From NCBI GenBank assembly GCA_021298595.1, contig JAJTHL010000009.1, positions 1-64,000 on the forward strand: a stretch of DNA of 64,000 bases, written 5' to 3'. Each line of letters opens with the position of its first letter. Within the stretch, counting starts at the first letter, position 1. The stretch is from Alphaproteobacteria bacterium (GTDB lineage Bacteria > Pseudomonadota > Alphaproteobacteria > Caedimonadales > UBA1908). Below the pieces are notes generated by a model. That model made no database searches. It had not been told where the DNA came from and saw nothing but the letters and a program-made list of their open reading frames with translations. Of the stretch, positions 1 through 64,000 are shown piece after piece. The position numbers and the translations under genes were made by a program.

Positions 1-171
1 CATCACAAGGGACCAGGGAATCTGCTTTGGGTCAAGCAGGCTTAAGACAAATAACATGGGCAGCAAAAAGGGAATTGAAACCGCGTCCATACAGAAGAAA
101 CCCACATACAAAAGCGCCATGAGAAGCGCCATCAAAAAGGATTTTGGGATGAGCTCTTGCACGTTACTCAC
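1..171 (-). CDS. mreD: Rod-shape-determining protein MreD (N-terminal part; gene continues past left edge)
   Basis: Only about the first 57 codons lie in the window. The frame opens at GTG 171 (an in-frame GTG at 162 is the alternative) and overlaps the end of mreC by 8 nt, suggesting translational coupling. The visible N-terminus (VSNVQELIPKSFLMALL and onward) is hydrophobic, with a helix, a short polar turn and a second helix, as in MreD, the integral membrane partner of MreC in the elongasome that directs lateral wall growth. The call rests on gene order (mreB-mreC-mreD on one strand) and on the membrane-type N-terminus; too little is present to see further family motifs. Confidence 0.75.
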   Translation of the reverse strand, partial: MSNVQELIPKSFLMALLMALLYVGFFCMDAVSIPFLLPMLFVLSLLDPKQIPWSLVM

Positions 172-1021
172 GGGGCGCCTCTTCTATCTTTTTGAGGACG
201 CGCACAAAATCAGGAGGCGTCGCGCTAAGTTCTGGTTTTAGTATTTGCACCCCGTTTTTACCCACGAGCACGCGCGCGACAATGTAACCAGGGGGATAAA
301 AGCTTCCTTGGGCCGTGGTCAACAGCATCTCGCCTGGTTCAAATTCTGTATGATCCTGAGTGTGTAAAAGGACGAGCGCGTTGCTTCCTTGCCCAGATAA
401 CACGCCGTGCCGACCAGACTTTTCACCCACAACGGGAATACGTACGCGGCCGTCTCGGATGGTCGCGACCAAAGCACTTTTTGACCCCACACTTTCCACA
501 TAACCCACAAGAACGCGTCCCATGACAACAGGAGCGCCTTCCTCAACGCCTTCGCGCCTCCCTCCTTCGATCGTCAGTTTATGCTGGGCTTCGTCTTCCC
601 ACTGGCCGATGACAGGTGCCGTCAGGACAGTCTCCTCGCTTGGTTTCAAAACTTTAAGCTGCTCGCGCAAAAGGATATTTTCCCGCTCAAGAAGCCTTGC
701 TTGTTGATACCACCCATAAAGACGCTCGTTCTCAGACTGAAGCTTTTTGACTTCTTCTGCCGTCAATTGATACTTTTTAACGACGTCCGCCGCGGCCGGC
801 ACGAAAGACACGCTTGTTTTAAGGCTTTTCTCCAAATGGGTATTGATATCAAGCAAGACGCCGCGAAGGAGTCGTGCTTGATCAGGCTTGACGACGGATA
901 GGATTAAAAGACACGCACTTAAGGTTAGGATCAGTCCCGCGCTTAAGTGCGTCGTGATTTTTTTTAGCCACAAGGAGGCTTCAAGGAGCGCTGTCTCGAT
1001 CATGACAGAAGAACGTCCCAT
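164..1021 (-). CDS. mreC: Rod-shape-determining protein MreC
   Basis: A 285-residue protein with one membrane segment at about residues 26-45, a helical heptad-rich stretch at about 75-122 (coiled coil, KKLQSENERLYG then ARLLERENILLREQL), and a C-terminal beta-rich domain containing GRVLVGYVESVG and PPGYIVARV. This is the MreC layout: an inner-membrane anchor, a dimerising helix and a periplasmic beta-barrel domain that links MreB to the wall synthases. A GAGG ribosome site lies 4 nt before ATG 1021. It follows mreB by 21 nt and overlaps mreD, so the three are one operon. The length is within the family range. Confidence 0.95.
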   Translation of the reverse strand: MGRSSVMIETALLEASLWLKKITTHLSAGLILTLSACLLILSVVKPDQARLLRGVLLDINTHLEKSLKTSVSFVPAAADVVKKYQLTAEEVKKLQSENERLYGWYQQARLLERENILLREQLKVLKPSEETVLTAPVIGQWEDEAQHKLTIEGGRREGVEEGAPVVMGRVLVGYVESVGSKSALVATIRDGRVRIPVVGEKSGRHGVLSGQGSNALVLLHTQDHTEFEPGEMLLTTAQGSFYPPGYIVARVLVGKNGVQILKPELSATPPDFVRVLKKIEEAPRE

Positions 1022-1042
1022 GTTGCCTCTCTGCCGAAGGGC

Positions 1043-2083
<1,041 letters not shown>

Positions 2084-2183
2084 CTATTGCTACCTCATGT
2101 TAGGAATGGCGCGGGACATACCCTGCTTTTTCAACGTGTGTGTTATATTTACGACAGCGCGCGCAAGAGGTCCACTGTTTTTA

Positions 2184-3107
2184 TCAGAAGTTTTTGAAGA
2201 GCGTTTCTTCGAGTATTTTTTGCTGTGTTTGAAGATCTGTTGTCTCCAAGATAATACACCCCTGCATTTGATGTCGAAACCAGGTGAGTTGTCTTTTAAT
2301 GTATTGTCTTGTTCTCATCTGTGCCTGGAAAAAGGCATCGTCAAACGAGCATTTTCCTTGACAATATGACAAAAGTTCCCGTGCACCGAGTGCCTGCATC
2401 AAGGGGTAGGTCTCCGCTTCTTTATGGCGCGCTAAAAGTGCTTCCACCTCGGGAATGCTTTCTTGCATGGCGCGCTTGAGTCTTTCCGTTGCCCGCATCA
2501 CGAGATCGCTTTTTTCCGGCATAATGACGATGGAGCACGTATCTTCTCTGGATAAAAGCGGCGGAGTTTTGCCTTGGTCTTGCCACTGGGAAAGAGGTTT
2601 TTTTGTGGTCAGATACACACCTAGTGCCCGCATAAGACGCTGGGGATCAAGGGGTATAGGATCTGTCAGCTTTTCTTCAACCCAAAGAGCCTGAAGGCCT
2701 TCTTTTCCTTGGGATTCATACAGATCATCAAGACGCGCCCGCACGTCATCCCCTACGGGCGGGGCCTTGGCAAGCCCTTCCAAAAGCACTTTAAAATAAA
2801 GGCCCGTCCCCCCCACAAAAAGCGCGCGCCCCCCAAGCGACGGGTCTTTTAAAAAAAGGCTCCCCACGGCGTCGTGCCATTTTCCAACGGAAAAAGCCTG
2901 GGTTGGCATAAGAAAACCATAAAGATGGTGGGGAATCCACTCCGTATCGTGGGGTAAAGGTCTTGCGGTTAACAGAGGAAGGTCTTCGTAAAGTTGCAGG
3001 CTATCAGCATTGATCACCTCCAGCCCGAGGCGTCTTGCCAGCCACAAAGAAAGGGCCGTTTTTCCCGAAGAAGTGGGGCCCGCCAAGCAATAGCTTTTTT
3101 GAGTCAT
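2184..3107 (-). CDS. miaA: tRNA dimethylallyltransferase MiaA
   Basis: A 307-residue enzyme that transfers a dimethylallyl group to N6 of A37 in tRNAs reading UNN codons. The P-loop GPTSSGKT is at residues 10-17, followed by the substrate-binding motif NADSLQLY (usually DSMQVY) and the HHLYGF region, then GGTGLYFKVLLEGLA. C-terminal RQYIKRQLTWFR is the usual end-of-core motif. It sits 42 nt downstream of coaD on the same strand, part of the leftward ssb-gyrA-coaD-miaA-mre run. Length is normal for alphaproteobacterial MiaA. Confidence 0.95.
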   Translation of the reverse strand: MTQKSYCLAGPTSSGKTALSLWLARRLGLEVINADSLQLYEDLPLLTARPLPHDTEWIPHHLYGFLMPTQAFSVGKWHDAVGSLFLKDPSLGGRALFVGGTGLYFKVLLEGLAKAPPVGDDVRARLDDLYESQGKEGLQALWVEEKLTDPIPLDPQRLMRALGVYLTTKKPLSQWQDQGKTPPLLSREDTCSIVIMPEKSDLVMRATERLKRAMQESIPEVEALLARHKEAETYPLMQALGARELLSYCQGKCSFDDAFFQAQMRTRQYIKRQLTWFRHQMQGCIILETTDLQTQQKILEETLFKNF

Positions 3108-3149
3108 GAGTGGACGCCCTGTGTCACGCGCTGGCCCTTAAGATGATCT

Positions 3150-3683
3150 TTACGTAATCTTATCGCCGTGTACTTTTTGGCGAAGGCGCCGCTCAACACC
3201 GCCTGGCACAAACTGGCTCACGTCTCCGCCTAGCTCTGTAATTTCTTTGATAAGGGTAGAGGAAATAAACTGGCACCGGTCAGAGGCCACAAGAAACACT
3301 GTCTCTGTGGCCGGGGAGAGCCGCATATTCATGCCAGCCATCTGAAACTCGTACTCGAAATCAGAGACGGCGCGAAGGCCTCTTACCACAAAAGCCGCTC
3401 CCACGGACGCCGCAAAACTCACCAGAAGTCCCGTGAGCGGCTCTACCATAATTTCTGTCTGTGTCACCTTCAAATGGGCAACTTCTTCCCGGGCAATCTC
3501 TAAACGCTCACTTAGGGTAAAGAGCGGGCTTTTATTTTTATTGGGGGCAACCGCCACAATGAGCTTGTCACAAAGGCCCGCCGCTCGCTCGATAATATCA
3601 AGGTGCCCCAGGGTCAACGGATCAAAGGTGCCGGGATAAACGGCAACCCTAGGCATTTTGGGAACCGTCATCTCTAGCGTCAT
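3150..3683 (-). CDS. coaD: Phosphopantetheine adenylyltransferase CoaD
   Basis: It catalyses the penultimate step of coenzyme A synthesis. The nucleotidyltransferase signature reads [14 protein letters not shown], so the T/HxGH motif is TLGH; VVRGLR and ISSTLIKE follow, matching the family's RGLR and SSSxVR motifs. The family core begins at [11 protein letters not shown] (ATG 3656), but that ATG has no ribosome site. ATG 3683 has GGAGG nine bases upstream and is used here, giving nine extra residues; ATG 3671 is a third choice. All three starts lie inside the 3' end of gyrA, so translation is probably coupled to gyrA. Confidence 0.93.
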
Positions 3684-6369
3684 GGGCAAGCTCCTCCCCC
3701 TCATCTTGTTCTTCTTCGTCGACGACCTCATCCATGGAAATACGCGCCACCGACACAATGCGTTCGCTTTCGGGCACGCGGAAGATAGTCACCCCTTGGG
3801 TCACACGGCCCGCAATTCGCACATCGTGAAGCGGACAACGAATAAGCTGACCACCATCCGTCACAAGAACCAGCTGATCGCTTTTCTCCACAACGAACGA
3901 GCCCACCACAAGACCTGTCTTATCAGTCAGTGCCATACCCGTCACCCCTTGACCGCCGCGGCTTGTAATGCGGTATTCATAGGCAGACGTGCGCTTGCCA
4001 AAGCCGCGATCCGTGATGCACAAAATAAACTGCTCTTGCGCTTTCATTTCTTCATAACGCGCAGGCGTCACAAGGTCTGACGTCGCACTTTCGCCAGCGC
4101 GCTCGGCCCTTGAAAGCCTTAAGTATTCGTCACGCTCTTCAATGGAAAAGTCAGCGTGCCCCAAAACAGACACAGAAATTACCTGATCCTCGGGCGCCAG
4201 GCGAATGCCGCGCACACCCGTGGAGGTGCGGCCCGTGAAAACACGCACGTCTGTGATTTCAAAACGAATGGTTTTCCCTTGCTTGGTGGCAAGAAGGAGA
4301 TCTTGGGCATCATTACACACCCGCACGCCCACCAAAGACTCGCCCTCTTCAAGCTTCATGGCAATCTTGCCGTTGGCTTTAATGTTAAGGAAGTCTGAAA
4401 GGGCATTACGTCTGACACCACCCTGGGACGTGACGAAGATGATGGATGTGTGCTCGCTCTCGCCCGCATCCTTAGGTAGGGGCAAAACCGTTGAAATGGT
4501 TTCACCGGGCTGCAAGGGCAGCAAGTTGATCATGGCTTTGCCAAGGGACTGGGGCGTACCCAAGGGAAGGCGGTAGACTTTCAACTGGTAGGCAATACCG
4601 CGTGAGGAAAAGAAAATCACCGACGTGTGCGTGTCTGTGACAAAGACGTCGCTTACAAGGTCTTCTTCTCGGGTCGACATGCCGGAGCGGCCCTTACCAC
4701 CGCGGCGCTGAGCCCGGTAGGTGGCCAAAGGCACGCGCTTGATGTAACCGTTTTGGCTAACCGTCACGACCATGTCTTCTTGCTGGATCAGATCCTCAAG
4801 ATCAACGTCCCCACTTGACTCTTCAATGGTGGTGCGCCGGGGCGTTGCAAACTCTTCCTTAACGGCCAAAAGTTCTTCCTTCATAAGGCCGTACAGACGC
4901 TCGCGCGAGGAAAGGATATGAAGGAATTCTTTAATTTCAGTGATGATCCCATCAAGCTCGCCCGCGATCTTATCGCGCTCAAGCCCTGTCAGGCGGTGCA
5001 GGCGCAAATCCAAAATCGCGCGCGCTTGCTCTTCCGACAGCTGGTAAGTCCCACTGACAACACTGCGCCCCGGCTCGGCCACCAGCTCGATGAGCGGGGC
5101 CACGTCCTTGGCAGGCCACGCTTTGGCCATCATGGCCTCTCTAGCGCTTTGGGGATCGGGTGACGCTTTGATGAGTGCAATCATCTCGTCAATGTTGGCC
5201 ACAGCCACAGCAAGACCCAGCAACACGTGGGCACGTGCGCGCGCCTTGGCAAGCTCATAGCGCGTGCGGCGCGTGATGACTTGATCCCTAAAGGCGATAA
5301 AGGCCGTCAGGATTTCAAGAAGATTCATCTGACGAGGGCGCCCCAGATCAAGGGCCAAGCAGTTAGCGCCAAAGGAGGTTTGAAGAGGGGTGTACCGGTA
5401 AAGTTGGTTCAAAACCACTTCACCCACGGCGTCACGCTTGAGCTCTACCACAACGCGCACGCCGTCACGGTCCGATTCGTCCCGGAGGTCCGCAATGCCC
5501 TCGATCAGCTTTTCTTTCACAACCTCGGCAATCCGCTCGATCATACGCGCCTTGTTCACCTGATAGGGAATTTCTGTGATGATAATGGCGTCGCGCTCTT
5601 TGCGTACTTCTTCAAAGTGTGTACGTCCGCGCATGACAATGGACCCGCGCCCTGTGCGCGCCGCCGAGACACAGCCGGAGCGCCCCAGGATTGTGCCTCC
5701 CGTGGGAAAGTCAGGACCCGGCACATACTCAAGAAGAGCGTCCACATCCAGGGTTGGATCATCAATGAGCGCGCAGCACGCATCAATCACTTCACCCAAA
5801 TTGTGAGGGGGAATGTTGGTCGCCATTCCCACAGCAATACCGCCTGCCCCGTTTACCAAAAGGTTTGGGTATCTGGCGGGCAGAACCAAAGGCTCTTTGG
5901 TGGTCTCGTCATAGTTTGGCTGAAAGTCTACGGTATCTTTGTGCACGTCATCCAAAAGGCACCGGGCAACCTTTTGCAAACGCGCCTCTGTATAACGCTC
6001 GGCTGCTGCCGGGTCGCCGTCCATGGAACCAAAGTTTCCTTGCCCCTCGATAAGGGGCACCCGCATGGAGAAATCCTGGGCCATACGGACCATGGCTTCG
6101 TAAATGGGCGCGTTACCATGGGGGTGGAACTTACCCATGACCTCACCCGTCACACGGGCTGATTTACGGAAAGGCTTGCCTGACTCAAAACCCGCCTCAT
6201 TCATGGCGTAAAGGATACGGCGGTGCACAGGCTTAAGGCCGTCCCGAACATCCGGTAGCGCGCGCGAGACAATGACGCTCATGGCATAGTCAAGGTACGA
6301 GCGCTTCATTTCCTCTTCTAAGGAAACAGGAACAATGTCAGAGGATAATTTTTCTGCACCAGCCGTCAC
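3649..6369 (-). CDS. gyrA: DNA gyrase subunit A
   Basis: A 906-residue type IIA topoisomerase subunit. The breakage-reunion domain carries the catalytic Tyr126 in [10 protein letters not shown]. The C-terminal DNA-wrapping domain contains the GyrA box QRRGGKG, which distinguishes it from ParC. The tail is strongly acidic ([10 protein letters not shown]), common in GyrA. The start is GTG 6369 with AGGA seven bases upstream. The quinolone-determining loop reads [12 protein letters not shown] (residues 82-93), where E. coli has HPHGDSAVYDTI; four positions that matter for drug binding differ (see findings). ssb lies 51 nt upstream and coaD overlaps the 3' end. Confidence 0.97.
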
Positions 6370-6420
6370 GAAAGAGTCCTTTCACGTTATCCATTAAGTA
6401 TTAATGTCTTAGGTTCTGTA

Positions 6421-6888
6421 TTAAAAGGGGATTTCATCATCTAGGTTTGCTCCCCCGGACCCATAGGGTCCTTCAAAGCTGGGAGAGCCCGTTTCATAGG
6501 AAGGTTCTGCCAAATGTCGCCCAGACGTGTCACCGCCCTTGGCGTCCAGAAGAGTTAGCTCGCCCTTGTACTTTTGCAAAACTATTTCCGTCGTGTAACG
6601 CTCTTGACCGCTTTGATCGGTCCACTTGCGCGTTTGAAGCTGGCCTTCAAGGTAAACCTTTGTACCTTTGGTTGCATATTTTTCAGCAACTTCTGCCAGT
6701 CGGTCATTAAAAATCACCACGCGGTGCCATTCCGTCCGATCACGCTTTTCGCCTGAATTTCGGTCTTTCCACGACTCTGACGTTGCCACAGAAAGCTGAA
6801 CAATTTTCCCGCCGTCTTGTGTGTGACGCACCTCGGGCTCGCGTCCCAAGTTTCCAACCAAAATCACTTTATTGATGGACCCTGCCAT
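6421..6888 (-). CDS. ssb: Single-stranded DNA-binding protein
   Basis: A 155-residue protein with an N-terminal OB fold ([40 protein letters not shown]) and a low-complexity tail ending in the conserved DDEIPF tip that recruits repair and replication partners. The start at ATG 6888 is set by GGAG six bases upstream and the family N-terminus; the frame is open further upstream but that part is not SSB-like. Position directly before gyrA is common in alphaproteobacteria. It is the first gene of the leftward block, and its promoter should lie between 6889 and 6985. Confidence 0.96.
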
Positions 6889-6984
6889 GATGTCTCCTGC
6901 ATAATAGACGATTGCTGACACAGTTATAGGACAACTCACCCCCTGGGGCAAAGGCCTTTTTCATACAAAGTGTGCAATAAGATC

Positions 6985-7013
6985 TTGACGAATGCCCGCC
7001 ATCGCAGTAGAAA
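6985..7013 (+). promoter_or_regulatory. Putative sigma-70 promoter of tRNA-His
   Basis: TTGACG (6985-6990), a 17-nt spacer and TAGAAA (7008-7013) form a good match to a sigma-70 promoter. A start site about 7 nt further would place the tRNA 5' end (7026) a few bases downstream. The assignment is by pattern and position only. Confidence 0.6.
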
Positions 7014-7025
7014 GCTCTCTTAGAT

Positions 7026-7103
7026 GGCGGGTGTAGCTCAGTTGGTTAGAGCGCCAGTTTGTGGCACTGGAGGTCGCCGGTTCAATCCCGGTCACTCGCC
7101 CCA
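7026..7103 (+). tRNA. tRNA-His (anticodon GTG)
   Basis: A full cloverleaf can be drawn. The acceptor stem pairs GGCGGGTG with CACTCGCC; this includes the extra G-1:C73 pair that marks histidine tRNAs. The D-loop contains AGTTGGTTAGA, the anticodon stem is CCAGT/ACTGG with GTG at 7061-7063, and the T-arm is GCCGG-TTCAATC-CCGGT. The 3' CCA is encoded at 7101-7103. It lies only 9 nt from the end of a convergent gene for an exported unknown protein. Confidence 0.97.
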
Positions 7104-7112
7104 CTCACATTT

Positions 7113-7610
7113 TTATTGTAGTTTTTCTAGAAAATCCCCGCTAAACCACTCTTCGTGTCCCTTTACCCTAAAGACTTTAGCCAGGGCTTCCATCTGGGCC
7201 CTTTTCACAGCCGCTGAGCTCATGGGATCAGTGTCATGCTCCAGGGCAAGAGTAAATTTTTCATGGAGACATTTAATGTGACTGTTTTCACGTTTTGAGG
7301 GAATGCGCATCTCTTGATGCCCAAAGAGCACCCCAAATCCCTCTTCAAAAAGCGCAAAGACGTCGGGATGGGACACGTCTTTAAAAGAGCGGCAGAGCTC
7401 TTCATAAGTCACATATGTTTCCTCAGTTTGAGAGGGGGCCTTTTGGGCGTCTTCGCGTCGCTCTTGCGCTTCAACGGCCAGACGATGACTGCATTGACAA
7501 ACGTGCACCTTTTTTGTGGCCTCCTCGCCCTCATCGGACGCCTGCACGTTCCAGGCTAAAAACAACACCAAAGCCCTTAGCAAACTCTTTAACTTCACTT
7601 TTTCCTCCAT
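7113..7610 (-). CDS. Small exported protein of unknown function, paralogue 1
   Basis: Not recognised. A 165-residue protein starting at ATG 7610 (AGGA six bases upstream) with a signal-peptide-like N-terminus: KVKLKS, then a hydrophobic stretch ending near VQASDE. The mature part is charged. The central block SHPDVFALFEEGFGVLF followed by KRENSHIKCLHEKF is almost the same as in the neighbour at 7760-8185, and both end in a Gly-His-Glu/Lys region and FLEKLQ. Only one Cys (in the shared HI-x-CL motif) is conserved between the two, and this copy has an extra CQC pair before it. The strand is opposite to the tRNA-His gene. Likely periplasmic or secreted; role unknown. Confidence 0.75.
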   Translation of the reverse strand: MEEKVKLKSLLRALVLFLAWNVQASDEGEEATKKVHVCQCSHRLAVEAQERREDAQKAPSQTEETYVTYEELCRSFKDVSHPDVFALFEEGFGVLFGHQEMRIPSKRENSHIKCLHEKFTLALEHDTDPMSSAAVKRAQMEALAKVFRVKGHEEWFSGDFLEKLQ

Positions 7611-7759
7611 TTTTTCCTGCTCTAAATGATACGAATTTCTTTTGTGCTTTCTCTTCTTAATGGACATCGTATCCACCAGTTATAGCATTTTTTTTGGTCA
7701 GATGCATGATTCAACGGTGTGAACAAAGCCAGCGCCTCAGCGTGTTCTACATAAATTAC

Positions 7760-8185
7760 TCATTGTAACTTTTCTAAAAATGCTTCTGTGAATTTCTCTT
7801 TATGTCCTTTTAAATCGAACCTAGCAATTAACTGTATTTTTTGGCACTCCTTCACCTCGTCCGACAGAGTAGGAAACGCCTCGCTTTCAAAAACCGCTCT
7901 AAAGCCATCATAAAGGCACGCGATATGGCTGTTTTCACGTTTTGGTGGCAGTCTACCCTCTTGACTACGAAACAGAAGCCCAAAACCCTCTTCAAAAAGA
8001 GCGTAGACCTGGGGATGAGAAATAGGCTTAAACAGTGCGCATAGCTCGCCCAGTTCCATGTGAGCCTCTTTGTTTTTGAGACGCACGACGACGTCTTCCC
8101 TCGTCCCTTCCCAGTCATTAGACGACGCTATGGCCGTGCTGAGCCAGATGAGCGCCAGAATATTGACGATTGCTTTAATCTTCAT
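7760..8185 (-). CDS. Small exported protein of unknown function, paralogue 2
   Basis: Not recognised. A 141-residue protein starting at ATG 8185 with GGGAG upstream, an N-terminal signal peptide (MKIKAIVNILALIWLSTAIA, likely cleaved before SSND) and a mature domain of about 120 residues. It shares with its downstream neighbour the pattern ELC-x2-FK-x2-SHP-x-V-x-ALFEEGFG-x-LF, then P-x-KRENSHI-x-CL, and the C-terminal end FLEKLQ. The two probably arose by tandem duplication and have since diverged by more than half of their positions. The pair lies between tRNA-His and a divergently transcribed exported hydrolase. Confidence 0.75.
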   Translation of the reverse strand: MKIKAIVNILALIWLSTAIASSNDWEGTREDVVVRLKNKEAHMELGELCALFKPISHPQVYALFEEGFGLLFRSQEGRLPPKRENSHIACLYDGFRAVFESEAFPTLSDEVKECQKIQLIARFDLKGHKEKFTEAFLEKLQ

Positions 8186-8456
8186 GTTTTTTCTCCCATG
8201 GCTTGGGGCACGCACACCCTGCGTCCGTATTTAAAAATTCTTTTTTCATGACAAGAGGTCGAATGTTTATGCCAGTTTTTTCGTTAGATATAGCCTTGGT
8301 AACGAAGATGATAGAGATAGTCAAAGGTCTTTTAGTCAACTTTTAACAAAAAATTAATGAAAAAAGGTGCATGTAACTGATGGCAGCTGACAGGTTTTCC
8401 TGCTAGGCTGCATTTTTAAAAAAAAACATGACTCGAAAGATAGTTAGGAGATCGTG

Positions 8457-10274
8457 ATGCAGAATAAAAAATCCATTATCCCTTTTCGCGGACTATTACG
8501 CCGTGTTTTTTTGGCACTTTTCAGTGTCTCAAGCGTGCTAAGTGGTCAATTATTTGCCAGTGACGGGCTTTTGATTGAAGACCCTCCAGAAATCGTGACC
8601 CCCCCTTTATCACCTGAAAACGCTTCTCTTGCCCATCACCTTCGCCCCATATACCCCACTGGAGAGGTACCTGTTGTAGGAGCCAATCTAACTGTTGAGG
8701 ACCCATTGCCCTGGCAAATCCCAACCCTGATTTCTCAAAAAGGGAGCCTTTTACCGACCATAGAGCCGACCATAGAGCTGCCCATAAAAACCATTGAGAT
8801 CCTCACGCCTGTCACAAGCCAAGGTCTTCCTGGGTTAGGTCCTAAATTTTCTTTTGACTCTTGGACTTTTCCCCCGTCCTCCGATCTCCCAGCCACGCTC
8901 TTTCCTCTTTCTCAAAGGGTTTGCTCCTCTAAATCAAGAAACGACCTGTTTGACGAGTTTGCAGAAAATCCCCAATACCGCATGAAAAAAGTAAAAATAG
9001 ATGCCACCATACACGTACCGGACACCTTTACCCCCACGGGTCAATACAAGGCCATGGTCTATTTATATGGAAGTGGTGGACCATCCAAAAGTGAACAATT
9101 CTACATCGATCATTTTAAAAACAAAGGCTTGATCGTTGTTCCCGTTGAATCCAATTTGTCCCGCGCCGGGGGTGACGCTAACAAGGCCTCTTCCTCTGGT
9201 GATCAATTGGGGAAAAACCCAGCCAACCTTGCCCTAGACGCCCTGATCGTCGGCAACATTTTAAAGGGCCACCCCAATGTGAGTGAGGTCATTGCCTTTG
9301 GCTCCTCCTTGGGAGGCGTTGCGTGCACATTTCTTGGTAACAAAGAACTCTGTTCTTTCCTTAATGATCAAGCCAAAAACATCTCAGGTATTTGGTATAA
9401 TAGCACACCCTTTAAGCTCATCTTCCCTGTCTCAGCGCTTCCCGTTTTGCAATCAGAAGACGCCTCAACACCCGATGACTGTCTTATGGTCGGGATCAAC
9501 GGTGCTTATGACCAGTATTGTAACTCTGCACCAGCAGCCCGCTTTTTTTCGAGAGTGCGCCCCTTTTCAGCCTGGCATTTTCTGCCCATGGGCCACTGTC
9601 CCGAATCACAGGATAGCGACTGGGTAGACAGAATTCCCACCAGTGCCATGCACCAACAAGAAGATGGGAAAATTTTCTGTCACTGGGCCGATGTAATTAA
9701 TCGATGCACCATGCATTTTGATCAACCCTATTCTGACTATAGCAAAGTGAATATGCAAACAGGAGGAGGCATGGAGCGCCTCACCCTCAAAACTGTTGGC
9801 ACCGACCCACGTCCCTTAGATCAAATCCCGTCGAAAGATCTTTTCGGGGGGTTGCAAAGTGTTTTGAAACAACGTTACCGGGGCGCCGTGATTTTGCCCG
9901 ATGAAACCCAAGCCCTTCGGGTCGTTGATCTTGTCATGTCTTACGTAAAGAGATTTGCCAAGCCTTGGGAAACGGCAGAGTTTCAAGAAATTGCTCTTTT
10001 AAACGTTCAAGCTAAAATCAAAGCACACAAGGTTTTAAGCGCATACGAGAGTATTTTTACCGCCACCCTGGAAACAGAATCAAAACTTTATGAAATAGGC
10101 GAAAAACTAAGGACCCAAAAAGCGATCCTTGCGGAAAGTAAAGGATTAAGGGAACAGCCTAGTGAGTGGCAAGCTCTTGCAGATGAACAAAAAGAACTTT
10201 TAAAAAAGCATCACGGCCTTTTGGTAGCCACTTTTAAGCCGTTGGTAGATGAAGAAAGGGATGGTCTAAGATAA
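8457..10274 (+). CDS. Exported protein with an alpha/beta-hydrolase-like domain
   Basis: A 605-residue protein with a signal peptide (basic start, hydrophobic LFSVSSVLSGQLFA, then SDG). A Pro-rich linker of about 110 residues follows. The central domain carries a nucleophile-elbow motif G282-S-S284-L-G286, followed later by GINGAYDQYC (candidate acid) and LPMGH380C (candidate base), as in serine hydrolases. The strand before the elbow (VSEVIAFG) fits the fold. The C-terminal 130 residues are helical and charged. No close family is recognised; esterase, lipase or peptidase are possible. ATG 8457 has TAGGAG six bases upstream; GTG 8454 is too close. A bidirectional terminator follows. Confidence 0.7.
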   Translation: MQNKKSIIPFRGLLRRVFLALFSVSSVLSGQLFASDGLLIEDPPEIVTPPLSPENASLAHHLRPIYPTGEVPVVGANLTVEDPLPWQIPTLISQKGSLLPTIEPTIELPIKTIEILTPVTSQGLPGLGPKFSFDSWTFPPSSDLPATLFPLSQRVCSSKSRNDLFDEFAENPQYRMKKVKIDATIHVPDTFTPTGQYKAMVYLYGSGGPSKSEQFYIDHFKNKGLIVVPVESNLSRAGGDANKASSSGDQLGKNPANLALDALIVGNILKGHPNVSEVIAFGSSLGGVACTFLGNKELCSFLNDQAKNISGIWYNSTPFKLIFPVSALPVLQSEDASTPDDCLMVGINGAYDQYCNSAPAARFFSRVRPFSAWHFLPMGHCPESQDSDWVDRIPTSAMHQQEDGKIFCHWADVINRCTMHFDQPYSDYSKVNMQTGGGMERLTLKTVGTDPRPLDQIPSKDLFGGLQSVLKQRYRGAVILPDETQALRVVDLVMSYVKRFAKPWETAEFQEIALLNVQAKIKAHKVLSAYESIFTATLETESKLYEIGEKLRTQKAILAESKGLREQPSEWQALADEQKELLKKHHGLLVATFKPLVDEERDGLR

Positions 10275-10289
10275 TTAGTTTGTCTTAAG

Positions 10290-10326
10290 CATCAAAAAAG
10301 GCGGGCCTTTCCCGCCTTTTTTGATG
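10290..10326. terminator. Bidirectional rho-independent terminator
   Basis: AAAAAAGGCGGG and CCCGCCTTTTTT form a perfect stem around a CCTTT loop, with an A-run on one side and a T-run on the other. It lies between the ends of the convergent hydrolase and thiolase genes and can serve both. Confidence 0.9.
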
Positions 10327-10340
10327 GGGCGTTTGCCGTT

Positions 10341-11504
10341 TTACAAAGCCTCCACGGCGACGGCAACAGCCTCACCCCCCCCAATACACAGGGAGGCAAC
10401 GCCTCTTTTTAGACCTTGCTGTTTGAGTGCATGCACAAGGGTCACCAAAATACGTGCCCCGCTTGCCCCGATGGGGTGCCCCAAAGCACAGGCCCCGCCC
10501 CGCACGTTTACCTTGGTGGGATCAAGCCCCAAATCTTTCATGGCCGCCAGGGTCACAACTGCAAAGGCCTCGTTAATCTCAAAAAGATCAACGTCTTTCA
10601 CTGACCACCCAACTTTCTTCAAAAGTTTTTCAACGGCGCCCACGGGTGCCAACGTAAACCACTCGGGCTCACGCGAATGGCTTGCGTGCCCCACGATACG
10701 CGCAAGAGGCGTCGAGGTTGCTTTGTCTTCTGCCATGAGCACAAGGGCTGCCGCTCCGTCACTAATGGAGCTTGAGTTCGCAGCTGTCACCGTGCCATCC
10801 TTGCTAAAGGCGGGTCGCAGGCCTGGAATTTTGTCAAAAAGCACCTTTTGAGGAGGCTCATCTTGGTCAATGGTCACGCTTTCCTTGCGACCTTGCACCA
10901 CAACGGGAGAAATTTCATCCTTAAATACCCCGGCCTTTTGGGCGGCAAGGGCCTTCTCGGCCGAGCGAATGGCAAAGGCGTCTTGATCCTCTCTGGAAAA
11001 TCCTTTTTCTTTGGCGGTCGCGTCCGCATAAAAGCCCATAAGGCACCCTGCGTAGGCGTCTTGCAAGCCGTCATAAATCATATGATCCCAAATTTCGCCG
11101 TGCCCCATGCGGTAGCCTTCCCGGGCTTTTGGCAGTAAGTAAGGCGCATTGGTCATGCTCTCCATACCGCCCGCGACCACAACGCCGGCAGAACCAGAAA
11201 GGATCAAATCGTGCCCCAGCATCACGGCTTTGAGGCCTGATCCGCAAACTTTGTTCAGCGTCAAAGCGGTCGTTTTCTGATCAAGCCCCGCCTTTAAAAG
11301 GGCTTGCCGTGCGGGCGATTGTCCAAGTCCTGCTGGCAAGACGCATCCCATGATGACGTCATCCACCCCATTTGTTGCCACACCTGCAGCCTCAACACTT
11401 GCCCTAATGGCACCCGCCCCAAGGTCTGTGGCCTTGACGGACGCAAAGGCTCCTTGAAATGCCCCCACAGGGGTTCTTTTCGCACTGACAATCACAACAG
11501 ACAT
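10341..11504 (-). CDS. Acetyl-CoA acetyltransferase (thiolase)
   Basis: A 387-residue thiolase that condenses or cleaves acetoacetyl-CoA. The acyl-accepting Cys87 is in NKVCGSGLKAV, His343 is in ALGHPIGASGAR and the proton-relay Cys373 is in SLCIGGGEA; the GGMESMTNAPYLL loop is also present. This full active-site set and the length match biosynthetic thiolases (PhaA/AtoB type). The start at ATG 11504 has GGGAGG five bases upstream. No phaB, phaC or other fatty-acid genes are beside it, so the direction of use (ketone-body or polyhydroxyalkanoate related, or lipid catabolism) cannot be read from context. Confidence 0.93.
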   Translation of the reverse strand: MSVVIVSAKRTPVGAFQGAFASVKATDLGAGAIRASVEAAGVATNGVDDVIMGCVLPAGLGQSPARQALLKAGLDQKTTALTLNKVCGSGLKAVMLGHDLILSGSAGVVVAGGMESMTNAPYLLPKAREGYRMGHGEIWDHMIYDGLQDAYAGCLMGFYADATAKEKGFSREDQDAFAIRSAEKALAAQKAGVFKDEISPVVVQGRKESVTIDQDEPPQKVLFDKIPGLRPAFSKDGTVTAANSSSISDGAAALVLMAEDKATSTPLARIVGHASHSREPEWFTLAPVGAVEKLLKKVGWSVKDVDLFEINEAFAVVTLAAMKDLGLDPTKVNVRGGACALGHPIGASGARILVTLVHALKQQGLKRGVASLCIGGGEAVAVAVEAL

Positions 11505-11765
11505 GTTTTTCCTCCCTTTTTTTAAAAACATGTTCTTAGCATACAAAAGCCCTCCATTTTTTGCGAGTCCCATTTCAAAGGACGGATCTTTAGTTGCACA
11601 CCAATCTTATTTTTGACCCTTTTTAATCTTGTGTGATGGACGTAAGAGTTTTGAAAATACACCTTTAAGACCCTATTTGTCCTCTTCACACAAGATGACA
11701 GTTGCATCCTTTGCACTTTCAGTGTTAGTTATTTTATAGTAGTCTTACATAATCATCATTTGTAA

Positions 11766-11966
11766 ATGGACGGCCAAGAAATTATTAAGCAGCAGTTAGA
11801 ACGACTGGAGCATGAACATCATGATTTGGACGCCATGATCGAGCGTATGTTAGACGTCGCCATCGTGGACCAGATTGCTGTACAACGATTAAAAAAACGC
11901 AAACTTCTTTTAAAAGATCAAATCTCTAATCTTCGCAGCCGTATTTTACCTGACATTATTGCTTAA
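11766..11966 (+). CDS. YdcH/DUF465 family small coiled-coil protein
   Basis: A 66-residue, entirely helical protein. Its pattern LERLEHEHHDLDAMIER, then VQRLKKRKLLLKDQI and the C-terminal PDIIA is typical of the DUF465 proteins found across alphaproteobacteria. Heptad spacing suggests a helical hairpin or dimer. Function is unknown for the family. No Shine-Dalgarno sequence is visible before ATG 11766. It stands alone, 100 nt before the YejA-like gene; the 261 nt upstream, back to the divergent thiolase start, hold nothing else I can identify. Confidence 0.85.
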   Translation: MDGQEIIKQQLERLEHEHHDLDAMIERMLDVAIVDQIAVQRLKKRKLLLKDQISNLRSRILPDIIA

Positions 11967-12068
11967 TCGTACAACAAGTCCCTGGTTTTTCTCTTAACCA
12001 GCTTGACACATCGATGTATTTTGCCTAGAGCCATGACAGTGTTGTGTGATGTTCTTTGGAGAGATTGA

Positions 12069-13868
12069 TTGAAGCGTCTTTTAGGTTTGACACTCGCGTT
12101 TGGAATCGGCATGTCAGGAGGCGCGCAAGGAGCGAAAGAAACAGCCTTGTCCATGCATGGGGACGTGAAGCACACCGTTGACGCGCCTCTTCCCTATATG
12201 AATCCCAAAGCCCCCAAAGGAGGCCTAATTCGTTTTGGTGTTGTGGGGACTTTTGATACGACCAATCCTTTTGTGACCAAAGGCACCCCTCCTGCGGGTC
12301 TGAGTCTTTATTCTGAGCGTCTTGTTTTTGAACCCCTCATGAAGCGCTCGGGTGATGAACCATTTACCTTGTACGGTCTTCTTGCTGAAAAATACGACAT
12401 CGCCCCTGACCGCTCGTGGATTATTTTTTACATCAACCCTAAGGCCAAATGGGCCGACGGCAAACCCGTTACCGCAAAAGACGTTCTTTTTACCTTTGAG
12501 ACCCTCCGGGAAAAAGGGCAACCCAACATGCGCCTTTATTACGGCCGTGTGGAGACGGCAGAACTTTTAGAAGGAAATGCCATCAAGTTTACTTTTAAAA
12601 AAACCGATGAAGGAACCTATGACCCCGAGCAACCCTTGCTCATGGCGCTTATGAGTGTCATTCCAGCGCATTTTTTTGAAGGAAGGGACTTTGAAAAAGC
12701 AAGTCTTGAGCCCCTCATGGGAAGTGGCCCTTACCGGATTAAAATCATTGAGCCAGGCAGACGCATTTCTTACGAGCGGCGCCCTGATTACTGGGCAAAG
12801 GATCTGCCCATCCAACAAGGACAGTATAACTTTGAAGAGGTGCGCTTTGATTTCTACCGCGATAGTAAAGTCGCTTTTGAGGCCTTTAAAGCCGGCGCCT
12901 ATGATATCTATGCTGACGCAGACCCCAGTCACTGGCGCACCGCTTATGATTTTCCAGCTGCACGCCAAGGGCGTGTGATTAAACAAGAATGGTCACACCA
13001 CAATCCCGTGGGATTGAAAGGGTTTGCCATGAATATGCGGCGGCCCTTTTTCCAAGATGCCCGCGTGCGGCGAGCCTTTATTGAGGCCTTTGATTTTGAG
13101 ACCCTTAATCGGACGCTTTTTGGCGGCGAATACACAAGGTCCCATAGCTTTTTTTCTAATACGGAGCTGGCAAGCCAAGAAATTCCCCAAGGAAAGGAAA
13201 AAGCGCTTCTCGAGACCATTCCGGATCTTCCCAAGGCCCTTTTTACCGAGTCTTATCACGTGCCTCGAACCGACGGCTCGGGCCGAGATCGTAAAAACCT
13301 TAAAAAAGCCCTGACCCTTCTACAAGCGGCAGGCTATCAGCTGCGCGCAGGCAAACTTGTGGACGCCAAGACAGGCACGCCCTTTGTGTTTGAGATCCTG
13401 CTGTACAATCCAGAGGATCAAAAGATTGCCCTTGCCTACGCAAAAAATCTTAAGGTGCTGGGGATTGACGCCACCATCCGCACCGTGGATCCCACTCAAT
13501 ACGAATCAAGGCGTCTTAAATTTGATTATGATATGATCATTCACACTTGGGGGCATTCGTTGTCACCGGGCGCCGAACAAAAACATTATTGGACATCGCG
13601 CGCCGCCAAAGAAGAAGGCAGCCGCAATTATCCTGGCATCCAGAGCAAAGCCATTGATTTGCTCTGTGACGCCGTGAGCAAGGCTAAGGACCGTGAAAGC
13701 CTCGTCATTGCCATCAGGGCCCTTGACCGCGCCCTTTTGTGGGGAGATTATGTGGTACCACTTTATTACAGTGCAAAGACACGCTTGGCATACTGGGACA
13801 AGTTCGGTTATCCTGAGATAAATCCACGTGTCGGGGTGGTGTTTTCCACCTGGTGGCATAAACCATAA
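12069..13868 (+). CDS. Periplasmic extracellular solute-binding protein, family 5 (YejA-like)
   Basis: A 599-residue peptide-type binding protein. The start is TTG 12069, just after TGGAGAG, and leads into a signal peptide (LLGLTLAFGIGMSGGAQG). The mature protein begins with the YejA-type MHGDVKH, then PYMNPKAPKGG and GTFDTTNPFV, and contains the family-5 motif KWADGKPVTAKDVLFTFE. Proteins of this type deliver oligopeptides, including wall-derived ones, to an ABC importer. The yejB/E/F permease and ATPase genes are not in the window, so the partner must be elsewhere or absent. It precedes ctaE by 21 nt, an unusual neighbour for an importer component. Confidence 0.9.
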   Translation: MKRLLGLTLAFGIGMSGGAQGAKETALSMHGDVKHTVDAPLPYMNPKAPKGGLIRFGVVGTFDTTNPFVTKGTPPAGLSLYSERLVFEPLMKRSGDEPFTLYGLLAEKYDIAPDRSWIIFYINPKAKWADGKPVTAKDVLFTFETLREKGQPNMRLYYGRVETAELLEGNAIKFTFKKTDEGTYDPEQPLLMALMSVIPAHFFEGRDFEKASLEPLMGSGPYRIKIIEPGRRISYERRPDYWAKDLPIQQGQYNFEEVRFDFYRDSKVAFEAFKAGAYDIYADADPSHWRTAYDFPAARQGRVIKQEWSHHNPVGLKGFAMNMRRPFFQDARVRRAFIEAFDFETLNRTLFGGEYTRSHSFFSNTELASQEIPQGKEKALLETIPDLPKALFTESYHVPRTDGSGRDRKNLKKALTLLQAAGYQLRAGKLVDAKTGTPFVFEILLYNPEDQKIALAYAKNLKVLGIDATIRTVDPTQYESRRLKFDYDMIIHTWGHSLSPGAEQKHYWTSRAAKEEGSRNYPGIQSKAIDLLCDAVSKAKDRESLVIAIRALDRALLWGDYVVPLYYSAKTRLAYWDKFGYPEINPRVGVVFSTWWHKP

Positions 13869-13889
13869 GAAAAAGAACGAGGGAGCCTC

Positions 13890-14678
13890 ATGTCCGCAAC
13901 GAAAAAACACCCTTATCACTTGGTTGATCCAAGCCCCTGGCCAGTGGTGGGCGCTTTGTCGGCTTTTGTGATCGCCATTGGTGCGGTCATGGCCATGCAT
14001 CATCACGGTTCTTACGTGTTTTTTGCGGGTATTGTCCTTCTTTTGTTCACCATGTTCGGGTGGTGGCGCGACGTGATTCGCGAAGCAAAAACCGAACATA
14101 ACGACGTGGTGCGCCTTGGTTTTCGGTATGGGATGGCGCTTTTCATTCTGTCAGAAGTCGCCTTTTTTGCGGCTTTCTTCTGGGCCTATTTTGATGCCGC
14201 CCTTATCCCCAAAGAGGTCAATGGCTTTGTGTGGCCACCCAAATCCATCCGTACTTTGGATCCCTTTGATCTGCCTTATGTTAATACCCTTCTTTTACTC
14301 TTGTCTGGCACGACGGTAACGTGGGCGCATCATGCGTTTGCCGAAGGAGATATGAAAGAAGTGCTGCAAAAAACCGGCTATACCATTCTCTTGGGAGTTT
14401 GTTTTCTTGGGGTGCAAGTTTTTGAATATATTCACGCCCCCTTCGGATTCAAAGCAGGCATTTACCCCTCGACTTTTTACATGGCCACAGGCTTTCACGG
14501 CTTCCACGTGTTTGTGGGCGTCATTTTCTTGATTGTCGCTTGGCTTAGAACAAAGGCCAATCAGTTTACCGCCACCGACCATTTTGGTTTTGAGGCAGCC
14601 GCGTGGTATTGGCATTTTGTGGATGTTGTTTGGCTGTTCCTCTTCGTCAGCATCTATTGGTGGGGTTCTGCTTCTTGA
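13890..14678 (+). CDS. ctaE: Cytochrome c oxidase subunit III
   Basis: A 262-residue membrane protein with seven predicted helices, beginning HPYHLVDPSPWPVVGALSA, a standard start for aa3-type subunit III. SEVAFFAAFFWAYF, GTTVTWAHHA, GFHGFHVFVGVIFL and the C-terminal WYWHFVDVVWLFLF are family signatures. It stabilises the oxidase core that reduces oxygen, implying aerobic respiration. GGAG lies six bases before ATG 13890. Subunits I and II and the Cox11 and CtaB assembly factors are not in the window. The stop codon overlaps the TTG start of the SURF1 gene. Confidence 0.97.
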   Translation: MSATKKHPYHLVDPSPWPVVGALSAFVIAIGAVMAMHHHGSYVFFAGIVLLLFTMFGWWRDVIREAKTEHNDVVRLGFRYGMALFILSEVAFFAAFFWAYFDAALIPKEVNGFVWPPKSIRTLDPFDLPYVNTLLLLLSGTTVTWAHHAFAEGDMKEVLQKTGYTILLGVCFLGVQVFEYIHAPFGFKAGIYPSTFYMATGFHGFHVFVGVIFLIVAWLRTKANQFTATDHFGFEAAAWYWHFVDVVWLFLFVSIYWWGSAS

Positions 14679-15415
14679 GGTCCCCTTTTCTAAAGGCCCT
14701 TGTTTGTTGGCCAACTTTTTTTGTCGTCTTGGCGATCTCTTTGCTTCTTGGTCTTGGCACTTGGCAATTGCAGCGCCTGGCTTGGAAAGAGGCTATGATT
14801 ACCCAAATCAACAAGCAACTCGCCGAGCCCCCTGTCAGCATCGAAGAAATTTTGGGGTGTGCGTCCGAGCCACAGGCCTGCGAATTTCGTAAAATCGTCG
14901 TAACAGGTCACTATGACCATGCTCAAGAAGCGCACCTTTATGGTCGCACCAGAGGCGGTAAACCCATGACACATCTTGTGACGCCTTTTGTTCTCTCGTC
15001 GGGTTCTGTCATTCTTGTGGATCGGGGGTGGGTCCCCGAAAGCGTTGATATGAAAACGCTGACGCCTGTTGCAGGCGAGCTCACCCTTCACGGCTACATC
15101 CGTCAAAAAAGTGCGCGCAACACGTTTACGCCAAATAATAATTATGAAAAAAATCGCCTTTTTAGCGTTGAGCCAACCGAGTGGGCCCGCGAGAAAAAAG
15201 TGACGACACTTCTGCCTTTCTACTTGGTTTTAGAGGTAAAAGATTCTGATCAACTTTTCCCCAGACCTTCGGACGCCCTCACCCTTGGTTTACGAAATTT
15301 TCATCTTTCCTATGCCATAACCTGGTACATGTTAGCCCTTGCCTTACTGGTGTTGTACGTGTTTTATATTCGAAAAAATATAAGCGCGTCGCCCCCCCAA
15401 AGAGAGGATGAATGA
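14675..15415 (+). CDS. SURF1 family cytochrome oxidase assembly protein
   Basis: A 246-residue protein with a transmembrane helix near each end (FFVVLAISLLLGLGTWQLQR and a C-terminal YMLALALLVLYVFYIRK). The periplasmic domain contains GRTRGGKPMTHLVTPF and VILVDRGWVP, the SURF1 signatures. It assists haem a insertion into oxidase subunit I. The start is TTG 14675, which shares TTGA with the ctaE stop; the frame extends upstream but inside ctaE. It overlaps the next gene by 4 nt (ATGA). The tight overlaps indicate a coupled ctaE-SURF1-M16 unit. Confidence 0.93.
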   Translation: MRSPFLKALVCWPTFFVVLAISLLLGLGTWQLQRLAWKEAMITQINKQLAEPPVSIEEILGCASEPQACEFRKIVVTGHYDHAQEAHLYGRTRGGKPMTHLVTPFVLSSGSVILVDRGWVPESVDMKTLTPVAGELTLHGYIRQKSARNTFTPNNNYEKNRLFSVEPTEWAREKKVTTLLPFYLVLEVKDSDQLFPRPSDALTLGLRNFHLSYAITWYMLALALLVLYVFYIRKNISASPPQREDE

Positions 15416-16701
15416 CCACACGTATTTCAACACTATCCAACGGCCTACAGGTGGTCACCGATCAAATTGACACCGTGGAAACAGCGGCTGTGGGATTGTG
15501 GGTGAATGCTGGCGCAAGACACGAAACGGCCGAGCTTGCGGGCGTCTCTCACTTTTTAGAGCATATGGCCTTTAAAGGAACCGCCAATCGCAGTGCCCGC
15601 GATATTGCCGAATCCATAGAGTCTGTTGGCGGGTATCTAAACGCTTACACTTCCAGGGAAACCACATGTTACTACGCGCGTCTTCTAAGCCCCGACGTGC
15701 CGCTAGCAGTGGATCTTTTGTCTGATATTTTGCAATTTTCAACCTTCAAAGAAGAAGAGCTGGAAAAAGAGCGTCAAGTGATCCTGCAAGAAATCGGTGA
15801 AAGTCTTGATAATCCTGATGATCTTGTCTTTGATCACTTGCAACAAACGGCGTTTCCTGGCCAAGCTTTAGGGGCGTCTATCCTAGGCACACCGGACAGC
15901 GTCACTAGAATGACACGTCCACACCTAAAAGCCTATCAAGAGCATCATTACAGTGCCTCTCGTATGGTACTTGCCGCGACAGGCAAGGTCCACCACGACG
16001 CCATCGTCGCCATGGCAGAAGAGCGCTTTCAACACCTGCCACGTCACACGCCCGTCAAAACTGAAAAAGCGCGCTTCCAGGGCGGCTATCACCAACTACA
16101 CCGGCCTTTAGAGCAGGTGCACTTTATGATGGGATTCGAAGGCCTTCCCTTGGGACACCCCAGATATTACAGCCAATCGGTTCTGGCCGCCGTTTTGGGT
16201 GGGGGCATGTCCTCGCGTCTTTTTCAAGAAGTGCGCGAGAAAAAGGGGCTTGCCTACTCCATCTACAGTTTTACGTCTGCCTTCTCTGACTCCGGCCTCT
16301 TAGGCTTTTATGTGGGCACGTCCGAACAACACTTCACCCCGGCTCTTGAGACCATGACACAAGAACTAAGGCAGGTTTCTGAGACGCTAACCATGAAAGA
16401 AATCTGCCGGGTAAAGGCCCAACTCAAGGCAAGCCTCATGATCGCCCTTGAAAGCACCACGACCCGGTGCGAGCAGCTGGCTCAGCAGATGATTACCTAC
16501 GGACGTCCTTTATCGCCCACAGAGATCATCGACCGCATCGAAGCAGTCGAGCTTGACGACATCCAAGACCTTGGAGAAAGTTTTTTTGCCACACCGCCTG
16601 CGATTTCCACTGTTGGGCCAGTTTTCCAGATGCCAACCTACAACGAGGTTTGTGACATGCTCGGACAAACCGCTCCTCGAAGTAACGCCGCGACTGCATA
16701 A
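15412..16701 (+). CDS. M16 family zinc peptidase (mitochondrial-processing-peptidase-like)
   Basis: A 429-residue peptidase with the inverted zinc motif H47-F-L-E50-H51 in SHFLEHMAFKGT and the downstream glutamates in EEELEKERQVILQEIGE, so the active subunit type rather than the inactive partner. The C-terminal half has the usual ARLYE-like loop region (GGGMSSRLFQEVREKKGLAYS). This family is closest to the beta subunit of the mitochondrial processing peptidase and is widespread in alphaproteobacteria, usually as a single soluble protein. Its natural substrates are not established. No signal peptide is seen. Start ATG 15412 overlaps the SURF1 stop. Confidence 0.93.
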   Translation: MTTRISTLSNGLQVVTDQIDTVETAAVGLWVNAGARHETAELAGVSHFLEHMAFKGTANRSARDIAESIESVGGYLNAYTSRETTCYYARLLSPDVPLAVDLLSDILQFSTFKEEELEKERQVILQEIGESLDNPDDLVFDHLQQTAFPGQALGASILGTPDSVTRMTRPHLKAYQEHHYSASRMVLAATGKVHHDAIVAMAEERFQHLPRHTPVKTEKARFQGGYHQLHRPLEQVHFMMGFEGLPLGHPRYYSQSVLAAVLGGGMSSRLFQEVREKKGLAYSIYSFTSAFSDSGLLGFYVGTSEQHFTPALETMTQELRQVSETLTMKEICRVKAQLKASLMIALESTTTRCEQLAQQMITYGRPLSPTEIIDRIEAVELDDIQDLGESFFATPPAISTVGPVFQMPTYNEVCDMLGQTAPRSNAATA

Positions 16702-16830
16702 CTTTTTCCAAGCGCTCTTATTTTAAAAGAGCCAGGTGACCCATTTTTCTTGCACCACACGAATGCTAATCTTTTAGCGAGCCCCAAGAGGGGCTTGATT
16801 TTATCTGCCAATATCGTATTTGATGGGATT

Positions 16831-18143
16831 ATGGAAACATTACATCTGACCGACATTGCGTTAGTTGTGGCAGCCGCCCTTGCGTGCGGTCTTCTTTTTG
16901 AACGCCTCAAACAACCCGCAGTCCTTGGTTACATCTTAGCAGGCATTCTCCTTGGCCCGTCCGTGTTGGGGCTTGTACCCGACCGTGCGCCCGTCGAGGC
17001 GCTGGCCGAACTTGGCATCTTGATGCTGCTTTTCCTTGTTGGGATGGAGCTGGATCTGCGCGCCTTCAAAGAAATGTGGCTTGTGAGCCTTCTGACCACC
17101 CTTTTACAGCTGGGAATCAGCCTTCTTGTCCTTGTGGGTCTCGGGAAGATTTTTTCGCTTCCCCTTGGGCTTTCCATCGTGATTGCGTGCGCCCTTGCCC
17201 TTAGCAGCACGGCCGTTGCCATTAAAATGCTTGAAAACATTAACGAAATGGACTCGCCCACGGGTAGACTCACCATCGGTGTGCTGATTGCGCAAGACCT
17301 TGCCATCGTGCCTATGATCTTGATTTTGAAAGGGTTTGCTGGCGGCGCTATTAGCCTCACCATCTTTGCCAAAGTAGCCTTGGCTGTCGGTCTTTTGGCC
17401 CTTTTGATTTGGTATTTAAGCCGGCGCGAGCGTATTCACTTGCCCCTCATTCAATTGGTCGCTGGCAACCATGATCTGACCCCCCTTGCGGGCTTGCTCT
17501 TCTGCTTTGGTATGGCTGTGATCACGGGTCTTATGGGCTTGTCGGCGGCGTACGGCGCCTTTTTGGGCGGCCTGATCCTTGGCAACACATCCGAGCGTCA
17601 TACCATGACCGAGGCTACAAAACCCATCCAAAGCGTCCTCATGATGGTTTTCTTTCTATCCATCGGTCTTTTGATGGATCTTGGATACATTTGGGATCAC
17701 ATCGTCAAGGTCATGGTGCTGCTCTTGTTCATCACCCTTGGAAAAACAGCCTGAATATCTTCATTTTGCACCTTTTGCGCCAGCCATGGGAGCAAGCCTT
17801 TCTCTCTGGCCTTATCCTGTCCCAGATGGGCGAGTTTGCCTTTTTACTTGTGACGGTGGGCGAGGAAAGCGGCCTTTTAACCGAGGGCGGAAACCGGCTG
17901 ATTGTGTCTTTAGCAGCTTTGTCCCTTGCCATAAGCCCCCTTTGGATGATTGTGGCAAGACGTCTTCACCAGCGCGCGCCGAAAGGAATTCAAACCCTGA
18001 ACCAGCTTGTGATCTTGATTTTTGGGCGCGAGCTTCGCTTTTTATCACGCATGGCCGCAAAATCCCGCGCGTTTTACGGCGGCGCCAAAAAAGAGACCCG
18101 TCTTCTTGAGGATCACAGCCCTCCGCCAAAAGAGGACGCGTGA
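16831..18143 (+). pseudogene. Kef-type cation:proton antiporter, interrupted by a frameshift
   Basis: From ATG 16831 the frame encodes a CPA2-type antiporter: FERLKQPAVLGYILAGILLG, GILMLLFLVGMELD and STAVAIKML are typical. It stops at TGA 17752-17754, but the family sequence resumes in the frame one base over (SLNIFILHLLRQPWEQAF, SGLILSQMGEFAFLL) and runs to 18143. Adding one A to the A-run at 17742-17746 would join the halves into about 437 residues. A C-terminal TrkA-N domain is absent, as in short antiporters. This is a lost gene, a slippage site in a homopolymer, or a read error; the intact downstream coding sequence suggests the change is recent. Confidence 0.85.
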
Positions 18144-18180
18144 TCTCTTTTTTGCTTGATCCCTTAGGAAAGTGATTCCC

Positions 18181-18804
18181 ATGCCTGATTTTTACCTAGA
18201 ATCCGTCCATCCCTTTCCTGTGGCCGGCATCGATGAAGTGGGGCGTGGCCCTTGGGCGGGACCGGTCCTTGCGGCCGCCTTAATGTTCCTGACCCAAGAC
18301 ATTGATCCAACGCTGCGCCACTGCCTCGATGATTCTAAAAAACTCACCCCTAAAAAGCGCGACGCCGCCTTTGATCTTTTGCAAGAAAATGCGCGCAATC
18401 AAACCCTTGTTTACGCTTGCGGACTAAGCACCGTCGAGGAAATTGACCGCTTGAATATTCACGGCGCCACCCTTTTGGCCATGACGCGCGCGGTGGAAGG
18501 GCTTCCCGTTCGTCCTGGGTTTCTGCTGGTGGACGGTCTTTTTGTGCCGCCCTGCGGCATTCCAGGACAGGCCGTCGTCAAAGGGGATAGCGCAAGCCTT
18601 TCCATTGCAGGCGCCTCCATCATCGCCAAGGTCCTGCGCGACCGACTGATGGCAGAGCTTGCCAAAGACCACCCCGCGTACGGGTGGGAGTGCAACGCAG
18701 GATACGGCACTAAAGCCCACCAAGAAGGGCTACGCCTTACGGGCGTGACACCCCATCACCGGCGCAGTTTTGCGCCCATCAAAGCCCTTCTTGAAGCTGC
18801 GTAA
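18181..18804 (+). CDS. rnhB: Ribonuclease HII
   Basis: A 207-residue enzyme that removes RNA from RNA:DNA hybrids and single ribonucleotides. The catalytic start motif GIDEVGRGPWAGPV gives the first Asp and Glu, DDSKKLTPKKR follows, and LLVDG and GDSASLSIAGASIIAKV supply the remaining family signatures. ATG 18181 is chosen with AGGA eleven bases upstream; GTG 18172 is an alternative that sits only two bases from that site. It follows the broken antiporter by 37 nt. Length is normal. Confidence 0.95.
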   Translation: MPDFYLESVHPFPVAGIDEVGRGPWAGPVLAAALMFLTQDIDPTLRHCLDDSKKLTPKKRDAAFDLLQENARNQTLVYACGLSTVEEIDRLNIHGATLLAMTRAVEGLPVRPGFLLVDGLFVPPCGIPGQAVVKGDSASLSIAGASIIAKVLRDRLMAELAKDHPAYGWECNAGYGTKAHQEGLRLTGVTPHHRRSFAPIKALLEAA

Positions 18805-18871
18805 GCCGCTTTTTTAAGGCGCCTCTTTTTCTTGCAGTTTCGCTCCAAACGGGGCATAAGAAAGGGGACTT

Positions 18872-21766
18872 GTGATCCTAAGCTGCGGACAATCTATGCC
18901 TAAAAAACCTTTTCCTTCTCCTGCGTCTGAACGCCTCTTTTTGTCCGTGCGCGGCGCCAAAGAACATAACCTGAAGAACATTAACGTCGATATCCCCAAA
19001 AACTCCCTAACCGTGATCACGGGGCTTAGCGGGTCTGGCAAATCATCCCTTGCCTTTGATACCATTTACGCCGAAGGCCAGCGCCGCTATGTGGAAAGCC
19101 TCTCAGCCTACGCAAGACAGTTCCTAGAGCTTATGCCAAAGCCCCATGTGGATTCCATCGACGGGCTTTCACCTGCCATTTCCATAGAACAAAAAACCGC
19201 CTCTAAAAACCCGCGCTCAACCGTTGGTACCGTCACGGAAATATATGATTATTTGCGTCTTTTGTACGCAAGGGTCGGCGTCCCCTACTCGCCCGCCACG
19301 GGCCTTCCCATTGAAAGCCAGACGGCTTCTCAAATGGTTGATTTGATCCTGGCGCGCCCCGAAAACAGCCGCCTTTATTTAATGAGCCCCCTCGTGCGGG
19401 GTCGCAAGGGTGAGTATAAAAAAGAACTTCTCGATCTGAAGAAAAAAGGGTTTGAGCGCGTCAAGATTGATGGCACCTTTTACACCCTTGAAGATGTGCC
19501 TGCTTTAGAAAAAAACATCAAACACACGATCGAGGTGGTGGTTGACCGCATTATCCTCAAAGACCTAGACGAGCTTCGGGTTCGCCTTTCCCAAAGCGTG
19601 GAAAAAGCTCTGAGTTTAAGTGACGGCCTGTTGGTGGTCGAGGACGCGACGACCCAAGAGCAACAGCTTTTTTCGGCAAAGTTCGCCTGTCCCGTCTCAG
19701 GCTTTACCATCGAAGAAATCGAGCCGCGCCTTTTTTCCTTCAACAGCCCTTATGGGGCCTGTAAAAGCTGCGATGGCCTAGGCGTGCGCACCGCCTTTAC
19801 CCCCGATAAAGTTGTCCCCCATCCCGAATTGACCCTGGCGCAAGGGGCAATCGCGCCCTGGTCAGGTAGTTTTTCGTTTTATTATCAGCAAATCCTCAAG
19901 GCTGTGGTCGCCTTTTGCGGTGATGATGAAAAGCGCCCCTTCAAGGACCTAAGGGCCGACACCCAGAAAATGATCCTTTATGGAAGTCGGTCTAAAGTTG
20001 TGCCCATGTCCTTGCAGCTGACCTCGGATCAAGACGCCCAGTACCATACGTCCAAGAAAACGTTCGAAGGCGTGATCCCGTCCCTCGAGCGACGCTTTCA
20101 CGAAACGGATAATCCGAAAAAACGCGAAGATCTCATGAAGTATCAAAGCGTGAACGAGTGCGAAAGCTGTCACGGCGCGCGCCTGCGCCCCGAAGCCCTT
20201 GCCATTAAAATTGCGGGACTAGATCTGGCTGCTTTGACGCACCTGTCCATTGATGACGCCCTTTCTTGGATTCACGCCCTTCCTGAGAAACTCACCCCTG
20301 GCCAAAAAACCATTGCCGAACGCGTGCTGCGCGAAATTACCGAGCGTCTTGGCTTTTTAACCAGTGTGGGCCTTGGTTATCTGACCCTGGACCGGGGTTC
20401 TGGCACGCTTTCAGGCGGTGAAAGCCAGCGCATTCGTCTCGCGTCCCAAATTGGATCGGGCCTGACAGGCGTTCTTTACGTCTTGGACGAGCCGTCCATT
20501 GGTCTCCATCAACGGGATAACGACCGCCTCTTGGCAACCCTGACAAGACTTCGTGACCTTGGAAACACGGTGCTTGTGGTCGAGCACGACGCCGACACCA
20601 TTAAGGCCAGCGACTATATCCTGGATATGGGGCCAGGGGCGGGCGTACACGGCGGCACGGTGGTCGCCGAAGGACCACTCCAAGACATTCTCAAAAGCAA
20701 AGACAGCCTCACAGCCGCCTATTTGAACGGCGCAAAAGAAATCCCGGTTCCAAAGACGGTGCGAGCAGGAAATGGACACGCCCTTACCCTTCACGGCGCT
20801 AAAGGAAATAACTTACAGAACCTGACGGTTTCTTTTCCTTTGGGCCGCTTTATTTGCGTCACCGGTGTGTCAGGAGGCGGGAAATCTACCCTTGTCATCG
20901 AAACCCTTTACAAGGGCGTGTGCCGCGAGCTTGGCCTGAGCGAAGATGATCCGACCCCTTACACAAGTCTTGAGGGACTTTCTCATATTGATAAGGTCAT
21001 CGATATTGACCAGTCGCCCATTGGACGTACGCCGCGCTCAAACCCCGCAACCTATACAGGCCTTTTTGGCCCCATTCGCGACTGGTTTGCGGGGCTTCCC
21101 GAAGCCAAAGCGCGCGCTTATGCCCCTGGCCGCTTTTCCTTTAACGTCAAGGGGGGACGGTGTGAGGCCTGCCAAGGAGACGGGGTCACCAAAATTGAAA
21201 TGCACTTTTTGCCAGATGTCTACGTTGAATGTGACGTGTGTCACGGCAAACGCTACAACCGAGAAACGCTGGACGTGACGTATCGGGGTAAATCCATCGC
21301 CGACGTTTTGGACATGACCATTGCCGAAGGGATTAGTTTTTTCGAGGCAATCCCCAGTATCCGAGAGCGCTTAAAAACCCTGGATGAAGTGGGTCTTGGT
21401 TATCTGCAGATTGGGCAGCGCGCCACGACCCTTTCAGGGGGTGAGGCCCAGCGCGTCAAACTTGCCAAAGAGCTTTCCAAGCGCGCCACAGGTAAAACCC
21501 TTTATATTCTAGATGAACCGACCACAGGTCTTCATTTCGAGGACGTGCGCAAACTCCTGGAGGTTTTGCATCGTCTTGTGGACCAAGGAAACACCCTTGT
21601 GGTCATAGAACATAACCTTGATGTGATTAAAACAGCGGACTGGCTTATTGATTTGGGACCCGAGGGCGGCGCTGGCGGGGGGCATTTGGTTGCAGAAGGC
21701 ACGCCTCTAGACGTTGCAAAAAACCCGAAAAGCATTACGGGCAAATATCTTGCACCCTATTTGTAA
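18872..21766 (+). CDS. uvrA: UvrABC excinuclease subunit A
   Basis: A 964-residue damage-recognition ATPase of nucleotide excision repair. Two ABC modules are seen: Walker [13 protein letters not shown] and signature [12 protein letters not shown] in the first, [12 protein letters not shown] and [12 protein letters not shown] in the second. The zinc site CEACQGDG with [10 protein letters not shown] is complete; the first zinc site reads [18 protein letters not shown] and lacks its second Cys, which to my knowledge is common in alphaproteobacterial UvrA. GTG 18872 has GGGG four bases upstream; ATG 18896 (MPKKPF) is an equally good start. It converges on the next gene with 7 nt between stops. 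Confidence 0.97.
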
Positions 21767-21773
21767 AATAAAT

Positions 21774-22268
21774 TTAAGTATTCAGCATGGGGTTTTTAAA
21801 ACTTGCCGCGTGCTCGGACACAAGTTTCAAATAAGGCTCGAGCTCCCACAAAATGCTTGTGAGGGCGCCGAAGACAATGCTGGTGCTCAGGGTATCCCTC
21901 ACGGTGTTGCTGACGACCATCAGGTGTTGATCCACTGTGACCTCGGGCTTTGCCTTGAGGCCTTTATGGGCCCGAAGGGCGCATAGCACAGTTAAAATAA
22001 AGGCGCGCTGCTTGGGTGATTCACAGGTGAAAGGAATGGCGCCCAAAAAACCATAGACACTCATTTTCCACTGCGCCCCCTCTTGATAAAAGCACATGGT
22101 GAAGGGAACCCCTTTATATGAAAAGCAAGTTTCTGGAATATGTGGATTTTTTTCGAAGAGAAGATGGCCGTCTGTATCCACACGCACGCCAAAAAGCGTG
22201 GGCTTTTGATAACCCTCCACATCCAGAAGTTCCATCAAATGTGATTCAACAATCTGTTTTTTTAGCAT
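21774..22268 (-). CDS. Conserved-looking cytosolic protein of unknown function (YbjN/secretion-chaperone-like shape)
   Basis: Not firmly recognised. A 164-residue soluble protein with no signal peptide, starting at ATG 22268 after GGGGG. The order of elements is helix (IVESHLMELLDVEG), several strands (FGVRVDTDGHLLF, CFSYKGVPFTMCFY), then two long helices (RAFILTVLCALRAHKG and a C-terminal ALTSILWELEPYLKLVSEHA). This resembles the alpha-beta fold of YbjN proteins and class I secretion chaperones in length and layout, but no diagnostic motif proves it. It is divergent from psd and convergent with uvrA. Confidence 0.55.
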   Translation of the reverse strand: MLKKQIVESHLMELLDVEGYQKPTLFGVRVDTDGHLLFEKNPHIPETCFSYKGVPFTMCFYQEGAQWKMSVYGFLGAIPFTCESPKQRAFILTVLCALRAHKGLKAKPEVTVDQHLMVVSNTVRDTLSTSIVFGALTSILWELEPYLKLVSEHAASFKNPMLNT

Positions 22269-22360
22269 CTTGCCCCCTGTTTCTCCTCTATAACGCCTTT
22301 CTGGAGATTGCGCGCATTTTGGTGTAGTGTGCCAAGAAGTTATTAAGGAAGGAATAACAC

Positions 22361-23044
22361 ATGGAACCCAGATCAACTTTTGCCATTCACCAAGATGGCT
22401 GGAAATTTGTTATTGTTTTTGCCGCTGTCACGCTATTGATGGCCATGGTCTCGCAGACTTTAGGCTGGATTGGCGCCATCCTCACCGTATGGTGTATTTT
22501 GTTTTTCAGAGATCCACAGCGCCTGACCCCCACCCGTGAGGGCCTCATTGTCAGCCCCGCTGACGGCGTGGTGTGCGGCATTCAGTCCGTGACGCCCCCC
22601 CAAGAGCTGGGTCTGACAGGCACTTGGACGCGCGTGAGTATTTTTTTGAATGTTTTTGATGTTCACGTGAACCGCGTTCCTTTGGGCGGCACCATTATCA
22701 AAAGCGTCTACCACCCAGGCCGCTTTATCAACGCAAGTCTTGATAAGGCCAGCGAGCATAACGAGCGTCAATCCCTTGTGGTGGAGACAGAAAGCGGCCT
22801 TCAGATCGCTTTTGTGCAAATCGCAGGCCTGATTGCTAGGCGTATTGTGTGTCAAGTCAACGAAAACCAAACAATGAAAACGGGTCAACGTTTTGGCATG
22901 ATCCGCTTTGGTAGCCGCGCCGACGTGTATCTGCCTGAAGGCATTGCTCCCCTTGTGTGCGAAGGTCAACGCATGGTTGCTGGTGAAAGCATCCTGGCTG
23001 ATCTTGAGTCCAAGGAACCTCAACGTCAAGCAGAGGTACGTTAA
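22361..23044 (+). CDS. psd: Phosphatidylserine decarboxylase proenzyme (short alphaproteobacterial type)
   Basis: A 227-residue membrane-associated enzyme that makes phosphatidylethanolamine from phosphatidylserine. An N-terminal hydrophobic segment ([20 protein letters not shown]) is followed by FFRDPQR, SPADG and [14 protein letters not shown]. Self-cleavage should occur at Gly-Ser in [11 protein letters not shown], giving the pyruvoyl cofactor. The short form of about 230 residues is the one seen in alphaproteobacteria. pssA follows after 2 nt, so the two steps of the pathway are co-transcribed and probably coupled. Start ATG 22361 has AAGGAA upstream. Confidence 0.95.
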
Positions 23045-23046
23045 TC

Positions 23047-23871
23047 ATGACAACGCACCCCCAAGAACCCTCTCCTGTCCTGAAGGGCCGCCTTCAAAGC
23101 CACAGCATCAAAAGCATGCTGCCAAACCTTGCCACCGTCATGGCCATGTGTGTGGGGCTAAGTGCCATTCGGTTTGCCCTGGTGGGGCGTTACGGCATGG
23201 CGGCAGGAGCCATCTTCTTGGCGGGTGTGCTGGATGCCATGGACGGGCGTCTTGCCCGTCTTCTCGGCGCTGCCAGTGAATTTGGTGCTGAACTTGATTC
23301 GCTGTCGGACTTTGTGTCCTTTGGCGTGGCACCCGGCGTCGTCCTCTACATTTTATGCCTTAACACGTGGCAGGGCTTTGGGTGGACGCCTTGTCTCTTT
23401 TTCGCCGTGTGTATGGGTCTTCGCCTGGCGCGCTTTAATATCTCTAGCAGAAATCCCAACAGACCCCTATGGTCCAGCCAGTTCTTTACGGGTGTGCCGG
23501 CCCCTGCGGGCGCCATGCTGGCCCTCTTTCCCCTGACCTTGCACCTCGCAACCGATTACCCTCTTTTTATCCATCCTGGCTTTTGCTTTATCTCCCTTGC
23601 GGGTGCGGGCACCCTGATGGTCAGCCGCCTTCCCACCTTTTCGTTTAAATCAGCCTCAATCCCGCGGCCGTTTATCCTGCCGCTTCTTCTCCTCGTCAGT
23701 CTTGCCGTTGTCAGCCTTTTTAGCGAGCCCTGGATGACCTTAAGCGTGATCACGGCCTTTTACATCGGCATTCTTCCCCTGGGGCCCCGCTTCTTTCGCA
23801 AGAAGATGAAGCAAAGTCAGCCCCTGACAGAGGCGACTGACGCTGAAAAAACCCACTCAACAGATCTCTAA
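23047..23871 (+). CDS. pssA: CDP-diacylglycerol--serine O-phosphatidyltransferase
   Basis: A 274-residue multi-pass membrane protein that makes phosphatidylserine, the substrate of psd just upstream. The CDP-alcohol phosphotransferase signature D-G-x2-A-R-x8-G-x3-D-x3-D is present as DGRLARLLGAASEFGAELDS followed by LSD. The N-terminus has a short cytosolic stretch (HSIKSMLPNLATVMAMCVGL), and about seven hydrophobic segments follow. It ends just before a strong terminator that it shares with the convergent BrnQ-like gene. Confidence 0.95.
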   Translation: MTTHPQEPSPVLKGRLQSHSIKSMLPNLATVMAMCVGLSAIRFALVGRYGMAAGAIFLAGVLDAMDGRLARLLGAASEFGAELDSLSDFVSFGVAPGVVLYILCLNTWQGFGWTPCLFFAVCMGLRLARFNISSRNPNRPLWSSQFFTGVPAPAGAMLALFPLTLHLATDYPLFIHPGFCFISLAGAGTLMVSRLPTFSFKSASIPRPFILPLLLLVSLAVVSLFSEPWMTLSVITAFYIGILPLGPRFFRKKMKQSQPLTEATDAEKTHSTDL

Positions 23872-23878
23872 AATATCA

Positions 23879-23912
23879 CGCTCCCAAGAGATCTTCCTGG
23901 GAGCGTTTTCTC
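23879..23912. terminator. Rho-independent terminator between pssA and brnQ
   Basis: CGCTCCCA (23879-23886) pairs with TGGGAGCG (23898-23905), followed by TTTTCTCTT on the + strand. It ends the psd-pssA transcript; the opposite strand has a weaker U-tract. Confidence 0.85.
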
Positions 23913-25073
23913 TTAAATGAACGCGGACACGACCGCTCCCAAAAGCATTACGTAGAACGCGCGCGGGGCAAGGTTTAACCGCTCCAGGCCAAAGGTTTTT
24001 TCGGCAATCTTGCCTAGCGCCAGGGCAATGAGCGCGGGGTAGGCATAGGTAAGCGCCGTCCCCAGCCAGCTTGCAAGCTTGGTAAACCCTGCCAAGGACA
24101 CAGCAAAGCTAAGACCTAGGGTTAAGACCAAGGATGCTTGCCTTGACATCTTGTTCTGGGTCACTTCTGCGTGAAAAAACTCCGCAAAGAGATTCGTCAA
24201 GATGATCAAGGTTGTCAGGCACGCAAGGCAGATGGTCGTGGCCATCAAAGGCGTGGCAAACTCACCCAGCACGTGCTCGGCAATGACAATGAGCATCCGC
24301 TCGGCCGGGACCGCTGTAAGTAACGGCCCGTACGCCGCCCCCAAATACACAAAGCCGCCGTACACAAGAGCCAAAAGAATAATCCCCACAAGGCTTGCCG
24401 AAAGTGACAAGCGCATAAGACTGACGTTAGAAGGATGGAGCGTTTGCTGGATTTTCAGGTATTGGATGGTTGTGGCTGAAAAGAAAAAGGCGGCCAAAAG
24501 ATCCATAGTCTGATACCCGACCCAGAAGCCGTTTTCAAAGACTTTGACGCTGGACAAGGGTGTGACGGCACACGCAGGCGCTTTATAGACACCAAGGGCG
24601 ACAATGACCGCGATGCTTGTTAACAGAACAGGCGTTAGGAAACTGCCAAGGATGCTAACGATGCGGCGTTGCTGCCAGCACAGAGCGCCTGTTAGCACAC
24701 AGAAAAGCCCTGCAAAGACGGCCTCAGACAGCGATTCAAACACCAGCTGAAGACCTGCGTGGGCCACAATGATACAGCGCGCGCTGACTCCCAAAGGCCC
24801 CATGAGGGCGAGCATCATAAATGTCAGTAAAAAGGCCGGAAGCCTGCCAATTTCGCTAAAGAACTTTTGGCGCTTGCCCTCGGCCACGATCATGCTGATC
24901 AGACCCAAAAAAGGAACAAAAATCCCGGTGATAAAAAGACCCAGCGCCCCCCACTCGAATTTATCCAGGGAGGCAGCCCCAATGGCCAAAGGAAACACCA
25001 AGTTTCCCGACCCAAAAAACATGGAAAACATGGCAAAGCCGGCAGTAACGGCAAGCAATTTACGTGTCATCAT
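23913..25073 (-). CDS. brnQ: Branched-chain amino acid transporter, BrnQ/LIVCS family
   Basis: A 386-residue membrane protein with about eleven hydrophobic segments. The N-terminus AGFAMFSMFFGSGNLVFPLA matches the BrnQ signature (the FGAGNLIFP box). The family imports leucine, isoleucine and valine with a cation. It is somewhat shorter than typical members of about 430 residues; the missing part would be at the C-terminus, where the sequence ends shortly after a final hydrophobic segment. Uptake of branched-chain amino acids would suit a host-dependent organism. A 236-nt divergent intergenic stretch separates it from the L,D-transpeptidase. Confidence 0.9.
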   Translation of the reverse strand: MMTRKLLAVTAGFAMFSMFFGSGNLVFPLAIGAASLDKFEWGALGLFITGIFVPFLGLISMIVAEGKRQKFFSEIGRLPAFLLTFMMLALMGPLGVSARCIIVAHAGLQLVFESLSEAVFAGLFCVLTGALCWQQRRIVSILGSFLTPVLLTSIAVIVALGVYKAPACAVTPLSSVKVFENGFWVGYQTMDLLAAFFFSATTIQYLKIQQTLHPSNVSLMRLSLSASLVGIILLALVYGGFVYLGAAYGPLLTAVPAERMLIVIAEHVLGEFATPLMATTICLACLTTLIILTNLFAEFFHAEVTQNKMSRQASLVLTLGLSFAVSLAGFTKLASWLGTALTYAYPALIALALGKIAEKTFGLERLNLAPRAFYVMLLGAVVSAFI

Positions 25074-25151
25074 TTTCTTCTTTCAAATATATATAGGCTC
25101 CCCTTGGAAGGAGGCGATCTTAAAGCAGCAAAAAAGGGTAAAAGAGTACGA

Positions 25152-25166
25152 TGGCGCTAGGCGCCA
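25152..25166. promoter_or_regulatory. Perfect dyad in a divergent intergenic region (possible operator)
   Basis: TGGCGC-TAG-GCGCCA is a perfect 6-bp inverted repeat with a 3-nt spacer, lying between the start of the BrnQ-like gene (leftward) and the L,D-transpeptidase gene (rightward). No T-run follows on either strand, so a protein-binding site is more likely than a terminator. No binder can be named. Confidence 0.35.
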
Positions 25167-25309
25167 ATAGAAAAAATCGAACGGATGACAACGTGTACTC
25201 TCATAATCTCATCAAAATGCCATAAGGAGGGCCTAAAATCAAGTCCCTTGAAAGTTGGCGCAGAATACGGTCTGATAAAAAGATATCGATAAAAAACAGG
25301 GACCCCATA

Positions 25310-26935
25310 ATGACCTTTCTCCAACGCATGAGCTTTCTTTTTGTCTTGATCTTGTGCCAGCCCTCCCTTTACGCGGACGCGGTACCCTTTATCGCGGTGC
25401 AAGAAGCCTTGAGACAAGCCACCGACCGCGATCCTTTAACAACCAAATCGTCCCAAGAAAAAGAAGTTTTGGCCTTTTATAAGGAACGTGCTTTTGAGCC
25501 CACCTGGGCCACCCCCACTGGATGGAGTGACGCCGCGCGCGTCGTGCGAGACACCCTGAACCGCGCCCAAGAAGAAGGGCTTGATCCCAAGGACTACACA
25601 AGAAGTATCGCGCTTTTGGAAAAAATACCGCAAACCCCCCAAGACGTTCTAGCAGCTGAGCTTGCCCTGACCCAAGACGCCCTGTCCTATATCAACGACT
25701 TAAAGGGGGAGCGTTTAAATCCCACAAAAATTGGACAACCGCTTTATCTCAAACCTGACCCTGTCGACGCGCCTATGATTTTGGCTCAAGGTATCACCAA
25801 TGACCCTACAGGCATATGGTTTCAGAAACTAACGGTTCCCAAAGAACAGTACCAAGCCCTGAAAAAGCTGTTGGCCGAGTACCGCGCGAAACTAGATGCC
25901 GATACGAAACTTCCCACTATTCCCGTCACAGGCAAACTTCTCAAAAAGGGCATCAGCGCGCCAGATGTCGCCCTGCTTCGTACCCTGCTTCGTGCCCACG
26001 GGTTTGATGCCGGTGAGAGTGCGAGGCCTGAGTATTTTGATGACGCCCTTGAAAGCGCCCTGAAGCAGTTTCAAGAGGCAAGCCTTCTTGAGGATGACGG
26101 CATTTTGGGCCCGCAAGGTCGGCGCGCCCTTAATCGCAGCGTTCAAGACAAACTAAAACAAATCATCGTCAGTATGGAACGTTGGCGCTGGCTGCCTGAA
26201 CATATGCCAGAGCGCTATGTCCTTGTGAACATTGCAGGGTTCGAGCTTTACGCCTATGACGGAGGTCACACTGCCTTGTCCATGCCTGTCATCATTGGGC
26301 GCGACTACCGTAAGACACCTGTGTTTTCCTCGACCATCAACTCGGTACGTTTTAACCCCTCCTGGGGTGTCCCCCACAGTATTGCGGTCAAGGACAAGCT
26401 GCCAAAACTGCAAAGCAATCCTGGCTATTTCGTGGATAAAGGATACGAGATCTATGATGAGAGCGGCACACAAGTCGATCCACGGGATGTCAATTGGAAT
26501 GAGATCAGCGCCAGCGACTTTCACTATAGCCTTCGCCAAAATCCAGGTCCTGCCAACGCCCTTGGAAAAATCCGTTTTAGTATAGATAGTCCCTTTGATG
26601 TGTATCTCCATGACACCTCGGACCCGCAGCTTTTTGCTAAAAAAGTCCGTACCTTTAGCTCTGGCTGTATTCGGGTCAGCAAACCTGCAGAGCTTGCCTT
26701 TTTCGTGTTCCACGACACGGACAAATGGCCCCTTGAGGTCATCAAAAAATCCATGGAAGGGACCCAAACCCGCAACGTCTCTTTGCCAAGTCCTGTGCCT
26801 GTTTACATTACGTACTTCACCGTTTGGGTGGGGCCAGAGGGGCATCCAGAATTTAGGGACGATATCTACAATCAAGACGCAGCCATTTACCAAGCCCTTG
26901 AGAAAAGAGCTTCCCGCGCGGCTGAGGCTGTGTAA
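25310..26935 (+). CDS. Periplasmic L,D-transpeptidase (LdtD/YcbB type)
   Basis: A 541-residue protein with a signal peptide (FLFVLILCQPSLYADA). An N-terminal scaffold contains FKSAxx-like VLAFYKERAFEPTW, then a peptidoglycan-binding domain (ISAPDVALLRTLLRAHGF to LEDDGILGPQGRRAL). The YkuD domain holds the active site His434 (LHDTSDPQLF) and Cys453 (SSGCIRVSKP). Such enzymes make 3-3 cross-links between stem peptides or attach proteins to the wall, so this bacterium keeps a peptidoglycan sacculus. AGGGA precedes ATG 25310. It has its own terminator downstream. Confidence 0.93.
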   Translation: MTFLQRMSFLFVLILCQPSLYADAVPFIAVQEALRQATDRDPLTTKSSQEKEVLAFYKERAFEPTWATPTGWSDAARVVRDTLNRAQEEGLDPKDYTRSIALLEKIPQTPQDVLAAELALTQDALSYINDLKGERLNPTKIGQPLYLKPDPVDAPMILAQGITNDPTGIWFQKLTVPKEQYQALKKLLAEYRAKLDADTKLPTIPVTGKLLKKGISAPDVALLRTLLRAHGFDAGESARPEYFDDALESALKQFQEASLLEDDGILGPQGRRALNRSVQDKLKQIIVSMERWRWLPEHMPERYVLVNIAGFELYAYDGGHTALSMPVIIGRDYRKTPVFSSTINSVRFNPSWGVPHSIAVKDKLPKLQSNPGYFVDKGYEIYDESGTQVDPRDVNWNEISASDFHYSLRQNPGPANALGKIRFSIDSPFDVYLHDTSDPQLFAKKVRTFSSGCIRVSKPAELAFFVFHDTDKWPLEVIKKSMEGTQTRNVSLPSPVPVYITYFTVWVGPEGHPEFRDDIYNQDAAIYQALEKRASRAAEAV

Positions 26936-26944
26936 CACATCTCG

Positions 26945-26976
26945 CCCCAGAAGAGATCTTTCTTCTGGGGTTTTTT
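26945..26976 (+). terminator. Rho-independent terminator of the L,D-transpeptidase gene
   Basis: CCCCAGAAGA (26945-26954) pairs perfectly with TCTTCTGGGG (26961-26970) around a 6-nt loop and is followed by six T residues. It lies 9 nt after the stop codon. Confidence 0.93.
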
Positions 26977-27113
26977 CTTCACCGCTTTCAGACTGTTAGA
27001 CACGCTTCCTCTAAAAAGGTATTTTGGATCCGCAAAAACCTCCCACGTGCCCTGGTCTTTTGAGCTATTTTTGACTATGATCTTGTCGACTCCAACCCAA
27101 AAACCAGACAGGT

Positions 27114-29552
27114 ATGATCACCATGGCAGGGCGCCAAACTGGACCAGCAACTAAATCTTCTTCTGTAATAAAAGTGCTTTTACGTTTTGGCGCAGGCCTC
27201 AGCCTGCTTGCGGCAAGCATCTGCCTTGTGACCATCCTTGCGACCTATGACCGCCTAGATCCTTCATGGAATACCGCCATTGACGGTCCTACCCATAATA
27301 TGGGGGGAGCCGCGGGCGCTTTCATCGCCGATGTCTTCATGCAGCTTTTAGGAAACGGCAGCTATTTTGTGGTGGCTTTTGGAACCGCTTGGGGTGCAAG
27401 CCTTCTTTTTGGCCGCGCCCTTTCCTTTTGGGGCGTGCGCCTTACGATGGGCGCTTTGTGCCTTGGGATCTCTTCCTTCTTATGGTCTTTTTGGGACGCA
27501 AAAAGTCGCGGTCTCTTAGGAAGTCTACTTCAAAAGATCGCGCCTCCTCTTGTGGCGAAAGAAAGCGTTTTGACAAGTATCGGCGGATCTATCCTTTTTC
27601 TTTGCCTTGCTTTTGTCGCCCTCAACCTGCGCCTTAAGGATTTTGGTATCTTTGGCAAGGTCGAGATGCGTGTGCGCCTCCCTCGCCTGAGCTTAAACCT
27701 TTCCCCTCAAACGCTTGGGGAAAAGATAGGCGCCTCTCTTTACAACTTACGTCATCCTGCGCAAAAGAAAGACCGAGCGCCCCAGCGTGACCGCGTAGAG
27801 CCAGCCGCCAGCACTTTTGGTCCACCCATTTCTAAAGACTTAGAACCCGCTTTTGCCGAAATGCTTGACGTCGAGCCGTACGCGGGACCTGACGCCTCTC
27901 CCCTCCACGCGGCTGCGTCGTGCCAAGCAGATACAAGCACCACCGCCTCCACGCCCACAAAGTCTGTCCTAAGTCTTTTCACCTCTAAAAAGGATGGCGG
28001 CGAAAAAAAAGCCAAAAAGGACACGCCCTATGATCTCTCGCGTGCGGCTGATTCCTATCAGCTCCCTTCCCTTGAGCTGCTTGTGAAGCCCATCATTGAT
28101 AAATCCGGCGATCAGGACGAGCGAACGCTTCAAGAAAATGCCAGGGCTCTGGCAGGTGTCCTTGATGATTACGGCGTTCGCGGGGACATTACGCGGGTGT
28201 GCCCTGGCCCTGTGGTGACCCTTTACGAACTGACACCTGCACCAGGCGTTAAGTCCTCCCGCGTCACAGGGCTCAGCGACGACATTGCAAGATCTATGTG
28301 CGCGGCCTCCGCCCGCGTTGCGGTCGTCCCTGGCAAGAACGCCCTTGGGATCGAGCTTCCCAACGAGGTCCGTCAAACGGTCTTCTTGCGAGAGCTCATG
28401 ACGGGAAAGATCTTTGATCAAAATAGCGCGAAGCTCGCCCTAGCCCTGGGCAAGGATATTGCCGGCAATCCCATTATTGCAGATTTGGCGCGCATGCCAC
28501 ACCTTCTTGTGGCGGGGACCACGGGATCGGGTAAGTCCGTTGCCGTGAACACCATGGTCCTGTCCCTCCTTTACCGCCTATCTCCTCAACAGTGCCGCTT
28601 TATCATGATCGACCCCAAGATGTTAGAGCTTTCGGTTTATAACGAGATTCCGCACCTTCTGTGTCCCGTGGTGACAGAGCCCAAAAAAGCCATTTATGCC
28701 TTGAAATGGGCGGTGCGTGAAATGGAAGATCGCTACCGTGCCATGTCACGTCTAGGGGTTCGTAACATTGAAGGTTATAACGCGCGCCTTCAAGAGGCAA
28801 CCAACCGCGGTGAAACCCTTTCCAGGCAAGTCCACACAGGCTTTGACCCAGATTCAGGAAAGCCCATTTACGAAACCCAGCCCCTTGATATGACCCCCCT
28901 TCCCTATATCGTGATCATTGTGGATGAAATGGCTGATTTGATGATGGTCGCGGGTAAAGAGATTGAAATTGCCGTCCAGCGTCTCGCGCAAATGGCACGC
29001 GCTGCCGGCCTTCACTTGATTATGGCGACCCAGCGTCCTTCCGTTGACGTCATCACAGGGACCATCAAAGCAAACTTTCCCACGCGTATCAGCTTCCAAG
29101 TCACCTCGAAGTTTGACAGCCGCACCATCTTGGGTGAACAAGGCGCCGAACAGCTTTTGGGGCGCGGTGATATGCTTTTTATGGAGGGTGGTGGGCGCAT
29201 TCAACGTGTGCACGGTCCTTTTGTCAGTGACGAAGAAGTAGAAAAAGTGGTAGAACATCTAAAGCTTCAAGGTTTTCCCGAGTACATCGAGAATGTCACA
29301 GACGAAAGTGCTGACGTGCCCTTGGAGAGTTTTGGAGGAAGTGGTGATTCGGATAACAAAACAGACGCGCTTTATCAACAAGCCGTTGCCATTGTGACCC
29401 GGGAAGGAAAAGCCTCTACAAGCTTTGTGCAACGACAGTTGCAAATCGGGTACAACAAAGCCGCCCGCATCATGGAGCAAATGGAAGCAGAGGGGGTTGT
29501 CAGCCCCGCCAACCATGTGGGAAAACGGGAAGTATTGGTTAAGTCTGCGTAG
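27114..29552 (+). CDS. ftsK: DNA translocase FtsK
   Basis: An 812-residue protein. Four hydrophobic segments in the first 180 residues anchor it at the septum, a linker rich in charged residues and Ser/Thr follows, and the motor domain carries Walker A GTTGSGKS at residues 468-475 and Walker B VIIVDEMADLMM. The C-terminal gamma winged-helix (YQQAVAIVTREGKASTSFVQ) reads KOPS sites and activates XerCD. FtsK pumps the chromosome terminus during division. ATG 27123 is an alternative start with better spacing to the upstream AGG. lolA follows after 12 nt, an alphaproteobacterial arrangement. Confidence 0.97.
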   Translation: MITMAGRQTGPATKSSSVIKVLLRFGAGLSLLAASICLVTILATYDRLDPSWNTAIDGPTHNMGGAAGAFIADVFMQLLGNGSYFVVAFGTAWGASLLFGRALSFWGVRLTMGALCLGISSFLWSFWDAKSRGLLGSLLQKIAPPLVAKESVLTSIGGSILFLCLAFVALNLRLKDFGIFGKVEMRVRLPRLSLNLSPQTLGEKIGASLYNLRHPAQKKDRAPQRDRVEPAASTFGPPISKDLEPAFAEMLDVEPYAGPDASPLHAAASCQADTSTTASTPTKSVLSLFTSKKDGGEKKAKKDTPYDLSRAADSYQLPSLELLVKPIIDKSGDQDERTLQENARALAGVLDDYGVRGDITRVCPGPVVTLYELTPAPGVKSSRVTGLSDDIARSMCAASARVAVVPGKNALGIELPNEVRQTVFLRELMTGKIFDQNSAKLALALGKDIAGNPIIADLARMPHLLVAGTTGSGKSVAVNTMVLSLLYRLSPQQCRFIMIDPKMLELSVYNEIPHLLCPVVTEPKKAIYALKWAVREMEDRYRAMSRLGVRNIEGYNARLQEATNRGETLSRQVHTGFDPDSGKPIYETQPLDMTPLPYIVIIVDEMADLMMVAGKEIEIAVQRLAQMARAAGLHLIMATQRPSVDVITGTIKANFPTRISFQVTSKFDSRTILGEQGAEQLLGRGDMLFMEGGGRIQRVHGPFVSDEEVEKVVEHLKLQGFPEYIENVTDESADVPLESFGGSGDSDNKTDALYQQAVAIVTREGKASTSFVQRQLQIGYNKAARIMEQMEAEGVVSPANHVGKREVLVKSA

Positions 29553-29564
29553 AAAGAATAGGAA

Positions 29565-30161
29565 ATGTCTTACTTAAGGGCTGTTAAGCTTTGTCTTTTA
29601 GTGGTGATTGGATTGGGAGGCCCTGCGCTTTACAGCAAAACCAATATGCTTGAACTTAAAAAGGTTGAAGCCTACCTTGATGGGCTTCGCACCCTAAAGG
29701 CGACCTTTCGGCAAGTGGACGGTGACGGACGCGTCATGAGGGGCACTTTTTATCTTTCAAGACCCGGAAAAATGCGTCTCGTCTATGATCCCCCCTACAA
29801 ACAAACCATCATGGCAGACGGTAACTTTTTGATTTTTCATAACCCCGACTTGGACGAAACAACACAAGTCCCCCTTGATTCCACGCCGGCGCAGTTTATC
29901 CTGAGCGAGCACGTGAACTTTCAAGAAGAAGCACGCATCACGGACTTCAAGCAAAGGGACGGGCGTGTCTTCCTCAGCATGACCATGGCCACTGACCCTG
30001 AGGCAGGTGCTATTACCTTGGTCTTTAGGGCAGACCCTTTGCAGCTTGAGCAGTGGACCATCACCGATCCCGATGGGCGCATGACGCGCGTGTTTTTAGA
30101 AGGCATTCAATCGCCCGTGCGTATTGAACCTTCTCTTTTCATGCTAGAGCGTCGCTTTTAG
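29565..30161 (+). CDS. lolA: Outer-membrane lipoprotein carrier protein LolA
   Basis: A 198-residue periplasmic protein with a signal peptide (LCLLVVIGLGGPALYSK). The start of the mature domain (VEAYLDGLRTLKATFRQVD), GTFYLSRPGKMRLVYDPPYK and the strand-rich remainder match the LolA half-barrel. It ferries lipoproteins from LolCDE to the outer membrane, consistent with the several lipoproteins in this window. It shares a transcript with ftsK and ends at a strong terminator. Confidence 0.93.
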   Translation: MSYLRAVKLCLLVVIGLGGPALYSKTNMLELKKVEAYLDGLRTLKATFRQVDGDGRVMRGTFYLSRPGKMRLVYDPPYKQTIMADGNFLIFHNPDLDETTQVPLDSTPAQFILSEHVNFQEEARITDFKQRDGRVFLSMTMATDPEAGAITLVFRADPLQLEQWTITDPDGRMTRVFLEGIQSPVRIEPSLFMLERRF

Positions 30162-30174
30162 ACTTTTGAACATC

Positions 30175-30206
30175 GCGCTCGCCCCAGGGGCGAGCGCTCT
30201 TTTTTC
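30175..30206. terminator. Rho-independent terminator after lolA
   Basis: GCGCTCGCCCC (30175-30185) pairs with GGGGCGAGCGC (30187-30197), followed by TCTTTTTTC. The few central pairs must open to form the loop. It separates lolA from the convergent MFS gene. Confidence 0.92.
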
Positions 30207-30209
30207 ACC

Positions 30210-31439
30210 TTATGCCGCTTCTTGATCTGGACCATCCACTCGCACACTTTTGTAGCGCTCATCAAAGTGAATATGCTGAACACTTGAAAAGGTAATCAAG
30301 GTCAAGAGAATTCCGATCCCAAAGATGACCGTAAGAGACTGTGCGTTACCTTGATAGAGATACCCCGCAGCCGAGGCACTGGCGCTAATCACCAGCATCC
30401 GAATGGCCGCCACAAGGGCCGACAAGGTTGCCGCTTGCTTGCCGAAAAGTTGCATGGGATAGGCCAAGGACGATGAAAAAACCATGGCAATGCTGGCAGA
30501 GACGATGAAGGTAGGAACTGTCAAAAGATAAGGATTTTCAGGCATGAGGTGCGCAACCAAAAGGAACACAATCCCCCCAAATCCCGCCATGAGAACCCCC
30601 CCTTTAAGGACGCGCTCCCACCCGAATTTCATCGACCACTGGCTTGTAAATAAACAGAATATAACGTTGCCACACGTGCCAACCGCTTGGAAATAACCAT
30701 AGTGGGAGGGCTCGATATGGAGGTGATCAATGAAGTAATATGACGCCACACTCACATGGGCGATGATCACCCCAATGAGAAGTGCTGGAATCAGCGCGTG
30801 CCCCACCACAGACCAGGACGAAAGCATGTCTCGATAATCGCGAAACGCTTGTTTGAGAGAAAATGCGCGTTTTTCTTTCAAAGTTTCTGGCAAAAAAGGC
30901 ATGACGGTCAGGCCACCGATAAAGCAAGCAGCGACTAAAAAGAGAAAGACCGAACGCCATCCAAACCAAATCGCAAGATGCCCCCCGATCATCGGGGCGC
31001 AAGCAAGCGAAAAAGTAATCACCATTCCCACCAGGGATCCCATTTGCACAAAGCGTTTATGGGTGTACCAGTCAGAAATCATGGCCATGACCAAGATCGG
31101 CGTTCCCGCCGCTGAGATCCCTTGGATAAAACGCGTGACCAAGAGAAGCTCAAGGTTTGGGGCTAAGTAGCTTCCAACGGAACTAATCATGAAAAAAATC
31201 AGGCACAGCCACAACATTAACCGCCTTCCCCACGCATCGGCCATAGGACCCACGATGGGGCCCGCAATAAAGAAGCCAAGGGAGGTGAGGCTAATGGTGA
31301 GTTGCAACGTTTTTTCATCACTGTGAAAATAGTCCACCATACTGCTAAGTGCCGGCACATGGATGTCCAAGGACATAATCATAATGGAAACGAGAAGGGC
31401 CAAGCGGTAAGGCATACTGGCAGATGGAGGTGTAGGCAC
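30210..31439 (-). CDS. Major facilitator transporter, Bcr/CflA drug-exporter type
   Basis: A 409-residue protein with 12 predicted helices. SLDIHVPALSSM in helix 1 is the Bcr/CflA signature (usually DMYLPALP); GPIVGPMADAWGRRLML is the loop 2-3 MFS motif; RFIQGISAAGTPIL is motif C-like. Members export drugs or small metabolites with proton exchange. The frame is open to TTG 31547, but GTG 31439 is chosen because AGGA lies seven bases upstream and the protein then starts just ahead of the first helix. It stands alone and is convergent with lolA. Confidence 0.88.
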   Translation of the reverse strand: MPTPPSASMPYRLALLVSIMIMSLDIHVPALSSMVDYFHSDEKTLQLTISLTSLGFFIAGPIVGPMADAWGRRLMLWLCLIFFMISSVGSYLAPNLELLLVTRFIQGISAAGTPILVMAMISDWYTHKRFVQMGSLVGMVITFSLACAPMIGGHLAIWFGWRSVFLFLVAACFIGGLTVMPFLPETLKEKRAFSLKQAFRDYRDMLSSWSVVGHALIPALLIGVIIAHVSVASYYFIDHLHIEPSHYGYFQAVGTCGNVIFCLFTSQWSMKFGWERVLKGGVLMAGFGGIVFLLVAHLMPENPYLLTVPTFIVSASIAMVFSSSLAYPMQLFGKQAATLSALVAAIRMLVISASASAAGYLYQGNAQSLTVIFGIGILLTLITFSSVQHIHFDERYKSVRVDGPDQEAA

Positions 31440-31596
31440 TTTAAAATCCTTTATTCTATGATTTAGGAACGGTTCAGGCCAAGCGCCCAAAAGTATGCGT
31501 AACGATACACGACCTTTCTTTATAATTTCTTTTTTTTCCATGGACAAGAAGATCTAAGGCTTTTAGCATAGATCACCATAAAAGGAGTTTATCATT

Positions 31597-32256
31597 ATGA
31601 ATATACAACGTTTTGCTTTTATTTTTTCTTTGGGTTTGTGTGCATCTTCTTTTTCACAAGCCACACTTCCTGAAAAAGAAAGTGTCCCTGTTCTTAGGGC
31701 TTTGCCCTCACCCATTGGAGATAATCTTCATACAGAAGTTTATTCCTTCATCAAGGACATCCTTTATAAAGAAGGTGCGATCTTGCCAAAGGATCGCCAA
31801 AAACGCCTCGATCAAGAAATTAGAATTGCACAACGTAAGACAGGTGATAAACCTTTGATGGCGGACGTGGCTGAAGGAGAGCTTGCGCACCTTCTCATCA
31901 TTTTGCGCGATCATCTAAGCTGGTGTCATGAAATTACCCTTTACCAAAAGAACGGTGTGGCCATCGCAACGTCTGGCCCCAAGAAAGACATTGTCTTTAA
32001 TCCAGATCGTGATTTAAACGTGCGTCTTGGTTTTTTAACGCCAGATCCAAAGAAAGATCTCGGCCAAAAAAAACTCACAACGGCTGAAGGGGCCCCCTAT
32101 CTTGAAGTTACCCAAGCTGTCCATTATCATAAAGATAAGAATTACGCCTCTCTTTCAAACACGCTCGAAGAAAAGGGTGCGACCCTCATCGGTTTTGTCA
32201 GCTATCTTGTGGATGAACAAGCCTTCGACGCGGTCTCCAAGCCAGATCAGCCCTAA
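31597..32256 (+). CDS. Exported protein with a Cache/PAS-like sensor region, function unknown
   Basis: A 219-residue protein with a signal peptide (FAFIFSLGLCASSFSQA) and AAGGAG nine bases before the start. No membrane segment follows, so it should be free in the periplasm or secreted. The stretch WCHEITLYQKNGVAIATSG, then GFLTPDPKKDLGQKKL and AHYHKD-like VHYHKDKNYASL, ends with GATLIGFVSYLVDEQAFD; the order of strands (YQKNGVAIA, EVTQAVHYH, GFVSYLV) resembles an extracellular Cache domain, which normally sits on a receptor. No kinase or chemotaxis domain is attached. This is inference from pattern only. Confidence 0.6.
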   Translation: MNIQRFAFIFSLGLCASSFSQATLPEKESVPVLRALPSPIGDNLHTEVYSFIKDILYKEGAILPKDRQKRLDQEIRIAQRKTGDKPLMADVAEGELAHLLIILRDHLSWCHEITLYQKNGVAIATSGPKKDIVFNPDRDLNVRLGFLTPDPKKDLGQKKLTTAEGAPYLEVTQAVHYHKDKNYASLSNTLEEKGATLIGFVSYLVDEQAFDAVSKPDQP

Positions 32257-32365
32257 TCTTTTCAGGCTCATCTTTTCAGGGTGGGCCCGTCCTTATCTGG
32301 CATAACCATAAAAATTTTAAACACGATCTGGCGATTACGTCTAAACCATAGAAGGAGAAGATCTA

Positions 32366-33328
32366 ATGATTCCTGTTATTCTTGATTGCGATCCCGGCGG
32401 CGATGACGCCGTTGCCATTCTCATGGCCTTGAGCGCGCCTAAAAAAATTGATTTAAAAGCCATCACCACCATTTCTGGTAACGCGTCCCTTGAATGGATT
32501 CACACCAATGCCCGCAAGATTTGTGAACTTGCTGGGCGCGCTGATGTCCCTGTCTATGCAGGTTGCTCCAATGCTCTCTTAAGACCAGCCGCTAATGCCA
32601 GTTTCTGCCACGGAAACGACGGTCTTGCCGGAGCTGATCTTCCGGCCCCAACCATGCCCTTACAAAAAGGGCACGCCGTTGATTTCTTGATTGAGAATCT
32701 CCTGAATGCCAAAGATCCCATCACTCTTGCCATGACCGCGCCCCTGACAAACCTTGCAGTTGCGCTGATGAAACGACCTGAAATCGTAAAGGGTATCAAA
32801 GAAGTGGTGTGGATGGGAGGGTCCATGGGTACTGGAAACATCACACCAGCCGCTGAATTTAATTCTTTTGTAGACCCCCATGCCCTCCAGATTGTGCTTT
32901 CCCGTAATATTCCTTTTAAGCTTATCGGACTGCATATAACGCATCAGGTGACGACATCTGACGCATGGATGGAACGTTTACGGGCCCAAGGCACTGAGGT
33001 CAGCAAACAAGTAGCCGGCATCCTTGCTGTTGAAGCCGTTTCAGATCAAACACGCTACGCCATACCTGGGCGGGCTATCCACGATGCCTGCGTCATTGCC
33101 TCTCTTTTAAAGCCGGAGCTTTTCACTTGGAAAAAAGCCGCCATTAGTGTTGACACCATGGAGGGACCCCACGTGGGCGCGACAATCATCAGTACGTATC
33201 CGGCCCACGTTAAAGAAGACACCCATACATCGTGTGCCATGGGTGTTGATGGCGATGGCACCATGGAATTCATTCTAGAGTGTTTGGGGACTTACGCATC
33301 CCATCAAAAGGAAGCCTCGGGTTTTTAG
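32366..33328 (+). CDS. Inosine-uridine preferring nucleoside hydrolase family protein
   Basis: A 320-residue enzyme with the calcium-binding N-terminal motif D7-C-D9-P-G-G-D13-D14, then NARKICELAGRADVPVYAG, VVWMGGSMGTGN, EFNSFVDPHAL and a late RAIHDACVIASLL that supplies the active-site His-Asp. It splits ribonucleosides into base and ribose. In a dependent bacterium this would let imported nucleosides be reused. No signal peptide is present, so it is cytosolic. AGGAGA precedes ATG 32366. A hairpin without a T-run lies downstream. Confidence 0.93.
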   Translation: MIPVILDCDPGGDDAVAILMALSAPKKIDLKAITTISGNASLEWIHTNARKICELAGRADVPVYAGCSNALLRPAANASFCHGNDGLAGADLPAPTMPLQKGHAVDFLIENLLNAKDPITLAMTAPLTNLAVALMKRPEIVKGIKEVVWMGGSMGTGNITPAAEFNSFVDPHALQIVLSRNIPFKLIGLHITHQVTTSDAWMERLRAQGTEVSKQVAGILAVEAVSDQTRYAIPGRAIHDACVIASLLKPELFTWKKAAISVDTMEGPHVGATIISTYPAHVKEDTHTSCAMGVDGDGTMEFILECLGTYASHQKEASGF

Positions 33329-33360
33329 GCGGCCCAAAGAAAATTAATCGAGGCAAATTA

Positions 33361-33394
33361 TACGCCATGGACAGCCAAAACTGTCTATGGCGTA
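33361..33394. repeat. Long hairpin between two convergent genes
   Basis: TACGCCATGGACAG and CTGTCTATGGCGTA form a 14-bp stem (one G-T pair) around CCAAAA. There is no T-run on either side, so it is not a textbook rho-independent terminator, although its position between two gene ends suggests a role in 3'-end formation or mRNA stability. Confidence 0.6.
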
Positions 33395-33407
33395 CCACAA
33401 CCTTGGA

Positions 33408-33872
33408 TTAAAGATGTTCCCCCAAAAGGGACAGAATATGGGAACTTGAAAAGCCCTCCAGTTGAGGCACGACAACCTCTACTTGGCCACCGCTAAGAGC
33501 GACTTGTCTTCTTTTATTCTCAATTTGAGGATCACCCTGAGTCACGGCAATCACGGACGGTGAAACATCCCTTACCAAAGCATAGTAGTCCTCAAAAGAC
33601 ACTAAAAGCGGTAAGAGAAGCACGCAGTCCACGGGACGCAGCGCCGTCAAAATCGCAGCTCGCTGTTCCTGGGTATGCACCGGGTGCCGTTTTTTGCTTT
33701 TTATAATCATTTCATCGGGCTCTAGGGCAATGGTAAGGCTTTGCCCTTTGAGGCGCGCTTCTTCTAAAAAACGAATATGACCGTAATGTAAGAGGTCAAA
33801 GCATCCTCCAACGAGGACGCGCCCTGACTTAGGTAAAAAAAGGTGGGTTCCTGACTCATAAAGGACAATCAT
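33408..33872 (-). CDS. Cytidylyltransferase-fold nucleotidyltransferase (HldE C-domain-like)
   Basis: A 154-residue single-domain protein. VLVGGCFDLLHYGHIRFLEE contains the HxGH nucleotide motif (HYGH) of the cytidylyltransferase family, and VIKSKKRHPVHTQEQRAAIL resembles the loop found in the adenylyltransferase domain of HldE and in related enzymes. The C-terminal end holds FSSSHIL, in place of the usual STT-type motif. The substrate is not clear: ADP-heptose synthesis, glycerol-phosphate or ethanolamine-phosphate activation are all possible. It begins 12 nt after a YfgM-like gene and is probably co-transcribed with it. Confidence 0.75.
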   Translation of the reverse strand: MIVLYESGTHLFLPKSGRVLVGGCFDLLHYGHIRFLEEARLKGQSLTIALEPDEMIIKSKKRHPVHTQEQRAAILTALRPVDCVLLLPLLVSFEDYYALVRDVSPSVIAVTQGDPQIENKRRQVALSGGQVEVVVPQLEGFSSSHILSLLGEHL

Positions 33873-33884
33873 GACCTTATTTTT

Positions 33885-34502
33885 TTACTTTGATAGGCTA
33901 TCTAGCATTGCCGAAGCCCTGGCTCTCACACCCTCTGGCGCCACCTTGCTGGCCTTGAGATTTTCAAAAACACGCTTTGCTTCATCAATCCGACCTGTCT
34001 CCATGAGCAGAATCGCTTGAATTTCAAATGCTTGTTCGCGCCATGGGCCAGTGTTTCTAACAAGAAGCTGCACTTCATTGAGCAGTGCTTCAGCAGGCGC
34101 GTGCCCCACATCCTTAAGGATCGCTTTTAAAGAGGCAAGCTCCTTAAGAGCTGGTTCTAGTTTTTTATCACCCGCAAGGGCGCGGTAAGCGGCGGCGGGG
34201 TTGCCACTGTGTTCCGCCTCTTCAAAAAGGGCAAGGGCACGGTATCCAGGGCTCGCACTAGTAGACAAGGTCTTAAGGGCGCTCGCTTTCAACTTTGGAT
34301 CTTGATCCGACAGAGCTTGCTCGTACAACAATGCGTCTTCTTGCTGCTTTGTCAGTTGGTGCTCTTGCCAATAAAGAAAACCGCCTGTTCCCACAATCAG
34401 TAGAACAACGAGGGTGATGATGTACTTTCCATAGGACCGCCAGAATTTAAGGGCCTGTTCGCGCCGAATATCTTCTTGGACCTCTACGACAAATTCATCC
34501 AC
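33885..34502 (-). CDS. YfgM-like membrane-anchored tetratricopeptide protein
   Basis: A 205-residue protein with a short cytosolic N-terminus (FVVEVQEDIRREQALKFWRS), one membrane helix at about residues 28-45 (IITLVVLLIVGTGGFLYW) and a helical periplasmic domain of TPR type. This layout matches the YfgM/DUF2133 family, linked to the SecYEG translocon and to outer-membrane protein folding in other proteobacteria. In many alphaproteobacteria the gene lies directly before bamB-like and der; here those two are 11 kb away, so the cluster has been split. Start ATG 34502. Confidence 0.82.
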   Translation of the reverse strand: MDEFVVEVQEDIRREQALKFWRSYGKYIITLVVLLIVGTGGFLYWQEHQLTKQQEDALLYEQALSDQDPKLKASALKTLSTSASPGYRALALFEEAEHSGNPAAAYRALAGDKKLEPALKELASLKAILKDVGHAPAEALLNEVQLLVRNTGPWREQAFEIQAILLMETGRIDEAKRVFENLKASKVAPEGVRARASAMLDSLSK

Positions 34503-34554
34503 GGCCTCTCTCCTTACTTGGTGATGGGTAAGCGCTTGTTTTTATAGTTTGAGC

Positions 34555-34573
34555 GAGGGTCACGAGGACCCTC
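34555..34573. repeat. Hairpin downstream of rplI
   Basis: GAGGGTC-ACGAG-GACCCTC is a perfect 7-bp stem, 14 nt past the rplI stop. No T-run follows on the transcribed strand, so termination here would not be of the simple rho-independent kind. Confidence 0.45.
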
Positions 34574-34587
34574 TCGTCCGTTATACC

Positions 34588-35106
34588 TTAGTGAATCACA
34601 GCGTCCGATGCTGCCTCTTCTTTGGGCGCAGGCTTGTCAGCAAGAAGTGCCAGAGCCTCTTCACGTGTTTGTGCAACAGCCAACGTCACAAACTGATCAA
34701 CCTCTGGGTGAAGGCTCACGCGTACTTTGTGAACGCCAAGCTCCTTAATGGGATGATCGATGCGGATTTGGTGACGGTTGACCGTGAAACCAGCTTCAGT
34801 CACGACTTCTGCCAAATCAACAGAACGAACGGAACCATAAAGATGTCCACTTTCACCTGCTTGACGAACCAAGGCAACCTTCAGCCCAACCATTTTATCC
34901 GCAACGGCTTGAGCTTCGGACTTCAGGTGAAGGTTGTGAGCCTCAAGCTGGGCGCGCTGCGCTTCGAAAGCGGCAATACGCTCAGGTGTTGCACGATCTG
35001 CAAAGCCGCGTGGCAACAAAAAGTTACGGGCATATCCGTCCTTCACATCCAAAACATCGCCCATTTGGCCTAGTTTTTCCACACGTTGCTTGAGAATGAT
35101 TCTCAT
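34588..35106 (-). CDS. rplI: 50S ribosomal protein L9
   Basis: A 172-residue protein. The N-domain [20 protein letters not shown] with [16 protein letters not shown] is the L9 signature, a long helix follows ([20 protein letters not shown]), and the C-domain contains [14 protein letters not shown]. The start ATG 35106 is set by GGAG seven bases upstream; the frame is open further back. It is last in the rpsF-rpsR-DUF2232-rplI operon and overlaps the preceding stop by 4 nt. The C-terminus has a short Lys/Glu/Ala extension, common in alphaproteobacteria. Confidence 0.97.
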
Positions 35107-36026
35107 TTTATTCTCCTCGTTTGTTCGTTTATTCGGCGGCGCAGTTGGAGCCACGGCTCAAAAATGCCCAGTAACACCACCAATGGCACAATCCAAAAGC
35201 ACATTACCATAAACACATAAAATGTCCACAAAAGGCCCCTTCCTTGGGGACGAGTATGGCAAAATACATGCACAATACTCAGTCCTTGTAGCAGAAAGGG
35301 CATGATTAAAACAAGTAGGACGTTAAAAGAATACGCCCCAATGAACGTATTTTTCCCCAAGACACGACCTAAAATGGCGACTCCAAGCACAATCCATATC
35401 CATAAATCAAGTTCTAAGCTCTCTATGGCAAAGGGACTTTTTCTAAGAGACAACCCTTTTTTGGACAGAATCGTGTGCACAGCCGCCGCGCTTAAATATG
35501 ACAACCACAGAACGCCAATCACCAAAATACCCGGTGTGGCTCTAAGCATCATGACGAGATGATCGAACGAAAAAACGACATTGTATACTTTCAAGGAGAC
35601 TTGCGAGATGTCATTGAGCAAGGGTTTTATCTCATCACTTGAAAGTAATAATTCTACAAAACCAAAAATACCCGTCATAAGGAGAAGCCCTGCAAAAAGG
35701 GCAATGGTTACAAGGTCCCGTATGGAGCGCTCAAAGGGGGCAGGCCGCAGTGCCTCTTTTCCGAGAAACAAACACGGAAGAGCGACCACAAGAAGATACT
35801 GAATCGCAGCAGGGGCAAGGGTGACAAAAATAAACGCAAAGCCAAGGCACGCCGACCAAAACGCGGGCTTCGCGCCGTATCTAAAAAGCACATAAAACAA
35901 GGGCAACTGAGCAAACAAAAACAAAAGCGGCCCAAAAGAATATACGGAGAAAATAAGGGAAAATAGAAGGGAGCTTAACGCTCCCATCCCCATAATCGTC
36001 AATTGTTTTGACGACAGATGTGCCAT
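35103..36026 (-). CDS. DUF2232 family integral membrane protein
   Basis: A 307-residue protein with about eight hydrophobic segments (for example [20 protein letters not shown] and [20 protein letters not shown]). Its place between rpsR and rplI is the typical genomic position of DUF2232 proteins in alphaproteobacteria, and the shape agrees (N-terminal membrane block with a short cytosolic helix and a late Gly-rich turn). Function is unknown; a transporter-like or S-component-like role has been proposed for related families. GGAAGG precedes ATG 36026, with GTG 36029 as an alternative. Confidence 0.85.
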
Positions 36027-36044
36027 CACCTTGGCACGCCTTCC

Positions 36045-36311
36045 TTAGCGAACGACGTAAGGAAGAAGGGCCAAGTAACGAGCGCGCTTGATGGCAGTTG
36101 CCAGCGCCCTTTGATGCTTTGCAGAAACCGCTGTCACACGGCGTGGGACTATACGACCACGCTCGGACACGTACTTTTGCAGCAAACGAACGTCTTTGTA
36201 GTCAATCTTTGGCGCGCCTGGTTGCTCGAACGGGCAAGTCTTGCGACGACGAAAGACAACACGGCGTTGAGTGCCACCAGCTTCGGGATTAGCGTTTTCA
36301 ATATCAGACAT
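36045..36311 (-). CDS. rpsR: 30S ribosomal protein S18
   Basis: An 88-residue protein with the S18 core: [19 protein letters not shown], then [20 protein letters not shown] and [19 protein letters not shown]. It binds S6 on the 30S platform. Located 3 nt after rpsF, so the two partners are made together. Length is normal for alphaproteobacteria, where an N-terminal extension ([20 protein letters not shown]) is usual. Confidence 0.97.
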
Positions 36312-36314
36312 GAC

Positions 36315-36764
36315 TTACTCCTGGGAAGCTTCTTCTTGACCTTCGTCGGACTGACGAGAAGGCCTATCACTCATATAGCGAGACCTTTGAGGCGCACCAC
36401 CTTCATAACGGGGGCGACGCTCGTTATCTTCGCGGCCGTAACGTGTGGCTTTCAAAAGGGCAGAGGGCCCTTCTTCGTGCTCTTCGACTTGAACGCTGAG
36501 GTAACGAAGAACATCTTCGTTCAAACGCATGCGGCGCTCTAGCTCTTGAAGAGCGTCGCTCGAAGCACTCACGTTCATCAAAACATAGTGACCGCGCTTA
36601 TTTTTACGAATGGGGTAAGTCATCACACGCAGACCGCAATATTCGGTTTTACCTACGGATCCGCCGTTTTCTTTTAGAACACCAACCAGGCTTTCTGTTA
36701 GCGTTTCCACCTGCGCAGGGGAAATATCCTGTCGCGCGATGAAAGTTGTTTCATACAGTCTCAT
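36315..36764 (-). CDS. rpsF: 30S ribosomal protein S6
   Basis: A 149-residue protein with the ferredoxin-like S6 core (LYETTFIARQDISPAQVETL, GLRVMTYPIRKNKRGHYVLM, LRYLSVQVEEHEEGPSAL). The tail of about 45 residues is rich in Arg, Ser, Glu and Gln and should be disordered, as is common in S6. GGAG lies five bases before ATG 36764. It leads the operon, and its upstream region carries two hairpins that could be a ribosomal-protein leader. Confidence 0.97.
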   Translation of the reverse strand: MRLYETTFIARQDISPAQVETLTESLVGVLKENGGSVGKTEYCGLRVMTYPIRKNKRGHYVLMNVSASSDALQELERRMRLNEDVLRYLSVQVEEHEEGPSALLKATRYGREDNERRPRYEGGAPQRSRYMSDRPSRQSDEGQEEASQE

Positions 36765-36786
36765 ACAAGCTCCTTATGGCTTATGG

Positions 36787-36820
36787 GTTGAGGACTCTCA
36801 ACAAAACCGGCACCTGCCGG
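36787..36820 (-). promoter_or_regulatory. Putative S6:S18 autoregulatory leader
   Basis: Two inverted repeats lie just upstream of rpsF: GTTGAG-GACT-CTCAAC (36787-36802) and CCGGCA-CC-TGCCGG (36807-36820). S6:S18 leaders known from other bacteria use a hairpin with an exposed CCG that is recognised by the protein pair. The second repeat holds CCG, but whether the exact bulge is formed needs a fold and a covariance search. Confidence 0.4.
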
Positions 36821-36865
36821 CAAGGAGATCCTTACTCTATACGCGATTTAGCCCCGTGCGTGCAA

Positions 36866-37522
36866 CTAAAAACCGTGTAATTGCGCGCGAAGCCACTCGT
36901 TTATTTGGCGCAGCACATCAGTGAACGCCTCTTCAAGGGCCACAATGCTGGCCCCTTGCGTGGGATGATTCACCACTTTTTCTTGCATAAACCCATGGGT
37001 CCCCACAAGACGCCTGGATTTGTCGTCCACAAGTTTGATGCGTAGATGCACAGTCGCCATAAGGTCACCGGTTCCCGACTTGCGGAGCGCAAAAGCCTCA
37101 AGCGTCGGCAACAAAAGCAGATCAGCCCTTGCGCTTTCATCGCCGTGCAGCACCCCCTTAAACACATGGGCGCGCGTCATATAATCCACAAGACGGTGCT
37201 GCACAAGGGAGGGGAGTGCATCACTCCACAGGACATCTGCCACATAGTCGCTTTGGAGAGTCCCTGCTTTTTCTAACAGAATGACAACACGCGTCGTTTG
37301 ATAGGTGTCCTCCGCGAGTGGGGTCAGAATTTTAATGATCTTAGGTGACGCAGAGCGACCTTTTGACGCGAGGGCATCTTCTGGTGTCACAGCAAGGGTG
37401 TATTTAGTAGGCGTTGGCCCCTTTTCAGGCAAAAGCGACACACATCCACCGCACCAAAAGCCTAAAAGAATGCTCAGTGTTTGAGAGAAATGGAAACGCA
37501 CCTGATGATACCCCTTTTTCAT
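36866..37522 (-). CDS. ABC-type transport auxiliary lipoprotein (PqiC/ABC_trans_aux type)
   Basis: A 218-residue protein with a signal sequence and a lipobox-like end (LGFWCGGC) near residue 26. The mature region begins YTLAV near residue 42, has VVILLEKAGTLQSDYVADVLWSD, then LVQHRLVDYMTRAHVFKGV and VHLRIKLVDDKSRRLVG, the pattern of the auxiliary lipoproteins that act with MCE-type lipid transporters. The MlaE, MlaF and MCE partners are not in the window. ATG 37522 has no clear ribosome site. The medium confidence reflects family weak conservation. Confidence 0.75.
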   Translation of the reverse strand: MKKGYHQVRFHFSQTLSILLGFWCGGCVSLLPEKGPTPTKYTLAVTPEDALASKGRSASPKIIKILTPLAEDTYQTTRVVILLEKAGTLQSDYVADVLWSDALPSLVQHRLVDYMTRAHVFKGVLHGDESARADLLLLPTLEAFALRKSGTGDLMATVHLRIKLVDDKSRRLVGTHGFMQEKVVNHPTQGASIVALEEAFTDVLRQINEWLRAQLHGF

Positions 37523-37540
37523 AGTAGTATTTTTATCATA

Positions 37541-37575
37541 TAAAAAAAGGGCCCCCGAAACGAGAGCCCTTTTTG
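37541..37575 (-). terminator. Rho-independent terminator of the outer-membrane barrel gene
   Basis: Read leftward, AAAAAGGGCTCTCG, a TTT loop and CGGGGGCCC pair over about 14 bp (with G-U pairs), followed by a run of seven T residues. It begins 16 nt past the stop of the outer-membrane protein gene. Confidence 0.85.
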
Positions 37576-37590
37576 AGTATTTGCTTTCAG

Positions 37591-38679
37591 CTAGAAGCTG
37601 TAACGAACTTTGAAGGTGGCCCCGTATGTACGCACGTCCGCGTTCTTCTTGAACATTCCTTCAAGACCGCCCACCCAACGCTCATGGGCAGCAAAGTCTA
37701 TACCTGCACCGCAACCCCACGTATTCTTGTTACGATGGCTTTCTGGGTTGGTATATCCAAGGGCCCTTAAAGCTGGTGTTTCCGCCAAAAGACCTTGCTT
37801 CTTTTGCGTGAAATCATGGGTATAAAGCGCGAACACATAAGGCTTTACATCATCTTTCCACTGGTAAGCAGCTTGAAGTCTCACGTGCGCTCTGTTTAGT
37901 GTCACAGTCTGGGACGTATACAGATTGTTGTTTCTTTCCCTGAACCCTTTTTGATGATCATGAGCATAGGAATACCCCACGCGACCCAAGAACCCAAGTT
38001 TGTTGACGTTATGGGTAAAATTCAAGAAGGGCGCAATAAACCAACGATCAGAGTTTACTGTTCCCTTGATTTCATTGGGGTTTGTGGAAATAGAGGTAAT
38101 GGAGACACGCGTGCGCTCTTTGTGCACACGGTTATAACCACCAGCCAAATCAACGTTCAGCCAATTCGTGACTTTGACGTTCAAATAAGGGACAACACCG
38201 TATGTATTGTCATGGAGCCGGCCCCTGTTAAAGGCTGTATTGCCTTTTTGATAGGAATACATAAGGCCCAAACCAAAAGTAAAGCGGTCATTCAAGCGGT
38301 AATCACCCCCTACCATGGCTGTCCACAAATTTGAATCCCACCTGCCGCCTGTTTCTTTATCGCGTGCCTTTGTCCAGTCACCCCCGGCCCAAAGACCAAA
38401 ACGACGCTCGCACTTTGTACCTGGTGTGCCGTCTTGAGGGCGAGAGAAAAGGGCATTAAGTTGTGCGTCTACGCCAAGCTGTGTGCCCGTGTATTCTGTA
38501 TATACAGTGCTATTTTGATCGGACAAAACAAGATCCGCTGGAACTGTGCCGCCTGGATATGTAATGGTGCCAAAAGTGCCTGCTGTTGCAGGTGTTACCA
38601 CACGAACAGCATGAACAGCGTCAGCGCTAAGAAATGCTGCTGCGCCGACAAGTAATAATGAAAGAAGTCTTTTTTGCAT
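37591..38679 (-). CDS. Outer-membrane beta-barrel protein (autotransporter-barrel-like)
   Basis: A 362-residue protein with a signal peptide (LLSLLLVGAAAFLSADAVHA). About 75 residues of linker precede a C-terminal domain of roughly 270 residues made of alternating strands (FGLWAGGDWTKARDK, AMVGGDYRLNDRFTFGLGLM, VVPYLNVKVTNWLNVDLAGG). It ends in KVRYSF, the aromatic C-terminal residue used by the BAM machine. The strand content fits a 12-strand barrel of the autotransporter type, but the passenger is very short, so a porin or adhesin are both possible. AGGGG lies five bases before ATG 38679. A good promoter and a 5' hairpin are seen upstream. Confidence 0.85.
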   Translation of the reverse strand: MQKRLLSLLLVGAAAFLSADAVHAVRVVTPATAGTFGTITYPGGTVPADLVLSDQNSTVYTEYTGTQLGVDAQLNALFSRPQDGTPGTKCERRFGLWAGGDWTKARDKETGGRWDSNLWTAMVGGDYRLNDRFTFGLGLMYSYQKGNTAFNRGRLHDNTYGVVPYLNVKVTNWLNVDLAGGYNRVHKERTRVSITSISTNPNEIKGTVNSDRWFIAPFLNFTHNVNKLGFLGRVGYSYAHDHQKGFRERNNNLYTSQTVTLNRAHVRLQAAYQWKDDVKPYVFALYTHDFTQKKQGLLAETPALRALGYTNPESHRNKNTWGCGAGIDFAAHERWVGGLEGMFKKNADVRTYGATFKVRYSF

Positions 38680-38705
38680 GACGTCCCCTGGTTGTTCTCT
38701 ATTAT

Positions 38706-38730
38706 GAAGAACCCATTTTAGGGCTTCTTC
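38706..38730 (-). promoter_or_regulatory. Hairpin in the 5' leader of the outer-membrane barrel mRNA
   Basis: GAAGAACCC and GGGCTTCTTC pair around ATTTTA with a single bulged C. It lies between the predicted start site and the ribosome site of the barrel gene, so it may stabilise the mRNA or act in translational control. It does not overlap the ribosome site. Confidence 0.5.
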
Positions 38731-38765
38731 TACCAAGACATGATTCTACAAAGATCCCTAAAAAA

Positions 38766-38793
38766 ATTATAAAATTTTTCTATAAGTTATCAA
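38766..38793 (-). promoter_or_regulatory. Strong sigma-70 promoter for the outer-membrane barrel gene
   Basis: On the minus strand TTGATA (38793-38788), a 16-nt A/T-rich spacer and a perfect TATAAT (38771-38766) are seen. The start site would be near 38759, giving a leader of about 80 nt. This is the best promoter match that I found in the window and suggests an abundant protein. Confidence 0.75.
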
Positions 38794-38854
38794 AAAAACA
38801 AAATACGTGCTTCTTTTGTCACAGAAACGATCCCTATGATAGAGAATCCCTATA

Positions 38855-40225
38855 TTAAATGTATCTTGTTGGAAAAAACCGCTCAACTTTGCTGCGCGCT
38901 TGTGGGGAAACCATAAAGAGGACGCGGTCTCCCGATTGCAGAGTAAGCGCATGTGTCTGCAAATAAACCTCATCCTCTCTCACGACTGCAGCAAGCTTTA
39001 AAGCACCCGACGCCTCAAGGTCATCATGCCTAAGTCCCACCAGACTGGACGCTTCGGACACTTCTACCTCCATAACCTCTCCCCAAAGGGTTCCCAACGA
39101 ATAGATCGAGCGTAGTTTATGTCGGTTAATGTATTGCAAGATTTTAGATACAGTGACTTTACGCGGATTAATGACAGCGTCCACGCCTAAGGATGAAACA
39201 AGGGGTTCAAAAGAGCCCGCGTTTATCAAAGCAAGGGCTCGCGCCGCGCCAAGTCTTTTAGCCAGAAGTGCGGCAAGCCCGTTTACCCGGTCATCAGCCG
39301 TTACGGCAACCACTGTTTGAGCAGACGCCACATCTGCCTCAAGAAGCACCTCTTTATCTAGGGCGTCCCCACACAATATAATGCCGCGGGACAGAAGTTC
39401 TGCGACTTCTGAGGCGCGCTCCTCATTTTTTTCAATTAGGGTCATCTGGGGGGGATTCTCCCCTTCTTCAAGCACTTGAGCAAGGCGAAGTCCAATATTC
39501 CCCCCTCCCAAAATCAGGGTTCGGTGGTTGCCATCATCTTCGTGCCCAAAGGCTTTCAAGGACAGGGAAAGATTGGGTGTTGCCACAACATAATATAGCT
39601 TATCTCCTTCCCGCACCGTTTCTGAATCTTCTGGAATCCATTGCGCTTCCCCGCGCATAAGACCAACCACCGTGATGTCCAGAGAAGGAAAAAGGCTTGT
39701 AAAATGACTAATGGGCGTATTCACGACGGGTGATTCTTTGGTGCACCTCACGGCCACAAGCTGTAAACGGTCCTGGGATAATGGCACCACCTCAAGGGCG
39801 CCGGTCACCATCAACGTGCGCCCGATCCCGTAAGCAACCTCATACTCTGGAGAAATCACAAAGTCGATATTGAGGTGCTGTGGCGAAAAGAGCTTTGACC
39901 ACCGTGGTTCCAAAAAAGATCTATTGCGAAGGCGAGCAATTTTGGTTTCCACCTCAAAAAGGGCATGGGCTACCTCGCAGGTGACCATATTCACCTCGTC
40001 AGACTGGGTGACGGCAATTACCATATCGGCATTATCAGCCCCAGCTTGGCGCAGCACCTCAGGGGCACATGCATGGCCGCAAAAAGCTTTCACCTCTAGG
40101 CGTTCATTAATGTGGGCAATAAGCTCCGGTCGATTATCGATCACCGTAATGTGGTTATCATACCGCGACAAGTACCGAGCAAGGTTAAAGCCAACACGCC
40201 CACCGCCACATATAATTATATCCAT
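38855..40225 (-). CDS. trkA: Trk system potassium uptake protein TrkA
   Basis: A 456-residue peripheral regulator made of two RCK units. The first NAD-binding motif is MDIIICGGGRVGFNLARYL, the second TLILGGGNIGLRLAQVLE; each is followed by a TrkA-C domain (TLMVTGALEVVPLSQ and LGTLWGEVMEVEVSE). It gates the TrkH/TrkG potassium channel in response to nucleotides. Position directly after ntrX is the usual one in alphaproteobacteria. TrkH itself is not here. hfq, which often follows trkA, is absent; the next gene is the barrel protein with its own promoter. Confidence 0.95.
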   Translation of the reverse strand: MDIIICGGGRVGFNLARYLSRYDNHITVIDNRPELIAHINERLEVKAFCGHACAPEVLRQAGADNADMVIAVTQSDEVNMVTCEVAHALFEVETKIARLRNRSFLEPRWSKLFSPQHLNIDFVISPEYEVAYGIGRTLMVTGALEVVPLSQDRLQLVAVRCTKESPVVNTPISHFTSLFPSLDITVVGLMRGEAQWIPEDSETVREGDKLYYVVATPNLSLSLKAFGHEDDGNHRTLILGGGNIGLRLAQVLEEGENPPQMTLIEKNEERASEVAELLSRGIILCGDALDKEVLLEADVASAQTVVAVTADDRVNGLAALLAKRLGAARALALINAGSFEPLVSSLGVDAVINPRKVTVSKILQYINRHKLRSIYSLGTLWGEVMEVEVSEASSLVGLRHDDLEASGALKLAAVVREDEVYLQTHALTLQSGDRVLFMVSPQARSKVERFFPTRYI

Positions 40226-40261
40226 TGATGCCTCAATTCCGTGATGAGCTGACGCGCCGTC

Positions 40262-41641
40262 CTACGAGCGTCTTTCAATCATGAGCGATTTAAGCTTACG
40301 ATGGAGCGCAGAGCGCTCCATCCCCACAAAATTTGCCGTGTGGGAGATATTTCCTGAAAAACGCACCACCTGTGCCAATAAGTAATCTCGTTCAAACTCT
40401 TGGCGCGCCTCACGAAGGGGCAACGAAATAAGTCTTGCCATGGTATCTTCGCTATGAACGAGGGACGGCGTTTGATTGGTTACATCAAAGGGAAGCATGT
40501 CAGGTGTCACACCTTCTTCAGGAAGACCACGTTCACTAACTGTCACATATACCCAGTCCACAACGTTCTTGAGTTGGCTTAAGTTACCGGGCCAATTGTA
40601 AGTTTGAAGGGCCAAAAGCGCCTCTTTGGAAAAGGAGAGTCGGCTGACGCCATGGGAAAGAGCCGTCATCTGGGAAAAGACCTCCACGAGCTGGGGCAAA
40701 TCTCCCATACGCTCACGAAGAGACGGGACGTCCACGGGAGACACACACAACCGATTATAAAGATCCTCCCTAAAGTGGCTATGGGCAATGGCATCTTTTA
40801 AATCTATGGACGTGGACGAGATAACACGAACATCCACGGGAACTTTTTGTGTCCCTCCAACCCTTGTGAAAGATTGTTCTTGAAGCGCGCGCAAAAGACC
40901 CTTTTGGGTTTCAGAATCTAAATCCCCCACCTCATCTAAAAAGAGGGTCCCTTGGTGAGCGCGCTCCAGAGCGCCGATCTTAATACTGCCGTTTTCTTCT
41001 TTGCCAAAAAGAGCAGGCGCCTGTGCTTCAAAGGCCAAAGCCGCACAGTTGAGGGTGACATAGGGTCCTGTGGTGCGCGTGGAGTACTGATGGATGATGC
41101 GGGCGATAAAACTCTTTCCGGTCCCGGGCTCTCCTCTTAGGAACACGCGGCTAGAGGTCGGCGCCAGGCGCTTGATTTCCTTTTTCAAGGACGGCGTCAT
41201 CACGGCTTCTTCTAAAACGTTTCCTTCAACCCCTGAACGCACTTTGAGGTCTTGGTTTTCTTCTCTTAAGTGAGCCGCTTCAAGGGCTCTTTTAGCCACG
41301 ACCAGAAGACGATCCATTTTAAAAGGTTTTTCAACAAAGTCATACGCCCCTTTTTTGATGGTCTCCACGGCCGTTTCAATGGTGCCATGGCCGCTCATCA
41401 TCACCACGGGCAAGTGAGGATAATCTTGCATCAAAAGTTCTAGAACTTTGACGCCGTCAAAGCGGCTATCGCCCAGCCAAATATCCAGAATCACAAGGCT
41501 TGGACACCTCGCTCGTACAGCGTCCATGGCACCGGGTCCATCATGGGCTTGTCGCGTGGTATACCCTTCATCTTCGAGGGTTTCTGCCATCAATTGGCAA
41601 ATATCACGTTCGTCATCTACAATCAGGATATCACCTGCCAT
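40262..41641 (-). CDS. ntrX: Response regulator NtrX
   Basis: A 459-residue regulator with three parts: a receiver domain with phospho-acceptor Asp53 in LVILDIWLGD, an AAA+ domain with Walker A GEPGTGKS and Walker B GTLFLDEVGDLD, and a C-terminal Fis-type helix-turn-helix (FSGNISHTANFVGMERSALH). Where sigma-54 activators have a GAFTGA loop the sequence reads LFGKEENGSIKIGALE, so the contact loop is missing. NtrX proteins of this class probably do not remodel sigma-54 in the classical way. Phosphorylated by NtrY, it regulates nitrogen and redox responses in other alphaproteobacteria. It overlaps ntrY by 11 nt; GGAG lies seven bases before ATG 41641. Confidence 0.93.
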   Translation of the reverse strand: MAGDILIVDDERDICQLMAETLEDEGYTTRQAHDGPGAMDAVRARCPSLVILDIWLGDSRFDGVKVLELLMQDYPHLPVVMMSGHGTIETAVETIKKGAYDFVEKPFKMDRLLVVAKRALEAAHLREENQDLKVRSGVEGNVLEEAVMTPSLKKEIKRLAPTSSRVFLRGEPGTGKSFIARIIHQYSTRTTGPYVTLNCAALAFEAQAPALFGKEENGSIKIGALERAHQGTLFLDEVGDLDSETQKGLLRALQEQSFTRVGGTQKVPVDVRVISSTSIDLKDAIAHSHFREDLYNRLCVSPVDVPSLRERMGDLPQLVEVFSQMTALSHGVSRLSFSKEALLALQTYNWPGNLSQLKNVVDWVYVTVSERGLPEEGVTPDMLPFDVTNQTPSLVHSEDTMARLISLPLREARQEFERDYLLAQVVRFSGNISHTANFVGMERSALHRKLKSLMIERRS

Positions 41642-43889
41642 TGCTGGTCTCCTTTTGTTTTTTCAAAAGCACACGCTTCACAACAGTTGCTGGAAAAATC
41701 AGCTGCACGCGCGCACCGCCCAGGGGACTATCTCCCAAACTTACCGTACCACCATGATCGCTGACAATCTTTTTTACAATGGCAAGGCCAAGGCCCGTCC
41801 CCCGCACGCGGTTTGTCATATAAGGCTCAAGGAGTAAGTCTCTATCTTGTAAGGGAAAACCGTCGCCGTTATCATCCACGTCCACAAAAAGAAGATCATC
41901 TTTCATAAAGAAAGAAAGAGAAACACAGCCCCGTTCTTTTAGTCCTTCCTCCTTTTTAAGACGTTCGCGCACCGCTTCACTGGCGTTCAAAAGAAGGTTG
42001 TTAAAAACCTGACCAAACTGCGTGCCATCGCAAATGACTTCTAAGACCTCTATCTCTTCCGTTAAGTTAAAATCAATATCTGGGTGCGCTTCTGCTTGTA
42101 AAAAAACAGCGTGCCGCACAAGCTCTAACAGATCATGGGTGTCAAGCTGGGGGGCTGGCATTCTCGCAAAGGCTGAGAACTCACCCACCAAATGCCCGAT
42201 TTGCTCGACCTGACGGATGATGGTTGCAATGCAAGTTTTAAAGTTTTCGGGATTTGTCGTGATTTCTTGTAAGTATTTGCGTTGCAGCCGCTCTGCCGAC
42301 AGCTGAATGGGTGTCAAAGGATTCTTGATTTCATGGGCCAGGCGCCTTGCTACATCAGACCAAGCGGCTTTTTTCTGGGCGTTTACAAGGGTCGTGATGT
42401 CATCAAAAGTGAGAATGTATCCTTGACCATGCTCGCGCACGATGCGAACCAAAAGCGTTCGTGTCATGTTTTGACGCATGAAAGTAAGCTGTGATTGGGT
42501 AAAGGATTCGTCACTTTGACGCACTTCTGCTAAAAGCTCTGCCAGCTCTGGAAAAATGTGCGTGAGTAGGGCGCCAGCCACAAGGGGGCGCTCTTCCCCT
42601 AAAATATCCTCAGCCGACTTATTGTAAAGGCGTATATCCCCATCCAAAGAGGTACTAATAACGCCCGCCGTCACGCCTGCCAGCACATCCTCAATAAAAC
42701 GGCGTCGCACATCCAGCTGAAGGTTCGCTTCCATCAGGGCGGCCTTTTGCCCTTGAAGATCTCCTGTCATCCGGTTAAAGGCCCGGGAAAGTGTGCCAAT
42801 TTCATGATCCGCCTTGCTTTCTTTTACCTGGACAGACCAGTCGCCCTCACGGACCCTTTCGGCCGCCACAATCAAAGATTGAATGGGCCGTGCCAGACGC
42901 GTGGCGAAAGAAAGCCCTACCCACACAGCCACAAGAAGAAGTAACAGACACGTCACAGAGAAAATCTGCACAAACATCACGCCCAGTTTGCCAAGCTTGG
43001 ATTCCACCAAGTGGTATTCACCGACGGCCTCACGGACCTTGGTAATACGCGCCGAGACATGGGAGTCCACAAAACGGCCCGCCAAAAGATAGGCGGACGT
43101 ATCGGGGATCCGGCGAAGAGCGCGCACTTTATCCCCTGATGACGACGCCAAGATCACAACACCGCGGCTTGCCTTTTCAAGGGCCTCTTCAGAAATACGC
43201 TCGAACTGCAAGGAAAAACTCAACTGCGACCTACCAAGGACTTGGCTTTGATCAAACACAATGACCTCGCTCAGGCTACGCATCTCGGCGTAGACATCAA
43301 GAGCATGGTTGAAAAAGGTAGGACTTTGGGTCAGTTCTGGCATTTGCTGTGCCAGGATGTGGGCAAGCCCTTCCACGCTTTCCCCAATAACTTTTTGGTG
43401 TTCGGCGAAATAGGCTTCGGCCACCGCCGTTGACTCATCAAGGGCCGTACGGACACGATCACTGAACCACCCGTTCACCCCCACATTAAAAAAGATCCCC
43501 GACAACACCGTAACCACGATGGCCGGCATGACAGTGAGCAAACTAAAGAGCAGTACAAGGTTTACGTGAAGCCTGGATCCCGCCTGCCCTCGCCTTCTTT
43601 CAGCCCACACCCGCGCAAGGCGTGCCGCCACAAGGACAGCAAACATCAAAAGAACAATGAGGTCGATATTTAAAAGAATAATCGCCCCCCTGGTGCTTTG
43701 ACCCAAGAGGTCGGATCTAAAGAAAACAAGATAGGTCGAGACGGCCGCCACAACCGCCAGCGCCACCAAGAAAAAGAAAAGACGCCTTGTGTAACGCTCT
43801 TCTTGAAGCCATTTGGTTGCGCGGTCTAGAAAATCAAAAAAACGAGACTGACGCAGGGAAGTTGATGCGTCACGCAAGCCCAAGCTCAC
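41631..43889 (-). CDS. ntrY: Sensor histidine kinase NtrY
   Basis: A 752-residue membrane kinase. Membrane segments lie at about 40-60, 75-95, 110-140 and 300-325, with a large periplasmic loop before the last. A HAMP domain (ATRLARPIQSLIVAAERVRE) leads to a PAS domain, the HisKA box ARRLAHEIKNPLTPIQLSAE and an ATPase domain ending GTGLGLAIVKKIVSDHGG. It phosphorylates NtrX. The start GTG 43889 lies inside the end of the preceding Fis-like gene (20-nt overlap), so translation is likely coupled. Domain order and length match the family. Confidence 0.95.
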   Translation of the reverse strand: MSLGLRDASTSLRQSRFFDFLDRATKWLQEERYTRRLFFFLVALAVVAAVSTYLVFFRSDLLGQSTRGAIILLNIDLIVLLMFAVLVAARLARVWAERRRGQAGSRLHVNLVLLFSLLTVMPAIVVTVLSGIFFNVGVNGWFSDRVRTALDESTAVAEAYFAEHQKVIGESVEGLAHILAQQMPELTQSPTFFNHALDVYAEMRSLSEVIVFDQSQVLGRSQLSFSLQFERISEEALEKASRGVVILASSSGDKVRALRRIPDTSAYLLAGRFVDSHVSARITKVREAVGEYHLVESKLGKLGVMFVQIFSVTCLLLLLVAVWVGLSFATRLARPIQSLIVAAERVREGDWSVQVKESKADHEIGTLSRAFNRMTGDLQGQKAALMEANLQLDVRRRFIEDVLAGVTAGVISTSLDGDIRLYNKSAEDILGEERPLVAGALLTHIFPELAELLAEVRQSDESFTQSQLTFMRQNMTRTLLVRIVREHGQGYILTFDDITTLVNAQKKAAWSDVARRLAHEIKNPLTPIQLSAERLQRKYLQEITTNPENFKTCIATIIRQVEQIGHLVGEFSAFARMPAPQLDTHDLLELVRHAVFLQAEAHPDIDFNLTEEIEVLEVICDGTQFGQVFNNLLLNASEAVRERLKKEEGLKERGCVSLSFFMKDDLLFVDVDDNGDGFPLQDRDLLLEPYMTNRVRGTGLGLAIVKKIVSDHGGTVSLGDSPLGGARVQLIFPATVVKRVLLKKQKETSNGR

Positions 43890-44130
43890 CCATTTTACGC
43901 TTGAGAGTATTGCGGCTAATGCCCAGAAGAGCCGCCGCCCTTACTTTGTTTCCGCGACATACCTGAAGGGCAAGATCAATCAAAGGACGCTCAACCTCGC
44001 GGATCACGCGTTCATAAAGCTCACCGCCCAGATCACTTCCCAGGGCATCTAAATATTGTCTAAGCTTGCCTTCCACAAGGGATGAGAGGCTTGCCCCCGA
44101 AAGGAAGCTTGAAAGTTTACTCTCTGCCAT
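43870..44130 (-). CDS. Fis-family DNA-binding protein, apparent remnant of NtrC
   Basis: An 86-residue protein. The C-terminal half is a Fis-type helix-turn-helix (LALQVCRGNKVRAAALLGIS, then RNTLKRKMGELGLA) as found at the end of NtrC. The first 45 residues (SSFLSGASLSSLVEGKLRQY) resemble the linker and dimer helix of NtrC or Fis. No receiver or AAA+ domain precedes it. It occupies the position where ntrB and ntrC normally lie between dusB and ntrY, 13 nt after dusB. This gives the dusB-fis pair seen in gammaproteobacteria. It probably binds DNA as a dimer; targets unknown. Confidence 0.85.
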   Translation of the reverse strand: MAESKLSSFLSGASLSSLVEGKLRQYLDALGSDLGGELYERVIREVERPLIDLALQVCRGNKVRAAALLGISRNTLKRKMGELGLA

Positions 44131-44143
44131 ATGGTCCGTCCTT

Positions 44144-45124
44144 TTATGCTACGCAAATCAGTTCATCATAGAACGCACTGACGAAATCTGCAACTGCTTG
44201 TGGCGACTCAAGGCGATTTATGCTGACCCTAAATTCAGCCGAGCCCGCAAGACCTTTGCTGTACCAGCTTAGGTGCTTTCTTGCGTGCCGCACACCTTGA
44301 AAATCACCGTGATGATCAATCATATCCCAAAAATGGTTGAGCGCTAGTTGTTTTTGGGTCTTCAGGCACGGATCCGGAAGGCTTTCGCCTGTTTTTAAGT
44401 AGTGATCCACTTGATTTAAAAACCAAGGACGACCGTAACTACCACGCCCGATCATGACCCCGTCCGCGCCCGAAGCGTCCAAAAGCGCGCGCGCGTCCTC
44501 GACCCGGACAACGTCGCCGTTTCCAATGACGGGTACGCTCACAGCTTCCTTTACTTGACGAATAAACGCCCAGTCCGCTTTGCCGTTATAAAGCTGACAC
44601 CGGGTGCGGCCATGAACTGTGATCATTTTCACGCCACACTCCTCAGCGATTTTTGCAAGGCGCGGCGCATTGCGGGAATTGTCATCCCACCCTGTGCGCA
44701 TCTTGAGAGTGACAGGCAGATTCACCGCCTTAACGGTTGCTTCGATAATACGGGCGGCCAAAAGCTCGTCACGCATGAGGGCCGACCCCGCGTACCCATT
44801 GACCACTTTTTTAGCAGGACATCCCATATTAATGTCGATGATATCAGCGCCCAAATCCTCGTTTAGTCTGGCGGCCTCGGCCATGACCTCAGGCTCGCAC
44901 CCAGCAAGTTGGACGGCCATGGGGCGCTCTTGATCACATTTAGCCACCATCTTCATGGTACGGCGACTATCGCGGACCATGGCCTGGGAGGCAATCATTT
45001 CAGAAAAGACAAGACCAGCCCCAAGTCCTTTAACGATCCGTCTAAATGGTAAATCTGTCACTCCGGAACATGGGGCAAGTAAAACAGGACTTTCTACGCT
45101 GATAGGGCCAACTTTTATCGCCAT
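44144..45124 (-). CDS. dusB: tRNA-dihydrouridine synthase DusB (NifR3)
   Basis: A 326-residue flavoenzyme that reduces uridine in the D-loop of tRNAs. [20 protein letters not shown] at the start, [20 protein letters not shown] with the catalytic Cys, [28 protein letters not shown] and [12 protein letters not shown] are all Dus signatures. It is the first gene of the leftward dusB-fis-ntrY-ntrX-trkA operon and is divergent from the bamB-like gene, with 188 nt between starts. Length is normal. Confidence 0.95.
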
Positions 45125-45312
45125 GGATTCTAATAAAATACAGCATTACTTCTGTGCCTTATACAAGACACAGGGCCGTTTTGGCAACAAAAGAAGCGTT
45201 TTTTCTTAATTTTCACCCTAAAGTGCAGGAACGCACACAGCTTTTCTTGCTTTTCACGTCAAACTATCCTAAGAAAACGCGTATTGAGCATATCGTGGGA
45301 GTCCATAGTGGC

Positions 45313-46617
45313 ATGAACCGTTTGATCCTACCCCTTACTTGTGCGTTACTACTTGGTGCTTGTTCTAACATTTTTAAAGACAAGAAGGATCCCCTTCAAG
45401 GTGAGCGTCAGGTGGTCTTTTTGAATCAGGACGCCCTCAAAGTTGACGCGTCAACGCCAGCTGCCAGCGTGCGCCTAGACAAACCAGAGGCTCTAGACGC
45501 TTGGCCCATGGCCAGTGGCTTTTCCCATCATAAAACGCCCGTCAGCACTCTGGCGAGTAACCCCCAAGAATTATGGCGGACCTCCCTTGACACGTCGGTC
45601 ACAAGCGAACTCCTCAATGGACCTGTCATTGCCCAAAACATGGTCTTTGCCACAGACGGAGTCGGCAACGTGACGGCGGTCAATCTAGAGAATGGAACCC
45701 TTGCCTGGCGCACAGATACCTTGGACGCGGATAAGGCCCATCAACCCTTTGGGGGCGGTGTTGCGTGGGACGCAGGGCGCCTTTATGTGACAACAGCGGG
45801 CGCCGAAATCCTGTGCCTTGACGCAAAAGATGGTAAGATTTTGTGGCGCCAAGCCCTTGCAGCGCCTGCGCGCTCTGCCCCCACCCTGCATAATGGCCGT
45901 GTTTTTGTTGCAACCATCAATAACCAATTAAGCACGCTCAAAGCTGAGGATGGGTCATTTCTGTGGAGTCATGCCGGCATCATGGAAACAGCTGGACTCT
46001 TGGGAGGGGCAAGCCCCGCCGTTCAGGGTAACACCGTTGTGGTGACTTACACGTCGGGTGAGGTATTTGCTTTGACAGCTGATAACGGCTATCCTTTGTG
46101 GTCTGAAAGCCTCAATAGCCCAGGCGCTGTTGATTCTTTGTCATCCCTTGCCCATATTAAAGCACGCCCCATTATCCATGACGGGATCGTTTATCTTGTC
46201 AGCCATGCCGGTAAAACAAGCGCCATCGATTTGCGCTCAGGTCGCTTTGTATGGTCTCGTCAGTTCGGCGGTATTCGCACGCCTGCCCTTTCCAACGGAT
46301 TTCTTTTCCTCATCACCAATGACGATCAAGTGGTGTGCTGCGAAAGTGACACGGGGCGTGTGGTGTGGGTTAAGCAGCTGCCTGCCTTTCAAAACTTTGA
46401 GAACAACGGCGAACCCCTTTTGTGGGCAGGACCTGTCCTTGTCAATGACAGCCTGATTTTTACAGGATCCAATGGAAAGCTTATTTATTGTTCCGCCCAA
46501 AGCGGCGAAATCACCAAGGTCATGGATGTGGGGACACCTCTTTACTTATCACCCCTTGTTGCTCAAAAAACCCTCGTCCTTTTGGCCGCGCGGGGTGAAC
46601 TCATTGCATATCGCTAA
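45313..46617 (+). CDS. PQQ-repeat outer-membrane assembly lipoprotein (BamB-like)
   Basis: A 434-residue lipoprotein. ATG 45313 gives a signal sequence ending in the lipobox LLLGAC (residues 13-18). The mature part is a beta-propeller of PQQ-like repeats, each with an AxD..G..LW pattern, for example LNLENGTLAWRTD-like AVNLENGTLAWRTD, LDAKDGKILWRQ and LKAEDGSFLWS. It is placed directly before der with 26 nt between, the arrangement of bamB and der in many proteobacteria. The frame is open further back but only ATG 45313 starts a signal peptide. Role: scaffold in outer-membrane protein folding. Confidence 0.88.
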   Translation: MNRLILPLTCALLLGACSNIFKDKKDPLQGERQVVFLNQDALKVDASTPAASVRLDKPEALDAWPMASGFSHHKTPVSTLASNPQELWRTSLDTSVTSELLNGPVIAQNMVFATDGVGNVTAVNLENGTLAWRTDTLDADKAHQPFGGGVAWDAGRLYVTTAGAEILCLDAKDGKILWRQALAAPARSAPTLHNGRVFVATINNQLSTLKAEDGSFLWSHAGIMETAGLLGGASPAVQGNTVVVTYTSGEVFALTADNGYPLWSESLNSPGAVDSLSSLAHIKARPIIHDGIVYLVSHAGKTSAIDLRSGRFVWSRQFGGIRTPALSNGFLFLITNDDQVVCCESDTGRVVWVKQLPAFQNFENNGEPLLWAGPVLVNDSLIFTGSNGKLIYCSAQSGEITKVMDVGTPLYLSPLVAQKTLVLLAARGELIAYR

Positions 46618-46643
46618 AAGATAACCATTAGAGGAGCTTAGTT

Positions 46644-48026
46644 TTGTCCTTGCAACGCGTGGCCATCATTGGACGTCCCAATGTGGGAAAATCGACTCTT
46701 TTTAACCGTCTCTGCGGGAAAAAGCTCGCCATTGTCGAAGACATTCCTGGTGTCACACGGGATTGGAAGCAAGCCCCTGCAAAGCTTTTTGATCTCCGGT
46801 TCGAACTTGTGGATACGGCGGGTCTTGAAGGCTTTGAAAGCGCTGAGATCAAAACCCAAATCTTGGATCAAACGGCGCGCGTCATTCAAGACAGTGAGGT
46901 TCTTTTGTTTCTTGTGGATGGACGCGACGGGATCCTCTCAAGCGATCATACGCTCGCTGAGCTTGTGCGGCGCTCTGAAAAGCCCGTTGTTGTCCTTGTG
47001 AACAAGTGTGAAAAAGAAACCAACGCCTTTTTAGAGGCCGCGGCCCTTGGCCTTGGCGCGCACGAACCAATTGGGATTTCTGCCCTCCAAGGCATCGGCC
47101 TTGAGGATCTTTATCCCCTTTTAAGGGATTATCTTGGCAAAACGCGCCCCCCTCATAAAGAAAAAGAAGGTGACGAGGACACACCGCCCCTTCAAATGGC
47201 CCTTATCGGACGTCCCAATGCCGGTAAATCGACCCTTATCAACCGTCTTTTCGGAGAAAACCGCGTGATTTGCGGCGAGCAGCCTGGCATTACGCGCGAT
47301 GCCATCCGTTTAGATTGGGCTTACGACGGGCGTCCCATCAAGCTTGTGGACACGGCAGGCGTCAGAAAGCGCGCCAAGGTTTCTGACGCGCTTGAGCAAC
47401 TTTCAGTCAGAGATACCCTGCAAGCCGTACGCTTTGCCCACGTGGCGGTCCTCGTGGTAGACGCTCGTATGGCCCTTGACCGACAAGACGTCCTTCTTGC
47501 CCAAAAAGTCATCGAAGAAGGGCGCTGCCTTGTGATTGCCGTTAACAAATGGGACCTTGCAGACAAGGTCAGCTTTGATCAGATCAAAGACGTCCTTTTG
47601 ACGAGTCTTTCCGAAGTCAAAGGCGTCCCTGTCATTCCCATTTCCGCCAAAACTGGCCAAAACATGGACAAACTGATGGCGGCTGTTTTTAAAATGTATG
47701 ATTTGTGGAATTGCCGTATCTCCACGGGTGAGCTCAACCGGTGGCTGGAACACGCGACCACACGGCATCCTCTCCCTCTGTCAGGGGCCGGGCGTATTCG
47801 CATTAAGTACGCAACCCAAATTAAAACGCGCCCTCCCACCATCGCGCTTTTCGTCAGCAAACCCCAGGATCTGCCTGCCTCATACTTGAGGTATCTCATG
47901 ACATCCCTTCGGGAAGATTTTGATTTACCAGGGATTCCCTTGCGCCTTTGGGTCCGCAAAGGCGCGAACCCCTACGCCGACAAAGACGGCAAGAAAAGCG
48001 CCCCTAAAAAAGGAAAACCCTCTTAA
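46644..48026 (+). CDS. der: Ribosome-biogenesis GTPase Der (EngA)
   Basis: A 460-residue protein with two tandem GTPase domains: GRPNVGKSTLFNRL with DTAGLEG and NKCEKE in the first, GRPNAGKSTLINRL with DTAGVRKRAK and NKWDLADK in the second. A C-terminal KH-like domain ends in a basic tail (KKSAPKKGKPS). It assists 50S assembly. The start is TTG 46644 with GAGGAG seven bases upstream; no ATG fits. It ends 22 nt from a convergent SDR gene. Confidence 0.96.
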   Translation: MSLQRVAIIGRPNVGKSTLFNRLCGKKLAIVEDIPGVTRDWKQAPAKLFDLRFELVDTAGLEGFESAEIKTQILDQTARVIQDSEVLLFLVDGRDGILSSDHTLAELVRRSEKPVVVLVNKCEKETNAFLEAAALGLGAHEPIGISALQGIGLEDLYPLLRDYLGKTRPPHKEKEGDEDTPPLQMALIGRPNAGKSTLINRLFGENRVICGEQPGITRDAIRLDWAYDGRPIKLVDTAGVRKRAKVSDALEQLSVRDTLQAVRFAHVAVLVVDARMALDRQDVLLAQKVIEEGRCLVIAVNKWDLADKVSFDQIKDVLLTSLSEVKGVPVIPISAKTGQNMDKLMAAVFKMYDLWNCRISTGELNRWLEHATTRHPLPLSGAGRIRIKYATQIKTRPPTIALFVSKPQDLPASYLRYLMTSLREDFDLPGIPLRLWVRKGANPYADKDGKKSAPKKGKPS

Positions 48027-48048
48027 GGGCGCGCCTTCTTAAGGCGTC

Positions 48049-48774
48049 CTACGCCGACAACCGAAATTGAGGCGCACTGATGATTTGACCGTTTTCTTGG
48101 CACTGGGCACTTGCCAGATACACAAACGCGTCCATGATTTCTTCAGGGCTTGCAACAGATAATGGATCTTCCCCCGGAAACGCTTTGGCCCGCATGTCTG
48201 TTCTGACTATCCCTGGATCAAGTAAGTTCACCCGAACGGAAGTCCCTTCCGATTCCATGGCATAAAGCATCACAAGGCGCTCGAGGGCGACTTTACTAAT
48301 ACTGTACGCGTTCCAATAGGGGTGCGGAGCCCTTGCCGCACCAGAGGTGACAAAAATCGCCCGTCCAGAAGGCGCCGCCTTTAACAAAGGATCAAAGGCC
48401 CGCATGAGGCGCCAGTTGGCCGTCACGTTCACCTCCATGACCTCATCCCAGACTTTGGCCTCTTGATGCACAATGGGACCAAGGGACCCCAGCACGCCTG
48501 CATTCCCAACGATCCCGTCCAAAGCACCGTATCTTGTAGCAAGGGCGTGGGCCATTTCATCAATGGCGTCCACCTTTCGCAGATCCAGCGGCACCAAAAG
48601 GGTTTCCGTTTGATAAACGGCAAGGGCGTCATCAAGGGCCTCTAACTTCTCGGTTCCTCGTCCCACCAGCACTAGAGAAGCTCCCTCCTTGGCAAAACGC
48701 TCTGCCAAAGCGCGCCCTATCCCTCTTGTAGGGCCCGTAATTAAAATACGGCGCCCATCTAATTTCTTCCCCAT
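48049..48774 (-). CDS. Short-chain dehydrogenase/reductase
   Basis: A 241-residue SDR. The cofactor loop reads ITGPTRGIGRAL (classical TGxxxGIG form), NAGVLGS is the NAG motif, and YSISKVALERL is the YxxxK catalytic pair with an upstream Ser in FVTSGAARAP. The acidic residue that would select NAD is absent after the second strand (LVGRGTEKLE), which suggests NADP. Substrate unknown. It is divergent from cckA, with 109 nt between, and convergent with der. Confidence 0.9.
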   Translation of the reverse strand: MGKKLDGRRILITGPTRGIGRALAERFAKEGASLVLVGRGTEKLEALDDALAVYQTETLLVPLDLRKVDAIDEMAHALATRYGALDGIVGNAGVLGSLGPIVHQEAKVWDEVMEVNVTANWRLMRAFDPLLKAAPSGRAIFVTSGAARAPHPYWNAYSISKVALERLVMLYAMESEGTSVRVNLLDPGIVRTDMRAKAFPGEDPLSVASPEEIMDAFVYLASAQCQENGQIISAPQFRLSA

Positions 48775-48883
48775 CTGTCATCTCCCAAAAAAAATATTCA
48801 TTTTTGTTCTTTTTAAGACACTGTTAATCAATCTTGTCTTATCCTTAACCCATGGTTTTATAGGTATACGTTTTTTCAGTAGG

Positions 48884-51097
48884 ATGTCACGCGAGATTTT
48901 AGACTCATCGCTCTTACACAAGGCCCTCAAGCAAAAAGAACCCACTGCGCCCTCGACGATCTATCTGTTCCTGGCAGGTGTGTGTAGTCTTTATATGATG
49001 GTGTGTACCTATCTTTGGTTAATACAGAAAACCCCGCACGCTCAGACGCTCTTTGTTATTGGCGGCATCGCCTTTCCTTTGGCTTTAGGTGTTGCAGGAT
49101 GGTTCTTTAGCAAATCTGACCAAGAGGCTCTTTTCAGCAGTCGCCAAGCCCTTGCAGGGATGTTGTCAGTTTTCCCTTGCGTTGTCACGGACGCAAAAAG
49201 GCAAGTGCTTTACGCTAATACGCTCTTTAAGTCTTTCTTTCCCACCATTGACGAAAAAGGGTTTGGGGCCGTAGAGGAGACGCTGCCCAATGACGGACCA
49301 AGGGCCGCCTTTCGAAAAATCTGGCAAAAGGGCCTTAAAGGAAACGTACCTTTTTCTTCAACGCAAAGTTTTTACCTCAAAAACGGGCGGCAGGAAGATA
49401 TATTTGTCTCGGTTCTGCCCTTGGCGGAACCTGGGATCTTTTTATGGCGATTTTTAAGTATCAATGACTTTAAACAAAAGTTCTTTCGCCAACACTTTGA
49501 GGCAGAAGGCTTCATCAAATCTGTGAATCTTGAGGATCTCTTTAACAGCGCCCCAGCAGGCAACGTGTTGTTGGACCGTGAAGCACACATTCAAGATTGG
49601 AACAGAACGTTCGAGCGGTGTTTTTGTCTTGACGCGCCCCCCACGAGGGGAAGTTCGTTCCTAGAGCTTTTGACCCCTAAAGACCGTGATACTGTACAAA
49701 AGATGCTGGACAAGGCCTATGAAAGTGACGCGCCGTCCCAAGAATTTCACTGCGAAGCGCGGTTTTTGACGGGTAAAGAGGTCGTCATCTATGTGGGGTC
49801 CTTTGCCCATCCGTCCTTAGAGGTGGACGGCGAAAAAGAACGCGGCATCTTCCTTCAAGCTTTTGACAACACGCAGGTTAAGCAAATCCATGCCCGCGTG
49901 TCCCAGGCTCAAAAAACTCAAGCCCTCGGTCAACTTGCAGGTGGCATTGCCCACGATTTTAATAACCTTTTGACCGCCATGATCGGCTTTTGCGACCTTT
50001 TATTGCTCCGGCACGCCCCTAACGACCCCTCGTTCATGGATATTATGCAAATTAAACAAAATGCTAATAGGGCCGCCAACCTAGTGAGGCAACTCCTTGC
50101 CTTTTCAAGACAGCAAACCCTGCAACCCAAGATCATGGATATCTCCGAAATCCTTGAAGACGTCTCACTTTTGTTGCAACGCCTCATCGGCTCCTCTATC
50201 AAACTTAGTATTTTTCATGGAAAAGAGCTTGGTTACGTCCGGGTCGATCGCGGTCAGTTGGAACAGGTCATCATCAACCTGGTGGTCAACGCCAGAGACG
50301 CCCTAGACGGCGAAGGTGATATCACGCTTAAAACGAAGAACGTTGTCTTTGAAAAGACGACACAAGTGATGCAAGAAATCATCAAAGCAGGCCGTTATGT
50401 CTGCATCGAGGTCAAGGACACGGGTATGGGTATGCCAAGCGCGACCCTTGAGCGTATTTTTGATCCGTTTTTTTCCACAAAGGCCGTTGGGTCAGGAACA
50501 GGTCTTGGCCTTTCCACAGTCCAAGGGATTGTCAGCCAAACAGGCGGGTATGTGTGCGTTGAGTCAGCACCTGGCAAAGGAACAACCTTTTACATTTACC
50601 TGCCTCACTATGATAAGGGGATAGAGGCAGTCCCCGCCCTTCAAGAAAAAGACGTGCCTCTTCCTCTCACCCGTGATCTTACAGGCTCTGGCACCATTCT
50701 TTTTGTGGAAGACGAAGACGCGGTGCGTCTATTTTCCTCAAGAGCCCTTCGCGACAAAGGATATAACGTCATAGAAGCCACCACCGGTGAAGAAGGCCTC
50801 AACTATTTAACAACTGCCTGGGAAAGTGGTCACGAAAAAGTAGACCTTCTCATCACCGACGTGGTCATGCCGGTGATGGACGGGCCCACTTTAGTCAAGC
50901 GAGCACATGAGCTTTTTCCAGACTTGAAGGTCATCTTTATTTCAGGATACGCCGAAGATACATTCAGGGAAAAACTGACTCTTGAAGAAGAGCTAGTCTT
51001 TTTACCAAAACCTTACACTTTAAAAGATTTGGCAGGACTTGCAAAATCAACGCTCTCCCAAAGTCCAGCGTCTTCGTCTCAGGCCAAAGCCTCGTAG
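48884..51097 (+). CDS. cckA: Hybrid sensor histidine kinase CckA
   Basis: A 737-residue hybrid kinase. Two membrane segments lie at about 25-45 and 52-70, then PAS-like regions, the HisKA box with His357 in GGIAHDFNNLLTAMIGF, NANRAANLVRQLLAFSRQQT, an ATPase domain (GTGLGLSTVQGIVSQTGG) and a receiver with Asp659 in ITDVVMPVMDG. The HisKA neighbourhood is close to that of CckA, the kinase that controls CtrA through ChpT in alphaproteobacteria. ATG 48884 has AGG just before it, with weak spacing; the open frame further upstream is not membrane-like. CtrA and ChpT are outside the window. Confidence 0.93.
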   Translation: MSREILDSSLLHKALKQKEPTAPSTIYLFLAGVCSLYMMVCTYLWLIQKTPHAQTLFVIGGIAFPLALGVAGWFFSKSDQEALFSSRQALAGMLSVFPCVVTDAKRQVLYANTLFKSFFPTIDEKGFGAVEETLPNDGPRAAFRKIWQKGLKGNVPFSSTQSFYLKNGRQEDIFVSVLPLAEPGIFLWRFLSINDFKQKFFRQHFEAEGFIKSVNLEDLFNSAPAGNVLLDREAHIQDWNRTFERCFCLDAPPTRGSSFLELLTPKDRDTVQKMLDKAYESDAPSQEFHCEARFLTGKEVVIYVGSFAHPSLEVDGEKERGIFLQAFDNTQVKQIHARVSQAQKTQALGQLAGGIAHDFNNLLTAMIGFCDLLLLRHAPNDPSFMDIMQIKQNANRAANLVRQLLAFSRQQTLQPKIMDISEILEDVSLLLQRLIGSSIKLSIFHGKELGYVRVDRGQLEQVIINLVVNARDALDGEGDITLKTKNVVFEKTTQVMQEIIKAGRYVCIEVKDTGMGMPSATLERIFDPFFSTKAVGSGTGLGLSTVQGIVSQTGGYVCVESAPGKGTTFYIYLPHYDKGIEAVPALQEKDVPLPLTRDLTGSGTILFVEDEDAVRLFSSRALRDKGYNVIEATTGEEGLNYLTTAWESGHEKVDLLITDVVMPVMDGPTLVKRAHELFPDLKVIFISGYAEDTFREKLTLEEELVFLPKPYTLKDLAGLAKSTLSQSPASSSQAKAS

Positions 51098-51193
51098 CGC
51101 CTGTTATTGCAAGGATTTTGCGGAAACAAAGTCTGGGCTCTCGTGGCACGATATAACGCTAAAGCCAAGGTAAGGGCGCCCCACGGACCCGTT

Positions 51194-51220
51194 AACCCCT
51201 CACCGAGGTGAGTGAGGGTT
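51194..51220. repeat. Hairpin between the ends of cckA and a lipoprotein gene
   Basis: AACCC-CTCACC-GA-GGTGAG-TGA-GGGTT forms a bulged stem of about 11 bp followed by TTATTA. It is between two convergent genes and may act in transcript ending, but it lacks a good T-run. Confidence 0.4.
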
Positions 51221-51222
51221 TA

Positions 51223-51666
51223 TTACCTCCAAATGTCAGGATGTTCCTTGATGATGTGCCAAACACCCTGGGCGTCCCGACATGCTGTGCCTTTAGCCGA
51301 TTCTGCGCTGATGCCTTTTCTCAAAAGCTGATAATAATCAATGCATTCAGATTCACCTTGGTAGGTTTTATGAAAAATCCGAAAACACCCTGAAGGCCCT
51401 TCATCTTCCCACACAACACCCTTCCATGACGCAACCTCACCAAGTTCGCCCGTTTGCAAGAGATCTTGAAGCACACGTGAGGCCCGGATTTGATTCGCAG
51501 TAGAAAGCTTACGACCCAGGGCACTTCCATGGTAGGCATCCAGGAGCGTGTCGTCCGAGACCGCAAGGGGAGCTAAATGAGGGCAAGGAGAGCCGCACTG
51601 CCTTACAGGTTCACACCCCGCAAGAACCCCTGCCACCCCGCAAAAGAGTATTATTTTTTTTATCAT
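51223..51666 (-). CDS. Outer-membrane lipoprotein, 17-kDa-antigen-like (RT0821/Lpp0805 type)
   Basis: A 147-residue lipoprotein with lipobox VLAGC near residue 18. A Cys-rich start (QCGSPCPH) is followed by a helix-like region and a beta domain with WEDEGPSGCFRI and GTACRDAQGVWHII, close to the C-terminal motif of the RT0821/Lpp0805 surface lipoproteins of alphaproteobacteria and Legionella. Many relatives also have a glycine-zipper part; here it is missing. No ribosome site is evident. Possibly surface exposed; role unknown. Confidence 0.7.
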   Translation of the reverse strand: MIKKIILFCGVAGVLAGCEPVRQCGSPCPHLAPLAVSDDTLLDAYHGSALGRKLSTANQIRASRVLQDLLQTGELGEVASWKGVVWEDEGPSGCFRIFHKTYQGESECIDYYQLLRKGISAESAKGTACRDAQGVWHIIKEHPDIWR

Positions 51667-51752
51667 ACAAAAAGATTATCAACTTTATAGCTCTTTCTCA
51701 AGCCCTGCAAATTAGGCATACTGCTTTTAGAGTTAATCGCCAGGATACGTTT

Positions 51753-52691
51753 GTGGATCACCATACTCTGCCCCCTCAGGAGGAGGGCTCTCCCCATGCA
51801 AGGCTCTTGCGAAACGCGACCTATGCCTCGGTTGGGGTGGCGCTCATTTTGATCACCATAAAGGCTGCCGCTTGGATCATGACCAACTCCATCGGCCTAC
51901 AAGCATCCCTTGTGGATTCGGTCCTAGACTGCGCCGCGTCACTCATTAACTTAGTTGCCGTGCGCGAGGCCCTCAAACCAGCAGACCGCGAGCATCGCTT
52001 CGGACATGGTAAAATCGAGGCCGTTGCGGCCCTTGCCCAATCCATGTTCATTGCAGGGTCTGCGGCCTGGCTTATTTTTGAATCTGCCGAACGCCTGGCT
52101 CACCCCCACGACCTTGAGCATACGCGCGCGGGTATTTTAGTGATGACAATCTCCATGGTTCTCACCCTCGGTCTTGTGCTTTTTCAAAATCATGTCATTA
52201 AAAAGACACAGTCCACAGCCATCAAAGCAGACGCCATTCACTATCGCAGCGATTTTCTCATTAACGGTAGCGTCATTGTCTCTTTGGGGTTAGCAAGCTG
52301 GCTTCACCTACCCCTCCTAGATCCCCTTGTGGGAGCAGGTATTGCCCTCTACATTTTATACACTGCCTGGACTATTTCCAAAGAAGCCTTTGACGTTTTG
52401 ATTGACCGGGAACTTGCCGACGAAGACCGAGAACGCATCACACAAATAGCCCTCACCCATAAAGATGTCACGGGGCTTCATGATCTTCGCACGCGGTCGT
52501 CAGGACCCCACAAATTTATTCAGCTTCACCTCGAAATGGACGGCAACATGAGCCTAAGTGCAGCCCATGTCATCGCCGACGACGTAGCTGTCTTAATAGC
52601 CGACGCCTTTCCTTCCGCCGAAGTCATCATCCACCAAGATCCCTATCAGTTGGTAGGCAAAAAGGGTATCAACCGACGCCAGCCGACATAA
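51753..52691 (+). CDS. Cation diffusion facilitator metal exporter (FieF-like)
   Basis: A 312-residue transporter with six predicted helices. The metal site residues are seen in SLVDSVLDCAAS (Asp-x3-Asp) and KADAIHYRSDFLINGS (His-x3-Asp), the FieF arrangement, with HRFGHGKIE in the loop. The cytosolic C-domain holds THKDVTGLHDLRTR and the paired His in HLEMDGN. It exports iron or zinc with proton exchange. The start is GTG 51753, seven bases after AGGA. It is convergent with an SDR gene. Confidence 0.93.
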   Translation: MDHHTLPPQEEGSPHARLLRNATYASVGVALILITIKAAAWIMTNSIGLQASLVDSVLDCAASLINLVAVREALKPADREHRFGHGKIEAVAALAQSMFIAGSAAWLIFESAERLAHPHDLEHTRAGILVMTISMVLTLGLVLFQNHVIKKTQSTAIKADAIHYRSDFLINGSVIVSLGLASWLHLPLLDPLVGAGIALYILYTAWTISKEAFDVLIDRELADEDRERITQIALTHKDVTGLHDLRTRSSGPHKFIQLHLEMDGNMSLSAAHVIADDVAVLIADAFPSAEVIIHQDPYQLVGKKGINRRQPT

Positions 52692-52695
52692 GTAT

Positions 52696-53451
52696 CTATG
52701 CCCCACCCCAAGAAATACCGCCATCTAGGGTCAACGTCGTACCTGTCACATACCGAGACGCCGCGTAAGAGGCAAAAAAAAGAAGCGCCCCCCACAAATC
52801 TCTTGGCTGTGCAATCAGCCCTAAAGGGATCTTACTTTCAAAACTCTGTCGCTTCGCACTTGTCTTTATTTTGCCTTGCGTTGCCGGTGTTTGGAAGAGT
52901 CCAGGCACAAGCGTGTTAATCCGAATACCCCAAGAGGATAACTCACCCACCAGCGCTTTTGTCAAATGAATTACACCGGCTTTTGCAACACAGTAACCAG
53001 CCCGCTCGCCATATAAATAGTTTGCCCCATTGACACTAGATACCTGAATAATTGATCCTTTTCGTTTGTTTTTTCTCATATGGCATGCTGCAGCCTTTGT
53101 CATATACCATGTGCCCATCAAGTTTGTTTGTATCATCTCTTCAAACCCATGATTTTCTTGATCAAAAAGGGGTGTTTGTTGAAAAGTTCCTGCGTTATTG
53201 AGACAAGTATCCACCTGCAAGCCTTTATCTTCGATGACCCGAAAGGCCTTGTGTACGCTGCGCTCACGTCTAATATCTAATTGAATGACTGTGACGTTTG
53301 AAAGCTCTTTCGCATAGGCTTCAAGAGCGTCTTTGTTTCTGGCCGCCATGATAACGTGTGCGCCTGCCATGCAATAGCATTCAACCGCACTTTTTCCAAG
53401 ACCCGACGACGCACCCATGACCAAGATTGTTTGGCCTTTGAGGGAAAACAA
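52696..53451 (-). CDS. Short-chain dehydrogenase/reductase (FabG-like)
   Basis: A 251-residue SDR with cofactor loop GASSGLGKSAVEC, NNAGTF, Ser in VSSVNGANY and the catalytic YCVAKAGVIHL. The end VTGTTLTLDGGISWG is the FabG/gluconate dehydrogenase type C-terminus. The region RNKDALEAYA after the second strand (AARN) favours NADP. Substrate unknown. It starts 17 nt after the end of the GNAT gene, probably in one transcript with it. Confidence 0.9.
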   Translation of the reverse strand: MFSLKGQTILVMGASSGLGKSAVECYCMAGAHVIMAARNKDALEAYAKELSNVTVIQLDIRRERSVHKAFRVIEDKGLQVDTCLNNAGTFQQTPLFDQENHGFEEMIQTNLMGTWYMTKAAACHMRKNKRKGSIIQVSSVNGANYLYGERAGYCVAKAGVIHLTKALVGELSSWGIRINTLVPGLFQTPATQGKIKTSAKRQSFESKIPLGLIAQPRDLWGALLFFASYAASRYVTGTTLTLDGGISWGGA

Positions 53452-53468
53452 GGTTTGAGCTTACCTCG

Positions 53469-54269
53469 TCATTCTTTGATACCCTCAGGGTGATACTCAA
53501 AGCAATCGAAAAGGGCGATTTTTTCAAAACCCAGTCTTTCATAAAGACGAAACCCCACCTCGCTTGAGGCTGAGAGAAAAATCTCCTGGACCCCTAATTT
53601 TTTTGCCTCTGCCATTAAAAAACGCATCATGTGGTGGCCATATCCTCTTCCTTGGTGGTTTGGGGCTGTGATCAAACTAAAAATACCGGCACTTTTTCCT
53701 TCATAGTATAAAATGCCCATGGTGCAAACATCCCCTCCCACGCGTCCCAAAAACAACTTTTCTGATCCAGTTAAGTGATGGTCTTTACAACGCGCATAGA
53801 ATAGTCTGGCCGATTCATCATAGGGATCAAGCAGTTCACACATCTCTTCCAGCAAGACTTTGCTCGTCACAGCGTGAATGCTAAGAGGACCATCCCTATC
53901 ATAGCCGGCGCTTTTTTGGACATGGTGCACCATGGCGTGCTCGGTTGTTTCTTGGCGCAGACCGCATGAGGCAAGACACGCTGATAAGACCTCATGGCGC
54001 TGGGATGGCCCTATCCACCACGCAAAGGGCTGTCCTTTATAGTGGTCAATGACACCAAGGACTAGTCTTTTCACTTCATCCCCACCGACCTGAGGCCGCC
54101 CATAGACAATGTTGAACATCGACGACCCAAGGCCTGCTTTAATCATATGGAGGCCATGATGGATTCTTAGATCGCAACCTAGTGCCGTGGGTAAAAAAGT
54201 AAAATGGTCCAGTACCACCCTTTCAAGGTCTTGGATCAAAAAGAGTGGACGCCCTTGAGACATCACCAT
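53469..54269 (-). CDS. GNAT family N-acetyltransferase
   Basis: A 266-residue protein whose C-terminal third is a GNAT fold: IFSLITAPNHQGRGYGHHMM contains the acetyl-CoA loop (QGRGYG), and VGFRLYERLGFEKIALFDCF matches the end of the domain. The N-terminal two thirds look like a degenerate second GNAT copy or a substrate domain (VVLDHFTFLPTALGCDLR). Substrate unknown. ATG 54269 has GGTGAG close upstream. It precedes an SDR gene. Confidence 0.85.
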   Translation of the reverse strand: MVMSQGRPLFLIQDLERVVLDHFTFLPTALGCDLRIHHGLHMIKAGLGSSMFNIVYGRPQVGGDEVKRLVLGVIDHYKGQPFAWWIGPSQRHEVLSACLASCGLRQETTEHAMVHHVQKSAGYDRDGPLSIHAVTSKVLLEEMCELLDPYDESARLFYARCKDHHLTGSEKLFLGRVGGDVCTMGILYYEGKSAGIFSLITAPNHQGRGYGHHMMRFLMAEAKKLGVQEIFLSASSEVGFRLYERLGFEKIALFDCFEYHPEGIKE

Positions 54270-54328
54270 GTGCTCACCTACATTGTATGGTCACTTTCCT
54301 TGGTTATCTGTAACACACTAGAAAAGAC

Positions 54329-54357
54329 TAGACACGTGCGTTATCCTTTGATAGGTG
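54329..54357 (+). promoter_or_regulatory. Weak candidate promoter for tRNA-Gln
   Basis: TAGACA (54329-54334), 17 nt and TAGGTG (54352-54357) lie at the right distance for a start near 54364, shortly before the tRNA. The match is poor at the -10 element. Confidence 0.25.
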
Positions 54358-54380
54358 TGTTTGTGCGTTTTTCCACGCGT

Positions 54381-54454
54381 TGGGAGATAGTTTAGCGGTA
54401 GAACTCTCGGCTCTGGACCGAGCAACCCTGGTTCGAATCCAGGTCTCCCAGCCA
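54381..54454 (+). tRNA. tRNA-Gln (anticodon CTG)
   Basis: The cloverleaf is complete: acceptor TGGGAGA/TCTCCCA, a D-arm with TTTAGCGGTAGAA, the anticodon stem CTCGG/CCGAG with CTG at 54413-54415, and a T-arm CCTGG-TTCGAAT-CCAGG. Position 73 is G and CCA is encoded at 54452-54454. A transferase gene begins 17 nt later with no terminator between. Confidence 0.95.
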
Positions 54455-54471
54455 ACTATATAGGTTTTTTT

Positions 54472-55521
54472 TTGTTTTTCTTTTTACAATCTTGGGATTG
54501 GCTGGTTCAAGCAGCCTCGTGCTTTCTCTTATCCTGGATTGTGTGTCTCCTCGTCATCTTTAAAGGACCTCGAGATATCCCCACAGAGCGTTCGTCCCAC
54601 ACAAGACCCACTGCACGCGGTGGCGGTCTTGGGATTGTGCTTGCATGGCTTTTGGGCCTTTGGTTCCTGTCCTTTAACGGTGTCGCATTTTGGGATATGT
54701 ATGTTATTTGGTGGGCTTTTTCTTTTATGTGCCTTTTAATGGGCGCCATAGGTTTTTGTGATGACGTCCGTCCCATGTCAGCCATTAGTCGTTTGATGTT
54801 ACAATTTCTCGTAGCCGCTTTTTTTCTGGGCTTGGGCTCGACTATTCACATAGTTAGCCTACCCTATGTGGGCTATGTGTCTTTGGGGTTTCTCGCGATT
54901 CCCCTTTCCTTTTTCTGGCTAGTGGGTCTTGTGAATGCCTTTAATTTTTTCGACGGTTTAAACGGGTTGTGCGGAGGGACAAGTTTTATAGGCAGCCTGT
55001 TTTTAGCCCTTATCGCGTGGCATCACGGTGACTTTTTCTTACTAGAAGTCAGCGTCTTTTTTGCAGCCGCCTGCCTTGGCTTTTTAGTGTTAAACTTCCC
55101 TAAGCCCTTCGTTTTTCTAGGCGATGGAGGCGCGTACTTTTTTGGTGCTTTTTGGGGAGGACTTACCCTTATTTATTCTTACCCTGCCAGTGAAGTGCCC
55201 TTTTGGACCTTTCCCCTTCTTTTCTTTTTACCCCTTTGTGACGTGTCCCTCACCATTGTGAGGCGCTATCTCAAACAGAAACCCATTTTCACGCCCCACC
55301 GAGAGTATCATATGCTTCTCTTGCGTCAACTTGGCTGGTCGCACCACAAAATCACCCTCCTTTATTGGGGGTTCGGTTTTATTCAAGGTGTTCTTGCCTA
55401 TTACATCCAGGAGGGCACGCCTGATACCCACCTTTTTTACTTTTTACCTCTCATCATAGTCGCTGCACTTTTTTTCCCTTGGGTTCTCAAAAAAGCCCGT
55501 CAACAAGGGCTTGACCCATGA
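54472..55521 (+). CDS. MraY/WecA-like polyprenyl-phosphate sugar-phosphate transferase (glycosyltransferase family 4)
   Basis: A 349-residue membrane protein with about ten helices. The family residues appear as RPTARGGGLGIVLAWLLG, FCDDVRPMSAISRL (paired Asp), NAFNFFDGLNGL, FLGDGGAYFFGA and HREYHMLLLRQLGWSHHK. Such enzymes attach a sugar phosphate to a lipid carrier at the start of surface glycan synthesis. WecA/WbpL-type is more likely than MraY because other wall genes are absent here, but this is not decisive. The start is TTG 54472 after an AGG; no ATG fits. It is the first coding gene of a unit with znuCB. Confidence 0.85.
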   Translation: MFFFLQSWDWLVQAASCFLLSWIVCLLVIFKGPRDIPTERSSHTRPTARGGGLGIVLAWLLGLWFLSFNGVAFWDMYVIWWAFSFMCLLMGAIGFCDDVRPMSAISRLMLQFLVAAFFLGLGSTIHIVSLPYVGYVSLGFLAIPLSFFWLVGLVNAFNFFDGLNGLCGGTSFIGSLFLALIAWHHGDFFLLEVSVFFAAACLGFLVLNFPKPFVFLGDGGAYFFGAFWGGLTLIYSYPASEVPFWTFPLLFFLPLCDVSLTIVRRYLKQKPIFTPHREYHMLLLRQLGWSHHKITLLYWGFGFIQGVLAYYIQEGTPDTHLFYFLPLIIVAALFFPWVLKKARQQGLDP

Positions 55522-56282
55522 CACGCCATCTTCTTGACCTTCAACACATCCATGTGTCGTTAGCAAAGCAAGTCATCCTCGAAGATGTCTCCTTTCACTT
55601 GTCTCCAGGAGAAATGGTGACACTCATCGGCCCCAACGGCTCTGGAAAAACAACCCTTTTAAAAGTCGCCTTGGGTCTTCTTCGCCCCACTCAAGGATCG
55701 GTGATCAAAGCTCCTTCTTTGCGTCTTGGCTACATGCCTCAAAAAGTTGTTATTGAGCGCACGCTCCCCCTTGATGTACTCTCCTTTTTAACGCTGACGG
55801 TTTCCCGCAAAAAAGCGCACAGTGTTCTTGAGCATCTTCATCTTTCCTATCTCACTCACCGCACTATGCATGTGTTGTCAGGAGGCGAGATGCAGCGCGT
55901 CCTTTTGGCAAGAGCCCTTTTACAAGATCCCCATGTCCTTGTCCTTGATGAGCCTCTCCAAGGGGTAGACCCCAAGGGTCAAGAGGCGCTTTATGAGTAT
56001 TTACGTGTTTACAAACAAGAAACAGGATGTGCCATTTTGCTCGTGTCCCATGATCTTTTCTTTGTCCACCAATCCAGCGATTATGTAATCTGTCTCAACA
56101 AACACATCTGTTGTTCAGGAAGACCCGAGGAAGTAAAAGTAAACCCTGATTATCACGCCCTTTTCACCTACACCTTACCCCATGGGTTAGCACCTTATGC
56201 CCATCATCATGATCACGCTCACGATGTGTGCGCGCACACATCACAAGAGGCATGTCTTGGATCGGAGCCTTCTTATGATTGA
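55518..56282 (+). CDS. znuC: Zinc ABC transporter ATP-binding protein (ZnuC-like) with a His-rich tail
   Basis: A 254-residue ABC ATPase: Walker A GPNGSGKTTL, signature LSGGEMQRV, Walker B VLVLDEPLQGVD. The closest type is ZnuC/MntB metal importers, confirmed by the ZnuB-like permease downstream. The last 30 residues carry a metal-binding-like run, HHHDHAHDVCAH, followed by a short tail, in a place where ZnuC proteins are often extended. The ATGA overlap with the previous gene and 8-nt overlap with the next imply coupling. Confidence 0.9.
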   Translation: MTRHLLDLQHIHVSLAKQVILEDVSFHLSPGEMVTLIGPNGSGKTTLLKVALGLLRPTQGSVIKAPSLRLGYMPQKVVIERTLPLDVLSFLTLTVSRKKAHSVLEHLHLSYLTHRTMHVLSGGEMQRVLLARALLQDPHVLVLDEPLQGVDPKGQEALYEYLRVYKQETGCAILLVSHDLFFVHQSSDYVICLNKHICCSGRPEEVKVNPDYHALFTYTLPHGLAPYAHHHDHAHDVCAHTSQEACLGSEPSYD

Positions 56283-57090
56283 TCATTTTTTTCTGACAGC
56301 GCTTGCCGCTGGGGCGCTTTTCTGTCTTATCTCAGGACCTCTTGGCTCGTTGATCTTATGGAAGCGTCTGTCCTTTTTTGGAGACGCGTTGGCCCACGCT
56401 TCCTTGAGTGGTGTGGGACTCGCACTTCTGTACAATATTTCGCCCCTTTGGACCGTGGCGGTTGTTTGCCTGGTTATTGGCCTTTTTCTTTCTTTTATCC
56501 CACAGTTTTCGACCCTTTCTAGGGATACTTGGCTTGCCATTCTCTCCCATGGATCTTTGGGGCTGGGTCTATTTATTTTCTCGTTGGTGCCAGGAAGCCA
56601 GCACCTCCTGTCACAAATTCTGTTTGGTGATATCTTAACCATTGCGCCAAGTGATCTTATCCCCTTAGCTGTGATCTCTTTGATCTCGTTGATATGTCTT
56701 GTGTTTTATTGGAAACCCCTTTTGGCAGTGACAATTCATGAGGATCTTGCCCAAGTTGAAGGTCTTCCTGTTCAGCGCCTTAAGAGCATTTTTATGATTC
56801 TTCTTTCACTCACCATCGCTGTTGCTGCCCAGTTTTTAGGAATTTTACTCCTGACAGCCCTTCTCATTTTTCCTGCAACTGGGGCGCGCCTTGTGACGAA
56901 GACCCCCACCCGCATGGCAGCCACAGCAAGCCTGATCGGCTTTTTAGGGTTAACTTTGGGCCTTTTGATTTCAGGGACCCTCGATACGCCCGCAGCCGCC
57001 TCCACTGTGCTCGCTCACATGGTCCTCTTAACCTTGCTTGGGTTGGTTTTTTTCTTACAAAAGATATTTTTAAAAAAACATCGCCCCTAA
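56275..57090 (+). CDS. znuB: Zinc ABC transporter permease (ZnuB-like)
   Basis: A 271-residue permease with about eight helices; GSLILWKRLSFFGDALAHAS is the ZnuB family motif, and LILPATGARL-like FPATGARLVTK and the terminal helices fit. With the ATPase upstream it forms a high-affinity zinc (or manganese) importer core. The periplasmic metal-binding ZnuA is not in the window. ATG 56275 lies inside the end of znuC after GGAG; the frame reaches further back but only within znuC. Confidence 0.9.
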   Translation: MIDHFFLTALAAGALFCLISGPLGSLILWKRLSFFGDALAHASLSGVGLALLYNISPLWTVAVVCLVIGLFLSFIPQFSTLSRDTWLAILSHGSLGLGLFIFSLVPGSQHLLSQILFGDILTIAPSDLIPLAVISLISLICLVFYWKPLLAVTIHEDLAQVEGLPVQRLKSIFMILLSLTIAVAAQFLGILLLTALLIFPATGARLVTKTPTRMAATASLIGFLGLTLGLLISGTLDTPAAASTVLAHMVLLTLLGLVFFLQKIFLKKHRP

Positions 57091-57167
57091 GGTTGGGTCA
57101 ATTTTGTCATGATTGTTGCCATTAAATCACATTTTTGGTGGCCGCGATCTTTTTGTACGCCAACACA

Positions 57168-57196
57168 TTGACCTCTTTGAAAGATGGGCATAGTCT
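57168..57196 (+). promoter_or_regulatory. Putative sigma-70 promoter of the small lipoprotein gene
   Basis: TTGACC (57168-57173), 17 nt and TAGTCT (57191-57196) give a plausible promoter, with a start near 57203 and a 37-nt leader before ATG 57240. Confidence 0.5.
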
Positions 57197-57239
57197 TTTG
57201 TCGGGTTTTGTACCCTATTTGCAAATGGAGTAATAGATA

Positions 57240-57503
57240 ATGACTTCTTACACAAAAGTCTCAGGTGTTGCCTTGCTCGCGACCCTTTTGCTTAGCGCCT
57301 GCTCTCACCAACAAAACAACGGGTGGGCTAAGGACTGCGATAAGTACTATTCTTATGATTCCCGTGAACATGCTAAGTGCATGGAGCGCGCGACATCCGG
57401 CAGCCCCGCCACACAATCAGCGCCAGGCACCGTTGTCACAGATCCCGAGGACACCAAGTACCCAGCCGAGGGGACACACGGTTCTGAAAAGGGTCGTCAA
57501 TAA
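57240..57503 (+). CDS. Small lipoprotein of unknown function
   Basis: An 87-residue lipoprotein with lipobox LLLSAC at about residue 21. The mature peptide has a KDCDKYYSYDSREHAKCMER segment with two Cys 14 apart, then a Pro/Ser/Thr/Gly-rich tail. Not recognised. The Cys-bounded core could be a small folded domain and the tail a flexible arm. It has its own promoter-like element and a strong bidirectional terminator, so it is a single-gene unit at the edge of the accessory region. GGAG lies ten bases before the start. Confidence 0.75.
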   Translation: MTSYTKVSGVALLATLLLSACSHQQNNGWAKDCDKYYSYDSREHAKCMERATSGSPATQSAPGTVVTDPEDTKYPAEGTHGSEKGRQ

Positions 57504-57515
57504 CCTAAGCTTAAT

Positions 57516-57547
57516 AAAAAAAGCGGGGGAGTTCCCCCGCTTTTTTT
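57516..57547. terminator. Bidirectional rho-independent terminator
   Basis: AGCGGGGGA and TCCCCCGCT pair around a short loop, with an A-run before and a seven-T run after. It sits between the ends of the small lipoprotein gene and the papain-like protease gene and serves both. Confidence 0.93.
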
Positions 57548-57562
57548 ATGGCCTTACTTTCG

Positions 57563-58894
57563 TTATTGACCTTCGATGAGCACACCGCCCTCAGAGGACT
57601 GTACCAAAGCAACAGACTGAACCATCTCAAGTTTCTTTTGCTTTTCTTTTTTCTTTTTCTTCTTATCTTTTTCCAGCAGGTTCGTCACAAACTCCCACCC
57701 TTTTTTCGCCACAGGAAGGAGATCGTCAAAATTTAACCTAAAGGCGGCGGCGGCTTTTTCAGCGTTCCATTCCTTTACTTTTTGAGCAACGGCATGTTCT
57801 TCAGCCTCTAGCTTCCCTTTAGCGATATGGCTTTCTACCTTTGCTGTATTCACAATTTTGGAGATATTCCACAGGTCATAAAGCGCCCCTCCACTGGAAC
57901 TGCTGGTCACCATGCTGTAAGGAATATAGCAGTATCCCTTATCACCCCAGTTGGTAGACCAAGAGTTTCTGACGATGAAGTGTTGATAGTAAGGGTTAGC
58001 CTTGCCACTCACTGTTTGACGATCATCATACCCCACAAAGAGCATGGCATGTCCTCCAGCGATCTGCTCTGAGGCGGGATTAGGCACGGGGACGATGCCC
58101 GTCTTTGCAACGTTTGCAGACATGAAGGACTCGTACAGGGTGATCCCGAACATGACCGTTTTGCCTTTGTTGAGGTATCCTTTAATGGCGTCAACGTTCG
58201 GGGCCACTTTATTATAAGAAACACCCGTTGAGTTGAAGTACTTGAGACCAGCCTTGTAGGCGGATGGTTTTGGCTGTCGTTTAAACGCGTCACCTTGATC
58301 TGTGTAAGGCAATACGCTTTCTGGTATCAAGCCGTAATCAATGGACTGGGCGGCATCCGCAATGGTGGCACCGCTATCTTGATCGAGATACTCATTTTCG
58401 TTCCCCTCAGCCAGTCCCATAATGTCACGTGCGTGATAGTAGTGAGCAAGTCTTGCAAAGTTGGTGAATTTCCCTGTGGCCCGAATCATTTCAGCTTTGA
58501 TACATCCCTCAAGAGAGTGGGCGGTACATGATCCAAGCTCTCCTTGGTCTTGGATCGGAGAGAGAACGGAGCGCAAATCGACATTTTGTACAGGTTTTCC
58601 TGTCCTTAACCTCATTACGGGCGCTTCTGATGGTTGGGGTTTAAGCGCTTGTTTTTGTAGCTTACGTACCCTGTTTTTCTCTGCTGTATGCTCAAGCTTT
58701 TCAAGACTTTCTCCAGCAGAGGGTGTGTTGTTCAGCTTGTAGCGGCCGCGTAGAAAATCGGGATCATGGTGCGGCGTCACAGCCACGGCTACAGCTGCGC
58801 CGTCACCAGCCTCTTCTTGCAACCCATCCGAGCAAAAGGCGGGTGCCACAAGCATTGTTCCTAAGGTTAAAGAAAGTAAAAACTGTCTCTTCAT
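57563..58894 (-). CDS. Exported papain-family (C1A) cysteine protease
   Basis: A 443-residue protease with a signal peptide (LLSLTLGTMLVAPAFC), a pro-region to about residue 104 and a C1 domain. The active site is complete: oxyanion Gln117 and Cys123 in QDQGELGSCTAHSLEG, His282 in GGHAMLFVGYD, Asn310 in VRNSWSTNWGDKGY. The C-terminus adds a helical tail with a Lys-rich run (EKDKKKKKKEKQKK) and is not in classical papains. GGAGG lies seven bases before ATG 58894. Secreted C1 proteases are used by some host-associated bacteria to act on host or competitor proteins. A related pro-region-only gene lies upstream at 59311-59613. Confidence 0.92.
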   Translation of the reverse strand: MKRQFLLSLTLGTMLVAPAFCSDGLQEEAGDGAAVAVAVTPHHDPDFLRGRYKLNNTPSAGESLEKLEHTAEKNRVRKLQKQALKPQPSEAPVMRLRTGKPVQNVDLRSVLSPIQDQGELGSCTAHSLEGCIKAEMIRATGKFTNFARLAHYYHARDIMGLAEGNENEYLDQDSGATIADAAQSIDYGLIPESVLPYTDQGDAFKRQPKPSAYKAGLKYFNSTGVSYNKVAPNVDAIKGYLNKGKTVMFGITLYESFMSANVAKTGIVPVPNPASEQIAGGHAMLFVGYDDRQTVSGKANPYYQHFIVRNSWSTNWGDKGYCYIPYSMVTSSSSGGALYDLWNISKIVNTAKVESHIAKGKLEAEEHAVAQKVKEWNAEKAAAAFRLNFDDLLPVAKKGWEFVTNLLEKDKKKKKKEKQKKLEMVQSVALVQSSEGGVLIEGQ

Positions 58895-59310
58895 TCACGT
58901 TCCTCCTGTTACGTACTTTTCAATCGTCCCTCCTATAAGGACCCGAAAAGTGTGACAAGAATCCGTAAACGAAATACTAACAAAACATTTTATCATTATT
59001 AATATAGAAAAATAATTTAAGGAATTACTATTTCTATAATAGATAAATCAACAGGTTGATATTTTTCTATTTATTTAGAGCATCTTAATAGACATCGTCA
59101 GTTATGCTTTTGAAATATTTGACAAAGACCTCAAGAAGGAAACCTCATATTGAAAGGAGACAATAACCTTAAAAAAGCCTAGGGGTGACAAGGTTCATCC
59201 AGGGACATCAGCAAGGGCACCTCGTGGACGCGAAGCAAGACGTTCGCGCGGTTTTCTGACCAAGAGGCCCCAGGCCTTATTTCCCAAAAAGGGGCAGTGA
59301 CCACTTGTTT
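58895..59310. other. Intergenic stretch, A/T-rich in the middle
   Basis: About 416 nt without a supportable gene. It should hold the promoter of the protease; the part 58960-59070 is strongly A/T-rich. A leftward TTGTCA and TATAGG pair is visible near 58936-58965, but with a 15-nt spacer. From 59163 to 59300 a reading frame of basic residues follows an AAGGAG but has no start codon. Confidence 0.5.
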
Positions 59311-59613
59311 TCATAGGCTGTCTTGAGTCGCGGTGCGGTCTTGAGACGGAGACGCGGCGTCTTTTCCTGGGTGCTTATGCTTTTGATAAGATTTATGTTC
59401 TTCCGCTTTTCGCTCTAAGGTTTCAAGGCTTTTCCCCGAGGAGGGTTTGTTGTTTGGCTTGCGTTGCATATAGCGATGCATGAGAAAATCTGGATCGTGG
59501 TAAGGATTAACAGCGGGGCTCTTTTTGCCTTCATCTTCTTCCCTCTCACTTGAGTGCGCCGGCGTGGCGACAGTGCACCCCATGGTTAAGAACAATAGCC
59601 AATGCGCTTTCAT
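59311..59613 (-). CDS. Small exported protein copying the pro-region of the C1 protease
   Basis: A 100-residue protein with a signal peptide (LLFLTMGCTVATPAHS) and a strong GGGAGGG ribosome site before ATG 59613. Residues 39-71 align with protease residues 43-72: HDPDFL, RY, NN-x-PS-x-G-x-SLE-x-LE and AE are shared, with a short insert. The catalytic domain is absent; the protein ends after a Lys/His/Pro/Ser-rich tail. It is either a truncated paralogue or a free-standing pro-peptide that could inhibit or chaperone the protease. The intact signal peptide and ribosome site favour continued expression. Confidence 0.7.
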   Translation of the reverse strand: MKAHWLLFLTMGCTVATPAHSSEREEDEGKKSPAVNPYHDPDFLMHRYMQRKPNNKPSSGKSLETLERKAEEHKSYQKHKHPGKDAASPSQDRTATQDSL

Positions 59614-59797
59614 ACATCCCTCCCTTGTTGGTGAGCAGGCATGAAAGATACGACTTATATGCTAACAAATGGTTACTAAATCCTTGATGCTAGCCCTCGC
59701 CCAAAATTAACTACGCTGTCCAGTGACAACCCTCTTCTTTGGTTGTCATGGCCGGAGGTTACGGGGGGCGTCGGCGGGGACCATTCCCCAACACCAT

Positions 59798-59829
59798 AAA
59801 AAAGGGAGCCCCAAAGGGCTCCCTTTTTT
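59798..59829 (-). terminator. Rho-independent terminator of the giant repeat-protein gene
   Basis: GGGAGCCC (59804-59811) pairs with GGGCTCCC (59816-59823), flanked by six A and six T residues. It lies 30 nt past the stop of the repeat-protein gene. The symmetrical A/T runs mean that it could act in both directions. Confidence 0.9.
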
Positions 59830-59858
59830 ATGCTTTGTCCAAGACAGGCTCAGGGGGC

Positions 59859-62800
59859 TTAATAAAGAAGCCCCATGGGTCGGCCTACGTTTCGGTAGTG
59901 GTTGGCAAGCTCTTCAAAGAGATCCGCAACGGGGACGTCTCTGACAACATTCATGAGCAACTGCTGATTTCTCATCAAGTAAAAGGCTGGATGGAAATCC
60001 TGGGGTAAGTCTTGGTAGAAATGCCTTTCTTGCATTTGACGCAAAAGTTCACGTGCTTTATGGGGTCGATGCTCATTTGCCCCAAAGTCAAGATAATGCC
60101 CTGGTAGTTCCCCCAGCATTTGTTCTACGGTATAGTTACCATCGATAAAATGCTGCATGAGGTTGGGATTGAGGGCAAGATACACCCCCGCATTAAACCC
60201 TCTGGGCAGACCAAAGTCATCGAGCTCATCTGCTTCCTCGTCCCCGCCAAGGGCGCCCCCTGGTTGAGCAGGTTGGGCCTCCGCGTCCTTATACTTGAGG
60301 TTCAGGCGCCGACCTTGTGCGAGGTAATGCGTTTCTGGGTTAGCGAACTGATCGCGGATCTGCTCTGCAAAATCGGGATTTAGGCGCAGATACGCTTCGG
60401 CGTCAAAATCAGCTGGCAAATCGGCCATGTCTACCTTGTAAACCCGGCCCTGCGCCTGCCCATGGGCGGCGTAGTGAAGGAGCCCCGCATTGCGTATAAA
60501 AGCCGGCAATGTGTCCCGCACGTCTGGGTTAAGTCGCTCATAGCGATACGCATCAAAATCATCTGGGACGTTGTCAAGATTTATCCTATACGCTTTTCCT
60601 TCGCGCCTGCCATAGGCAAGGTAATGTTCTTCGACCGTTATGTTGTGGTCCATGGTGAAACGGGTGATGTCAGGATTAAGGATTTCATACGCAGCTTCGT
60701 CAAAATCATCTGGCAACTCATCATAGTTCAGTTGATAGATTCTATCTTCGTTTCGACCATTTTCCCGGTAGTGATTGATGGCAGCCTGTAGATTTCCTTT
60801 AACTGCTTCCTCAACATCCGGGTACAATCTAAGGTACTCTTTTACATCAAAGTCATGGGGCACGCCTTCGAGGTTTAGTTTGTAAACTCGGCCTTCAGCC
60901 CGCCCATGGGCGGCGTAGTGAACACGCGCAGCAAAGGGTGAGCGCACGGTTTCTGGCAAGTCTGGGTTAATATCCATATAGTCAAAGCCATCAAAATCAT
61001 CTGGGACATCGTTAAGGTCCACCCTGTAGGCTTTTCCTTCGCGCTTGCCATAGGCAAGGTAGTGTTCGCGGGCGTATAAGCCGTTTTCCTGTATAAGCTG
61101 AGCGATGTCAGGATGGAGAACTTCATAGACAACGTCATCAAAATCAGCGGGCACCTCATCATAGTTTACCTGATAGATTCTGCCTTCGTTTCGACCGTTT
61201 TCCCGGTAGTGATTAATGGCACCCTGGGGATTTTCTTGATACGCTTTCTTAACATCGGGGTAGAGGCGAAAATATTCATCTATATCAAAGTCCTGGGGAA
61301 CACCCTCAAAGTCTAGCTTGTACGGGCGGTTTGCTTTTTGCCCATAAAGGAGAAAGTGTTTTTCTCGTGCCATATAGTCGTCATCATCCAATTGGGGGAT
61401 GATATCTGGGTTTAATCTTACATAAAGACGCGCATCAAAATCTTCCGGCAAATCTTCAAAGTCGATTTTATAGATTCTGCCTTCGTTTTGACCAGAAGTG
61501 CGGTAATGATCAACGGCGCCTTGTAAGTTATTGCCGTACGCAGCCTGAAGATCTGGATAAAGCCGTAGATACTCTCGGACATCAAAGTCAACGGGAACCC
61601 CTGTCAAATTAAGTTTGTAAAGGCGCCCTTCGTTCTTTCCATGGGCAAAATAGTGGTCTGCGTACGCTTGAGGGTCATCGCCTAAGGCTTCCTGCAGCCC
61701 AGGATTTAAATGACGATAGGCCTCGGGATCAAAGTCTCCTGGCAGACCCGCCAGGTTAAGACCCTCTTTATACGGCCTGCGCTCCTTTATACCGTGGTTG
61801 CGGAAATGGTCTGCGTAGGCTTGTAGATCATCCCCGTAAACTTGAACCAGATCTTGGTTCAAGTGGCGATACTGCGCTGGATTAAAATCCCGAGGCAGGC
61901 CAAACACATAGGGGCCCTCCCGGTAGGGCCTTCCGGCGTCGCGTCCCACGTCATGATAATGCCTTGAGATCTCGATCTCGTCCATATCTTGCAGAACATT
62001 TTCCAAATCAGGGTTCAAGCGCCTGTACTCACGGGGGTCAAAATCCAAGGGGTTGCCTAAGCTATGTTGAAGGGCTGCGTTCAATACTAACCGCATCGGC
62101 AAATGTGCGCACTGTGCCATCAGGTAGGGATCGTTCATCATACGCTCCATGGCCGGCAAAACCGCGTCCAACACGCGCTGATCTCTTGCGAGATCTGCAG
62201 CGTCCCTTGGATTTTCCCTAAGCTTTTTTTCATGCTCCACCCGCAAGATGTGTTTCACATCATCCGCGCGGTAGGGCAGTTTTTCAACACCCCCGCGCGC
62301 CGCATAATGGTTTTTTGCAAGGTCAATAAATTCTTGAAAAGTAGGGTCCTCGTCAACCTCTTTTAAGAGGGCATTTTTTCTCATCTTATTAATGTCATCT
62401 TGAATCTGTGGATTCAAGAACCCATAGGCCATGGGATTAAAGTCGGCGGGGATGCCCCTTTCGTCCAGGACAATAGGAGTTTTGGGTGGCTGAGGAAGTG
62501 GCCGGTCTTGCTGGAAATGGGGTTCTAGATTCCTTGCCTTTTCAAAGGCCTCTTCCATGGTCAGGGTTTCAAAACGTTCGGCATAGCGCAAAACCCTTGT
62601 AAGTTTCATGGCGCCCTTGAAACGCTCTGCTGCTTCGCGGCGCGCGCGCACCTGCTCTCTTGTATCTTGAGGCATATCGCGGATCCGCCGGCGCAGTAAT
62701 TCTTCTTGAAAGCCAGGATGATCCTCAAAGCCAGCCGCGGCGTAATGATTTCTTGCAGCGTCCACCATTTGACCCACAGGCAACCGCCCGAACTCTGCCA

Positions 62801-64000
62801 TCAAGTCTGGGTAAAGCATCAGGTAGACAAAGGGGTTAAAGTCCAAAGGAACGCCGAAATCGTCAAAAACAGCCTCAGCAAGGTCGCTGTCAGGCCCATC
62901 TATGCCCCGGATACGATCATGAAAGCCCGTGGACAATCTGTCGTCAGAATCCTCCTCAGACGAGTCTTGTCCTTGTGAATACCCACCTCCTTGATAAGGG
63001 CCGCCTACGATCCTTATCTCCTCATCGTCATCAGAAGATGAGCTGCTGTATCCCCCCTCGTCGTCAGAAGATGAGCTGCTGTCTTGCTCTTCAAACCATT
63101 GACGAAGTCTGTGTTGATCTTCTCTCGACAGCCCCCCCCCTTGGTCACCATCAGAAGATGACGCGGGACCTGCGCTACCAGAAATGTTCAGATCTGCAAA
63201 GTCGCCGATGACTCCAGGCAACGAAACATTGTCCAGTGCTCGATCAAAAACGTGCTCAAGGGTCACGTTTTGAAGAGCTTGCCTTGCCGCTTCGTCGCGA
63301 CTCAAATAGGTCGCAGGATGAAAGTCAACGGGCAGGCCAAGGTGATGGAATTGACCGCTTGTTCTTCTTAAAAGCTCTGCTTCTGTGTAAGGCCTTCTTT
63401 CCATTCGCCCATGATCAATGTAGTGTCGCTTAGCGGTTTCAATGGCTAAGGGAAGTGTTTGTTGACCATAGGCCCTGACAAGATCCGCGTTAAGGGCAAG
63501 ATAAGCAAACGCATTGAAATTTTGGGGGACAGTGCCTGCTTCTTCTTCAGACAAAAAAGTTCTGTAGACGCCCCCATGGGCCAGGTAATCTTGCAACGCC
63601 AAACCATTTATCACATCCGTAAGCGATCGATTTCCAAGTCTTGCTTTGGCTCCTGGATTTAAGCCGATATACAAAAGGGGATCAAAATCCTCGGGTGCGA
63701 CGCCAGCCTCTGGATGCTGCCCGATGCGCACCTGTTCTGTGGTGTGACGGTTTTCTCTAGCGCCATTATCTGCGTAATGGCGTTTTGCCATCTTGAGGGC
63801 TTCATTCAAGGTAGTAGGGCGCCGATTTAAGCCGGTCGTTGAAAACGCGCGCCTTAGATCCTCGTGTTCACTCAGATAGATTGCCGCGTTAAAGCCATGG
63901 GGGACGCGAGATCTTAAATTGACAAATCCTTTTTCTAACTCATCATAAATTGAGTCAGGATTGGTGACCCAGTGATCTTCTGAGACGGTCTTGATTTTGC
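59859..64000 (-). CDS. Giant tandem-repeat protein, 5' end outside the window
   Basis: At least 1379 codons, open to the right edge, so the N-terminus and any signal peptide are not visible; TTG 63809 is not the true start. The sequence is built from about 20 copies of a 45-60-residue repeat: (V/L)P-x-DF(D/N), Y-x2-LNPD(L/I), a variable helix, HY-x4-G-x3-GR-x-Y. Copies near the N-terminus carry longer spacers. Between the first four copies and the rest lies a linker of about 110 residues rich in Ser, Asp, Glu and Gly (SSSSSDDEGGYSSSSSDD). Related shorter repeats are known in bacterial surface and glycosyltransferase-linked proteins. Function unknown; adhesion or scaffolding are guesses. Confidence 0.85.
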   Translation of the reverse strand, partial: KIKTVSEDHWVTNPDSIYDELEKGFVNLRSRVPHGFNAAIYLSEHEDLRRAFSTTGLNRRPTTLNEALKMAKRHYADNGARENRHTTEQVRIGQHPEAGVAPEDFDPLLYIGLNPGAKARLGNRSLTDVINGLALQDYLAHGGVYRTFLSEEEAGTVPQNFNAFAYLALNADLVRAYGQQTLPLAIETAKRHYIDHGRMERRPYTEAELLRRTSGQFHHLGLPVDFHPATYLSRDEAARQALQNVTLEHVFDRALDNVSLPGVIGDFADLNISGSAGPASSSDGDQGGGLSREDQHRLRQWFEEQDSSSSSDDEGGYSSSSSDDDEEIRIVGGPYQGGGYSQGQDSSEEDSDDRLSTGFHDRIRGIDGPDSDLAEAVFDDFGVPLDFNPFVYLMLYPDLMAEFGRLPVGQMVDAARNHYAAAGFEDHPGFQEELLRRRIRDMPQDTREQVRARREAAERFKGAMKLTRVLRYAERFETLTMEEAFEKARNLEPHFQQDRPLPQPPKTPIVLDERGIPADFNPMAYGFLNPQIQDDINKMRKNALLKEVDEDPTFQEFIDLAKNHYAARGGVEKLPYRADDVKHILRVEHEKKLRENPRDAADLARDQRVLDAVLPAMERMMNDPYLMAQCAHLPMRLVLNAALQHSLGNPLDFDPREYRRLNPDLENVLQDMDEIEISRHYHDVGRDAGRPYREGPYVFGLPRDFNPAQYRHLNQDLVQVYGDDLQAYADHFRNHGIKERRPYKEGLNLAGLPGDFDPEAYRHLNPGLQEALGDDPQAYADHYFAHGKNEGRLYKLNLTGVPVDFDVREYLRLYPDLQAAYGNNLQGAVDHYRTSGQNEGRIYKIDFEDLPEDFDARLYVRLNPDIIPQLDDDDYMAREKHFLLYGQKANRPYKLDFEGVPQDFDIDEYFRLYPDVKKAYQENPQGAINHYRENGRNEGRIYQVNYDEVPADFDDVVYEVLHPDIAQLIQENGLYAREHYLAYGKREGKAYRVDLNDVPDDFDGFDYMDINPDLPETVRSPFAARVHYAAHGRAEGRVYKLNLEGVPHDFDVKEYLRLYPDVEEAVKGNLQAAINHYRENGRNEDRIYQLNYDELPDDFDEAAYEILNPDITRFTMDHNITVEEHYLAYGRREGKAYRINLDNVPDDFDAYRYERLNPDVRDTLPAFIRNAGLLHYAAHGQAQGRVYKVDMADLPADFDAEAYLRLNPDFAEQIRDQFANPETHYLAQGRRLNLKYKDAEAQPAQPGGALGGDEEADELDDFGLPRGFNAGVYLALNPNLMQHFIDGNYTVEQMLGELPGHYLDFGANEHRPHKARELLRQMQERHFYQDLPQDFHPAFYLMRNQQLLMNVVRDVPVADLFEELANHYRNVGRPMGLLY
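60436..61315 (-). repeat. Two tandem copies of a three-repeat block (about 438-444 bp) inside the giant gene
   Basis: Within the repeat protein, three successive repeats (types A, B and C) occur as A-B-C-A-B-C. For example TGATAGATTC with its surroundings at 61171 recurs at 60733 (438 bp apart), and the RVYK codons at 60880 recur at 60436 (444 bp). Each type matches its partner better than it matches its neighbours: A has INHYRENGRNE, B has EHYLAYG and EGKAYR, C has HYAAHG. One further A-B-like pair lies before them. Confidence 0.85.
63028..63082 (-). repeat. 33-bp tandem repeat in the acidic Ser/Asp linker
   Basis: The 19-nt string TCAGAAGATGAGCTGCTGT occurs at 63031-63049 and again at 63064-63082, 33 bp apart (11 codons), with a shorter third match near 63153. 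It encodes the repeated Ser-Ser-Ser-Ser-Asp-Asp segments of the linker. Confidence 0.85.

What the first reader, a model, noticed from the sequence alone, without database searches (positions are those of the whole stretch)
7113..8185. Tandem pair of unknown exported proteins next to tRNA-His
Two genes of 165 and 141 residues share a signal-peptide layout, a SHP-x-V-x-ALFEEGFG core, KRENSHI-x-CL and a FLEKLQ end, but have diverged strongly. The core with its charged helices and one conserved Cys is not one that I recognise. Position beside a tRNA and a divergent exported hydrolase marks an accessory insert in an otherwise conserved block.
Basis: partly seen in the sequence, partly recalled or inferred. 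Interest (0 to 1): 0.5.

Follow-up and report, generated by a model that had tools for sequence, protein, structure and literature searches.

The report
Small exported helical proteins of endosymbionts
Two neighbouring genes encode small exported proteins of an unnamed, mostly helical family that turns up, patchily, in one branch of bacteria that appear to live inside other cells; what the proteins do there is not known.

Summary
In detail: two tandem minus-strand genes, B (141 aa) and A (165 aa, more likely 161), share a signal-peptide layout and a core (50% identical over 105 residues). No significant match in Pfam, NCBIfam, PHROGs, PADLOC or the PDB. They are not a recent insert: the sister genome has both at the same place (61% and 63% identical), while eight of eight other genomes of the order keep ssb-gyrA without the pair in the stretches seen. 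Profiles join them to a wider family: 19 copies (one split by frame) found in 16 of 69 genomes of three related orders; class and phylum samples gave no convincing member elsewhere. All ten genomes of the window's order carry ATP/ADP translocases, a mark of energy parasites inside host cells. AlphaFold2 gives B a confident all-helical domain (pLDDT 89, pTM 0.82) without a clear fold match. Best reading: a Sec-exported helical binding protein of an intracellular clade, acting in the envelope or facing the host. The family is well supported; the role is inferred. Modest interest: such bacteria are known to hold many lineage-specific secreted proteins, but this family spans three orders.

The parts
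7113..7598 (-). Gene A, likelier reading: 161 aa from GTG (165 aa from ATG at 7610); exported, N-terminal CxC segment, then the family core with HIKCL and FLEKLQ end
   Evidence: start chosen by Shine-Dalgarno GGAGG and by alignment with G001A
7760..8185 (-). Gene B, 141 aa, exported; family core with HIACL and FLEKLQ end
   Evidence: AlphaFold2 model pLDDT 89, pTM 0.82
8123..8185 (-). Signal peptide of B (residues 1-21, MKIKAIVNILALIWLSTAIAS), cleavage site by the -3/-1 rule (20, 21 or 22 fit)
   Evidence: hydropathy and -3/-1 scan; no trained predictor available
7539..7598 (-). Signal peptide of A (to VQA, residue 24 of the 165-aa reading)
7027..7103 (+). tRNA-His (GTG), convergent with A, 9 bases away
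8457..10274 (+). Divergent exported protein of about 605 aa with a serine-hydrolase-like GSSLGG motif; neighbour, link to A/B unproven
   Evidence: ortholog in G001 73.9% identical; no Pfam or NCBIfam match at E up to 1; motif recognised from memory, not by a tool
6421..6888 (-). ssb, conserved anchor of the block
   Evidence: found in 10 of 10 genomes of the order

Best explanation
A and B are paralogs of a small family of Sec-exported, all-helical, soluble proteins carried by one clade of apparently intracellular (energy-parasitic) alphaproteobacteria. The signal peptide takes the protein across the inner membrane; the mature compact helical domain (about 120 residues) then acts by binding a partner, either in the periplasm or, after a second export step, outside the cell towards the host. 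The duplication that made A and B happened in the window's genus lineage before its two sampled species split, and another tandem pair exists in a different family of the order. Shown by computation: coding, family, distribution in the genomes searched, lifestyle marker in the window's order. Predicted: export signal and fold. Inferred: binding role and host-facing or envelope setting.
For: Export: 18 of 18 aligned members have an N-terminal hydrophobic stretch (12-residue mean above 1.6) with K/R at its start; 17 of 18 have a -3/-1 pattern, though that of G432 lies far downstream. Family: profile A1 found G004 at 2.0e-7; the reverse profile A4, built only from four distant members, ranks all seven copies of G000, G001, G007 and G009 next after G004 in the order, at 1.2e-5 to 0.028, the next being 0.62; hhalign of four genus members against four distant ones gives probability 96%, E 1.8e-9. 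Distribution: 5 of 10, 3 of 17 and 8 of 42 genomes of three orders. RpoB puts the 12 family-bearing genomes that had a usable RpoB on one side of a branch, 99/96. Lifestyle: ATP/ADP translocase in 10 of 10 genomes of the window's order, 0 of 14 controls. Fold. Duplication: the A/B clade excludes the G007 pair with support 100/98. Pace: B and A have the second and third highest dN of nine gene pairs in the block. Setting: a related endosymbiont has 158 signal-peptide proteins, 105 of them uncharacterised and limited to it and one other genome (PMC8163844, passages).
Against: No secretion, expression or binding data for the family in anything I saw. The family was not found in 53 of 69 genomes of the three orders (some of them incomplete, down to 63%), so it seems not needed for the lifestyle. 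No constant neighbourhood in the 9 of 16 bearing genomes whose surroundings I read by eye, apart from a shared secretin-like neighbour in G007 and G009. miaA in the same block has a higher dN (0.302), so the pace is not special to these genes. Translocase was checked only in the window's order, not in the other two. The model of A is weaker (pLDDT 75, N-terminal part below 60), and the five models of B range from 63.8 to 89.2.
Confidence: 0.5

Rival explanations
1. The proteins stay in the periplasm as immunity proteins or inhibitors against a toxin or enzyme of neighbours (type VI immunity-like), which would explain small size, export, tandem copies and patchiness.
For: Tandem pairs in two families of the order, patchy occurrence, helical fold. 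A review says type VI secretion is widespread in Holosporineae, a group that may include these bacteria (PMC11909080, passages).
Against: No Pfam immunity model among the matches at E up to 1 for 18 members; no PADLOC match at E up to 0.1 except one stray cyclase at 0.026 in one member. No effector-like partner recurs beside the genes in the 9 of 16 bearing genomes whose surroundings I read by eye. Type VI genes were not looked for in this genome.
Confidence: 0.2
2. The family is a redox or metal-binding periplasmic protein. Eleven of 11 distant members have a histidine 11 positions before the core cysteine and exactly one CxxC, either central CWxC (4) or C-terminal (7); 6 of 7 members of the window's group have HxxC, and the one that lacks the cysteine lacks the histidine too.
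For: Pattern count; alignment.
Against: A and B themselves have no CxxC. Numbers are small and the sequences related, so the paired loss may be one event. No metal or thiol protein stands out among the fold matches; low-ranked designed zinc proteins and cytochrome b562 variants occur there at Z 2 to 4.6.
Confidence: 0.15
3. Lineage-specific exported proteins without a dedicated role in the host, kept as general envelope or periplasmic factors.
For: Purifying selection on A, no constant neighbourhood in the genomes read, not found in most genomes of the three orders.
Against: Found only within one branch that, at least in the window's order, appears host-bound.
Confidence: 0.15

Closest known systems
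Lineage-specific Sec-signal proteins of Ca. Bodocaedibacter vickermanii (PMC8163844, passages read)
   Same: Uncharacterised proteins with signal peptides in an intracellular alphaproteobacterium, restricted to its lineage
   Different: Those 105 are reported as limited to two genomes; this family spans three orders. I did not compare sequences with them.
Type VI periplasmic immunity proteins of the Tai4 / Rap1a kind (recalled)
   Same: Small, exported, helical, often tandem
   Different: No such profile among the matches of 18 members; no recurring effector partner seen in the neighbourhoods read
Mycoplasma arthritidis mitogen 3kph and mosquito complement inhibitor 6xl7, two of the top three chains in the second look with model B (the other, 8snb, is a sperm microtubule component at Z 4.8)
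   Same: Helical arrangement over 75-81 residues, Z 4.0-4.8, rmsd 3.0-3.5
   Different: Z far below what would mean kinship for helical bundles; 9-11% identity; read as a common arrangement only

Membership tests
The exported helical family defined here | Profile similarity in both directions between the window's pair and the distant group | tested here: met
   hhalign 96%, E 1.8e-9
The exported helical family defined here | N-terminal export signal | tested here: met
   18 of 18 by a simple hydropathy scan, 17 of 18 with a -3/-1 pattern; no trained predictor available
The exported helical family defined here | Cysteine in the xCL/Y motif of the core | tested here: met
   17 of 18 members, both window proteins included
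Distant subgroup of the family | One CxxC, central or C-terminal | tested here: not met
   11 of 11 of the distant group have it; 0 of 7 of the window's group. So A and B belong to the family but not to this subgroup.
Type VI immunity proteins (Tai4, Rap1a; names recalled) | Match to a Pfam immunity profile | tested here: not met
   No such family among matches up to E 1 for 18 members
Type VI immunity proteins (Tai4, Rap1a; names recalled) | Shared fold | tested here: inconclusive
   Not among listed matches; absence from such a list excludes nothing
Bacterial lipoproteins | Lipobox at the end of the signal peptide | tested here: not met
   No match in A, B or the other 16 to the narrow pattern [LVI][ASTVI][GAS]C in the first 30 residues; one of 18 members touches Pfam LPAM_1 at 0.47. 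A and B have no cysteine near the cleavage site.
Secreted host-targeted effector | Delivery into or contact with the host | not testable with these tools
   needs experiment

The most novel reading that the evidence does not exclude
The family is an ancestral host-interaction factor of the whole clade that bears it: a secreted helical protein with a swappable thiol or metal site (central CWxC or C-terminal CxxC, replaced by HxxC in the window's lineage), inherited from the ancestor of three orders of intracellular bacteria and lost or duplicated as hosts changed.
Probability: 0.2. Interest if true: 0.55.

Novelty: new member of a known kind. Interest (0 to 1): 0.33.

Why it matters
In one studied protist symbiont most uncharacterised signal-peptide proteins were limited to two genomes (PMC8163844, passages). 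A family that can be traced by profiles across three orders, with a confidently predicted domain and conserved residues, gives a concrete, small, soluble target for finding out what such bacteria send across their membranes.

Tried and rejected
Recent insertion at the tRNA: rejected, because the sister genome has the same gene order. Phage origin: no related locus in viral contigs (profile A1) and no PHROGs match with A or B at E up to 1; among 18 members only two stray PHROGs at 0.066 and 0.084, one member each. Plasmid origin: no match for one distant member (G259) in the plasmid collection; the other members were not tried. Known domain: with A, DUF2924 0.14 and TMEM61 0.25, B none; over 18 members eight Pfam families, one member each (QIL1 0.0015, Ac81 0.052, PH_17 0.065, HP1451_C 0.11, DUF2924 0.14, TMEM61 0.25, PID_2 0.28, LPAM_1 0.47), all below what I take as real. 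A rescan of G029 and G432 did not show QIL1, so I do not know which member gave it. NCBIfam: none with A and B; five stray matches, one member each, best 0.026. PDB by sequence: none with B; with the family profile one GAPDH at E 1.7; A was not searched alone. Fold: Foldseek with B found nothing at E 0.001 or better in the PDB or among viral models; the second look gave Z at most 4.8 for B and 5.7 for A, which for helical bundles may mean only a common arrangement. The single-sequence scan of genome contigs gave no relative; the scan with A1 gave one locus, L036, which is G001. Weak matches of the single-protein search (G002 at 5e-4, which lies within a 401-aa frame of another gene; the rest at 0.085 to 1.14) were dropped; only G007 at 0.002 was kept, and the profile confirmed it. 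G142 (0.002) was not listed with the fuller profile. G499 (0.0096, 26 profile positions) is taken as chance. G003 (1.07) was not counted. Promoter and terminator scans gave fewer hits than shuffles, so whether B and A form one transcript is open.

I could not name the orders. A review passage says that GTDB-based work divides Holosporales into three orders (PMC11909080), and the three family-bearing orders may be these, but that is inference. A search for the word MCMED brought nothing of use and the taxonomy no such name.

Full report
What is there. The window (G000, contig C25, a 1.72 Mb genome, 97% complete) has two minus-strand genes between tRNA-His/ssb and a divergent exported protein: B at 7760-8185 (141 aa) and A at 7113-7610 (165 aa). 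A likely starts at the GTG at 7598, behind GGAGGAAAAA, giving 161 aa; this lines up with the starts of relatives. The gap from B to A is 161 bases; A ends 9 bases from the tRNA. A and B are 50% identical over 105 residues, and a search of the own genome with A finds only these two.

The locus in relatives. The same-genus genome G001 has both orthologs at the same place and in the same order with tRNA-His, ssb, gyrA and the divergent hydrolase. A is 61.5% and B 63.1% identical to its ortholog; A has dN 0.242 and dN/dS 0.21, B has dN 0.285 with dS saturated. Seven neighbours have dN 0.019 to 0.302; only miaA (0.302) exceeds B and A. In the other 8 of 10 genomes of the order, ssb and gyrA are adjacent, with no family member and no tRNA-His in the stretches fetched; for G009 only about 0.6 kb upstream of ssb was available, for G004 about 1.8 kb.

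The family. No significant match in Pfam, NCBIfam or PHROGs for A and B. Profile A1, which already held the two G007 proteins, found G009 (2.6e-17) and G004 (2.0e-7) besides its own rows. Profile A3 at class level added G329 (8.4e-12), G150 (1.2e-7) and G029 (6.9e-6), and one match at 0.002 (G142) that I did not accept. The reverse test, with four distant members only (A4), re-found all seven copies in G000, G001, G007 and G009 at 1.2e-5 to 0.028, with nothing else below 0.62 except G004, which is in the profile. Profile against profile gives 96% probability, E 1.8e-9. Searching the orders of G329 and G029 gave 3 of 17 and 8 of 42 genomes. In all, 16 of 69 genomes of three orders hold 19 copies, one of them (G431) split over two frames; the three orders were searched with different profiles. 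With the 18-row profile A6 the class sample gave 6 of 385 genomes, all six in these three orders, and the phylum sample 2 of 398: the window's own genome and one 26-position match at 0.0096 that I take as chance.

Who carries it. An RpoB tree of 25 genomes puts the 12 family-bearing rows, with 6 non-bearers (one of them, G015, from none of the three orders), on one side of a branch with support 99/96; the other 7 rows do not bear it. The presence label needs 5 changes on the tree, so the gene is gained or lost repeatedly. ATP/ADP translocase (PF03219) is found in 10 of 10 genomes of the window's order, two copies in the window's own genome, and in 0 of 14 control genomes; the other two orders were not checked. 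That such translocases mark bacteria that take ATP from a host cell is established knowledge (recalled). A review says, in the abstract start and passages I saw, that Holosporales live with eukaryotic hosts, mostly protists, and that GTDB-based work divides them into three orders (PMC11909080); that our three orders are those is plausible but not shown.

History of the pair. In the family tree A with its ortholog (98/97) and B with its ortholog (99/98) form one clade (100/98) that excludes the two G007 copies. So the A/B duplication lies within the window's genus lineage, before its two species split; the G007 pair is probably a separate duplication, but the order of G007a, G007b and G009 is unresolved. 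Gene conversion between neighbours could also produce this picture.

Anatomy. All 18 aligned members have an N-terminal hydrophobic stretch; 17 have a -3/-1 pattern, none the narrow lipobox pattern. The core has a YT-x-EE start, aromatic-rich stretches and a cysteine before Leu/Tyr kept in 17 of 18. The distant group has a histidine 11 positions before that cysteine and exactly one CxxC in 11 of 11, central CWxC in 4 and C-terminal in 7; the window's group has HxxC in 6 of 7 and CxxC in none. AlphaFold2 with four sequences predicts mature B as all-helical, pLDDT 89.2, pTM 0.82, though the five models range from 63.8 to 89.2; mature A gets pLDDT 75.0, pTM 0.63, with the core mostly confident and the N-terminal CxC segment not. 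No fold match of weight.

Surroundings elsewhere. I read the neighbours by eye in 9 of the 16 bearing genomes. They differ from place to place, except within a genus: G007 and G009 both have the gene beside a secretin-like gene. The other 7 were not read.

How it most likely works. Export by Sec and binding of a partner by the helical domain, in the envelope or towards the host. Export is supported by sequence; the place of action and the partner are inference. A related endosymbiont is reported to have 158 signal-peptide proteins, 105 uncharacterised and limited to it and one other genome (PMC8163844, passages), so a family of this sort is expected there; what is less expected is its reach over three orders.

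Not in print? Two full-text searches (listings seen) and passages of two papers showed no description of this family; that is thin evidence, and supplementary tables were not read.

Noticed in passing
window 31597-32256 (+): A second exported orphan, 219 aa, is 33% identical (E 3e-26) to an exported frame between gyrA and coaD in G004 (L077 5127-5720): another small exported family shared within the order.
   Followed up: partly
L027 4228-6102 (-) and 6141-7505 (-): Beside the G004 family member lie an exported protein that looks like RNase III with double-stranded-RNA-binding repeats and an exported phospholipase-D-like protein (read by eye, no profile run).
   Followed up: no
window 8457-10274 (+): Exported protein with a GSSLGG motif, no Pfam or NCBIfam match, 73.9% identical in G001.
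   Followed up: partly
window 16750-18143 (+): The cation-antiporter-like gene is one 464-aa frame in G001 (L016 101-1495) but two overlapping frames in the window: a frameshift or an assembly error.
   Followed up: no
L056/L057 (G431): A family copy split over two frames: decayed gene or sequencing error.
   Followed up: no
window 59859-63809 (-): A 1316-aa open frame near the window end, not examined.
   Followed up: no

Follow-up and report, generated by a model that had tools for sequence, protein, structure and literature searches.

Free-standing pro-region proteins by which a parent protease is regulated are known from eukaryotes and, among bacteria, for SpeB. CTLA-2 and BCPI are, like crammer, stand-alone I29 inhibitors. 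Beside SpeB, Streptococcus pyogenes encodes Spi, a propeptide analogue that inhibits the protease specifically, and the staphostatins and Bfi proteins are likewise products of small inhibitor genes adjoining bacterial cysteine proteases (PMC2873492). Crammer is a propeptide-like protein, a free-standing relative of the papain-like protease N-terminal region (PMC3551606). In Plasmodium, the gene of the stand-alone propeptide-like inhibitor SUB1-ProM adjoins genes for members of the protease family that it inhibits (PMC6993865).

The locus described here lies in a window of 64,000 nt (the whole stretch of DNA that was analysed), where a small gene both neighbours the gene of a secreted papain-like protease and is homologous to that cysteine protease's own N-terminal region. 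Spi/SpeB, in which a bacterial cysteine protease gene stands beside a small propeptide-analogue gene, is the closest precedent in arrangement. However, SpeB is a C10 protease of a Gram-positive species, whereas the protease here belongs to C1A and the shared segment to no recognised family; here the small gene is also located upstream of the protease gene, and an inhibitory role is only proposed. Crammer, CTLA-2 and BCPI are similar in being free-standing relatives of a papain-like protease N-terminal region, but they are eukaryotic, and at this locus there is no I29 match and the linker, the would-be cleft-traversing segment, is missing. The analogy with eukaryotic stand-alone C1 pro-peptides drawn in an earlier, sequence-only reading of this DNA thus holds for the arrangement but not for the segment, which is not I29, or for the small protein, which has no linker; Spi/SpeB is closer. 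SUB1-ProM is also a stand-alone propeptide-like protein beside protease-family genes, though of the subtilisin family and in a eukaryote, and the staphostatins and Bfi proteins share the placement of a small gene beside a bacterial cysteine protease but are lipocalin-like and not derived from a pro-region. Part of the xylellain N-terminal sequence is said, in work by Leite from 2013, to block the active site. Xylellain (PDB 3OIS), whose substrate is unknown (PMC12090721), is the closest solved relative of the protease catalytic domain, but its alignment with the protease covers the catalytic domain alone. The pair belongs to none of the Spi/SpeB, SUB1-ProM or crammer types, as the catalytic family or the module differs in each case, and searches of the open-licence literature turned up no comparable pair involving a bacterial C1A protease.

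Locus organization in two genomes

The genome carrying the window (1.72 Mb, 43 contigs, 97% complete) is of the same genus as the alphaproteobacterial MAG MCMED-G24, and all evidence within the genus comes from these two genomes. The features of the locus are as follows.

59790-59835, no strand assigned: intrinsic terminator hairpin separating the small gene from the large repeat-protein gene (-30.5 kcal/mol, z -6.7)
59618-59626, minus strand: Shine-Dalgarno-like AAGGGAGGG before the small gene (sequence)
59311-59613, minus strand: small secreted protein gene, 100 aa (ORF; blastp to the protease N-terminus; 99-aa orthologue in MCMED-G24)
59401-59508, minus strand: small protein core, residues 36-71, NPYHDPDFLMHRYMQRKPNNKPSSGKSLETLERKAE, predicted helix-loop-helix (identity pattern; AlphaFold2 helices)
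58895-59079, minus strand: conserved AT-rich region upstream of the protease, likely its own promoter or leader (local alignment with MCMED-G24)
57563-58894, minus strand: secreted C1A papain-like (xylellain-type) protease, 443 aa (PF00112; xylellain 3OIS by sequence and fold)
58679-58777, minus strand: protease copy of the core module, within its N-terminal region, residues 40-72 (sequence comparison)
58571-58678, minus strand: protease linker, residues 73-108, absent from the small protein (32/36 identical between the two proteases)
57920-58585, minus strand: Peptidase C1 catalytic domain with Gln117, Cys123, His282 and Asn310 (Pfam and residues)
57515-57545, no strand assigned: bidirectional terminator hairpin after the protease (-20.2 kcal/mol, z -4.4; scan)

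The 100-residue ORF and the protease ORF lie where the sequence-only reading had placed them, on the same (minus) strand with the small gene upstream. Gene order around them is identical in MCMED-G24: a large serine-protease-like repeat protein is followed by a hairpin terminator, the small gene, a spacer (416 nt in the window, 424 nt in MCMED-G24) and the protease, after which come a terminator, a small lipoprotein-like gene on the opposite strand and ABC transporter genes that look like znuB and znuC in both genomes. The MCMED-G24 small gene encodes 99 aa (L026:7412-7711), and its protease has 440 aa and is 80% identical to that of the window.

The large secreted repeat protein (59859-63809 and beyond; L031:860-5893, minus strand) has 1677 aa, compared with 1159 aa in MCMED-G24 (L026:3390-6869, plus strand). 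By eye its N-terminal part is trypsin-like, with THG, DICIGVLD and GGDSSSP motifs, and is followed by many repeats of the form FDPxxYLxLNxDL...HYxxxGxxExRxY, whose number differs between the species. It has no Pfam domain above the cut-off, and its N-terminal part has no PDB match. Near the cluster, both genomes also encode a conserved protein of 442-445 aa (L031:6346-7683, at about 65345-66682 and outside the window; L026:1624-2952), with a signal-like N-terminus and, by eye, a methyltransferase-like motif (VLVNADAYGRLSLKALRYNAHLRVIYNDMDPQ); an exported methyltransferase-like protein would be unusual.

The protease

Judged by its amino acid sequence, the protease (443 residues) carries a signal sequence at its N-terminus. 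Pfam Peptidase_C1 (PF00112) matches residues 104-325 (E 1e-15; 58.9 bits against a cut-off of 20.7), the other Pfam match being C39_2, below threshold, and the catalytic tetrad Gln117-Cys123-His282-Asn310 is intact. Xylellain 3OIS is the nearest solved relative of the catalytic domain by sequence (E 1.8e-23) and the top fold match of the predicted structure (E 8e-19); the predicted papain fold and the Gln-Cys-His-Asn residues support assignment to C1A (PF00112), xylellain type. No other PF00112 gene occurs in the genome, and dN/dS between the window genome and MCMED-G24 is about 0.10 for the protease pair.

Beyond the catalytic domain, the C-terminal tail (residues about 342-443; 57563-57868) is lysine-rich, with a KKKKKKEK run and long predicted helices, and is nearly unchanged between both species. 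Another genome of the order, G006, has close to a contig end a xylellain-type catalytic fragment (L033:6118-7403) that begins within the domain and overlaps with other reading frames, and it seems to be broken, frameshifted or misassembled.

The small protein and the protease N-terminus

The small protein consists of a signal peptide (about residues 1-21), an acidic stretch, the core module and a variable tail. The ATG start shortly follows the Shine-Dalgarno-like AAGGGAGGG. The signal peptide and strong ribosome site previously noted for this gene are both visible in the sequence. At the rate at which stops occur in the intergenic DNA on either side, 100 open codons would arise by chance with a probability of about 0.003. 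Searches of the small protein against Pfam and NCBIfam returned no match.

From residue 1 of both proteins, the small protein and the protease N-terminus are identical at 37/85 positions (44%; BLASTP E 2e-17), and HDPDFL, RY and NNxPSxGxSLExLE motifs are common to the two. The alignment spans the first 82 protease residues and ends before any catalytic sequence, which agrees with the earlier observation that the small protein has no catalytic domain. The copied segment stops at about protease residue 72, leaving uncopied the 36-residue linker that precedes the catalytic domain, and the small protein is therefore part of the pro-region and not the whole. The sequence-only claim of a pro-region copy accordingly stands as regards homology and motifs, but has to be narrowed, both by the missing linker and by the fact that 'pro-region' is a positional term for the N-terminal segment of this protease.

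Age, selection and distribution

Identity between the two small proteins is about 50%, and that of the window has 36-43% identity with the two protease N-termini. A quartet test grouped small protein with small protein and protease with protease in 2000/2000 bootstraps, and both small genes have a three-residue insertion after the RY motif. Together these indicate that the duplication and the loss of the catalytic part predate the split of the two species. No third copy of the module was seen in either genome.

Synonymous sites of the small gene pair are saturated (pS 0.77; pN 0.31). Core residues 36-71 are nevertheless 75% identical (27/36), as opposed to 32% (20/63) outside the core (Fisher p 5e-5). 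Neutral simulation at the protease dS gave about 16% amino acid identity, with a core mean of 5.6/36 and a maximum of 14, and a 1% chance of a frame without a stop; the observed core is far above this expectation. As judged from sequence comparison, the small gene is under selection and is a real gene. The two checks proposed in the sequence-only reading, conservation at the present length and a measure of selection, thus both came out in favor of the gene, by comparison with a single relative, MCMED-G24, in which the place is occupied by the 99-aa orthologue in the same gene order and neither a disrupted or missing gene nor a full-length paralogue was encountered.

Outside the small gene and the protease, the module was not detected at E 10 in either genome of the genus, and no further copy was found in 10 genomes of the order or in 385 sampled genomes of the class. 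Viral contigs and solved structures gave no match. Two genomes with other alphaproteobacterial xylellain-type proteases contained no convincing free-standing copies of the pro-segment, the one stray match having an E of 0.18. Given its absence across the order and the class sample, the arrangement is a genus-level invention as far as is visible, and its reach, on sequence searches, is one genus and two genomes.

Expression signals

In both genomes, a strong hairpin terminator separates the repeat-protein gene from the small gene and a bidirectional terminator follows the protease; scans gave no coding-strand terminator between the small gene and the protease. The 185 nt before the protease (58895-59079) are conserved with MCMED-G24 (local alignment score 117, against a shuffled maximum of 33), although nearby synonymous sites have strongly diverged, and the protease therefore probably also has its own promoter. 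Given this conserved upstream region, co-transcription and co-expression of the two genes are no more than possible. As for a shared regulatory motif, the window contains no significant second match to a 16-mer taken from the protease leader, and Rfam gave nothing in 57000-64000.

Core module and linker

The pattern common to the four sequences is approximately DPx(F/Y)LxxRY...NxPSxGxSLxxLExxAE. AlphaFold2 predicts two helices in the small-protein core, at mature residues 20-28 and 42-59 (block pLDDT 65-84; overall pTM 0.26). Between the two proteases, the module is 64% identical (21/33) and the linker, residues 73-108, is 89% identical (32/36; Fisher p 0.02). The order of conservation is thus reversed: the core is the best kept part of the small protein, but in the protease it is less well kept than the linker, which is the best-conserved stretch of the N-terminal region and has no counterpart in either small protein. 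In papain-type zymogens, the stretch directly ahead of the catalytic domain crosses the cleft. The small protein is therefore without the likeliest cleft-blocking part, and does not simply duplicate a propeptide that fills the cleft. In the AlphaFold2 model of the protease, the first 78 mature residues are unplaced on the enzyme (pLDDT 34-42), and a cleft occupant is not indicated.

An I29 identity of the segment was ruled out, since neither the small protein nor the protease has a Pfam match to the I29 profile (PF08246), which describes pro-domains of the ERFNIN/GNFD type. PF08246 was not detected in the genome, a weak result given that controls also gave no match. The N-terminal regions of other secreted xylellain-type proteases from Alphaproteobacteria seemed by eye to resemble the segment (Y..L..PS..SL), but this likeness did not stand up to a shuffle test (p 0.067-0.84) and was discarded.

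Possible functions of the small protein

The small gene probably encodes a partner or regulator of the protease. By analogy with Spi and SpeB, and with a probability that falls just short of even, its product may be a secreted partner that holds the protease in check by binding to it in trans. The small protein, a secreted and maintained free-standing version of the predicted helix-loop-helix segment at the N-terminal end of the protease, would bind the neighboring protease in trans at the surface used by the protease's own module, and would restrain or buffer it outside the cytoplasm until the enzyme reaches its place of action. Because the linker is missing, any inhibition would be exosite-based or allosteric, or would come from holding the module's own binding surface, rather than from a full plug of the active-site cleft. 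The N-terminal region would then be a pro-region, its module would bind the catalytic domain, and that binding would be inhibitory. Such a partner is favored by the homology, the orthologue and gene order, the age of the pair, the constraint on the core, the restriction of the module to two genes, the presence of a single PF00112 gene, the placement of both genes on one strand flanked by terminators, and the Spi and SUB1-ProM precedents. Against it count the absence from the small protein of the linker (32/36), which would be the obvious part to occlude the cleft, the AlphaFold2 model, in which the N-terminal region is not docked onto the catalytic domain, the lack of significant kin among other xylellain-type N-terminal regions (lowest p 0.067), the conserved upstream region that the protease has to itself and the restriction to two genomes.

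Some of the same observations can be read differently. The core may instead be a shared docking module that targets a surface, an envelope protein or the neighboring serine-protease-like repeat protein, where the small protein would compete or cooperate with the protease with no catalytic inhibition. Retention of the core and not of the cleft-proximal linker, the predicted helix-loop-helix of the core alone, the lower conservation of the core in the protease (21/33 against 32/36) and the adjoining gene for a large secreted serine-protease-like repeat protein in both genomes all fit such a role, but it is unlikely, as the module occurs nowhere else in either genome and there is no sign of a wider docking system. 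Many secreted proteases have pro-regions that help them to fold. Subtilase pro-regions are a documented case (PMC6993865), and the signal peptides suggest the same export route for both proteins here, so that the small protein might act as an intermolecular chaperone of the exported protease by providing the module in trans; this is less probable still, since the protease already has its own module in cis and would seem not to need another in trans in order to fold. Least probable by a wide measure is a functionless relict of a truncated tandem duplicate, which the sequence-only reading had regarded as the simpler explanation. A partial copy does adjoin its likely source, and the flanks outside the core diverge fast (20/63 identical), but an intact orthologue of near-equal length occupies the same place in the one relative compared, the duplication is older than the species split, and the core is 75% identical despite saturated synonymous sites, which the simulation excludes under neutral drift; a decaying duplicate or pseudogene is therefore rejected.

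Restraint of the protease in trans by the small protein would, if correct, make this conserved C1A pair in a Gram-negative bacterium an independent invention of the same control logic. It is conceivable, if somewhat doubtful, that this is the first bacterial C1A (xylellain-type) protease-regulator pair in which the regulator is a free-standing copy of the protease's own non-I29 N-terminal module and acts as a helix-loop-helix at an exosite, not as a plug of the cleft. The locus would then provide a minimal 36-residue module with which to ask whether a pro-region acts in trans without a cleft-blocking segment. If the core is instead a docking module, it would still point to a partner of a secreted xylellain-type protease.
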